From Cellulomonas triticagri (GTDB taxonomy: Bacteria > Actinomycetota > Actinomycetes > Actinomycetales > Cellulomonadaceae), in NCBI RefSeq assembly GCF_003696205.1, contig NZ_RFFI01000036.1, positions 1 to 34,518 on the forward strand: a stretch of 34,518 nt of DNA. The letters run 5' to 3'. Numbering within the stretch: the first letter of the stretch is position 1; each line of letters starts with the position of its first letter. The position numbers and the translations under genes are program-made. Positions 1 to 34,518 of the stretch are shown here, in pieces. The notes beneath the pieces were generated by a model. It saw only the letters and a program-made list of their open reading frames with translations. It was not told the origin of the DNA and made no database searches.

Positions 1-73
1 CGCCGCGTGGGCGCCGTGGCGGTCCTACGCCGCCGTGCACCTGTGGCGGGCGGCTGCGCAGCGGGGGCGCTGA
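1..73 (+). CDS. C-terminal end of an AlkA-like DNA-3-methyladenine glycosylase (partial)
   Basis: The window opens inside a reading frame (codons in phase from base 2) that ends at TGA 71-73. The last 23 residues contain the string [13 protein letters not shown]. AlkA/HhH-GPD base-excision glycosylases typically end in a W-x-PWRSYA-x-x-HLW segment after the catalytic aspartate, so this is probably the tail of such an enzyme, which removes alkylated bases from DNA. Only the tail is visible, so neither the catalytic residue nor the helix-hairpin-helix can be checked. The family call is inferred from this short motif alone. Confidence 0.55.
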
Positions 74-158
74 GCCCGCGGTGCGACGCGGGCGCCGACC
101 CCGCCGCGCCGGTCCGCCCGTCCGCGGCGGGTGCCGGGGACGTGGAACAATCGTCCCC

Positions 159-644
159 ATGGCGATGAGAGAGATCCGTGTGGTGGGCGACCCGGTGCTG
201 CGCACCCCGTGCGAGCCGGTGACCACCATCGACGCCCGGGTCCGCGGGCTGGTCGAGGACCTCCTCGAGACCGTGGACCACGACGGCCGCGCCGGGCTCG
301 CGGCGAACCAGATCGGCGTCGGCCTGCGCGCCTTCTCCTGGAACATCGACGACGAGATCGGCTACGTGCTGAACCCGACGATCGTCGAGCTCTCCGACGA
401 CTACCAGGACGGCGACGAGGGCTGCCTGTCCGTCCCGGACCTGTGGTTCCCCACCAAGCGCGCGTGGTACGCCCGCGTGGTCGGCACCGACCTCGACGGC
501 AAGGAGGTCGTCGTGGAGGGCGTCGAGCTCATGGCCCGCTGCCTGCAGCACGAGGTCGACCACCTGGACGGCTACCTCTACATCGACCGCCTGGACCGCG
601 CCGTGCGCAAGAAGGCGATGCGGGCGATCCGCGAGACCCTCTGA
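159..644 (+). CDS. def: Peptide deformylase
   Basis: Metalloenzyme that removes the formyl group from the N-terminal methionine of nascent proteins in the cytoplasm. The 161-residue protein has the three family motifs: GLAANQ (residues 46-51), EGCLS (87-91, metal ligand Cys89) and HEVDH (131-135, ligands His131 and His135, catalytic Glu132). The first glycine of the usual GxGxAAxQ motif is Arg44 here. The length is normal for the family. ATG 159 was chosen over upstream frame extension because the deformylase fold begins at about residue 5; a second ATG at 165 is also possible. No Shine-Dalgarno is seen, but AACAAT (145-150) ends eight bases before the ATG, so the mRNA may be leaderless. A hairpin at 668-688 follows the gene. 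Confidence 0.95.
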
Positions 645-667
645 CGCCAGGGCGACCCGCGCGGCCC

Positions 668-688
668 CCGTCCCACGGGATGGGACGG
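668..688 (+). terminator. Hairpin after peptide deformylase
   Basis: A perfect 8-bp stem (CCGTCCCA with TGGGACGG) closes a 5-base loop and is followed by AAAA. It starts 24 bases after the def stop. There is no U-tract on the plus strand, which is usual for actinobacterial terminators. Confidence 0.55.
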
Positions 689-722
689 AAAACCGGGCAC
701 GAGTCGTCATCCGTCACAGATC

Positions 723-748
723 GGCCGGTGCGCTGGTGCGCACCGGCC
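723..748. other. Strong hairpin between def and the DUF3145 gene
   Basis: A perfect 11-bp stem (723-733 with 738-748) closes the loop TGGT. It lies 110 bases before the DUF3145 start. It may be a second terminator for def or part of the 5' region of the next transcript; the sequence does not decide. Confidence 0.4.
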
Positions 749-856
749 CCCATCAGGCATGCTGGGTCCAGCACGCCGCGAGTCCGTGCGTTCACCCCGG
801 GAACGGGACGAGGTCGTTGGGGAAGGCGAACCTCGAGCCGATCCGGGAGGAATGAC

Positions 857-1354
857 ATGGCAGGTGCGATCACCCGCGGTGTACTTTTCGTGCACTCTGC
901 GCCGCGCGCGCTCTGCCCGCACCTCGAGTGGGCAGCGGGCAACGTGCTGGGCACGCGCATGTCCGTCGACTGGACCGACCAGCCGGCGGCGCCCGGCATG
1001 TTCCGGGCCGAGTACTCGTGGCAGGGCACCCAGGGCACGGGCGCGCGCCTGGCCTCCGCGCTGCGCGGGTGGACCCACCTGCGCTACGAGGTGACCGAGG
1101 ACGCCAGCCACGGCTCCGACGGCGCCCGGTGGAGCCACACGCCCGAGCTCGGCATCTTCCACGCGCAGACCGACGTGCACGGCAACGTCGTCGTCCCCGA
1201 GGACCGCATCCGTGCGGCCCTCGGCACCGGCGACGCGCTGACCATGCAGGACGAGCTCGCGCTCGCCCTCGGTCAGGCGTGGGACGACGAGCTCGAGCCG
1301 TTCCGCTACGCCGGGGCGGGCGCCCCGGTCCGCTGGCTCCACCGCGTCGGCTGA
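857..1354 (+). CDS. DUF3145 family protein
   Basis: A 165-residue cytoplasmic protein with no signal peptide or membrane segment. It resembles DUF3145, a family confined to Actinobacteria: an N-terminal RGVLFVHSAPRALCPHLEWA stretch (residues 7-26) and a Trp-rich middle part. The function of the family is not known. ATG 857 is chosen because GGGAGG (845-850) lies at ideal spacing before it. The gene stands alone between def and the flavin electron-transfer operon, with hairpins on both sides, and is probably transcribed by itself. The family call is from memory of the conserved N-terminus. Confidence 0.8.
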   Translation: MAGAITRGVLFVHSAPRALCPHLEWAAGNVLGTRMSVDWTDQPAAPGMFRAEYSWQGTQGTGARLASALRGWTHLRYEVTEDASHGSDGARWSHTPELGIFHAQTDVHGNVVVPEDRIRAALGTGDALTMQDELALALGQAWDDELEPFRYAGAGAPVRWLHRVG

Positions 1355-1392
1355 CCCGCGGAGGCCCGCTCCCGGAGGACGACTCCGTCCCC

Positions 1393-1414
1393 GCCCGCGC
1401 CGATGAGCGCGGGC
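1393..1414 (+). terminator. Hairpin terminator candidate after DUF3145 gene
   Basis: An 8-bp perfect GC stem (GCCCGCGC 1393-1400, GCGCGGGC 1407-1414) with a 6-base loop, 38 bases after the DUF3145 stop. No U-tract. Confidence 0.5.
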
Positions 1415-1432
1415 CTGGGGGGAGGCCGCGCT

Positions 1433-1476
1433 GCACCCCCACATCACCCGCTCCGGAGCGGGTGATGTGGGGGTGC
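1433..1476. repeat. Perfect 44-bp palindrome without loop
   Basis: Bases 1433-1454 are the exact reverse complement of 1455-1476, giving 22-bp arms with no spacer. The centre is CTCCGGAG and the outer arms are runs of C and G. The distance from genes on both sides fits a terminator, but a zero-spacer palindrome of this length is unusual for one. It could also bind a protein or form a cruciform. Confidence 0.7.
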
Positions 1477-1687
1477 TCGCGGTGCGGGGGGTCGTCGTGG
1501 GCTGCATGCTGGGGGCGCGCACGTGGGGTTCCCAGGTGATTCGCAGGGAGCGTCCCTAGCGTCGTGCCTCGTCAGCGATGTGATCGCATTCAACGAGCGT
1601 GCCGACCAAGCGCGCCCGCACGGATCGACCGCACCAGCCGCACGAGCCGCACCGCCCGCCCGCCGGGCCGCGAAGGAGGCACGACCC

Positions 1688-2173
1688 ATGACCCCCACGA
1701 TCCGCCGCCGCACCCTCGGCGTCCTGTCCGGTCTGTCCGTGGTCGTCGCCGTGGCCGCCTGCGGCAACGCGGACGCCGCGACCGACGACACCCCGGACAC
1801 CGGCACCTCGCAGCAGGACACCGCCGACGACACCGCGTCCGACGACGCCGCCGATGACGGCGCGGCCGCGTCGGGGGAGTACGCCGACGGGACCTACACC
1901 GCCGAAGGGTCCTACGACACCCCGGGCGGCGAGGAGTCGATCTCCGTCGAGGTCACCGTCGCCGACGGCGTCGTCACCGACGTCACGGTCACCCCCGAGG
2001 CCAGCGGCGGGAACGCCGCCCGGTTCCAGGACGAGTTCGCGTCCGGGATCGCCGACGAGGTCGTGGGCGCGGACCTGTCGGACCTCGCCGTCGACAAGGT
2101 GTCCGGCTCCTCGCTGACCGGCAACGGCTTCAACGCGGCGCTCGAGGAGATCCGCGCCGATGCCGCCGCGTGA
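1688..2173 (+). CDS. FMN-binding domain lipoprotein (extracytoplasmic flavoprotein)
   Basis: A 161-residue exported lipoprotein. Arg-rich N-terminus, hydrophobic stretch and lipobox ending AVAAC put the lipidated cysteine at residue 25. An acidic Asp/Thr/Ala linker (about 28-68) is followed by an FMN_bind domain (about 70-155). Near the C-terminus DKVSGSSLTG (residues 136-145) sits where NqrC/RnfG-type proteins carry the SGA(T/S) flavinylation motif; here Ser142 would be the acceptor and the usual Ala is Ser141. It probably carries covalent FMN added by ApbE, whose gene overlaps its 3' end by 14 bases, and takes electrons from the membrane reductase encoded third. GAAGGAG precedes ATG 1688. 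Confidence 0.85.
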   Translation: MTPTIRRRTLGVLSGLSVVVAVAACGNADAATDDTPDTGTSQQDTADDTASDDAADDGAAASGEYADGTYTAEGSYDTPGGEESISVEVTVADGVVTDVTVTPEASGGNAARFQDEFASGIADEVVGADLSDLAVDKVSGSSLTGNGFNAALEEIRADAAA

Positions 2174-3056
2174 GGCGCGGGCGCGCACCGCGTTCGAGGC
2201 GATCGGCACCCGCTGGGAGATCGACACCCCCGAGCCGCTGACGCCCGCCGTGCTCGCGGCGGTGCACGAGCGGATCGGGCGGTTCGACCAGGACTGGTCC
2301 CGGTTCCGCGCGGACTCCTGGGTGAGCGAGGTCGCGCGCTCCGGCGCGGGGACGTACGCGCTGCCCGCCGACGCGGGCCCGCTGCTCGACGTGTACGACG
2401 TGGCGGCGCGCTGCACTGACGGCGCGGTGAGCCCGCTGGTCGGGCACGCGCTGGAGGACCTCGGGTACGACGCGACGTACTCGCTGCGGCCCCGGCGGGA
2501 CGCCGCGGGTGCGCTGCTGACCCGCCCGGCCCCCGACTGGGGTTCAGTGGTGCGCGCGCCGGGGCAGGTCACGCTCGGCGGACCCGCGCTCCTCGACGTG
2601 GGAGCCGCCGGCAAGGGCTACCTCGTGGACCTGGTCGCCGAGGTGCTGACCGCGCACGGCGTGCGGGAGCACGTCGTGGACGCGGGCGGGGACCTGCGCG
2701 CGTCCGTGCCCGAGCCGCTGGTGGTCGCGCTGGAGGACCCCCGCGACACCGGGCGCGCGCTCGGGACGGTGCGGGTCGCGACGGGCGCCGTGTGCGGGTC
2801 GGCGACGAACCGGCGCGCCTGGGCGCCCGACGCGCACCACGTGGTCGACGCCCGCACCGGGCTGCCGACCAGGGACGTGCTCGCCGCCTGGGCGTTCGCA
2901 CCCACCGCGCTGGTCGCCGACATGGCCGCGACCGCGCTGTTCTTCGCCGAGCCGGACCTCGTCGCGTCCCGGTTCGGCGTCCGCTACGTGGTGCTGCGCG
3001 CGGACGGCAGCGCCCGCTGGTCGTTGGACCTGGACGGGGAGGTGCTGGCGCGATGA
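2160..3056 (+). CDS. apbE: FAD:protein FMN transferase (ApbE family)
   Basis: Transfers FMN from FAD to a Thr or Ser of exported flavoproteins. The 298-residue protein shows the family landmarks in order: GTRW (16-19), SRFRADS (47-53), GAAGKG (148-153), DAGGD (174-178), HHVVDARTG (226-234) and the metal-site segment T249-x4-D254. No signal peptide or lipobox is visible, although ApbE proteins often act outside the cytoplasm, so its location is open. The start overlaps the end of the lipoprotein gene, and its stop overlaps the ATG of the next gene (ATGA at 3053-3056), which indicates translational coupling. The obvious substrate is the lipoprotein encoded just upstream. Confidence 0.92.
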   Translation: MPPREARARTAFEAIGTRWEIDTPEPLTPAVLAAVHERIGRFDQDWSRFRADSWVSEVARSGAGTYALPADAGPLLDVYDVAARCTDGAVSPLVGHALEDLGYDATYSLRPRRDAAGALLTRPAPDWGSVVRAPGQVTLGGPALLDVGAAGKGYLVDLVAEVLTAHGVREHVVDAGGDLRASVPEPLVVALEDPRDTGRALGTVRVATGAVCGSATNRRAWAPDAHHVVDARTGLPTRDVLAAWAFAPTALVADMAATALFFAEPDLVASRFGVRYVVLRADGSARWSLDLDGEVLAR

Positions 3057-4561
3057 TCGCGTGGGTGGACGAGCGGCTGGGCCGCGTGACGATGTACCGG
3101 ATGCTGACGATCGGGCTGCTGGCACTGGCCGCCGTCGCGACGGTGCTGGCCGCGACCGGGGTGCTGTTCGTGGAGCCGCTGGCCGTGCTGGTCAGCGCGG
3201 CGGTGGCCGTGGGCGCGTCGGTCGCGGGGGCGTGGGGTGCGGCGCTGGTGTGCCGGACCCGCCCGCACACCGAGTCGGCGGTCATCACCGGGCTGATCCT
3301 GCTGTTCCTGTTCTGGCCGACGCTGGAGGCCCGGTATCTCGGGACGCTGGCGCTCGCCGCGGTGGTCGCGAACGCGTCGAAGTACCTGCTCGCGTGGCGG
3401 GGACGGCACGTGCTGAACCCGGCGGCGCTCGGGGCGTTCGTGATCGGGCTGACCGGGTGGGACGCGTCGACCTGGTGGGTCGCCGACCGCTGGCTGCTCG
3501 TCCCGGTGCTGCTGCTCGTCGTCGTGATCGTGCTGCGGACCCGCCGGTACGCGCTGGTCGGGACGTTCGTGGTCGCGGCGACGGCGTTCGTGGCGATCCG
3601 GTTGGTGACCGGCGGCGCCGACGCCCTCGACGCCGTGAGCACGGCCCTGGTGTCGTACCCGATCCTGTTCCTCGCGGGCGTCATGCTCACCGAGCCGCTG
3701 ACCCTGCCGCCGCGCCGCTGGCAGCAGCTGCTGGAGGCCGTGGTGGTCGCCGCGGTGTTCGCGGTGCCGTACCACCTCGGCCCGCTGTACAGCACGCCCG
3801 AGGCGGCGCTGCTGGTCGGCAACCTGCTGGCGTTCGGGTTCGGGCAGCGCGGGGCGGTGCGCCTCACGCTCACCCGGCAGCGGCGGCTCACGCCCCGCAC
3901 GGTCGAGCTCGCGTTCCGGGCGGACCGGCCGGTGCGGTTCCGGCCCGGGCAGTGGGTGGAGCTCACCGTCCCGCACCCGCGGCCCGACGCGCGCGGCACC
4001 CGGCGGGTGTTCTCGGTGTCGTCGGCGCCGGGCGACGGCGAGCTCACGGTCGCGCTGACCGTGCCGGAGCGGGCGTCGACGTTCAAGCGCGCGCTCGGGT
4101 CGCTGCCCGTGGGGGCGCGGGTTCGGGCGACCGGGCTCGGCGGGGACTTCCTGCTGCCCGACGACCCCGCGCGGCCCCTGCTGCTCGTGGCCGGGGGCAT
4201 CGGCGTCACACCGTTCGCGAGCCAGCTCGCCGCCCTCGTCGCGGCGGGGGAGCGGCGGGACGTCGTGCTCGTGCACGCCGTCACCGACCACGCGGACCTC
4301 GCCTACGCGGACGTGGCGGCGGCCGCCGGGGCGCGGGTGCTCGTGCTCTCGCCGACGCCGGACGCCGACGGGCTGCCCGCCGGGGCCGTGCACCTCGGGG
4401 CGCGGCGGCTCACACCGGAGCTGCTGGCCGAGGCGGTGCCGGACCTCGCGGGGCGCGACGCCTACGCGTCGGGACCGCCCGCGATGGTGGACCACACGCG
4501 GGCGCTGCTGCGCGGGGCCGGGGTGCGGCGGGTGCGGACGGACGCGTTCAGCGGGTACTGA
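3053..4561 (+). CDS. RnfD/NqrB-type membrane protein fused to a ferredoxin-NADP reductase domain
   Basis: A 502-residue two-part protein. Residues 1-265 hold about nine hydrophobic segments and the RnfD/NqrB signature RHVLNPAALG (118-127), with MLTEPLTLPP (211-220) matching the FMxTDPxTxP region. Residues 266-502 form a cytoplasmic FNR module: RVFSVSS for flavin (318-324), GGIGVTP for NAD(P)H (381-387), YASGPPAMV (471-479) and a C-terminal Tyr. It probably oxidises NAD(P)H and passes electrons across the membrane to the flavinylated lipoprotein. No SGAT flavinylation motif is visible in the membrane half. No other Rnf/Nqr subunit gene is nearby. The start overlaps the apbE stop. This architecture resembles predicted flavin-based extracytosolic electron-transfer systems; the acceptor is unknown. 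Confidence 0.88.
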   Translation: MIAWVDERLGRVTMYRMLTIGLLALAAVATVLAATGVLFVEPLAVLVSAAVAVGASVAGAWGAALVCRTRPHTESAVITGLILLFLFWPTLEARYLGTLALAAVVANASKYLLAWRGRHVLNPAALGAFVIGLTGWDASTWWVADRWLLVPVLLLVVVIVLRTRRYALVGTFVVAATAFVAIRLVTGGADALDAVSTALVSYPILFLAGVMLTEPLTLPPRRWQQLLEAVVVAAVFAVPYHLGPLYSTPEAALLVGNLLAFGFGQRGAVRLTLTRQRRLTPRTVELAFRADRPVRFRPGQWVELTVPHPRPDARGTRRVFSVSSAPGDGELTVALTVPERASTFKRALGSLPVGARVRATGLGGDFLLPDDPARPLLLVAGGIGVTPFASQLAALVAAGERRDVVLVHAVTDHADLAYADVAAAAGARVLVLSPTPDADGLPAGAVHLGARRLTPELLAEAVPDLAGRDAYASGPPAMVDHTRALLRGAGVRRVRTDAFSGY

Positions 4562-4563
4562 GC

Positions 4564-4594
4564 GGGCCCGGCGGCGGAGCCCGCCGCCGGGTCC
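4564..4594. terminator. Bidirectional terminator between convergent genes
   Basis: A 14-bp stem (4564-4577 with 4581-4594, one G-U pair) with loop AGC, starting 3 bases after the reductase stop and 37 bases before the stop of the convergent NmrA-like gene. It can serve both strands. Confidence 0.7.
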
Positions 4595-4630
4595 GCAGTG
4601 GCCCGGCGAGTCCGTCGCGCCGGGGCGGGC

Positions 4631-5374
4631 TCACCCCGCGACCGGCACCCCGGCCACCGGGTACGGCCGCGCGCCCCGGCGGTACGCACCGAGCGGGACC
4701 AGCGCGTCGCCGGACTCCGCGCCCAGCGCCGTGCCGTCGACCGTCCGCACCACGCGCGGATCACCCTGCTCGGCCAGCGTCGCGCGGAGCAGGTCGTCGA
4801 GCCGGAACCGGTCGGGCCCGGCGAGGTCGACCGTGTCGCCGAGGGCCGGCCCCTCCGCGACGTCGGCGAGCAGCGCGACGACGTCCTCGACCGCGACGGG
4901 CTGCAGCAGCGTCCCCGGCGCGTGCACCGTCCCGTCGACGGTGAGCCAGTCCGCGATCGACGGGACGAAGTGGTGGAACTGCGTGGCCCGCACGACCGTG
5001 AACGGGACGTCGCCCTCCCGCACGGCGTCCTCCTGCGCCACCTTGCCCGCGTAGTACCCGTTCGCAAGGGCGCGGTCCGCCCCGACGACGGAGAGCAGCA
5101 CGTGGTGCCGGACACCGGTGCTGAGCTCCGCGGCGAGCAGCCGCTCCGTGGTCCCGCGGAAGAACGCCGTCGCGGCCGCGGCCTCCATCTCGGGCGTGTT
5201 GAGCACGTCGACGACGACGTCCGCGCCCCGCACGGCGTCCCCGACCCCGGCGCCGGTCACGGGGTCGAACCCGTCCTCCCGCGATCCGACGACGACGTCG
5301 TGCCCCAGCTCCCGGAGCCGGGCGGTCAGCCGGCTCCCGACGTGGCCGGTGCCTCCGGCGACGAGCATCCGCAT
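4631..5374 (-). CDS. NmrA-like NAD(P)-binding protein (atypical SDR), ECF41-associated
   Basis: A 247-residue single-domain Rossmann protein. The N-terminal GGTGHVGS (7-14) is the dinucleotide loop of atypical short-chain dehydrogenases of the NmrA/epimerase type. A YYAGK segment and VRATQFHHF in the middle also fit. The substrate is not known; many of these proteins act as redox sensors or epimerases. It follows the sigma factor gene by 69 bases and has its own ECF41-like promoter (5415-5445). ECF41 sigma factors are typically encoded beside a carboxymuconolactone decarboxylase, oxidoreductase or epimerase gene, and this is the epimerase-type partner. GGGAGGG precedes ATG 5374 but may be masked by a hairpin. 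Confidence 0.85.
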   Translation of the reverse strand: MRMLVAGGTGHVGSRLTARLRELGHDVVVGSREDGFDPVTGAGVGDAVRGADVVVDVLNTPEMEAAAATAFFRGTTERLLAAELSTGVRHHVLLSVVGADRALANGYYAGKVAQEDAVREGDVPFTVVRATQFHHFVPSIADWLTVDGTVHAPGTLLQPVAVEDVVALLADVAEGPALGDTVDLAGPDRFRLDDLLRATLAEQGDPRVVRTVDGTALGAESGDALVPLGAYRRGARPYPVAGVPVAG

Positions 5375-5382
5375 GGTGATCC

Positions 5383-5415
5383 CTCCCGGCCGGCGCCCTG
5401 CCGGCCTCGGGAGGA
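5383..5415 (-). other. 5' UTR hairpin covering the Shine-Dalgarno of the NmrA-like gene
   Basis: In the minus-strand transcript CCTCCC-GA-GGCCGGC pairs with GCCGGCC-GGGAGG, interrupted by a 2-base bulge. The 3' arm contains the Shine-Dalgarno GGGAGG. If transcription starts only a few bases after the -10 motif the 5' arm would be partly lost, so real masking depends on the true start site. Confidence 0.45.
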
Positions 5416-5445
5416 TGACGACGCAGCGCCGGCGGGTGTGAGGTC
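5415..5445 (-). promoter_or_regulatory. ECF41-type promoter of the NmrA-like gene
   Basis: Read on the minus strand: -35 TCACA (5441-5437), 16 bases, -10 CGTC (5420-5417). The known ECF41 consensus is TGTCACA-N16-CGTC. Over 31 bases it is identical at 27 positions to the promoter of the NDH-2 gene (7841-7871). Its upstream edge overlaps the stop codon of the sigma factor gene. Confidence 0.8.
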
Positions 5446-6406
5446 AGGCGGACCAGGTGGTGAGCTTGCCGGGGTTGACCTGCAGCCACAGGTCGGTGAT
5501 CCGGCCGTCGCGCACCCGGGCGTTGACCAGCGCCTGGACCCGGCCCTCGTCCTCCAGGGCGAACGCCAGGCCGTCGCCCGTGCGCCGGGCGGCCAGGACC
5601 GCCGTCGGCCGCTTCTGCAGGATGCCGAGCACGAACCGGGCGACGTGGTCGACGCCCAGCACCGGCCGCCGCGCGGCGCTGACGACACCGCCGCCGTCCG
5701 CCCGCAGCGTCACCGACGGGTCGAGCAGCCCGGTGAGGGCGGCGAGGTCCCCGCCCGTGGCCGCGGCCACGAACGCCGCCAGCACGTCGTCGTGCTCGCG
5801 GGTGCCGCGCCCGGGGGCGTCGTGTGCCCGGACCCGCCGCCGGGCGGAGGTCGCGAGCTGACGGACGGCCGCCGGGCTGCGGCCCACGGCCTCGGCGATC
5901 TCGTCGAACGGCAGGGCGAACACGTCGTGCAGCACGAACGCCACGCGCTCCGCCGGCGTCATGGCCTCCATCACGACCAGGAGGGCGGTGCTGACCTCCT
6001 CGTCGAGGGAGACCCGGTCGAACGGGTCCCCGTCGTCCGGTGCCGGAGCGCGGCCGGCCGCACCGGAGAACAGGTCGGCGGGGACGGGCTCGGGGAGCCA
6101 CTCGCCGACGTACCGCTCCCGGCGGGCCCGCGCGGAGCCCAGCACGTCGAGGCACACCCGGCTCATGACCCGGGTGAGCCAGCCCTGCGGGTTGCGGACG
6201 GCGGCACGCTCCGCGTCCGTCATGCGGTACCAGCGGACGTAGGTCTCCTGGACGGCGTCCTCCGCCTCGGCGAGCGTGCCGAGCATCCGGTAGCCGATGG
6301 CGAGCAGCCGGCGGCGCTCGGCGAGCACAGCGTCCCCGACCCCGACGGGTCCGTCGGCGGGGTCGAGGTCGCTCACGGTCCGTGTGTCCTCTCCGTCGCC
6401 CGTCAT
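5444..6406 (-). CDS. ECF41-family RNA polymerase sigma factor with SnoaL-like C-terminal domain
   Basis: A 320-residue sigma factor (SigJ-like). Sigma-2 spans about residues 27-95 and sigma-4 about 138-190; they are joined by a linker carrying WLPEP (103-107), a hallmark of ECF41. A SnoaL-like extension (about 203-317) holds DGGG (237-240) and NPGKL (311-315), the positions of the other ECF41 signatures. In this group the C-terminal domain regulates the sigma factor in cis and replaces an anti-sigma factor; none is encoded nearby. ATG 6406 overlaps the stop of the upstream NDH-2-like gene (ATGA), so the two are coupled. An in-frame extension to 6661 is not used because it lies inside that gene. 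Confidence 0.93.
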   Translation of the reverse strand: MTGDGEDTRTVSDLDPADGPVGVGDAVLAERRRLLAIGYRMLGTLAEAEDAVQETYVRWYRMTDAERAAVRNPQGWLTRVMSRVCLDVLGSARARRERYVGEWLPEPVPADLFSGAAGRAPAPDDGDPFDRVSLDEEVSTALLVVMEAMTPAERVAFVLHDVFALPFDEIAEAVGRSPAAVRQLATSARRRVRAHDAPGRGTREHDDVLAAFVAAATGGDLAALTGLLDPSVTLRADGGGVVSAARRPVLGVDHVARFVLGILQKRPTAVLAARRTGDGLAFALEDEGRVQALVNARVRDGRITDLWLQVNPGKLTTWSA

Positions 6407-7809
6407 GCTGCGGCGATCGTGGCACGGTCCGCCGGGGTCGTCGACGCGTCGACGGGCCGGTCCGCGTCCGCGGCGTCGTCCCGGGTCAGCGCGAGCTCCG
6501 GGGCGCCGCCGGTGACGAACGCGCGCCGCGGGTCGACGACGGCGCCCAGCGAGGCGATGTCCCGGCCGCCGAGCGCGGCGCCGAGCCAGACCAGCAGGAC
6601 GCGGAGCTTGCGCTCCCAGGTCGGCACGGCCAGGACGTGGTAACCGCGGTGGGCGAGCCACGCCGGCAGTCCGGTGAGCACGAGCCGCCGGTACTGGAAC
6701 ACGCCCTGGTGCCGGCCCAGCGTCGCGACGACGCCGAGGCTGTGGTGCACGTAGTCCCGGGGACGGCGGCCCCGCAGCGTCGCCACGAGGTTCGCGGCGA
6801 GCAGCCGGCCCTGCCGAACGGCCTGCTGCGCGTTCGGGACGGTCAGCGCCCCGGGTGCGCCGGTGAGGTCCGGGACCGCCGCGTCGTCACCCGCGGCCCA
6901 CGCGTCCGGCACCACGGCGCCGTCCGCGTCCTCGACGCGCAGGTCGGCGCGTACCCGCACCAGGCCCCGGTCCGTGACGGGCAGGTCGGTGTGCCGGCTC
7001 ACGACCGGGTTCGCGGCGTTCCCGGCGGTCCAGACCACGAGGCCGCTGTCGAACTCTTCGCCGGTGGAGAGCACGACGTGGCCGCCCACGGCGGACCGCA
7101 GCTGCGCCCCGAGGTGCACGCGGGCGCCACGCCCGCGCAGGTGCCGCACCACCCAGGCCCCGGGCCCGTCGGTGACCTCCGGCAGGATCCGGTCGCGGGC
7201 CTCGACGAGGTGGAACGCCAGGTCGTCCGGCCCGAGCTCCGGGTACGACCCGAGGAGCGAGGTCGCCAGCGACAGGGTCTCGCCGAACGCCTCGACGCCG
7301 GAGAACCCGCCGCCGACGAACGTGAAGGTCAGCAACCTCCGCCGCTCCGGCCCCGGGGGCAGGACCGCCGCCCGGTCGAACGCGGTCAGGACGTGGTCGC
7401 GGACGGCCACGGCCTCCTCGACCTGCTTCAGCCCGATGGCCTCCTCGACCAGCCCGGGGATCGGCAGCGTGCGGGTGACGGCGCCCGCGGTCACGACGAC
7501 CACGTCGTAGGCGAGGTCGAACGGGCGGCCGTCCCGGGGCGCCACCGTGACCGTCCGGGCTGCGTGGTCGATCCGGGTCACGGCACCGGCCAGCACGCGC
7601 GTGCGGCGCAGGTGGCGGCGCAGGGGCACGGTGGCGTGCCGGGCCTCCACCGACCCCGAGGCCACCTCGGGGAGGAACGGCTGGTACGTCATGTACGGGC
7701 GCGGGTCGATGACGGTGACCCGCGCCTCGCCACGACGGAGCCTCTTCTCGAGCCCCCACGCGGCGTAGAACCCGGCGTACCCACCACCGACGACGACGAT
7801 GTGCTTCAC
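6403..7809 (-). CDS. NDH-2-like FAD-dependent NAD(P)H oxidoreductase, ECF41-associated
   Basis: A 468-residue pyridine nucleotide-disulfide oxidoreductase of the type II NADH dehydrogenase kind. GGGYAG (8-13) binds FAD, a second Rossmann loop VGGGFSG binds NAD(P)H, and WAAGD closes the FAD site. Type II enzymes pass electrons from NADH to quinone at the inner membrane surface without pumping protons. The Leu/Trp-rich C-terminal part (TWERKLRVLLVWLGAALGG) could be the membrane-attachment helix. GTG 7809 follows AGGAAGGGG. It is first in an operon with the ECF41 sigma factor and has an ECF41-type promoter 34 bases upstream. The electron acceptor is not shown by the sequence. Confidence 0.88.
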   Translation of the reverse strand: MKHIVVVGGGYAGFYAAWGLEKRLRRGEARVTVIDPRPYMTYQPFLPEVASGSVEARHATVPLRRHLRRTRVLAGAVTRIDHAARTVTVAPRDGRPFDLAYDVVVVTAGAVTRTLPIPGLVEEAIGLKQVEEAVAVRDHVLTAFDRAAVLPPGPERRRLLTFTFVGGGFSGVEAFGETLSLATSLLGSYPELGPDDLAFHLVEARDRILPEVTDGPGAWVVRHLRGRGARVHLGAQLRSAVGGHVVLSTGEEFDSGLVVWTAGNAANPVVSRHTDLPVTDRGLVRVRADLRVEDADGAVVPDAWAAGDDAAVPDLTGAPGALTVPNAQQAVRQGRLLAANLVATLRGRRPRDYVHHSLGVVATLGRHQGVFQYRRLVLTGLPAWLAHRGYHVLAVPTWERKLRVLLVWLGAALGGRDIASLGAVVDPRRAFVTGGAPELALTRDDAADADRPVDASTTPADRATIAAA

Positions 7810-7840
7810 GGCTGCGACCCCTTCCTGTCCGGTCGCAGGA

Positions 7841-7871
7841 ATGACGACGCAGCGGCCCCGGATGTGAGGTC
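7841..7871 (-). promoter_or_regulatory. ECF41-type promoter of the NDH-2/sigma operon
   Basis: Read on the minus strand: -35 TCACA (7867-7863), 16 bases, -10 CGTC (7846-7843), then about 33 bases to the GTG start. 27 of 31 bases match the promoter at 5415-5445, including GACCTCACA and GCTGCGTCGTCAT. It implies that the sigma factor drives its own operon. Confidence 0.8.
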
Positions 7872-7880
7872 GCGCCCGGG

Positions 7881-9119
7881 TCAGGCGTTCGTGACCACCA
7901 GGGCCACGTTGTGCCCGCCGAAGCCGAACGAGTTGTTGATGACCGCCACGTCGCCGTCGGGCAGCGCGCGCGGGGTGTCCCGGACCAGGTCGAGGACCAT
8001 CTCCGGGTCGGGGTTCTCGACGTTGATCGTCGGGGGCGCCTGCCGGTCGCGGACCGCGAGGACGGAGAACACCGTCTCCAGCGCCCCGGCGCCGCCGAGC
8101 AGGTGCCCGGTCATCGACTTGGTCGCCGAGAGCACGACGCCGTCGGCGGCGTCGCCCAGGACCTCGCGGACGCCGCGCGCCTCGATGAGGTCGCCGACCA
8201 CGGTGGACGTGGCGTGCGCGTTGACGTGCTTCACGTCGGCCGCGGCGATACCCGCCTCCTTCAGCGCCATCCGCATCGCGGCGATCTGGCCGCGACCCGT
8301 GGGCTCGGGGGAGGTGATGTGGTAGCCGTCGGACGACAGGCCGACGCCGGAGATCTCCGCGTACACGCGGGCGCCGCGGGCGGCGGCGTGCGCCTCGGAC
8401 TCCAGGACGACGATGCCGGAGCCCTCGCCGATCACGAAGCCGTCGCGGTCCACGTCGTACGGACGCGACGCGCGCGCCGGGTCGTCGGTGCGGGTCGACA
8501 GGGTGCGGGACGCGGCGAACGCGGCCATCGGCATCGGGTGGATGGTGGCCTCGGTGCCACCGGCGATGACGATGTCGGCGCGGCCGCTGCGGATCATGTC
8601 CACGGCGTAGCCGATCGCCTCGGCGCCGGACGCGCAGGCCGACACCAGGGCGTGCGCCCCGGCGCGGGCGCCGAACTCCAGCTCGACGTACGCGGACGGC
8701 GAGTTCGGCATGAGCATGGGGACGGTCATCGGCAGGACGCGGCGGGCGCCCTTCTCGCGCAGCGTGTCCCACGCGTCCAGCGTGGTCCAGATGCCGCCGA
8801 TGCCGGAGGACACCACGACGCCGAGGCGGTCCTTGTCGACCTCCGGCGCACCGGCGTCGGCCCAGGCCTCGCGGGACGCGATCATCGCGTACTGCGCCGA
8901 GGGGTCCATCTTCTTCATCTCGGGCCGGGGGAGGACCTCCTCCGGGGCGACCGCGAGGGTGGCGGCGAAGTCGACCGGCAGGCCGTACTTCTCGCTCCAG
9001 TCGTTGTCGAGCTTCCGTGCGCCCGAGGTGCCGGCCAGGGCGGCCTGCCAGGTGGTGGGCACGTCCCCGCCGAGGGGGGTCGTGGCGCCGAGTCCGGTGA
9101 CGACGACTCGCGTGCTCAT
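7881..9119 (-). CDS. fabF: Beta-ketoacyl-ACP synthase II
   Basis: A 412-residue condensing enzyme for elongation of acyl-ACP in type II fatty acid synthesis. The thiolase-fold active site is complete: Cys162 in SACASG, His302 in NAHATS, Lys334 and His339 in the TKSMTGH loop, and the glycine-rich NNSFGFGGHN near the C-terminus. It is last in the minus-strand cluster fabD-fabH-acpP-fabF, 178 bases after acpP. That gap holds a strong branched hairpin, so fabF may be transcribed at a lower level than acpP. Its stop lies only about 10 bases from the ECF41-type promoter of the next operon. Confidence 0.96.
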   Translation of the reverse strand: MSTRVVVTGLGATTPLGGDVPTTWQAALAGTSGARKLDNDWSEKYGLPVDFAATLAVAPEEVLPRPEMKKMDPSAQYAMIASREAWADAGAPEVDKDRLGVVVSSGIGGIWTTLDAWDTLREKGARRVLPMTVPMLMPNSPSAYVELEFGARAGAHALVSACASGAEAIGYAVDMIRSGRADIVIAGGTEATIHPMPMAAFAASRTLSTRTDDPARASRPYDVDRDGFVIGEGSGIVVLESEAHAAARGARVYAEISGVGLSSDGYHITSPEPTGRGQIAAMRMALKEAGIAAADVKHVNAHATSTVVGDLIEARGVREVLGDAADGVVLSATKSMTGHLLGGAGALETVFSVLAVRDRQAPPTINVENPDPEMVLDLVRDTPRALPDGDVAVINNSFGFGGHNVALVVTNA

Positions 9120-9216
9120 CGCTGCTCCTGAGGGTGTGTCGGGCGGTACGGGTACGGCTGGTGCGACGGGGGCGAGCCCGCGCGGGGTGCGTCCGGGACG
9201 GGTCCGGGCGCGACCA

Positions 9217-9284
9217 GGGGTCCGCGCCGCGGGAAGCGCTGGGCTCCCACGACGCCGGCTGGGCCGGCGTGCGGCGCGGACCCC
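9217..9284 (-). other. Branched hairpin between acpP and fabF
   Basis: A perfect 13-bp stem (9217-9229 with 9272-9284) encloses a second perfect 7-bp hairpin (9252-9258 with 9264-9270). It starts 14 bases after the acpP stop on the minus strand. It may act as a partial terminator or protect the 3' end of an acpP message, which would help make ACP more abundant than the condensing enzyme. Confidence 0.6.
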
Positions 9285-9297
9285 CGGTCGGTGCGGA

Positions 9298-9546
9298 TCA
9301 GGCCTGGGCGTTGTTGATGAACGACACCGCGTCGCCGACGGTCGCGAGGTTCTTGACCTCGTCGTCCGGGATGCGGACCTCGAACTTCTCCTCCGCCAGC
9401 GTGACGATCGTCATCATCGACAGGGAGTCGATGTCGAGGTCGTCCGTGAACGACTTCTCGGGCAGGACGGAGTCGGTCGGCAGGCCGGTCTCCTCGCTGA
9501 CGATCTCGGCCAGACCGGCCAGGATCTCCTGCTCGCTGTGCGCCAT
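9298..9546 (-). CDS. acpP: Acyl carrier protein
   Basis: An 82-residue acidic carrier that holds growing acyl chains on a phosphopantetheine arm. The attachment serine is Ser41 in the canonical DSLSM context, between the predicted first and second helices. The ATG at 9546 is preceded by AAGGAG. The gene lies third in the fatty acid synthase cluster, 89 bases after fabH and 178 bases before fabF. Its length and motif are typical, and the cluster order is that of other actinobacteria, so the assignment to fatty acid synthesis rather than a polyketide pathway is secure. Confidence 0.96.
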   Translation of the reverse strand: MAHSEQEILAGLAEIVSEETGLPTDSVLPEKSFTDDLDIDSLSMMTIVTLAEEKFEVRIPDDEVKNLATVGDAVSFINNAQA

Positions 9547-9635
9547 CGGTGTCTCCTTGGTTGTGTGCTGCGCCCCACCGTGAGGTGCGGCGACGATCGT
9601 GCGGTCGATGAACGGTACTGCGGTCGCGCACCCGG

Positions 9636-10640
9636 TCAGGGCAGCACGACCACCTGGGCGGCGTAGACGAGGCCCGCGCCGAAGCCGATCTGGAGCGCCA
9701 GGTCGCCGCTCTTGACCTGGCCCTCGCGGAAGAGGCGCTCGGTCGCCAGCGGCACGGACGCCGCCGACGTGTTGCCGGTGTCCGCGATGTCGCGCGCCAC
9801 GGCGACGTTCTCGGGCAGCTTGAGCTGCTTGATCATCTGGTCGATGATCCGCATGTTCGCCTGGTGGGGGATGAACGCGTCGATCTGGTCGGCGGTCACG
9901 CCCGCGGCGTCCAGGGCCTTCTGCGCGACCGGCGCCATCTGCCAGACGGCCCACTTGAACACGCTGGGGCCCTCCTGGCGGAGCGTGGGCCAGCCGGCGC
10001 CGTTGTCCCGGGTGTCGAGCCAGGAGTGCGTCTGGCGGATGGCCTGCGACTGCGAGCCGTCCGAGCCCCACACGGTCGGGCCGATACCGGGGAAGTCCGA
10101 GGGACCGACGACGACCGCGCCCGCGCCGTCGCCGAGCAGGAAGGAGATGGAGCGGTCGGTCGGGTCGACGAACTCGCTCATCTTCTCCGCGCCGATGACC
10201 AGCACGTTGCGGGCGGTGCCGGCCCGCACCAGGGCGTCCGCCTGGCCGATGCCGTAGCAGTAGCCCGCGCAGGCCGCCGACACGTCGAACGCGGCGGCCG
10301 GCGTCGCACCGAGCCGGTCCGCGAGGATCGCGGCGCCCGACGGCGTCTGGTGGAAGTAGGTGACGGTCGCCAGGATGACGGCGTCGATGTCGGCGCCGGT
10401 GAGGCCCGCGTTCGCGATCGCCTCCCGGGCGGCCTGCTCGGCCAGGTCGAGCACGTCGGTGTCGGCGCCCGCGCGGACGCGGGTCACCATGCCGGTGCGC
10501 TGGCGGATCCACTCGTCGGACGAGTCGATCGGGCCGACCAGGTCGTCGTTCGGGACGACGTTCTCGCCGCGGGCGGCGCCCAGGCCGAGGATCCGCGTGT
10601 GGGCGGGGCCGGTGGCCTGGGTCAGGGTGGGGCGGGTCAC
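9636..10640 (-). CDS. fabH: Beta-ketoacyl-ACP synthase III
   Basis: A 334-residue initiating enzyme that condenses an acyl-CoA primer with malonyl-ACP. The catalytic triad is present as Cys124 (SAACAG), His259 (IPHQAN) and Asn290 (DTGNTS). In actinobacteria FabH usually accepts branched or short acyl-CoA primers and so sets the iso/anteiso pattern; that is family knowledge, not seen here. The ATG at 10640 overlaps the fabD stop by four bases (ATGA), indicating translational coupling. The length is normal. Confidence 0.96.
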   Translation of the reverse strand: MTRPTLTQATGPAHTRILGLGAARGENVVPNDDLVGPIDSSDEWIRQRTGMVTRVRAGADTDVLDLAEQAAREAIANAGLTGADIDAVILATVTYFHQTPSGAAILADRLGATPAAAFDVSAACAGYCYGIGQADALVRAGTARNVLVIGAEKMSEFVDPTDRSISFLLGDGAGAVVVGPSDFPGIGPTVWGSDGSQSQAIRQTHSWLDTRDNGAGWPTLRQEGPSVFKWAVWQMAPVAQKALDAAGVTADQIDAFIPHQANMRIIDQMIKQLKLPENVAVARDIADTGNTSAASVPLATERLFREGQVKSGDLALQIGFGAGLVYAAQVVVLP

Positions 10641-11599
10641 TTCGCGGTCTCCTGGGAGTCGGCGGTCGCGCTGTGGCGTGCGACCAGGTCCTGGGCGGCG
10701 GGCAGGTCGGCCGGCGAGGTGATCGCGACCGTCTCCACCCCGGGCAGGCTACGCCGCGCGAGGCCCTTGAGGACACCGCCCGGCGCGAGCTCCAGCAGGC
10801 CGGTGACACCGAGGTCCGCGAGCGTGGCCTGGCACAGGTCCCACCGCACCGGGGCGGCGATCTGCGCGACCAGGCGGGCGATGACGTCCGCGCCCGCCGT
10901 GCCGTCGGCGTAGGCCGCGCCGTCGGCGTTGGAGATCAGCACCGTGCGGGGCGCGGCGCTCGCCCAGTCCGCCGCGACGGCACCGAACTTCTCCAGCGCG
11001 GGCTGCATGTAGGGGGTGTGGAACGCGCCGGCCACCTGCAGCGGCACCACGCGGGCGCGCGCCGGGGGGTTCTCGGCGAACCGGGCCAGCGCCTCCAGCG
11101 AGCCCGCGGCGACGGTCTGGCCGCCGCCGTTGACGTTCGCGGGCCACACGCCCGCCGCCTCCAGCGCCGCGGCGACCTCGTCCGGGTCCCCGCCGAGCAC
11201 GGCGGTCATGCCGGTCGGCTCCGCCGCGGCGGCCTCCGCCATGAACCGGGCGCGGTGGCCCACCAGGCCGACGGCCTCGGCGTCGCCGAGCACGCCCGCC
11301 ACGGCCGCGGCGGCGAACTCGCCCACCGAGTGGCCGGAGGTCGCACCCGGGACGACCGGGGCGCCGACCGCGTCCTCGAGCGCGCGCAGGGCGAGCAGCG
11401 AGGTCGAGACGATCAGCGGCTGCGCCACCGCGGTGTCGCGGATGGTGTCGGCGTCCGACGTGGTGCCGTGCGTGGTCAGGTCGACGCCCGCGGCCTCCGA
11501 GAAGGCCGCCAGGTGGTCGGCGGTGCGGGGCAGCTCGAGCCAGGGGGCGAGCATGCCGGGGGTCTGGGCGCCCTGTCCGGGGCAGACGATCGCGAGCAC
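10637..11599 (-). CDS. fabD: Malonyl-CoA:ACP transacylase
   Basis: A 320-residue acyltransferase that loads malonate onto ACP. The nucleophile elbow is GHSVG (89-93, Ser91) and the catalytic His is His194 in GAFHTPY; the N-terminal CPGQGAQ motif starts at residue 6. The GTG start at 11599 places CPGQG at the usual distance from the N-terminus. It is first in the fabD-fabH-acpP-fabF cluster. Upstream lie a 10-bp direct repeat CTGCCCGGTA (11609-11618, 11628-11637), a TTGT/ACAA inverted repeat (11666-11684) and a palindromic repeat. Confidence 0.95.
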   Translation of the reverse strand: MLAIVCPGQGAQTPGMLAPWLELPRTADHLAAFSEAAGVDLTTHGTTSDADTIRDTAVAQPLIVSTSLLALRALEDAVGAPVVPGATSGHSVGEFAAAAVAGVLGDAEAVGLVGHRARFMAEAAAAEPTGMTAVLGGDPDEVAAALEAAGVWPANVNGGGQTVAAGSLEALARFAENPPARARVVPLQVAGAFHTPYMQPALEKFGAVAADWASAAPRTVLISNADGAAYADGTAGADVIARLVAQIAAPVRWDLCQATLADLGVTGLLELAPGGVLKGLARRSLPGVETVAITSPADLPAAQDLVARHSATADSQETAK

Positions 11600-11665
11600 C
11601 CGTCCACTCTGCCCGGTACGTCCGGTGCTGCCCGGTAGCGCCCCGCACACGGTTCACCCCCCGAC

Positions 11666-11684
11666 GTTGTACCCCTCCCACAAC
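11666..11684. promoter_or_regulatory. Candidate FasR operator upstream of fabD
   Basis: Inverted repeat GTTGT-N9-ACAAC, 67 bases before the fabD start. The same arrangement (GTTGT-N9-ACAAA) occurs at 13055-13073 before the regulator gene, and on the minus strand both read TTGT-N9-ACAACG. Binding by the adjacent FasR-like protein is inferred. Confidence 0.5.
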
Positions 11685-11701
11685 TCCCGCGCGGGTCGGG
11701 G

Positions 11702-11777
11702 CCCGCGAGGTCGAGGGTTTGCGCGGCCAGCCGGGCCCACAACCCTCGACCTCGCCGGAAACCCTCGACCTCGCGGG
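11702..11777. repeat. Palindromic intergenic repeat, GAGGTCGAGGG type
   Basis: A 19-bp perfect inverted repeat (11702-11720 with 11759-11777) plus a third copy of the same arm (11741-11755). The arm core is CGCGAGGTCGAGGG. A close relative with core CGCGAGGTCGGGGG is found at 18178-18256. It lies 9 bases past the end of the regulator gene (minus strand) and probably forms its terminator. Confidence 0.7.
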
Positions 11778-11785
11778 AAGGACGC

Positions 11786-13033
11786 TCAGGGGGTGTGGTC
11801 CAGGCGGCCGACCGCCAGGGCCTGCTGGAGGACGTAGGCCTCGCGGGGGTCCAGGGGGTCCCAGCCGGTGACCTCGGCGACGCGGCGCAGCCGGTACCGG
11901 ACGGTGTTCGGGTGCACGTAGAGGGTGCGCGCCGCCGCCTCCAGGCTGCGGCCCGCCGCGAGGTACGCGGTCAGCGTCTCCAGCAGGCTGCCCGTGCTGG
12001 CCAGCAGCGGGACGTACGCCTGCGCCACCAGCACCGCGCGCGCCGAGTCGTCCCCGACCAGCACCCGCTCGGGCAGCAGGTCGTCGGCCAGCACGGGGCG
12101 GGGCGCCTGCGGCCATGCCTGCACCGCCACCAGCCCGGCCAGCGCCGCCTTCGCCGAGCGCGCGGCGTCCGCCAGGTCCGAGCCCGTCGGGCCGAGCACC
12201 ACCGGCCCCGGTCCGAACCGGGGGAGCAGCGACACCGCCGCCTCCCGCAGGTCGCCCGTCCCGCCGAGGAACACCACCAGGCGGTCCCCCTGGATCCCCA
12301 CCAGCGCGTCGTCCGCCGCCCGGCGGGTCGCGCGGCGCAGGTCGGACGTCCGGACGTCGTCCAGCGGCGACGTCGTCGTCCCGACCACCACGAGCGTGCT
12401 GCCGCGCCCGGACCAGCCGAGCGCCGCGACGCGCGAGCGCAGCGAGTCGTCCACGTCGCCGCGCAGCAGCGCGTCCACGACCAGCGCCTCCAGGCGGGCG
12501 TCCCACGCACCGCGGACCTCGGCGGCCCGCGCGTAGACCTCGGCGGCCGAGAACGCGACCTCCCGCGAGTACCGCAGCACGGCCTCCAGCAGGTCCCGCT
12601 CGCCGCCGGGCGCCGCGAGCCGGTCGCTGTGCGCCTCGACCACGTCCACCACCACGCGGACCAGCTGCAGCGTGTGCTGCAGGGAGATCGACCGGGTGAG
12701 CTCCGGGGGCGCGGTCGCGAAGATCTCCCCGACGCCGTGCGGCGGCTTGGAGGGGTCCGCGAACCAGGTCACGAACGCGCTGATGCCGGCCTGCGCCACC
12801 AGGCCGACCCACGAGCGGTCGTCGGCGGGCAGCGCGCGGTACCAGTCCAGGTCCTCGTCCAGGCGGCGCATCGCGGCGGCGGCGAGCACCCCGCTGCCCT
12901 CGCGGACCCGGCGCAGGGTCTCGCCGTTGCTGGCGTCGGGGGCGGTGGCGATCCGACCGGCCCGGGTGCGGGTCCGGGCGGGCGACGTGCCGTCCGCGGA
13001 GGCGGGGGCCGAGGCCGGGCGGGGTTCGGGCAT
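11786..13033 (-). CDS. fasR: PucR/CdaR-family regulator of fatty acid synthesis (FasR-like)
   Basis: A 415-residue regulator whose C-terminus is a CdaR-type helix-turn-helix, with YVHPNTVRYRLRRV at about residues 371-384. The central part resembles GGDEF-like sensor regions of this family and the N-terminal part is helical. In Streptomyces a homologue directly upstream of fabD (FasR) binds the fabD promoter and activates the cluster; the same gene order here supports that role. ATG 13033 is chosen because TATGCT (13045-13040) ends six bases before it, which suits a leaderless mRNA; ATG 13072 is possible but lies upstream of that box. An inverted repeat like that before fabD sits at 13055-13073, suggesting autoregulation. 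Confidence 0.82.
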   Translation of the reverse strand: MPEPRPASAPASADGTSPARTRTRAGRIATAPDASNGETLRRVREGSGVLAAAAMRRLDEDLDWYRALPADDRSWVGLVAQAGISAFVTWFADPSKPPHGVGEIFATAPPELTRSISLQHTLQLVRVVVDVVEAHSDRLAAPGGERDLLEAVLRYSREVAFSAAEVYARAAEVRGAWDARLEALVVDALLRGDVDDSLRSRVAALGWSGRGSTLVVVGTTTSPLDDVRTSDLRRATRRAADDALVGIQGDRLVVFLGGTGDLREAAVSLLPRFGPGPVVLGPTGSDLADAARSAKAALAGLVAVQAWPQAPRPVLADDLLPERVLVGDDSARAVLVAQAYVPLLASTGSLLETLTAYLAAGRSLEAAARTLYVHPNTVRYRLRRVAEVTGWDPLDPREAYVLQQALAVGRLDHTP

Positions 13034-13039
13034 GCCCCG

Positions 13040-13045
13040 AGCATA
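13040..13045 (-). promoter_or_regulatory. -10 box for a leaderless fasR transcript
   Basis: TATGCT on the minus strand, then six bases, then the A of ATG 13033, which would be the first base of the mRNA. No good Shine-Dalgarno precedes this ATG. A clear -35 is not seen. Confidence 0.5.
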
Positions 13046-13054
13046 GAGGGCGCC

Positions 13055-13073
13055 GTTGTGGGGACCCGACAAA
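13055..13073. promoter_or_regulatory. Candidate FasR operator upstream of fasR
   Basis: GTTGT-N9-ACAAA on the plus strand (minus: TTTGT-N9-ACAAC), 10 bases upstream of the -10 box of fasR. It matches the arrangement found before fabD (11666-11684). Confidence 0.5.
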
Positions 13074-13146
13074 GGTGGGCGGTGTCGACCCCCCGGTGAC
13101 CCGGGCGCGGCGCACCGTTCGACCAGTGCGGGACGAGTGCAGCGGT

Positions 13147-13152
13147 TAGTGT
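13147..13152 (+). promoter_or_regulatory. -10 box for a leaderless transcript of the 13159 gene
   Basis: TAGTGT followed by six bases and ATG 13159, the spacing expected when the ATG is the first transcribed codon. No Shine-Dalgarno is present. Confidence 0.55.
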
Positions 13153-13158
13153 CGCGTC

Positions 13159-13836
13159 ATGGCTCTGCTGCCCCGACTGCGTCGCCTCCTGGGCAGGCCC
13201 GTGCCCGCGTCCCGCGTGGGCGCCCGCCGCCCGGGTGCCACCCGGCACGGCGACGTCCCCCAGGAGGACGCCCTCCGGTCCCGCCTCGGCGACGACCCCA
13301 ACGACGAGCAGGCGTTCGCCGCGCTCGCCGAGATCGTCCGCCGGCACGCCGTCACCGGCTCCGACGACGACCCCCTCACGGCCGAGGCCGACGACGCCGA
13401 GCGGCAGCGCGCCGCCGACCTCGCGGTCTGGTCGCTGGGCGAGGAGCTCGCCGGCAACCCGCGTGCCTGGTACCCGCTGGTGGAGGTCGCGCGGCTGTCC
13501 GTGCGCGACGACCTCGAGGGGACGCTGCGTCGCCTCACCACCGCTGCCGAGCGCGACCCGTCCGGCCGGGCGCTCGTCGCGGGGCTGCGGCTGCTGCGCG
13601 AGGCCGGGCTCCCGGTCGAGGCGCTCGGTCTCGGCACCGGCCACTGGCACCCGCGCGACCACGACCCCGAGGCCGGGCGCGAGCTCGTGCTCGCCGCCGT
13701 CGAGGCCGACCGGCCGCTCGACGCCAAGCAGCACCTCGCGAGCCTCGACCTCTACCCGGACCAGGCATCGATCGCGCAGCTGCGCCGCGAGCTGACCCGG
13801 CTCGTCGAGCACGCGAACCGCCCGACGACCGCCTGA
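13159..13836 (+). CDS. Unknown actinobacterial protein, helical, leaderless
   Basis: A 225-residue protein that I do not recognise. The N-terminus is basic (residues 1-30, many Arg) but has no hydrophobic segment long enough for export. The rest is Ala/Leu/Glu-rich with regular helical periodicity (about 38-225), reminiscent of TPR-like folds without a clear repeat. Strong third-position GC bias and uninterrupted codons support a real gene. It appears to be translated from a leaderless message: TAGTGT-N6-ATG. It is divergent from fasR and convergent with aceE, from which a bidirectional hairpin separates it. The context gives no function. Confidence 0.75.
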   Translation: MALLPRLRRLLGRPVPASRVGARRPGATRHGDVPQEDALRSRLGDDPNDEQAFAALAEIVRRHAVTGSDDDPLTAEADDAERQRAADLAVWSLGEELAGNPRAWYPLVEVARLSVRDDLEGTLRRLTTAAERDPSGRALVAGLRLLREAGLPVEALGLGTGHWHPRDHDPEAGRELVLAAVEADRPLDAKQHLASLDLYPDQASIAQLRRELTRLVEHANRPTTA

Positions 13837-13855
13837 CACGGCGCCACCCGATACG

Positions 13856-13897
13856 CGGACGGGCCCCGCACCTCCGAGGAGGTACGGGGCCCGTCCG
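13856..13897. terminator. Bidirectional terminator between the 13159 gene and aceE
   Basis: A 20-bp stem with one mismatch (13856-13875 with 13878-13897) and a minimal GA loop, 20 bases after one stop and 18 bases before the other. Confidence 0.8.
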
Positions 13898-13914
13898 TCA
13901 TCCGGGGCCGTGCG

Positions 13915-16656
13915 TCAGGAGTCGCCGCCCGCGTTGCCGGAGGTGCCGGCGTTCACGTCGTCGAGCCGGTACCGCTCGATCGCCTGGGCCGGGGCCTCCT
14001 TGGCGACCTTGCCCTCGCGGGCGAGCTGCTGCAGGACGCGGACCACGGTTGACGGGCCGTCGATCTTGAAGTGCCGGCGCGCCGCCGCGCGGGTGTCGGA
14101 GAACCCGAACCCGTCGGCACCGAGCGTGGCGTAGCGGCCGGGGATCCACTCGCGCACCTGGTCGGCGACCAGGTGGTCGTAGTCCGTGGTCGCGACGAAC
14201 GGGCCCTCGGCGCCCTGGAGCTTGGCGGTCAGGTACGGGACCCGCTCCTCCTCGCCCGGGTTGAGGAACGCGTGCTGGTCCGCGGCGAGCGCGTCGCGAC
14301 GCAGCTCGTTCCAGGACGTGACCGACCAGACCGCGGCGGAGACGCCCCAGTCCTGGGCCAGCAGCTGCTGCGCCTCGAGGGCCCACGGCACCGCCACGCC
14401 GGAGGCGAGGATCTGGGCCTTCGGCCCCTCGCCCTCGGCCGGCGCGATCAGGTGGATGCCCTTGAGGATGCCCTCGACGTCCACGTCCTCCGGCTCGGCC
14501 GGCTGGACGATGGGCTCGTTGTAGACCGTCAGGTAGTAGATGACGTCGGGGTCGCGCCCGTCGTCGCCGTACATCCGCTGCAGGCCGTCCTTGACGATGT
14601 GCCGGATCTCGTACCCGTAGGCCGGGTCGTAGTGCACGACGTGCGGCATGGTGCCCGCGTACAGCGGGGAGTGGCCGTCGGCGTGCTGCAGGCCCTCACC
14701 GGTCAGGGTGGTGCGACCCGCGGTCGCGCCGATGAGGAAGCCGCGCGCCATCTGGTCGCCGGCCGCCCAGAACTGGTCGGCCGTCCGCTGGAACCCGAAC
14801 ATCGAGTAGTAGAAGTAGAACGGGATCAGCGGCTGGCCGTGCGTGGCGTACGAGGTCGCGACCGCCTGGAACGCGGCGGCCGACCCGGCCTCGTTGATGC
14901 CGGTGTGCATGATCTGGCCGGCCTCGGACTCCTTGTAGGAGAGCATGAGGTCGCGGTCGACGGCGAGGTAGTTCTGGCCGTTGGTGTTGAAGATCTTCGC
15001 GCTCGGGAAGATCGAGTCCAGGCCGAACGTGCGGGCCTCGTCGGGGATGATCGGGACCAGGCGCTGCCCGATCTCCTTGTCCTTGACCAGGTCCTTGAAC
15101 AGCCGCACGAGCGCCATGGTCGTGGCGACCTGCTGGGTGCCCGAGCCCTTCTTCAGCAGCTCGTAGGCCTTGTCGCCGGGGAGGGTGACCTCCTTGTGCG
15201 TGCTGCGGCGCTCGGGGACGTAGCCGCCGAGCTGGCGACGACGCTCCTGCAGGTACTGGATCGCCGGGTCGTCCTGGCCGGGGTGGTAGTACGGCGGCAG
15301 GTACGGGTTCTCGTCGATCTGCTCGTCCGTGATCGGGATGTGCAGCGAGTCGCGCAGCGCCTTGAGCTCGGCACCCTTGAGCTTCTTCATCTGGTGCGTG
15401 GCGTTGCGCCCGGCGAAGCCGGAGCCCAGGCCGTAGCCCTTGACCGTGTGCGCCAGGATGACCGTCGGCTGGCCGGTGTGCTCGCGCGCGGCCTTGTAGG
15501 CGGCGAAGATCTTGCGGTAGTCGTGGCCACCGCGCTTCATCGCCCAGATCTCGTCGTCGGTCATCTTCTCGACGAGCTGCTTGGTGCGCGGGTCGCGCCC
15601 GAAGAAGTTCTCGCGGATGAACGCGCCGTCCTCGGCGCGGTACGTCTGGAAGTCGCCGTCGGGCGTGGTGTTCATGAGGTGCACCAGCGCACGGTCCTTG
15701 TCGGCGTTGAGCAGGGTGTCCCACTCGCGGCCCCACACGACCTTGATGACGTTCCAGCCGGCGCCGCGGAACTGCGCCTCGAGCTCCTGGATGATCTTGC
15801 CGTTGCCGCGGACCGGGCCGTCGAGGCGCTGCAGGTTGCAGTTCACCACGAAGGTCAGGTTGTCGAGGCCCTGCTGGGCGGCGTGCTGCAGCATGCCGCG
15901 CGACTCGGGCTCGTCCATCTCGCCGTCGCCGAGGAACGCCCAGACGTCCTGCTGGCTGGTGTCCTTGATGCCGCGCAGGTGCAGGTACTTGTTGGTCCAC
16001 GCCTGGTAGATCGCGGACGCCGGGCCCAGGCCCATCGACACCGTGGGGAACTCCCACAGGTCGGGCGCGAGGCGCGGGTGCGGGTAGGACGGCAGGCCGC
16101 CGCCCGGGTGCGACATCTCCTGGCGGAAGCCGTCGAGCTGGTGCTCGGTCAGGCGACCCTCCAGGAACGCGCGGGCGTACACGCCGGGGGAGGCGTGACC
16201 CTGGAAGTAGACCTGGTCACCGCCGCCCGGGTGGTCCTTGCCGCGGAAGAAGTGGTTGAGGCCGACCTCGGTCAGCGTCGCCACCGACGCGTACGAGGAG
16301 ATGTGGCCGCCGACGCCGACGCCGGGGCGCTGCGCGCGGGTCACCATGACCGCGGCGTTCCACCGGTTCCACGAGCGGTAGCGGCGCTCCAGCACCTCGT
16401 CGCCCGGGAAGTACGGCTCGTCGTGCACGCCGATGGTGTTGACGTACGGCGTGTTCAGGTCGGCCGGCACGGCGACGTTCCGCTCACGCGCGCGCTTGAG
16501 CATGCTCAGCAGCACGTAGCGCGCCCGGGGGCCGCCCTTGTCGTCGATGAGTCCCTCGATGGACTCGACCCACTCGGAGGTCTCCTCCGGGTCCACGTCC
16601 GGTACCTGGCTCAGCAGACCGTTGATGAGCGGCCCGCGCTCGTCCTTCGAAGCCAC
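13915..16656 (-). CDS. aceE: Pyruvate dehydrogenase E1 component (homodimeric)
   Basis: A 913-residue thiamine diphosphate enzyme that decarboxylates pyruvate and acetylates the lipoyl arm of E2. The thiamine-binding motif [10 protein letters not shown] starts at residue 243 and ends in the NCN segment (272-274); HISSYAS (118-124) and [13 protein letters not shown] are typical of single-chain AceE. The length agrees with the family (about 890-930). GTG 16656 is used because GAGGAG lies upstream at good spacing; an ATG seven codons earlier lacks one. It is transcribed alone and divergent from the DUF3052 gene. E2 and E3 genes are not in this window, as is usual in actinobacteria. Confidence 0.96.
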
Positions 16657-17050
16657 CAGTGCTCCTCGCCTCTCCACGCGTCAGGGGCCGGTCGGCCCCG
16701 GTGCGCATCTCGGCCCACCGGCGTCCGCACCACGTTCCGGTGCCTCGTGCCAGAGGGCGGGTAGTAGGACCATTGTCCGCTGCCGAGGGGGTCAAAGTCT
16801 CCCGGTCCGCCCCCTGGGATGCGTGACGTCCGTGACAGTCGCCCCCGATCGGGTGGTCGCGGGGGTGCGCGGAGGTGGCCCGGGTCACGTCCGGGCACGT
16901 CAGAGGGGTCCTGGGGTGCGCTCGGGTGCGGATCGGCGCGACGCGCCGCACTTGCCACGCGCGGGCGGGGTGAGGTGGGCTACCGTTCGGTGATCGACGA
17001 CTGGTCGCCGCCGAGGGGCGGTGGCCCGGACGGAAGGAACAGGTCGGGAC
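16657..17050. other. Divergent promoter region between aceE and the DUF3052 gene
   Basis: 394 bases without a convincing gene. On the minus strand TTTGACC (about 16794-16788) could be a -35 element for aceE, but no matching -10 is clear. A palindrome CCCGATCGGG lies at 16844-16853, and GTGAC/GTCAC motifs recur around 16820-16890, which may be operator parts. GGAAGG at 17033-17038 lies before the DUF3052 start. Confidence 0.5.
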
Positions 17051-17470
17051 GTGACATCCAGCACGGGCGACGCCCCCCAGGGGGCGGGTCGTCTCGGGTT
17101 CACCTCGGGGCAGGTGGTCCAGGAGTTCGGCTTCGACGACGACGTCGACCAGGACCTGCGCTCCGCCCTGGAGGGTCAGACCGGAACCGAGCTCGCCGAC
17201 GAGGACTACGACGACGTCGTGGACGGCGTCGTCATCTGGTTCCGCGACGAGGACGGCGACCTGGCCGACACCCTCATGGACGCGATGACCGTCCTGGACG
17301 ACGGCGGGCAGATCTGGGTCCTCACCCCCAAGCCGGGGCGTGGTGGGCACGTCGGCCACGACGACATCCAGGAGGCCGCCACCACGGCGGGCCTGCACGC
17401 GACCAGCACGTTCTCCATCGCGGGGGACTGGTCGGCGACGCGCCTGGGCAGCCGCGGCCGGGGTCGCTGA
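17051..17470 (+). CDS. DUF3052 family protein
   Basis: A 139-residue acidic protein with no signal peptide. The conserved core runs from LGFTSGQVVQEFG to the region DGGQIWVLTPKPGR and GDWSATRL near the C-terminus, matching DUF3052 (Rv2239c type). The function is unknown. In mycobacteria the order aceE, DUF3052 and ahpE is also found, so the linkage is old. The next gene starts five bases after its stop. GTG 17051 is preferred since the preceding codons are not conserved; GTG 17021 is the alternative. Confidence 0.85.
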   Translation: MTSSTGDAPQGAGRLGFTSGQVVQEFGFDDDVDQDLRSALEGQTGTELADEDYDDVVDGVVIWFRDEDGDLADTLMDAMTVLDDGGQIWVLTPKPGRGGHVGHDDIQEAATTAGLHATSTFSIAGDWSATRLGSRGRGR

Positions 17471-17475
17471 GGTCG

Positions 17476-17952
17476 GTGCCGGCCGACCGGCCGGGCAGGC
17501 CGCTCGCCGCGGGGGATGCCGCCCCCACGGTCACCCTGACCAGCACGCACGGCGCGCCGGTCGCGGTCGGCGGTCCGGCTGACCGTCCGACGCTGCTGGT
17601 GTTCGTGCCGTTCGCGTTCTCGCGGACGTGCACGGCCGAGCTGACCGAGCTGCAGGCCGGGCTGCCCGAGCTGGCGGACGCAGGCGTGCGGGTGCTCGCG
17701 GCGTCCTGCGACCCGGTGTTCGCGCTGCGCGCGTGGGCCGAGCAGGACGGGTACACGTTCCCGCTGCTGTCGGACTTCTGGCCGCACGGCGCCGCGGCGC
17801 GCGCGTTCGGTGTGTTCGACGAGGTCGACGGGTTCGCGCGGCGCGGCTCGTTCCTGCTCGACGCGAGCGGGACGGTGCGGTGGTCGCTCGTGCACGACGC
17901 CGGGCGGGCCCGGCCGTTCGCGGCGTACCGCGAGGCGGTCGCCGGGCTCTGA
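17476..17952 (+). CDS. ahpE: AhpE-type peroxiredoxin
   Basis: A 158-residue thioredoxin-fold peroxidase that reduces peroxides, probably with mycothiol or mycoredoxin as electron donor in this group. The peroxidatic site is PFAFSRTC (45-52), giving Cys52 with Pro45 and Ser49 in the PxxxT/SxxC pattern. A second cysteine, Cys78 in AASCDP, might resolve the sulfenate; M. tuberculosis AhpE works as a 1-Cys enzyme, so this is worth noting. GTG 17476 lies five bases past the DUF3052 stop, so the two genes form an operon. A 29-bp tandem repeat begins inside its last codons. Confidence 0.88.
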   Translation: MPADRPGRPLAAGDAAPTVTLTSTHGAPVAVGGPADRPTLLVFVPFAFSRTCTAELTELQAGLPELADAGVRVLAASCDPVFALRAWAEQDGYTFPLLSDFWPHGAAARAFGVFDEVDGFARRGSFLLDASGTVRWSLVHDAGRARPFAAYREAVAGL

Positions 17953-18021
17953 CGGGCCGCGGGGCGGTCGCCGGGCTCTGAGAGGCCGCGAGGTGGTCGC
18001 CGGGCGCTGGCGGGCCGCGGG
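17935..18021. repeat. Three tandem copies of a 29-bp unit at the 3' end of ahpE
   Basis: Copies at 17935-17963, 17964-17992 and 17993-18021. The unit begins GCGGTCGCCGGGCTCTGA. Copy 1 carries the last six codons and stop of ahpE, copy 2 repeats them with its own TGA, and copy 3 has diverged (TGG). The array suggests recent duplication. Confidence 0.8.
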
Positions 18022-18254
18022 GCTCGGGAGTGCGCGCGGAGCGCGGCAGAGCGGGGGCGCCGCGACGTGACGGCTGCGCCGCCCGCGACCCTGGCCACGC
18101 CGCGAGGGTGACGCCACGACCCTGGGGTGGCGTCGTCCGGACCGGGCGAGGCCGCCCGGCCCGGGCGACTCCGCCCGGACCGCGAGGTCGGGGGAACTCG
18201 ACGAGGTCGGGGGAACCGAAGCACCGACCTCGTCCCGTACCCCCGACCTCGCGG
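18022..18254. other. Palindrome-rich spacer between convergent genes
   Basis: No gene seen. A hairpin GACGCCAC/GTGGCGTC (18110-18117 with 18127-18134) is followed by two similar 18-bp hairpins that start CCGGGCGA (about 18142-18178) and then by the palindromic repeat at 18178-18256. Together with the tandem repeat it makes about 320 bases of structured non-coding DNA. Confidence 0.6.
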
Positions 18255-18256
18255 TC
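18178..18256. repeat. Nested palindromic repeat, GAGGTCGGGGG type
   Basis: Outer arms 18178-18194 and 18240-18256 pair perfectly over 17 bp; inner arms 18201-18210 and 18224-18233 pair over 10 bp. All four contain GAGGTCGG or its complement. The right arm overlaps the stop codon of the 18255 gene. Related to 11702-11777. Probable bidirectional terminator. Confidence 0.7.
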
Positions 18257-19505
18257 AGGCGCTCGGGAAGAACCAGTCGACCATCTGCCGCACGTACTCC
18301 GCCGTGCCGGCCGGCGAGGAGTCCGGCAGCGGCTCGGACGCACCCGGCGCCGGGACGCCGCGCGCGATGCGCCGGGCGCGCGGCAGCTTTTCCAGGGAGT
18401 GCACCCGGAACGGCGAGCGCCCGTCGCGGCGCGGCTGCACCGTCGTCGCGACGTCGGCCGCGTCCGGGAACGCCGGGTGCACGCCCGCGAGGTACTCGAC
18501 CAGCACGTACCGGCGCGGGCTGGTCAGGGCCTCGCCGTGCACGTACAGGGTGACCCACCGGTCGTCGGCGAGCCGCAGCGCCCACACGTCGCCCGCCTCG
18601 GCGTCGCCCGTGCCGACGTGCGCGGGCAGCCGCCCGGCGCCCGGCTTCGGGGCGCGCAGCAGCGCGGGGATCGCGACGGTCGCGGTCTCCTTCCTGTCCG
18701 GCACCGGGGTCGGGCGGGGACCGTCGAGGTCGACGGGGCTCGTGTCGAGGTGGCCGAACACCTGCTCGACCACGTCCTCGCGCAGCCCATGGCTCGCATC
18801 CCACCAGGCCAGCGGCGCCTGCACCTCGACGCGCACGCTCGGCCGCTCGTCGCGCTCGGCGTAGGTGGTCCACTGCTCGACCATGCCCGGGCGCTCGGCC
18901 GTGGCGACGACGCCGACCAGCGCGAGCTCCTCCAGCAGCGACCCGTACGCGAACGGCTTCGTCGTCGGGAGCAGCGCGGCGCGCTTCAGGGCGTCCCGGG
19001 CCTTCGACGGGCGGGTGCCCGCGGGCAGGGTGCGCAGGATCGTCAGCACCGCGCGCAGCGCCCACCGGTCGTACTCCGTCGGCACCGGGCGCGGGTGCCC
19101 GGCCAGGTCCTCCAGGGCGAGCACGTGGTCGGCGACGTCCCCGTCGACGGGCACGCCCTCGGTGTGCCGCAGCCAGCGCTCCTCGGCGGTGTCGTGGACC
19201 TGGTCCGGCTGGTGCCCGCACACCCGGCACACACTCGACGCGGCGGAGTAGGGGTGGGCGTCGTGGACCGGGAGGACGCGGCCGAGCGCGGTCCCGGTGA
19301 GGGCCGCGCGCCAGCCGAACGGAGCCGACCAGAGGCCCGCCACCCACGCGTCAGCGGCCTCGGGCAGGGTCCACGTCGCGGCGAGGTCGCGCAGGGCGGC
19401 ACCCGCCTCGTCGTGCCGCAGCACGCGGCGGGTCGCGGGGTCCTCGCCCGCGCGCTCCACCGGACGCAGACCGGCGATCAGGGCGGGGTGCGAGGGGGCC
19501 GTCAT
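18255..19505 (-). CDS. Unknown protein with a single CxxC motif
   Basis: A 416-residue cytoplasmic protein that I do not recognise. A single CRVCG (Cys93, Cys96) with nearby histidines in the next ten residues could bind metal. Several Trp-rich stretches (WVAGLWSAPFGW, 54-65) precede it, and the C-terminal half includes PAHVGTGDAEAGDVWALRL. There is no signal peptide. ATG 19505 has GAGG nine bases upstream; ATG 19514 is the alternative. It is convergent with ahpE and divergent from tRNA-Val, at the boundary of the accessory segment. The high GC equals that of the core genes, so it is likely part of the chromosome backbone. Confidence 0.75.
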   Translation of the reverse strand: MTAPSHPALIAGLRPVERAGEDPATRRVLRHDEAGAALRDLAATWTLPEAADAWVAGLWSAPFGWRAALTGTALGRVLPVHDAHPYSAASSVCRVCGHQPDQVHDTAEERWLRHTEGVPVDGDVADHVLALEDLAGHPRPVPTEYDRWALRAVLTILRTLPAGTRPSKARDALKRAALLPTTKPFAYGSLLEELALVGVVATAERPGMVEQWTTYAERDERPSVRVEVQAPLAWWDASHGLREDVVEQVFGHLDTSPVDLDGPRPTPVPDRKETATVAIPALLRAPKPGAGRLPAHVGTGDAEAGDVWALRLADDRWVTLYVHGEALTSPRRYVLVEYLAGVHPAFPDAADVATTVQPRRDGRSPFRVHSLEKLPRARRIARGVPAPGASEPLPDSSPAGTAEYVRQMVDWFFPSA

Positions 19506-19616
19506 GGGTCGCATCCTCGCCGACCGTCCGACGCGTGACCAGCGACGATCCACGGTGCGGACGCGGGGGTGCCCGCACCGGTAGGCTTGCGCACCGCCGT
19601 CGCGCAGCGAGGGCAG

Positions 19617-19690
19617 GGGCCTGTAGCTCAGTTGGTCAGAGCGCCGCGCTTACACCGCGGAGGTCGTCGGTTCGAGACCGGCCGGGCCCA
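19617..19690 (+). tRNA. tRNA-Val (anticodon TAC)
   Basis: A complete cloverleaf of 74 bases. Acceptor GGGCCTG pairs with CGGGCCC (one T-G pair), D stem GCTC/GAGC, anticodon stem CCGCG/CGCGG around CTTACAC (anticodon TAC, reads GUA), 5-base variable loop, T arm GTCGG-TTCGAGA-CCGGC, and discriminator A. CCA is not encoded. A TAGGCT -10 box lies 30 bases upstream (19582-19587). The lower-GC accessory segment begins right after it. Confidence 0.96.
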
Positions 19691-20030
19691 CACACACAAG
19701 CACACTGTCCTCAGGTGCTCAGTTCAGTCGGGGCCCCTCCCGGGGCGCCCCGGGCTGGCGGGGACTGCCGTCGAGCGGACCAGGGCGACGGCTCGGCGTC
19801 CGAAATCCGACGGTCCTCCGGGAGCTGCGACCACTCGGGAAGCGCGGTCGGTCGACTCGCTCGTGGAGGGCGCGAGGCCGAGTGAGGCGCTTGCGCTGGT
19901 CGAGCGAGAGAGCACCCAGCTACATCGGCGTACCTGGCTGCCCTAGCCACAAGGCGGCGCTCAGGTGGACCCTTGAGGTGTCGACGACCGCCAGCAGGGC
20001 GGCCCGAGGCTACGGATCAAGGAGCATCAG
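19691..20030. other. Spacer after tRNA-Val, start of the accessory segment
   Basis: 340 bases. It begins with a short CA run and contains the self-complementary GGGGCGCCCC (19742-19751), which may end tRNA transcription. Open frames here overlap the tRNA or lack start signals, so no gene is called. AAGGAG before ATG 20031 belongs to the next gene. No integrase remnant or copy of the tRNA 3' end was recognised. Confidence 0.5.
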
Positions 20031-20213
20031 ATGTACGCGATCGAGTATGTAGACCCCGACGGGCGCGCGGTGCGCGAGTTGGTCGCCGCGAGGCACCGGA
20101 TCACCCGCGGGGGAGTCACCTACGCCTGGACCGGCGGTGGTCACAAGATCGGTGCCGGGTACCCGCCGCGGTTGGGCGACGACGGGATGATCTGGACGTA
20201 CGTTCCGGTGTGA
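20031..20213 (+). CDS. Unknown 60-residue protein
   Basis: A small protein with a good ribosome-binding site (AAGGAG, 20019-20024, seven bases before ATG). Aromatic and glycine residues are regularly spaced, giving a beta-rich look, and it ends WTYVPV. No signal peptide or known motif is seen. It stands alone between tRNA-Val and a convergent lipoprotein gene and is followed by a strong hairpin, so it is probably a real single-gene transcript. Function is unknown. Confidence 0.6.
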   Translation: MYAIEYVDPDGRAVRELVAARHRITRGGVTYAWTGGGHKIGAGYPPRLGDDGMIWTYVPV

Positions 20214-20223
20214 GAACGACCGA

Positions 20224-20258
20224 GCGCCCCCGCCCTCCTGCAAGGAGGACGGGGGCGC
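20224..20258. terminator. Bidirectional terminator after the 60-aa gene
   Basis: A 16-bp stem with one mismatch (20224-20239 with 20243-20258) and loop GCA, between the convergent genes ending at 20213 and 20272. Confidence 0.8.
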
Positions 20259-20271
20259 CGTCGATGTCGGG

Positions 20272-20919
20272 TCAGGAGGTCGCGAACCAGACGCTTTCGT
20301 TCGCCAGGTTCGAGACGCGCCACAGGCCGCCCGCAACCTTGTCGGCGGGGACCGCGACGCACTGATCGCCGATGACCGTCGCACCGTCCTGGAATACCGC
20401 ACCCTGGCTGTAGAGCATGCTCGGCGTGTAGCACATCGTGCCCGAGGAGCCGTCGTAGCTGGTGCCATCGGCCGCAACGTAGGTCACCGTCAGGCTCTGG
20501 CCCGGGCTTGCGCCGTCATTCGCGAGGTCGGCGCCCTGCTCCGCGATCTTCGCCCCGTCGACGGTCACCGTGAACGACCCGGTCACGAAGAGCTCGCCGG
20601 CGGCGGGAGCCTGCGCGTGCTCGTCTGCGGCCTGGATCGCTGCCGCCGCGTCGAGGTTCGTGGCGTTCAGCGCAACCGTCCACGCAGACGCCTCGGACAC
20701 CTTACGCGCCTCACCGATCGCTAGCGGCGCCTCGCGGGTGCCCACCGACACGGCAGGCTCGACCGTGGGCGTCGGCGTCTCCGCGGGAGCTACCGCCGTC
20801 TCCGACGCGACCGCCGGCGCCGGGGTAACCTCCGGCTCGCCGCTTCCGGCGCTGCACCCGCTCATCGCCAGGACCAACACTCCCGCGGCGAGCACACCCG
20901 CGGCCCCCTGCTTCTGCAC
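20272..20919 (-). CDS. Secreted lipoprotein of unknown function
   Basis: A 215-residue exported protein. A short basic start, a hydrophobic stretch and lipobox AMSGC place the lipid on Cys22. A Pro/Thr/Ala-rich linker (about 28-62) leads to a beta-rich domain (about 66-215) that resembles DUF4352-like immunoglobulin-type modules with its WTVAL, FVTGSFTVTV and LWRVSNL segments; this resemblance is weak. Two cysteines in the domain (in TMCYT and DQCVA) could form a disulfide outside the cell. GTG 20919 follows GAGGAG. It is in the accessory segment and no neighbour suggests a role. Confidence 0.75.
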   Translation of the reverse strand: MQKQGAAGVLAAGVLVLAMSGCSAGSGEPEVTPAPAVASETAVAPAETPTPTVEPAVSVGTREAPLAIGEARKVSEASAWTVALNATNLDAAAAIQAADEHAQAPAAGELFVTGSFTVTVDGAKIAEQGADLANDGASPGQSLTVTYVAADGTSYDGSSGTMCYTPSMLYSQGAVFQDGATVIGDQCVAVPADKVAGGLWRVSNLANESVWFATS

Positions 20920-21101
20920 GCTGTCTCCTCGAGCTGATCGAACTCTGCCTGCATGGTCGCCTGCAGCACGCACCTGTGAAATCGGCGAGCCCCCGGGCTC
21001 GTTGAGGCAGCGACGGTAACGATCCAGCGACACGCGACGAAGCGCTTCCCAGCAAGCTGGATGGATTTAGTTCGGGACGCTCCCGCACAAGTGTCGGCCG
21101 G

Positions 21102-22490
21102 TCACCTGCTGGCTGCGGTCCGGTTGACGCCCGACCCCTTCTTGCGTCCGTGTCGGAGACGTTCGGTTTCCAGCATCGCGGTCAACGCCGGGTAGTTGCT
21201 CGTGATGGCCTGGACGATCGTCCAGTGGTGGACGCGTCCGGTGACCAGCTTCTGGGCCTGGTCCGGCTGGATTCCGATCTCGACGAGGAACCGCGTCTCG
21301 AAGAGCATGAGCAGTGCCTCGCTGGCTGCGACCAGCGGGCGCTGGTCTCTCAGGACGTCGACTGCATGGATGTCACCATGGAGGGCAAAGTTCCGTAGTT
21401 GTGCGACCTCGCCTCGCCATCGACGGTTGCCGATCACGAGGTCAATCAGGCCACCGGTCTCGTGCTCGAGGCGCTTGAGGCGCGCCTCCAGCGACACCGT
21501 CCCTGTGTCCAGCGGGTGGAGCGTCCGGTCGAATGCCTCGATCATCTGGACCGCCACGCCGAACCGGGCGAGATGACCGCCGGCCGCGTGCTCGGCGTGG
21601 AGCAGCGCGTAGTGCGACAGCGCGAACCTGTGGACTTCGACGACCCGCAGGAGCCGGGGGAGGTGCGTCGGAAAGTCCAGGTCGCCCAGTCGGTGCAGGA
21701 ACGTCAGGTTGCTGATGTGGGCTGTGTCGAGCGGACCGTGGAACAGTCGGACCTGGAACCATCTCGGGGTGACGCGGGTGTTCCCTGAGGCGAAGTCCCA
21801 GGTGGTGTTCGTCCCGGCCATGGACGCCACTCCCGGCAGACGGCCGGAGGCACTAAGGAGGGCGACCTGGAGCGGGTACGCGTAGCGGTCGAAGATCGCC
21901 CCGATCGGTAGCGGTTCGTCGAGGTGGAGCTCGAACATCGAACGGGTCGCAAGTTCCCATCGGCGTTTGATCGGGTCGTATACGACGCGGGACGCGTCGA
22001 CCAGACGTAGGACGCCGCCGTCGACCTCCGCCGCGAGCTCGTCGACTGGGCGCAAGCTTGCGCTGACGTCGGTGAGCGAGCCGATCTGGTGGCTGACTGC
22101 GAAACGGTCCCATCCAGTCCACTCGTCCTGGTCGGTGAAGCGGAGCCGCAGGTCGGTAAACGCCAGCTCGTGCTCGCTGAGGAAGGCGAACCCTTCCAGC
22201 GCGTAGTCGGCGTGCAACGTGATGTCGCCGAGTGAACGCATGCCACCCTTCGAGCGACCCAAGCGTGGGCCGACCAAGTTGATGTGTTCCCCGAAGGACT
22301 CGCCGTGGAGCAGGGGCGGCAGCTCAGGGCCTGCACTGAACCCGAACGACGCGGATCCGTCCCAGGTGGCGTGCAAATGCGCCTCGACCCGACCTTCGTC
22401 GTTCACCGAGTACGTCCCGGGCACCGCAGTCTCGTCGTGAGGGTCCCCGGGACGGGACCAACGAACGGGATGCACCTCTCCGAGATCCAT
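21102..22490 (-). CDS. ApeA-like HEPN-domain protein, probable anti-phage defence
   Basis: A 462-residue protein. The N-terminal half (to about 290) resembles the ApeA N-terminal domain: a VPGTY strand near residue 23, LHGESFGEHINL (61-72) and LRFTDQDEWTGWDRF (116-130). The C-terminal half is helical and carries RNFALH (366-371), the RX4H catalytic motif of HEPN ribonucleases, in a context (LRNFALHGD) typical of HEPN_ApeA. Known ApeA proteins protect against phage, presumably by RNA cleavage during infection; activity here is inferred. ATG 22490 has no clear Shine-Dalgarno. It is divergent from an AlbA_2/Schlafen-type gene and has lower GC than the backbone. Confidence 0.75.
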   Translation of the reverse strand: MDLGEVHPVRWSRPGDPHDETAVPGTYSVNDEGRVEAHLHATWDGSASFGFSAGPELPPLLHGESFGEHINLVGPRLGRSKGGMRSLGDITLHADYALEGFAFLSEHELAFTDLRLRFTDQDEWTGWDRFAVSHQIGSLTDVSASLRPVDELAAEVDGGVLRLVDASRVVYDPIKRRWELATRSMFELHLDEPLPIGAIFDRYAYPLQVALLSASGRLPGVASMAGTNTTWDFASGNTRVTPRWFQVRLFHGPLDTAHISNLTFLHRLGDLDFPTHLPRLLRVVEVHRFALSHYALLHAEHAAGGHLARFGVAVQMIEAFDRTLHPLDTGTVSLEARLKRLEHETGGLIDLVIGNRRWRGEVAQLRNFALHGDIHAVDVLRDQRPLVAASEALLMLFETRFLVEIGIQPDQAQKLVTGRVHHWTIVQAITSNYPALTAMLETERLRHGRKKGSGVNRTAASR

Positions 22491-22661
22491 GGGTTCATCG
22501 TGCTCTACCAGGCAGCCTTGTCGCAGGGAAACGATGGCGCAGTTGCCAGACGCCTTCGCGACTCACGAAGCGCGGCACCTCGGTTCGTGAGGAGTCGGCG
22601 GGCTAATCGAGCAAGGACAGCCGCTACGCTCGCCGACACAGATGACACGTGGAGGTGACTG

Positions 22662-23945
22662 TTGGACACGAGCGTCCTTCCTCTCGGCGAACGCGCGCAG
22701 CGCGCGATCGTGGAGCACGTCGTGGCGGTCGGTGACGAAGCTGAGTCTCGCTTCCTCGAAGCTAAGAGCGACCTCGACTTCACGGCCACGGCAGGTATCG
22801 CGAAGATCGCTAGGTTTCTGCTCGGTGCGTCGAACCGCCTGCCCGCCGACGCGATGCGGCAGTTCCACGGGTACGCGGTGCTCGTGGTCGGCGCCGGCAA
22901 GGGCGCGGCGCCAGGCGTCCCTCGCGGAGTAGAACCTCACGATCTGGAGAACCGACTTCGCCCGTATGTCGGCACGACCTTTCCCGGGTTCGAGCTCGGA
23001 CGCGTCAAGGTCTCAGAGGACCGCGAGGTGATCTTGGTTGTCGGCCTCCCTCCGCGTGACGGGCAGCCCATGTTCGTCTGCCACAAGGACTTCCAGGGTG
23101 CGAACCGTCAAGAAAACCTGGAGAGCGGCGCAGTGTACGTTCGCGGAGCGAGCAATACCCGCAAGGCGCAAGCTGGCGAGATGCTCGCGCTGATTGAACG
23201 TGGGCAAGCGAACAGTCGGCCCCCCGTCGAGCTTGACATGCGTGTGGGCGGCCACGTCGGCCGCATCAAGGACGTCGACGCATTGATCGAGGACGCCTTT
23301 CGCTTCGTGGAAGACGACTTCACCGGCGAGCCCGCGCCGTCGTTGAGTGACTTGCGCAGTTCAGTGCTGTTGCCCAGCTGGGCTGGCGCACCCGTCGGCA
23401 CGTCCCGAGCTCAGTCGCTCGAGCGGTGGCGACGCGACAAGCCAGAGAACATGGCACGTGGACGCGAGCACTTCCTCGGTGTCGTCCTGCCCGGGATCGT
23501 GCTCACCGTGACCACCAACAGGTTCGTGCGAGCGCCGCACCTCACTATCACGTTCCACAACTGCGACGTGCTGGACCACCTCGAAGTGAAAGATGCCGCG
23601 TGGGACGAGCTCGTCAAGCCCATCCAAGAGCCGTCCTTGATGTTCCCCAGCGTCCGCATGCCAGTCCCCAACATCTACCGGAACGATTACCCGGTCGACT
23701 GGACCAGAGTTGGGAAGGACGCCCAAGTCACACTGACACCAGAGTCGTTCCGACCCAACTCGCCCTGGACGACAGACGACGACGACTACGTTCTACTCGC
23801 CCGAGACCCGAACGCAGCAGAGGTACTCGCAACGTGGACCCTCACCGAAGACGGTGTCGACACCACCACGACCGGCGAGCTCCGGATCGTGCTGCAAGAA
23901 CCGCAAGACGCCCAGGAACTGCTCCGCATCCACTTCAGGCACTAG
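22662..23945 (+). CDS. AlbA_2 (Schlafen-like) domain protein
   Basis: A 427-residue protein. The N-terminal domain (about 25-160) matches the AlbA_2/Schlafen fold: ESRFLEAKSDLDF (28-40), then GIAKIARFLLGASN (45-58), equivalent to the ExK...iaKdi.afaN pattern. Schlafen-like domains can bind or cut nucleic acid; the conserved Glu33 and Lys35 are present. The C-terminal 250 residues are not recognised. TTG 22662 follows GGAGGTGA. It diverges from the ApeA-like gene, so the two may share a control region and act in the same defence response; this is inference from context. Codon use is less GC-biased than in the surrounding genome. Confidence 0.72.
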   Translation: MDTSVLPLGERAQRAIVEHVVAVGDEAESRFLEAKSDLDFTATAGIAKIARFLLGASNRLPADAMRQFHGYAVLVVGAGKGAAPGVPRGVEPHDLENRLRPYVGTTFPGFELGRVKVSEDREVILVVGLPPRDGQPMFVCHKDFQGANRQENLESGAVYVRGASNTRKAQAGEMLALIERGQANSRPPVELDMRVGGHVGRIKDVDALIEDAFRFVEDDFTGEPAPSLSDLRSSVLLPSWAGAPVGTSRAQSLERWRRDKPENMARGREHFLGVVLPGIVLTVTTNRFVRAPHLTITFHNCDVLDHLEVKDAAWDELVKPIQEPSLMFPSVRMPVPNIYRNDYPVDWTRVGKDAQVTLTPESFRPNSPWTTDDDDYVLLARDPNAAEVLATWTLTEDGVDTTTTGELRIVLQEPQDAQELLRIHFRH

Positions 23946-23980
23946 CGGCCCGAAGCTGAGTGCCTGTACACAGCATCACC

Positions 23981-24049
23981 CTCCACGTGTACACGCTCTT
24001 GGCCAGGGACGGAGTCACCACAGGTCGGCACTATCGACGAACGAGCCAC
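23981..24049. repeat. 69-bp dispersed repeat, copy 1
   Basis: It aligns without gaps to 26502-26570, with 50 of 69 bases identical by hand count. The last 14 bases (GACGAACGAGCCAC) are identical. It starts 36 bases after the AlbA_2 gene stop. Differences fall mainly at every third position. Confidence 0.7.
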
Positions 24050-24080
24050 CCCACACCACTCCACCCAGGCGTGGTCGTCA

Positions 24081-24117
24081 CGGTCGAGGGGCCCGCCCGC
24101 GGTGGTCCCCTCGACCG
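24081..24117 (+). terminator. Hairpin after the AlbA_2 gene
   Basis: A perfect 11-bp stem (24081-24091 with 24107-24117) with a 15-base GC loop. It lies 135 bases after the AlbA_2 stop and 60 bases before the short ORF at 24177. Confidence 0.5.
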
Positions 24118-24164
24118 CGATGACGCCCGGCCGCGTTCCATCCCCGTGCCCAGGCCGACCGGCG

Positions 24165-24170
24165 TACGGT
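24165..24170 (+). promoter_or_regulatory. -10 box for a leaderless short ORF
   Basis: TACGGT, then six bases, then GTG 24177. This is the same spacing as before the other leaderless genes in the window. Confidence 0.45.
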
Positions 24171-24176
24171 GCTGCC

Positions 24177-24305
24177 GTGGACCTCACCCGCACCACCACC
24201 GGCGCCCTGAGCGCCGCCGTGGTCGTGTCCACGCGTCGCCTCTGCCTGTACGGGGCCGACGACACCCGCCGCGAGATGCATCCGCAGGTGGCTGCTGGTC
24301 GCTGA
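24177..24305 (+). CDS. Candidate 42-residue leader ORF upstream of the SAH hydrolase homologue
   Basis: A short frame starting with GTG directly placed for leaderless translation, ending 46 bases before the SAH hydrolase start. The peptide begins VDLTRTTTGALSA and contains one cysteine in RRLCLYG. Actinobacterial sulfur-metabolism genes often have short leader peptides with cysteine codons near the end that allow cysteine-dependent control. With one Cys only and no clear downstream attenuator hairpin, that role is a guess. It could also be a chance frame. Confidence 0.35.
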   Translation: MDLTRTTTGALSAAVVVSTRRLCLYGADDTRREMHPQVAAGR

Positions 24306-24351
24306 CAAGCGCCCGCACCCACTCCTGCCCGCACTCCCGAGAGGCTCCACC

Positions 24352-25458
24352 ATGTCCGCACACCGTCCTGCCCTCACCCCGACCGGCGACCCCGGGATCG
24401 ACTGGGCGACGCGCAGCATGCCGCTGCTCGCCGACAGCATCGCCCGTGACGCCGCGGTCTTCGACGGCCTGCACGTCGGCATCTGCCTGCACATCGAGCC
24501 GAAGACGGCGGTCCTGTGCCGCTGGCTCCTGGACGTCGGAGCGAGGGTGACCGTCACCGGGAACATCGGGACCACCGTCCCCGAGACCGCGGCGGCGCTG
24601 CGGGCGCTTGGCGTCACGGTGCTCGGCGGGCGCGACGACGACGCCGCAGCGCACGCGGCGAACCTCGACCGGCTGCTCGCCGCGCTGCCCGACCTCGTCC
24701 TGGACAACGGCGGCGAGCTCGTCGCACGGCTCACCGTCGGGGCGCCGCGCTCCGCGGGGTTCCGGGGCGCGACCGAGGAGACCACGACCGGGGGTCTGCG
24801 CATCCGGGCCGCCGCGCAGCAGCCCGACTTCCCGGTCGTGGTGATCAACGACAGCCGGCTCAAGCTGGTCGTCGAGAACCAGCACGGTGTGGGGCAGAGC
24901 GTCGTCCAGGGCTTCATGAACGCCACCAACGCGATGCTGCCCGCGGCCCGGGCGACGGTCGTCGGGTACGGGCCGTGCGGTCAGGGCGTCGCCGACACCC
25001 TGCGCAGCCTGGGCGCGCTGGTCTGCGTCGTCGACACCGACCCGTTCCGGGCGCTGACGGCGATCATGGCCGGCCACCGGGTCGGCTCCCTGCGCGACCT
25101 GCTGCCCGGCACCGAGCTGCTGTTCCTCGCCACGGGTGCCCGCGACGTCATCGGCGCCGCCACGGTGGCGTCGGTGCCGCTGTCCCCGCCCGGAGGGGAC
25201 GCCGACGCCCGCGTCGTGCACCGGCTGGCCGACGGGCGCGAGGTCGTCGTGCTCGCCGGGACGCGCATGATCAACCTCACCGCGGCGGGCGGGAACCCGG
25301 TGCAGGCCATGGACCTCGGGCTGTCGCTGCAGGCCCGCAGCCTCGCGGCGATCGCGCGCGGCGAGGTGCCGTGGACGGGCGCGGGGCCGGTGCCGGAGCA
25401 GGTCGACCGGCAGCTCGCCGAAGCGCTGGTGGAGCTGCTCGGCCAGGGCGGTCGCTGA
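24352..25458 (+). CDS. Divergent S-adenosylhomocysteine hydrolase homologue
   Basis: A 368-residue protein of the adenosylhomocysteinase fold, clearly shorter than typical enzymes (about 430-490). Recognisable parts: DWATRSMPLL (17-26), EETTTG (142-147), INDSRLK with Lys171 and Asn176 at the catalytic Lys/Asn positions, and GYGPCG (205-210) for NAD. Deviations: LDNGGE replaces the LDDGGD catalytic loop, Glu175 stands where Asp is usual, and the C-terminal tail that reaches the neighbouring subunit is short. It may hydrolyse S-adenosylhomocysteine, use a related nucleoside, or only bind it. GAGAGG precedes ATG 24352. It is transcribed apart from any methionine-cycle gene. Confidence 0.75.
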   Translation: MSAHRPALTPTGDPGIDWATRSMPLLADSIARDAAVFDGLHVGICLHIEPKTAVLCRWLLDVGARVTVTGNIGTTVPETAAALRALGVTVLGGRDDDAAAHAANLDRLLAALPDLVLDNGGELVARLTVGAPRSAGFRGATEETTTGGLRIRAAAQQPDFPVVVINDSRLKLVVENQHGVGQSVVQGFMNATNAMLPAARATVVGYGPCGQGVADTLRSLGALVCVVDTDPFRALTAIMAGHRVGSLRDLLPGTELLFLATGARDVIGAATVASVPLSPPGGDADARVVHRLADGREVVVLAGTRMINLTAAGGNPVQAMDLGLSLQARSLAAIARGEVPWTGAGPVPEQVDRQLAEALVELLGQGGR

Positions 25459-25585
25459 CGCGTGCGGGACGTCGGCCGGGCGTCCTGCGCCCACGCCGAC
25501 GTCCTGCGCGCCGCGCTCGCTCCGCGGAGATCGTCCGTCCGCGGCCGGCCGCGCACGCGTACGCACGCACGCGACGACGTTCGTC

Positions 25586-26383
25586 CTAGCGCGGGTGCAC
25601 CGTCAGCGAGAACAGCGTCTGGAGCGTCCTGGCGACGCCGTCGTCGTCGTTCGCCGGGATCACCTCGTCGACGAGGTCGAGGACCTCCCGGTCGGCGTTC
25701 GCGACCGCGTGGCTGCGTCCGGCCCACCTCAGCATCGCCGAGTCGTTCGGCATGTCGCCGAAGGCCACGACGTCGTCCGCCGGGACACCGAGCTCGGTGC
25801 AGATCCGCGCGAGCGTGGTGGCCTTCGTGACGCCGGGTGCGCTCAGCTCCAGCAGGTGCGGGCTCGTCCAGGTGACGATGGCACGGTCGCCGACCGTCGA
25901 GGTCGCGATCTCGCGGAGCGTCGAGGGCTGCCACTGCGTCCCCTGGACGAGGATCTTCGCGGCCGGCGACGTCCACACCTCGCAGAGCGGTCCGCGAGGG
26001 CGGTCCGGTGCGGAGTAGTCGTCGGGGACGTAGTCCGGGTCGAACCGGATCCCGTCCAGGCACTCGATCGCGAACGCGGCCCCGGGCAGGGCCTGCGCGA
26101 GCTCCGCGCACAGCGCGATGCCGGCGCGCGGCTCGATGCCGCGGAGCTCACGGACGCGCTGGCCGGCGACGTCGTACCAGACGGCGCCGTTGCTGAGGAC
26201 GGCCAGGCCGTGCCGTCCGACGAGGGGCCACAGGTCGGTCATCCAGCGCAGCGGGCGCGCCGTGACGAACAGGACGGGGACGCCCTGGGCGTCCAGCGCA
26301 CGGAGCACCTCGGCCGTGTAGGGGGAGACGGTGCCGTCGGAGCGCAGGAGCGTGCCGTCCAGGTCGGTGGCGACGAGCGGCAA
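25586..26383 (-). CDS. Cof-type HAD-superfamily phosphatase
   Basis: A 265-residue phosphatase of the HAD IIB group, which usually removes phosphate from sugars or cofactors. Motif I is DLDGTLL (7-13, nucleophile Asp7, acid Asp9), a central Lys is in AAKILVQG, and motif IV is GDMPNDSAML near residue 217. TTG 26383 is chosen because GGAGG lies just upstream and puts the nucleophile at residue 7 as in the family; the ORF extends to ATG 26500 but that part has low coding quality and is unlike the family. It is convergent with the SAH hydrolase homologue. Confidence 0.85.
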   Translation of the reverse strand: MPLVATDLDGTLLRSDGTVSPYTAEVLRALDAQGVPVLFVTARPLRWMTDLWPLVGRHGLAVLSNGAVWYDVAGQRVRELRGIEPRAGIALCAELAQALPGAAFAIECLDGIRFDPDYVPDDYSAPDRPRGPLCEVWTSPAAKILVQGTQWQPSTLREIATSTVGDRAIVTWTSPHLLELSAPGVTKATTLARICTELGVPADDVVAFGDMPNDSAMLRWAGRSHAVANADREVLDLVDEVIPANDDDGVARTLQTLFSLTVHPR

Positions 26384-26501
26384 CGGGCCTCCAACGGGGT
26401 GCGGCGCGGGGTGCCCGCGTGCGGGGTACGGGTGGTGGGGCGAGCAGTGCCAGGGTGCCAGACCTGTCCGTCCTCCCGCGGAGCCTGCGCGCAGTGTCAT
26501 C

Positions 26502-26570
26502 CTCGACGTGGACGCGCTCCTGGGCTGCAGCGATGTCGTCGCAGATCAGTACTGTGGACGAACGAGCCAC
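26502..26570. repeat. 69-bp dispersed repeat, copy 2
   Basis: Ungapped match to 23981-24049, same orientation. It lies 118 bases upstream of the HAD phosphatase start (minus) and 89 bases upstream of the YcaQ-family start (plus), within the divergent promoter region. Confidence 0.7.
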
Positions 26571-26659
26571 GCACGCGCGGAGCATCCGCGACCGCCCACC
26601 GCCGACGTCGTCCTCTGCTGCGACGAGCGGCGCGACCAGACCGGAGGCGAGACCGTCCC

Positions 26660-27766
26660 ATGCGCGAGCACGCGGCTGACCCGCTGCCGATCGCGCAGGC
26701 GCGTCGTCTCGCGGTGGCGGCGCAGGGTCTCCACGACGAGACGGAGAGCGCGGTGGCGGTCCTCCGGCGCGCCGGTCTGCTCCAGAGGGACCCGCTGACG
26801 CGGGTCGCCCGCGCGCACACGCTCACGTGCGCAGCCCGGATGCCGGTCGCCCCGGTGGTGGGAGGCGTCGACCGCGATCTGTGGCCTGTCGACGGGCGCC
26901 CTGCGACCTTCGAGACCTACACGCACGCCGCGTGCGTCATGCCGATCGGCGACTGGCCGCTGTTCGAGATCCACCGTGCCCGCGCACGCGAGCGCACCGA
27001 CACCCCGCCAGCAGCCGTGCGGGAGCGGGTCCGCGCGACGATCGGCGACAGCGAGCAGGGGTTGACCATCCGCGAGCTGCAGCGAGGTGACCGCACCGGG
27101 GGCGGGTGGGGCTGGTCGGAGACCAAGCGCGCGGCCGAGCACATGGTGTGGCGGGGAGAGCTCGCCGCGACCCGACGTCGTCGGCGCGAGCGCGTGCTGG
27201 ACCTCGCGGAGCGCGCCGTGCCGACCGAGCACCTCGACCGGACGCTCACCCCGGGCGAGTGCGTCGCGGCGCTCGTGGACCATGCGCTGCGCGCGCTCGG
27301 GGTCGCCACGACCGAGGACCTGGCGACGTACTACCGGCTTCCTGCCGGGCAGGTCGCTGCCGCGCTCCACGACCGGGGCCACCGGCCGATCGCCGTCGAG
27401 GGGTGGTCCGAGGTGGCCTGGGTGGTCGAGCCGGAGCCCAGCAGCGTCCCGGGGTCTCGAGCCCGGTTGATCGGACCGTTCGACAACCTCATCCGTGACC
27501 GCGCACGCACGCGTCGTCTGTTCGGGTTCGACTACGTGTTCGAGGCGTACAAACCCGAGGCGCGCAGGACGTACGGCGCCTACGTGCTCGCAGTCCTCGT
27601 CGGCGACGACCTGGTCGCGCGGGCGGACGTCCACCGGCAGGGCCAGGCGCTGACGCTGCGCCGGGTGTTCGCCGAAACTGCCCGGGACGAGGACTGGTGC
27701 CGGGCGCGGACGGTGGAGGCCGTCGAGGCGCTGGCGACGCAGCTCGGGCTGGACTGCGAGACCTGA
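26660..27766 (+). CDS. YcaQ/AlkZ-family DNA glycosylase (winged helix)
   Basis: A 368-residue protein of the HTH_42 superfamily, which includes AlkZ and YcaQ/AlkX glycosylases that unhook interstrand crosslinks and remove bulky alkyl lesions. Start-proximal AQARRLAVAAQGL (12-24), then LLQRDPLTRVARAH with the QxD catalytic pattern (Gln42, Asp44), and in the C-terminal third FDNLIRDRARTRRLFGFDYVFE followed by YGAYVLAVLVGDDLVAR. These match the YcaQ signature closely. ATG 26660 has GGAGG 12 bases upstream, a slightly long spacing. Its stop is 19 bases from the stop of the convergent exonuclease gene. Confidence 0.88.
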   Translation: MREHAADPLPIAQARRLAVAAQGLHDETESAVAVLRRAGLLQRDPLTRVARAHTLTCAARMPVAPVVGGVDRDLWPVDGRPATFETYTHAACVMPIGDWPLFEIHRARARERTDTPPAAVRERVRATIGDSEQGLTIRELQRGDRTGGGWGWSETKRAAEHMVWRGELAATRRRRRERVLDLAERAVPTEHLDRTLTPGECVAALVDHALRALGVATTEDLATYYRLPAGQVAAALHDRGHRPIAVEGWSEVAWVVEPEPSSVPGSRARLIGPFDNLIRDRARTRRLFGFDYVFEAYKPEARRTYGAYVLAVLVGDDLVARADVHRQGQALTLRRVFAETARDEDWCRARTVEAVEALATQLGLDCET

Positions 27767-27785
27767 GGAAGCGTCCGGGGTGCGG

Positions 27786-28373
27786 TCAGGCGCGCGCGGA
27801 CGTCCGACGTCGGGCGGTGCGGGTGCTCGCCCGGACCGGGGCGTGGGCGCCGAGCGCCGTGACGCCGGCGGCGCCGACTCGCGCGGCGAGGGCCACCGCG
27901 ACCAGGGCGGCGGACCGGGCGTCGGCCCCGGCGTCGTGGTGGTCGAACGGCGGCAGGCCCAGCGCCCCGGCGACGGTGGGCAGCCGGTACGAGTCGAGGT
28001 CGAGCAGCGTCTTCGCGACCTGCAGCGTGCAGACGAACGGTGTGGTGGACGCGTCGTACCCGTACTCGGCGGAGGCCTGCACCAGCACCGACCGGTCGAA
28101 CGCCGCGTTGTGGGCGACGAGCACGTCCGAGCCGGCGAACCGCAGCACCTCCGGCAGGAGGTCCAGCCAGGTCGGCGCGGCCGCGACGTGCTCCGGGCCG
28201 ATGCCGTGCACCCACGTGTTCGTGAAGCAGCCCAGGCCCTGCGGCGGGCGCACGAGCCGCGCGTAGCTCTCGACGACCACACCGTCGCGCACCCGGGTCA
28301 TCCCCACGGCGCACACCGACGACCTGGCGGGGGCGGCGGTCTCGAAGTCGATGGCGGTGAAGTCCAGGGGCAC
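27786..28373 (-). CDS. DnaQ-like 3'-5' exonuclease
   Basis: A 195-residue DEDDh-type exonuclease domain. Exo I is DFETA (Asp9, Glu11), Exo II is AHNAAFDRSVL, and the third motif is HDAGADARSAA with the catalytic His and Asp. It is similar in length to stand-alone epsilon-like exonucleases and lacks a BRCT or helicase domain. A role in proofreading or repair is likely; the exact substrate is unknown. GTG 28373 is chosen because Exo I then lies at residue 9. It is convergent with the YcaQ-family gene, so two DNA-repair type genes lie tail to tail. Confidence 0.88.
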   Translation of the reverse strand: MPLDFTAIDFETAAPARSSVCAVGMTRVRDGVVVESYARLVRPPQGLGCFTNTWVHGIGPEHVAAAPTWLDLLPEVLRFAGSDVLVAHNAAFDRSVLVQASAEYGYDASTTPFVCTLQVAKTLLDLDSYRLPTVAGALGLPPFDHHDAGADARSAALVAVALAARVGAAGVTALGAHAPVRASTRTARRRTSARA

Positions 28374-28520
28374 GGCCAGGAGCCTGGCACGCCGCCCGGG
28401 CCGGGTGGGGGACCGACCCGGCGGTAGGTCGGACCTGCACACCGGTGCAGGGCGGTGCCCCGCCGCGCCTGTCCCGGCGCATCGGCCGAAAGTCCTCGGT
28501 CGCCGCCGCCGGTCGGTACG

Positions 28521-28958
28521 TCAGGCCTCGGCGGCGACGAGGAGCGCGTGCAGGTCGCGGGCGGTCGGCGCCGCCTGCAGCCGCTCGACCGTCGACGTGT
28601 CCGAGAACAGCACGGCGATGCGGGCCAGCATGTGCAGATGCTCGTCCCCGCGGCCGGCGATGGCGACGACGAAGCGCACCGGGGCGCCGCCCCAGTCCAC
28701 GTCCGTGTCGTACCGCACGACCGCGAGGCCGGAGGCGAGGACGGTGTCCTTGGCGGCTGTGGTGCCGTGCGGGACGGCGAGCCCGTTGCCCATGTGGGTC
28801 GACATCTCCTGCTCGCGCTGGAGCACGGCGTCGAGGTAGTCGGAGGTGACGGCACCGGTGGCGACGAGCAGGCCGACGGCCTCGGCGGTGGCCTCCTCGC
28901 GGGTCGCGGTCCCGGATCGCAGGACCACGCGGTCCAGCGTCACGATCTCGTCCGTCAC
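28521..28958 (-). CDS. PTS EIIA component (fructose/mannitol/ascorbate type)
   Basis: A 145-residue phosphocarrier that accepts phosphate from HPr. The phosphorylated histidine is His64 in GLAVPHGT, and EMSTHMGNG just before it is typical of PTS_EIIA_2. Downstream the chain passes phosphate to the EIIB domain encoded divergently at 29148. GTG 28958 follows GAGGAG. A 14-bp operator-like site lies 48-61 bases upstream and is mirrored in front of the EIIC-EIIB gene, so both are likely controlled by the same regulator. Confidence 0.92.
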   Translation of the reverse strand: MTDEIVTLDRVVLRSGTATREEATAEAVGLLVATGAVTSDYLDAVLQREQEMSTHMGNGLAVPHGTTAAKDTVLASGLAVVRYDTDVDWGGAPVRFVVAIAGRGDEHLHMLARIAVLFSDTSTVERLQAAPTARDLHALLVAAEA

Positions 28959-29005
28959 GTGCGCTCCTCGGGGGTCGGCTCCACGCGTGGTCTGCGCGGC
29001 AGCGG

Positions 29006-29019
29006 TGGTATAGCCCATT
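29006..29019 (-). promoter_or_regulatory. GntR-type operator, copy facing the EIIA gene
   Basis: TGGTATAGCCCATT on the plus strand (minus: AATGGGCTATACCA). It is an exact inverted copy of 29092-29105. It resembles the TGGTxTAGxCCA kind of site bound by HutC/DasR-type regulators. TATACC inside it could also be a -10 box. Confidence 0.7.
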
Positions 29020-29091
29020 CGAGCAGTCGGGCCGATTCGTCGTCAACCCGGTCCTCGATGCCTGGGATCTGAGTCCTGGTGGAGACGGCGC

Positions 29092-29105
29092 AATGGGCTA
29101 TACCA
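29092..29105 (+). promoter_or_regulatory. GntR-type operator, copy facing the EIIC-EIIB gene
   Basis: AATGGGCTATACCA, an exact inverted copy of 29006-29019, 43 bases upstream of the EIIC-EIIB TTG. The two sites are 72 bases apart, which would allow a repressor to loop the DNA. Confidence 0.7.
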
Positions 29106-29147
29106 TTCATGTATCCGCTCGCTCCCCACCGCAGAGGAGTCGCTCCC

Positions 29148-30917
29148 TTGTCGTCCTTCGAGAGCATCGTCGAGCTCATCACCGCGAACCTGTTCGGCCA
29201 GGTCGCCGTGCTCATCGGTCTGATCGCGATCGTCGGTCTCGCCCTGCAGCGCAAACCGGTCGAGCAGGTCGTGGCCGGTGGCCTGCGCGCCACGATCGGC
29301 GTCGTCGTCCTCAACATCGGCGTCGAGATCTTCGTCGGCGGTCTGGTGAGCTTCCAGGCCATCGTGGCGAGCGCCATGGGTCTGCGACCGCCGACCTCCG
29401 ACGCGACCCTGACCGAGTTCGGCTCCGGCGTCGGATCGGTGGTGCCGCTGATCATCGCCGGTGGCTTCGTCGTCCACCTGGTGCTCGTGCGGCTGTTCCG
29501 CGCCGCCCGGTTCGTCTACCTGACCGGGCACCTCATGTACTGGATGAGCGTGGTGATCGCCGCGAGCCTGGTCGAGGCGTTCGGGGACGTGAACCGGTGG
29601 GTGCTCGCCGCGGTCGGCTCGCTGCTGATCGGCTGCTACTGGGTGCTGCAGCCGCTGTGGACCGCCCCGCTGATGCGCAAGGTCATGGGCAACGACGACG
29701 TCGGGCTCGCGCACACGGACTCGAGCATCGCGATCGCGGCCGGGTACGGCGCGAAGGCGCTGCGCCTCGGCGACCCGCGCCGGCACGACTCCGAGCAGCT
29801 GCGGCTGCCCCGCGCGCTGTCGTTCTTCAAGGACATCAACGTCTCGACGGCCTTCGTCATCGGCGCGATCATGCTGGTCGCCATCCTGTTCGCCGACGGC
29901 GGCGTCGTCACCGAGCAGATGGGCGACGCGGACGTGCTGCCCGTGGTCTGGGCGCTGCTGCAGGCCCTGCGGTTCGCGGCGGGCATCGCGATCCTGCTGT
30001 TCGGGGTCCGCATGTTCCTGTCCGAGATCGTGCCCGCGTTCAAGGGGCTGTCCGAGCGTGCGCTGCCCGGTGCCAGGCCGGCGCTCGACCTGCCCGTGAC
30101 GTTCACGCAGGCACCGACGGCGGTGATGATCGGGTTCCTCGCCTCCACCGTGACGTTCCTGGTGCTCATGGGCCTGTTCGCCGCGGCGGGCTGGTTCGTG
30201 CTGGTCCCGCCGATGATCATGCTGTTCTTCGGCGGCGGCGCCGGTGGCGTGTTCGGCAACGCCGTCGCGGGCTGGCGCGGGGCCGTGTTCGGCGGGGTCC
30301 TGAACGGTGTGGTGCTCGGGTTCGGCCAGTGGATCGGGTGGGGCGTCTGGGGCGGGACCGCCCCGGAGCTCGCCACGCTCGCGGACGCGGACTGGTTCGT
30401 CGTCGGCTGGGCGCTGCGGTGGGCCGGTGGGCCGCTGTCCGCGCTGGGCGTCGCGGGGCTGTGGCTGCTCGCCGCCGTGGTCGTCGCCGCCACCGTCGCC
30501 GTGCTGCTCCTGCTCGGTCGCCGCCTCCCGGCGGCGGACGCCCCGGCGGCGCCCGTCCCGACGTCCGTCGCGGACGCCGCCCCGGTGGCCGCGGTCGAGC
30601 CCGGTGCCGTCCGCACGACCACCCGCCCCGAGACGTTGTCCGTGCTGGCGGTCTGCGGGGCCGGGATGGGGTCGAGCCTGATCCTGCGCACGACCGCGCA
30701 ACGGGCTCTCGCGGACCTGGGCGTCCCGGCCGAGCTCAGCCACAGCGACGTCGGGTCGGCGCGCGGGCAGCGCGCGGACGTCGTGATCGGTCAGCCGACC
30801 TACCTGTCGGAGGTGGGGGAGATCGCGCCGCTGAGCGTGCCGATCACGAGCTTCGTGGACGTCGCGCACGTCCGGGAGCGGCTGCAGGACGCACTCGTCG
30901 AGAAGGGGTGGCTGTGA
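29148..30917 (+). CDS. PTS EIIC-EIIB fusion, UlaA/UlaB (ascorbate) family
   Basis: A 589-residue transporter. Residues 1-460 form a UlaA-type EIIC channel with about ten membrane segments, including PVTFTQAPTAVMIGF and PPMIMLFFGGGAGGVFGNAVAGW. An Ala/Pro linker (about 465-492) leads to an EIIB domain whose phosphorylated cysteine is Cys503 in VCGAGMGSS. In E. coli the UlaA and UlaB parts are separate proteins. The family transports L-ascorbate or related sugars; the SIS-domain partner suggests a phosphosugar other than ascorbate. TTG 29148 follows GAGGAG; ATG 29079 is rejected because an operator would lie inside the gene. Confidence 0.9.
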   Translation: MSSFESIVELITANLFGQVAVLIGLIAIVGLALQRKPVEQVVAGGLRATIGVVVLNIGVEIFVGGLVSFQAIVASAMGLRPPTSDATLTEFGSGVGSVVPLIIAGGFVVHLVLVRLFRAARFVYLTGHLMYWMSVVIAASLVEAFGDVNRWVLAAVGSLLIGCYWVLQPLWTAPLMRKVMGNDDVGLAHTDSSIAIAAGYGAKALRLGDPRRHDSEQLRLPRALSFFKDINVSTAFVIGAIMLVAILFADGGVVTEQMGDADVLPVVWALLQALRFAAGIAILLFGVRMFLSEIVPAFKGLSERALPGARPALDLPVTFTQAPTAVMIGFLASTVTFLVLMGLFAAAGWFVLVPPMIMLFFGGGAGGVFGNAVAGWRGAVFGGVLNGVVLGFGQWIGWGVWGGTAPELATLADADWFVVGWALRWAGGPLSALGVAGLWLLAAVVVAATVAVLLLLGRRLPAADAPAAPVPTSVADAAPVAAVEPGAVRTTTRPETLSVLAVCGAGMGSSLILRTTAQRALADLGVPAELSHSDVGSARGQRADVVIGQPTYLSEVGEIAPLSVPITSFVDVAHVRERLQDALVEKGWL

Positions 30918-31609
30918 TGGAGGACCTCGGGGCGTACGTCGCCGACGTGGGCGCACGGAACGCGGACGCGATCGACCGCGCGGCCGAGGCCGTCGTGCGC
31001 ACCGCGCGTGCGGGTGGTCTGGTCCGGCCGACCGGCGCCGGGCACTCGCTGGCCGCAGTGCTGGAGACCTTCTTCCGTGCCGGAGGGCTCGCCGGGGTGC
31101 GGCCGATCTGGCACCCGCGGGTGCTGCCGTTCTCCGGCGCGCGGTCGGCGACCACCGCCGAGCGGGAACCGGGGCTGGGCGCCGCGACCGCGGCCGAGGC
31201 GGCGATCGAGGCGCGGGACACCGTGGTCGTGTTCTCCAACTCCGGGGTCAACCCGTTCCCGGTGGAGGTCGCCCAGGCGGCCGTGGCCGTCGGGGCCACC
31301 GTGGTCGCGGTGACCTCGCGGGCCGCCGGTGCGGCCGCTCCGCCTCGTGCCGGGCAGCGGCTCGTGGACGTCGCCGACGTCGTCATCGACACGGCGGTGC
31401 CCGCCGGGGACGCGACCTGGCCGCCGGAGGCCCCGGTGACCGCCCCGGTGTCCAGCCTCGCGACGACCACCGTGTGGACCCTGCTGCTGCGCCGGGTGCA
31501 CGACCTCGCCCCCGACGCGCCACGCTGGCGCAGCGCGAACGTCGCCGGGAACGACGACGTCAACGCCGCGCTCGTAGCGCGCTTCGCGGCGCAGGTCCCG
31601 GAGCTGTGA
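30917..31609 (+). CDS. SIS-domain phosphosugar isomerase-like protein
   Basis: A 230-residue protein with one SIS fold. The phosphosugar-binding segments are GAGHS (40-44) and SNSGVNPFPVE (107-117), with FRAGGLAGVRPIWHP (53-67) and VVAVTSRA as in the PRK02947-type sugar isomerase group. It probably isomerises or binds the sugar phosphate delivered by the PTS, possibly an amino sugar. ATG 30917 shares its A with the stop of the EIIC-EIIB gene (TGATG), so the two are coupled. Its end overlaps the end of the convergent GntR gene by 50 bases. Confidence 0.87.
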   Translation: MEDLGAYVADVGARNADAIDRAAEAVVRTARAGGLVRPTGAGHSLAAVLETFFRAGGLAGVRPIWHPRVLPFSGARSATTAEREPGLGAATAAEAAIEARDTVVVFSNSGVNPFPVEVAQAAVAVGATVVAVTSRAAGAAAPPRAGQRLVDVADVVIDTAVPAGDATWPPEAPVTAPVSSLATTTVWTLLLRRVHDLAPDAPRWRSANVAGNDDVNAALVARFAAQVPEL

Positions 31610-32306
31610 GCGGGGCGATCTGGGCGGAGAGCTCGAACCGCGACGCCGGGTAGGTGGACACCGTCCACTCGACGACGCTGCCGTGCGCCACGGTCGTCCG
31701 TGCGAGCTCCAGCACGGGCGACCCCGGCGCGACGGCGAGGGTCGTCGTGTCCTCGTCCCGGACCAGACCGGCCCGGATCACCTGCTCGCCCGCCTCGAAG
31801 CGCACGCCGTACTCCTCGGCGAGCACCCGGTAGAGCGACTCGACCCCGAAGTCGTGGCGCTCGATCCCCGGGAAGGCATCCGTCCGCAGGTGGCTGCGCT
31901 CGATCGCCATGGGCACGTCGTCGGCCAGCCGCAGCCGGGACAGCAGCGTGACCCGCGCGCCGACCACCGTGCCGAACACCCCGGCGACGCGCTCGTCCGC
32001 GCGGACCACCTCCAGCCCGAGGACGCGGCTCGACGGGACGTGCCCGCGCGCCCGCATGTCCTCGGTGAAGCTGGTGAGCCGGAGCGGGACGCTCATCGCG
32101 GGCTGCGTGACGAACGTCCCCCGCCCGACCGCGCGCGTGAGCAGACCCGAGCGCACCAGCTCGTCGATCGCCCGGCGGGCCGTCATCCGGGAGACGCCCG
32201 TGTCGTCCGCGAGCTGGCGCTCGCTGGGCGTCGGCGTGCCGACCGGAGCCTGCGCGTACTGCTCCCGCAGCTGCTCGGCGAGCTCGCGGTACTTGGGCGC
32301 AGTCAC
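31560..32306 (-). CDS. GntR/HutC-family transcriptional regulator
   Basis: A 248-residue regulator. The winged helix (about 1-70) contains PSERQLADDTGVSRMTARRAI and GTFV; the UTRA effector domain (about 85-235) starts with LTSFTEDMRARG, typical for sensors of phosphorylated sugars. It is the only regulator next to the PTS-SIS locus and most likely represses it by binding the paired sites at 29006-29019 and 29092-29105 until the sugar phosphate appears. Its 3' end overlaps the SIS gene by 50 bases in convergent orientation, so the two transcripts could form antisense RNA. Confidence 0.9.
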   Translation of the reverse strand: MTAPKYRELAEQLREQYAQAPVGTPTPSERQLADDTGVSRMTARRAIDELVRSGLLTRAVGRGTFVTQPAMSVPLRLTSFTEDMRARGHVPSSRVLGLEVVRADERVAGVFGTVVGARVTLLSRLRLADDVPMAIERSHLRTDAFPGIERHDFGVESLYRVLAEEYGVRFEAGEQVIRAGLVRDEDTTTLAVAPGSPVLELARTTVAHGSVVEWTVSTYPASRFELSAQIAPLTAPGPAPRSALRARR

Positions 32307-32396
32307 AGGCCGATCATCCCATCCGGGAACGCACCCGGGGTGCGGGAGCCGGTGACCGTCTCCGTCGACCTGCCGCGCGCCGGGGGCGGCGCCTCG

Positions 32397-32415
32397 CCTG
32401 CCGGGTACCGGCAGG
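32397..32415. other. Short perfect hairpin between gntR and the siderophore reductase gene
   Basis: CCTGCCGG and CCGGCAGG around loop GTA, in the 197-base divergent spacer. It may be an operator or part of a 5' region; no DtxR box is seen in this spacer. Confidence 0.4.
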
Positions 32416-32491
32416 ACCGGTCTCGGCCGGGACGCGCCCGGGGCCCTGGGGCCGTCCGCGGCGGCATCGCGACGGGTCAGCGGGTCACCGG

Positions 32492-32497
32492 CAGAAT
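32492..32497 (+). promoter_or_regulatory. -10 box for a leaderless siderophore reductase transcript
   Basis: CAGAAT, then six bases, then GTG 32504. No Shine-Dalgarno precedes the GTG. Confidence 0.4.
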
Positions 32498-32503
32498 GTC
32501 CGG

Positions 32504-33361
32504 GTGACCCCTGCCGGACCGGAGCCCTTCGCGACCTCGCCGAACACGCTGTTCGCGACGCGGGTGTCCCGGGTCCGGCGGCTGTCGCCGGGGTTCGTCC
32601 GCGTCACCCTGGCCGGGTCGGGCCTGGTGCGGTTCGCCCCGCACGGGCTGGACCAGCGGGTGAAGATCCTGCTGGGCCCGACCTGCCCGGAGCTGGTGCC
32701 GGGGATGCCGGAGCGGGACTGGCGGCGGGTGTGGCGCGCCGTCCCGGAGCACCGGCGGCCGGTGCTGCGCAGCTACACGGCGTACGCGGTCCGGTCGGAC
32801 GAGGCGGAGATCGACCTGGACTTCTACGTGCACGACCCGGCGGGCCCGGCGAGCGACTGGGCGCTGGGCGCCGCGCCGGGCGACCCGCTGCTGGTGTCCG
32901 GCCCGGACGTGCGGGCGGGGCGGCCGGACCACGGCGTGCAGTGGGAGCCGGGGTCGGAGGTCCGCGAGGTGCTGGTCGCGGGGGACGAGACCGCCTACCC
33001 GGCGGTCCGGGGGATCCTCACCGCGCTGCCGCCCGCGGTGCGGGCGCGGGTGCTCCTGGAGGCCGGGGACCCGGCGGACGCCGCGACCCTGGACGACGTC
33101 GTGGGGGAGCACGCGGTCGCGGTGCTGCGGCGCGGCGACCGGCCCGGGGGGCTCGCGCTCGTCGAGGCGGTGACCGCGTGGGGGCACACGCACGGCGCCG
33201 CCGCGGCAGTGCTCGGCGAGGGGTTCTACGCCTGGGTCGCGACCGAGAGCACCCGGGTCCGCGCGGTGCGCGACGCGCTGCTCGCGGGCGGTGTCGACGG
33301 GTCCCGGGTGCACACCCAGGGGTACTGGCACCACCGCGGCCGGGTGCCGCGGGGCGTCTGA
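32504..33361 (+). CDS. Siderophore-interacting protein (ferric-siderophore reductase)
   Basis: A 285-residue flavin reductase of the ViuB/SIP family that releases iron from imported siderophores by reduction. The FAD-binding RSYTAY (89-94) and the region VLVAGDETAYPAVRGIL are characteristic; GEGFYAWVATEST and GYWHHRGR in the C-terminal part belong to the SIP domain that binds NAD(P)H. GTG 32504 is probably the first base of a leaderless mRNA. It lies upstream of a binding protein gene with DtxR-like boxes, forming an iron uptake locus. Confidence 0.93.
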   Translation: MTPAGPEPFATSPNTLFATRVSRVRRLSPGFVRVTLAGSGLVRFAPHGLDQRVKILLGPTCPELVPGMPERDWRRVWRAVPEHRRPVLRSYTAYAVRSDEAEIDLDFYVHDPAGPASDWALGAAPGDPLLVSGPDVRAGRPDHGVQWEPGSEVREVLVAGDETAYPAVRGILTALPPAVRARVLLEAGDPADAATLDDVVGEHAVAVLRRGDRPGGLALVEAVTAWGHTHGAAAAVLGEGFYAWVATESTRVRAVRDALLAGGVDGSRVHTQGYWHHRGRVPRGV

Positions 33362-33416
33362 CCTGCGAGGGCGCGGAGCTCTCGCGGCTGCTCGTCCCAC
33401 GGACGCCGTCCTCAGA

Positions 33417-33440
33417 TCAGGTAAGGCTTTGCTAACCTCG
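33417..33440 (+). promoter_or_regulatory. Two overlapping DtxR/IdeR iron boxes
   Basis: Two 19-base windows offset by 5 bases (33417-33435 and 33422-33440) match the box TTAGGTTAGSCTAACCTAA at 14 and 13 positions by hand count. The half sites are AGGTAAG and CTAACCT. A 5-base offset fits two dimers bound on opposite faces of the helix, as known for DtxR. It predicts repression of the lipoprotein gene by iron. Confidence 0.8.
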
Positions 33441-33486
33441 ACGCCGCCCGCGTGGTGCGGGCTGCTCTCGAGACAAGGGGAAGCTC

Positions 33487-34431
33487 GTGCACCTGTCCTC
33501 CCGGACGTCCGCGACCGGTCTGCTCGCCGCCGTCGCCGTCCTCGCCCTGGCCGCCTGCGGCGGCAGCGGCACCGCCGACGAGGCCGCGGCCGAGCCCGGT
33601 GCGGCCGGCACCGCCGCCGGGCACGTCGTCACGCACGCCCGCGGCGAGACCACGGTGCCCGACCAGCCCGTGCGCGTGGTCGTCCTGGAGCCGGTGCAGC
33701 TCGACACCGCGGTCGCCCTCGGGGTCGTCCCGGTCGGCGCGGCGGTGCTGAACGAGGCCGCCGGGGTGCCCGCCTACCTCGGGGACGAGGCCGCCGGCAT
33801 CGAGACCGTCGGCACCGTGCAGGAGCCGAACGTGCAGAAGATCGCGGCCCTGGCACCGGACCTCATCATCGGCACCGAGTCCCGGCACTCCGCGCTGTAC
33901 GACCAGCTCTCCGACGTCGCGCCCACGGTGTTCATGGCGTCGCAGGCCGACCCGTGGCAGGACAACGTGCGGTTCACCGCCGAGGCCCTCGGTGACCCCG
34001 ACGCCGCCGACGAGGTCCTCGGTGCGTACGAGGACCGGTGCGCCGAGATCGGCGAGGAGGCCGGGACCGCCGGCATGACCGCGCAGCTCATCCGGCCGCG
34101 CGACGGCATCCTCACGCTGTACGGGCCCACGTCGTTCGCCGGCAGCACCCTGGAGTGCGTCGGCCTGACGACGCCGGAGCGCGACTGGGAGGACTCGATC
34201 TCCGTGGACCTGTCGCCCGAGCTCGTGCTCGAGGCGCAGGCGGACCTCGTCCTGGTCACCACCACGGACGTGACGGACGAGAGCACCGTCCCGGAGTCGG
34301 TGCGCGCGAACGCGGACGTGCTCGGCGACGTGCGGCTCGTCGACCAGTCGACGTGGATCACCGGCGTCGGCCCGCTCGGCGGCCAGGCCGTCCTCGACGA
34401 CATCGAGCGGCTGCTCAGCGCGTCCTCGTGA
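33487..34431 (+). CDS. Ferric-siderophore ABC transporter substrate-binding lipoprotein
   Basis: A 314-residue FepB/FecB-type binding protein anchored to the outer face of the membrane. The signal peptide ends in LALAAC, so Cys24 is lipidated. The periplasmic-binding fold shows VPDQPVRVVVLEPVQLDTAVALGVVPVGA (the first lobe), NVQKIAALAPDLIIGTES, and the second lobe from about residue 180. GTG 33487 follows AAGGGGAA. Two DtxR-like boxes lie 47-70 bases upstream. Its stop overlaps the GTG of the next frame, which suggests an operon with permease genes. Confidence 0.93.
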   Translation: MHLSSRTSATGLLAAVAVLALAACGGSGTADEAAAEPGAAGTAAGHVVTHARGETTVPDQPVRVVVLEPVQLDTAVALGVVPVGAAVLNEAAGVPAYLGDEAAGIETVGTVQEPNVQKIAALAPDLIIGTESRHSALYDQLSDVAPTVFMASQADPWQDNVRFTAEALGDPDAADEVLGAYEDRCAEIGEEAGTAGMTAQLIRPRDGILTLYGPTSFAGSTLECVGLTTPERDWEDSISVDLSPELVLEAQADLVLVTTTDVTDESTVPESVRANADVLGDVRLVDQSTWITGVGPLGGQAVLDDIERLLSASS

Positions 34432-34518
34432 CGTCACCGGCACCCGCGCCCGCACCCGCCGTGCCACCACGGCCCCGGGCGCCGCGGCGGCTGCGGCCCC
34501 CGCGGCGCCGGGCCGCGG
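34428..34518 (+). CDS. Start of a gene after the siderophore-binding protein, possibly a FecCD permease (partial)
   Basis: GTG 34428 overlaps the stop of the lipoprotein gene (GTGA) and the frame is open to the end of the window. The visible 30 residues are Ala/Pro-rich and then Arg-rich (RPRAPRRLRPPRRR), which would suit the cytoplasmic N-terminus of a membrane protein. That it is the permease is inferred only from usual gene order. Confidence 0.45.
   Translation, partial: MTSPAPAPAPAVPPRPRAPRRLRPPRRRAA

Follow-up and report, generated by a model that had tools for sequence, protein, structure and literature searches.

A SigJ/ECF41-type sigma factor of Cellulomonas triticagri and its candidate CCTCACA-type promoters before two redox partner genes

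Introduction

Which genes does the sigma factor of this locus control, and which promoter does it read? ECF41 is a large, little-understood family of self-regulated sigma factors. The window, namely the whole 34,518-nt stretch of Cellulomonas triticagri DNA analysed here, which we take to come from a soil bacterium, carries a factor of this kind between an oxidoreductase gene and an epimerase-type gene, with a near-identical site before each. The original prediction read these sites as ECF41 promoters defining a local sigma regulon with two partner genes. From comparisons within the window, the genome, the genus and the order, we consider it likely that the factor controls a small redox regulon through the branch-specific promoter CCTCACA-N16-CGTC(GTCAT), including the feedback and signal steps proposed below. 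The features of the locus are as follows.

4631..5374, minus strand: 'NmrA-like' NAD(P)-binding Rossmann protein, 247 aa, after P2
5415..5445, minus strand: candidate promoter P2; -35 CCTCACA at 5437-5443, -10 CGTC at 5417-5420
5444..6406, minus strand: SigJ/ECF41-type sigma factor, 320 aa, downstream of the NDH-2-like gene
5459..5794, minus strand: C-terminal SnoaL/NTF2-like extension of the sigma factor, about residues 205-316, within the SigJ structure match
5846..5863, minus strand: sigma4 recognition-helix codons R182-S187 (RQLATS), read directly
6403..7809, minus strand: NDH-2-like pyridine nucleotide-disulphide oxidoreductase, 468 aa, GTG start, first gene after P1
7841..7871, minus strand: candidate promoter P1; -35 CCTCACA at 7863-7869, -10 CGTC at 7843-7846

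Results

Identity of the sigma factor and its partners

The sigma protein matched PF04542 (44.9 bits) and PF08281 (40.6 bits), the sigma2 and sigma4 domains of ECF type, as well as NF007214 (SigJ; 285.5 bits, cut-off 271) and the Mycobacterium tuberculosis SigJ structure 5xe7 (E 2.6e-50, residues 29-316). The linker between sigma2 and sigma4 holds WLPEP (YVGEWLPEP), a feature of ECF41 in the available part of PMC3426412. The C-terminal extension of about 110 residues aligned to that of SigJ through residue 316 and ends in NPGKL, the corresponding end motif being NPDKL (PMC7730460); Pfam SnoaL_2 scored 14.2 bits on it, under the cut-off of 27. Judged by these matches, the window sigma factor is of the SigJ/ECF41 type, in agreement with the original prediction. 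The next sigma match in the same genome reached only 37 bits. Ser187 of the recognition helix aligns with R176 of Escherichia coli sigmaE, a position read from matches to 2h27, 1or7, and 6jbq in which both partners span the same number of residues.

The two neighbours are of the COE type (carboxymuconolactone decarboxylase/oxidoreductase/epimerase), with the oxidoreductase upstream of the sigma gene and the epimerase-type protein downstream. The former matched PF07992 (Pyr_redox_2; 121.5 bits), and its nearest solved relatives were the type II NADH dehydrogenases 9mqy (E 1e-33) and 4nwz (5e-33). Its NDH-2 identity rests on the FAD/NAD(P) pyridine nucleotide-disulphide fold and these structures; membrane binding and quinone reduction are putative. 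The latter matched PF13460 (NAD_binding_10; 33.4 bits, cut-off 27.2) and Epimerase (21.6 bits, cut-off 20.9), and gave no match to PF05368 (NmrA) at 1e-3. The NmrA-like-2 protein of a congener, G056, scored 23.6 bits with PF05368, under the cut-off of 27. 'NmrA-like' is used here as a label and not as PF05368 family membership.

Two sites in the window

P1 and P2 were identical at 27 of 31 bases, which was also the best 31-base identity between the 150-bp upstream regions of their genes. The controls reached at most 22 in 500 dinucleotide shuffles and 26 among 1,977 random 150-bp pairs from the window, so the predicted pair of minus-strand sites was confirmed. P1 lies between the fabF end at 7881 and the NDH-2-like GTG at 7809, and 33 nt separate its CGTC from that GTG. 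P2 is bounded by the sigma stop codon TGA (5446-5444), which immediately precedes its -35 CCTCACA, and by the NmrA-like ATG at 5374, which its CGTC precedes by 42 nt. A stem-loop across P2 was no better than in shuffles (z 0.06).

The extended pattern CCTCACAY-N14-TCGTC was found twice in the window and in none of 100 shuffles, and P1 and P2 were its sole exact matches in the 4.39-Mb draft genome; a close variant likewise gave two exact matches. When up to two mismatches were allowed, the genome held 70 matches versus 61 for the control, which is near control level, and a third target in C. triticagri is therefore not claimed. The bare pattern TCACA-N15..17-CGTC was dropped as evidence: it occurs twice in the window, the shuffle mean was 1.35 with at least two matches in 40 of 100 shuffles, and the whole genome contains it at 33 places.

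The published ECF41 consensus, TGTCACA-N16(+/-1)-CGTC, is descriptive and was drawn from 285 promoters (available part of PMC3426412). P1 and P2 share TCACA-N16-CGTC with it, whereas the two preceding bases are CC here and TG there. The predicted match to the ECF41 pattern held for the shared portion and failed at these two bases of the -35 element. Because CC and not TG precedes TCACA, we treat the protein as ECF41-type with a variant promoter and do not count it among the canonical ECF41 systems. The canonical form, TGTCACA-N15..17-SGTS, gave five matches in this genome versus two controls.

We infer that the sites are promoters read by the window sigma factor. P1 would drive the NDH-2-like gene together with the sigma gene, translationally coupled through an ATGA overlap of stop and start (6403-6406), giving positive feedback. 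P2, just after the sigma stop codon, would add to the transcription of the gene for the NAD(P)-binding NmrA-like protein. The SnoaL-like domain probably senses a signal that would free the sigma factor, whereupon the P1 and P2 operons would rise together; in related genomes, the same sigma type would read extra promoter copies elsewhere.

Alternatively, the NDH-2-like and sigma genes could be expressed mainly by read-through from fabH, acpP, and fabF. These lie upstream on the same strand, with 71 bp between fabF and the NDH-2-like gene and no terminator-like site in a simple scan of 4400-9300, so that read-through could also express the operon; fabF is directly upstream in loci L001 and L010 too. 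The scan found no sigma70-like promoter either. In L003, however, the end of fabF is about 1.5 kb distant, and the examined flanks of L005, L006, and L018 gave no fabF match, yet all four loci keep the promoter. Expression mainly by read-through is quite improbable in our judgement, and read-through is compatible with an additional sigma-dependent start.

Conservation in the genus

A scan of 81 genomes of the genus was performed, in which a match above 350 bits was taken as a close sigma orthologue. All eight genomes with such an orthologue had two or three sites, versus eight of the other 73 with one or two (Fisher 4e-7), and a control pattern matched three times in the 81 genomes. The 73 include G071 (78% complete, no site), whose sigma gene is partial (67%) at a contig end. 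For 18 of the 19 sites in the orthologue genomes, the start of an NDH-2-like, NmrA-like, or NmrA-like-2 gene is no more than about 55 nt away; the remaining site, in G013, precedes the homologous start of its NmrA-like-2 gene by about 450 nt and the start of the longest frame by 131 nt. As had been proposed, the motif can be used to search genomes of this genus.

Upstream of orthologues, the strict site was found in 11 of 15 NDH-2 rows (two pairs of which are the same sequence), 6 of 11 NmrA-like rows, and 17 of 33 NmrA-like-2 rows, versus none of four fabF rows, which supports the claim that one type of site precedes both partner genes. The reverse-strand control (20/111) is not clean because divergent sites share the gap at many loci. 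Conservation before the NmrA-like gene extends to Cellulomonas, Cellulosimicrobium, and Curtobacterium loci and is not universal: two Amnibacterium loci, single loci of Blastococcus and Cellulosimicrobium, and G253 do not have the site there.

These counts bear on the simpler possibility of an ordinary ECF41 locus, in which P1 would transcribe NDH-2, sigma, and NmrA-like genes as a single operon and P2, a remnant or a duplicate of P1, would go unused. The three genes share one direction, the gap between the sigma and NmrA-like genes lacked a terminator-like site in the simple scan, five of the 11 NmrA-like rows had no strict site, and the ECF41 factors studied had one target transcript (available parts of PMC3426412 and PMC6180224). 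However, P2 retains 27 of the 31 bases of P1, its counterpart recurs across the three genera named above, and in three congeners the motif precedes a distant NmrA-like gene beyond the reach of P1. We consider the single operon unlikely.

Distant copies of the candidate promoter

The congeners concerned, G030, G050, and G056, carry the site before a distant NmrA-like-2 gene. This gene was not found in the C. triticagri genome, where the best match was the NmrA-like gene of the window (48%). On sequence evidence, the sites number two in C. triticagri, with a distant third in the three congeners. In other genera, four genomes had a non-adjacent site before an ABM-like gene, and G253 had one before an NmrA-like gene. 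These results suggested that the regulon is not only local, and that this sigma branch may also control genes elsewhere in the chromosome. The predicted two-partner arrangement therefore held as to the sites at both partners and not as to its confinement to the locus.

In a scan of 396 genomes of the order, 32 had a Ser-type sigma factor (serine at the position of Ser187), and 17 of these carried the site, versus 39 of the 364 others (Fisher 4e-8). Fifteen of the 32 were without an exact site, and 45 sites fell in genomes without a detected Ser-type factor; the scan scored five candidates per genome, so that some Ser-type factors may have escaped it. G234 was taken as Ser type by a score nearly equal to that of G261, not by its helix. 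The control pattern gave about 24 matches (counted by eye). Sixty stretches, mostly from the top of the scan list, were analysed, together with 14 plasmid rows chosen for variety among the 60 listed of 374 matching records. Among 58 sites at 49 Ser-type loci and three third-site loci, 19 precede NmrA-like-2 or similar genes, 15 the sigma gene, 8 NDH-2, 7 NmrA-like, and 9 other genes, 8 of these last being redox-like, COE-like, or DUF4345-like. Neither a C- nor a G-type site was found in the 1.5-5 kb flanks of 15 of 50 Ser-type factors, and in L041 and L042, both Ser type, the site was absent in wider stretches too.

Recognition residue and -35 base

To relate helix and promoter, 127 sigma genes were reduced to 116 distinct ones, of which one was without the aligned residue; in 28 of the remaining 115 the base could not be called, for want of a site or because of a different base or a tie, leaving 87 callable factors. 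In 84 of these 87, the residue at the sigmaE R176 position was Arg with G before TCACA and Ser, Gln, or Ala with C. The disagreeing rows were L175, L176, and L189 and, in a further set, L248, L254, and L259. The Arg/Ser trait shows one change on the tree, so the link between residue and base amounts to about one event, alongside a single independent pair. In the sigmaE and SigW crystals with DNA, the corresponding arginine (R176/R175) forms a bond with G-35 and also touches base -36 (available part of PMC6713349), the two bases that differ between the CC and TG types. We infer that Ser187, which is Arg in the canonical type, accounts for CC replacing TG.

The sites might instead serve another regulator, either a different sigma factor or a DNA-binding protein, the sigma gene being merely a target. 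The proposed link between factor and site is drawn from sequence, and the motif also occurs in eight of the 73 genus genomes without a close orthologue. Nevertheless, sites co-occur with the sigma gene in both scans, and none of 10 stray genus sites read by eye (an eleventh, L082, was left out) precedes a recognisable partner-type gene. In L260 and L262, which share the -10 of P1 and P2, the -35 type still tracks the residue in the sigma4 helix. The architecture of P1 and P2 equals that of the mapped ECF41 promoter of Sinorhizobium meliloti, TGTCACA-N16-CGTCAT (available part of PMC6180224). We regard control by another regulator as very unlikely; P1 and P2 probably mark a real small sigma regulon.

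A broader proposal is that one Arg-to-Ser exchange in the helix re-keyed an actinobacterial ECF41-type branch from TG-TCACA to CC-TCACA, yielding an insulated second system that grew from a single-operon switch to a small dispersed redox regulon. This scenario is tentative, and we hold it to be possible rather than probable. CC-type and canonical systems were found in the same genome in G231, G299, and G412. A literature search, made outside the 2021 ECF re-classification (gkaa1229) and the papers on SigJ (gkx609) and on the sigmaE/-35 crystal, gave no paper recognised as dealing with a CC-type ECF41 branch, and the motif may be new to the literature.

Discussion

The CC-type promoter word finds candidate targets genome-wide, and one residue may set promoter choice, which offers a cheap direct test of how sigma specificities arise. 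Insulated genetic switches are a possible use.

In the available part of the founding study (Wecke et al. 2012; PMC3426412), ECF41 factors generally have a single target gene or operon, and the predicted norm of one partner gene is in line with the categories in its Table 4. Here, in contrast, there are two candidate partner transcription units, and distant genes in relatives keep the promoter as candidate targets; Figure 2 of that study may already show a layout with two partners. Ecf41Bli and Ecf41Rsp, described there, resemble the window system in sigma2/sigma4 with a C-terminal extension, the WLPEP linker, COE-type partners, and a promoter before the partner gene with a 16-bp spacer and CGTC -10. 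They differ in the -35, TGTCACA instead of CCTCACA. In ECF41 factors the C-terminal extension controls activity: a truncated Ecf41Bli was highly active. Bacillus subtilis W168, a laboratory strain without ECF41, was the host used for Ecf41Bli.

Same-genus TGTCACA-type paralogues (L050-L061 except L054) are related factors that a search with the window sigma retrieved; they share the 16-bp spacer, but have a CGGTGTC -10, the helix VRQ(I/V/L)AHR, and about 40% identity, with the site about 640-740 bp upstream of the sigma gene (1,331 bp in L056). M. tuberculosis SigJ (5xe7) is related throughout its match, including the SnoaL_2-type end, and differs in its Arg-type helix, RQLASRAR. Among the experimentally mapped promoters compared, that of S. 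meliloti RpoE9 is the closest to P1 and P2. It has TG in place of CC, RpoE9 (strain RMO17 pSymB) has Arg at the sigmaE R176 position versus Ser in the window sigma, and the single target reported in the available part of PMC6180224 is a carboxymuconolactone decarboxylase.

Organization of the locus and identity of the sigma factor

The minus-strand order of the locus was as follows:
7881-9119, minus strand, fabF, first in order and followed by P1
6403-7809, minus strand, NDH-2-like oxidoreductase gene, downstream of P1
5444-6406, minus strand, ECF sigma gene, after the NDH-2-like gene and before P2
4631-5374, minus strand, NAD(P)-binding Rossmann (NmrA-like) gene, downstream of P2

P1 (7841-7871, minus strand) and P2 (5415-5445, minus strand) are 31-bp candidate promoters, with 33 and 42 nt, respectively, from CGTC to the start codon. 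The NDH-2-like stop overlaps the sigma start as ATGA, and the P2 -35 begins directly after the sigma stop TGA. The nearest named relatives are Cellulomonas, including Cellulomonas sp. IC4_254 (L001) and C. pakistanensis (L010), with sigma identities of 90% and 83%. The NmrA-like protein showed weak matches to solved complex I chains, including an NDUFA9-type subunit (9g83_P, 4.7e-8; 7ar7_P, 7e-4), a likeness of interest with an NDH-2-like gene close by. A convergent frame (2792-4561, plus strand), its end facing the NmrA-like gene, encodes a protein whose oxidoreductase NAD-binding domain scores 32.5 bits against PF00175 and whose N-terminal half may, by eye, resemble an NqrB/RnfD-type membrane protein.

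The sigma factor scored 285.5 bits against NCBIfam SigJ (NF007214; cut-off 271), and the M. tuberculosis SigJ structure aligned with residues 29-316, SnoaL-like end included (E 2.6e-50); Pfam SnoaL_2 gave 14.2 bits, under its threshold of 27. The linker YVGEWLPEP and the C-terminal NPGKL are close to YVGPWLPEP and NPDKL, signatures quoted in PMC7730460. As the next sigma match reached only 37 bits, no second ECF41-type factor was seen in this genome.

Significance of the promoter pair

P1 and P2 were identical at 27 positions over the 31-mers, and the best identity by chance was at most 22 in 500 shuffled pairs and at most 26 in 1,977 random window pairs, which confirmed the near-identical pair of the original prediction. 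The short pattern quoted there as evidence (TCACA-N16-CGTC) was, alone, without significance against shuffles. The extended pattern CCTCACAY-N14-TCGTC occurred twice in the window versus never in 100 shuffles of it; the proposed scan, once run, found exactly two sites in the whole draft genome, P1 and P2, and co-occurrence with the sigma factor across the genus. On other contigs of the same genome, a near-perfect palindrome, CGTCACATC(C/G)GATGTGACG (G000:C215:61055-61089 and G000:C12:4780-4806), looks like a candidate operator of an unrelated dimeric regulator.

Co-occurrence of site and sigma factor

Among 81 genus genomes, eight (the window's own, G000, with G005, G013, G030, G050, G056, G057, and G058) had a sigma orthologue above 350 bits. 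All eight carried two or three sites each, 19 in total, against 11 sites in 8 of the 73 genomes without such an orthologue (Fisher, 4e-7); a reversed control pattern matched three times across the 81. Eighteen of the 19 sites lay within ~55 nt of an NDH-2-like, NmrA-like, or NmrA-like-2 start (the last being a second NmrA-like gene of relatives), and the remaining one, the second site of G013, was ~450 nt upstream of where its NmrA-like-2 gene starts by homology. None of 10 stray sites read by eye, out of 11, preceded a partner-type gene.

In 396 genomes of the order, the window's branch, with serine in the recognition helix (Ser-type), was called at E < 1e-45, five candidates per genome being scored. 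Sites were present in 17 of 32 Ser-type genomes (29 sites) and in 39 of 364 others (45 sites; Fisher, 4e-8), with ~24 control matches counted by eye. In 13 of these 17 genomes a site was no more than 5 kb from the sigma gene; 15 of the 32 had none in this exact form.

At Ser-type loci, the strict site ([CG]CTCACA-N15..17-CGTC) was counted when it lay no more than ~250 bp before the estimated start of a gene. By this measure it preceded 11 of 15 NDH-2 orthologues, 6 of 11 NmrA-like genes, 17 of 33 NmrA-like-2 genes (37-100% identity), 11 of 48 sigma genes, and none of the four fabF genes with full upstream DNA. Some of these rows (L003/L063 and L010/L067) represent one sequence taken from two collections. 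NDH-2 of L004 had a one-base variant instead. The strict site was absent upstream of NDH-2 in L007, L008, and L162, and of the NmrA-like gene in L002, L005, L006, L007, and L152.

The variant -35 and the recognition helix

The -35 of the window sites is CCTCACA, whereas that of canonical ECF41 is TGTCACA (PMC3426412); same-genus ECF41-like factors (~40% identity to the window's) have TGTCACA-N16-CGGTGTC. We compared 116 distinct factors at the residue that corresponds to R176 of E. coli sigmaE. This residue was placed from the coordinates of equal-length matches to 2h27, 1or7, and 6jbq, with sigmaE taken as 191 residues long and extra residues as N-terminal. Arginine went with G directly before TCACA, and Ser/Gln/Ala with C: 51 and 33 factors agreed, respectively, three disagreed (L175, L176, and L189), and 28 were uncallable. 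L175 and L176, Ser-type factors with Arg for Gln at the residue 183 position (helix CRRLASSAR) and cgTCACA sites, may represent a second specificity change.

Of 14 plasmid loci picked from at least 60 listed, 12 had a site and all 12 agreed, including S. meliloti pSymB; the RpoE9 promoter of S. meliloti is mapped (PMC6180224). In a phylum-scan set (16 loci, all rows except the window and G162), nine had a site, of which six agreed and three disagreed (L248, L254, and L259). L260 and L262 have TGCGTCGTC identical to the window's, yet carry Arg with TG or GG. In crystals of SigW and sigmaE, the aligned Arg forms a bond to O6 of G-35 and also touches base -36 (PMC6713349); these are the two bases that differ. 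The residue is a likely cause of the variant -35. In a quick tree without the helix columns the residue changed once, leaving one independent pair, so the link, if structurally sensible, is statistically one event.

Candidate targets and proposed model

The candidate regulon, as read from sequence, extends beyond the sigma locus. Third sites in G030 and G050 (same contig as sigma, ~73 and ~88 kb away) and G056 (another contig) lie 49-55 nt upstream of NmrA-like-2. In G005, G013, G057, and G058, NmrA-like-2 adjoins sigma or the gene next to sigma; no copy was found in the genome of the window. The earlier interpretation is right at its core; the consensus it gave is wrong (the -35 is CCTCACA versus the published TGTCACA), and its local-only regulon was drawn too narrow.

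In two other genera (G234, G261, G347, and G412), a CC-type site stands 87 nt upstream of a gene whose 99-residue product has, by eye, close likeness to the ABM protein of L169. The distance from these sites to the closest sigma gene listed is ~10-23 kb, except in G261, where the site is on another contig. The ABM gene of G184, with a CC-type site, adjoins the sigma gene, and in G253 a CC-type site precedes an NmrA-like gene on a contig other than sigma's.

A census around Ser-type loci (49, plus the three third-site loci) covered 58 sites. Of these, 49 were upstream of genes for NmrA-like-2 or similar proteins, the sigma factor, NDH-2, or the NmrA-like protein. The other nine preceded carboxymuconolactone decarboxylases (two), DUF4345-like membrane proteins (two; one scored below the Pfam cut-off and the other had no match), an SDR, cytochrome b (two, one of them scanned), an ABM protein, and a frame that looks spurious. 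The CC-type sites at L167:1099 and L172:222 are 32-47 nt upstream of a cytochrome b-like gene (L172 product, PF13631, 134.8 bits). In Microbacterium (L009:1716-1769 and L012:4936-4988), the gap that separates sigma from a divergent gene holds a back-to-back pair of CC/GC-type sites, whose -35 boxes either touch or are spaced by a few bases.

The best reading would be a self-amplifying sigma switch, in which P1 would drive NDH-2 and sigma, and P2 the additional NmrA-like protein. The signal is assumed to act on the SnoaL-like domain from published work on ECF41 (PMC8999054). The products, judging from protein families only, suggest control of the NAD(P)H/quinone redox state. Wecke et al. 2012 (PMC3426412) concluded that an ECF41 factor generally has one gene or operon under its control, whereas relatives of the window type have distant candidate sites as well.
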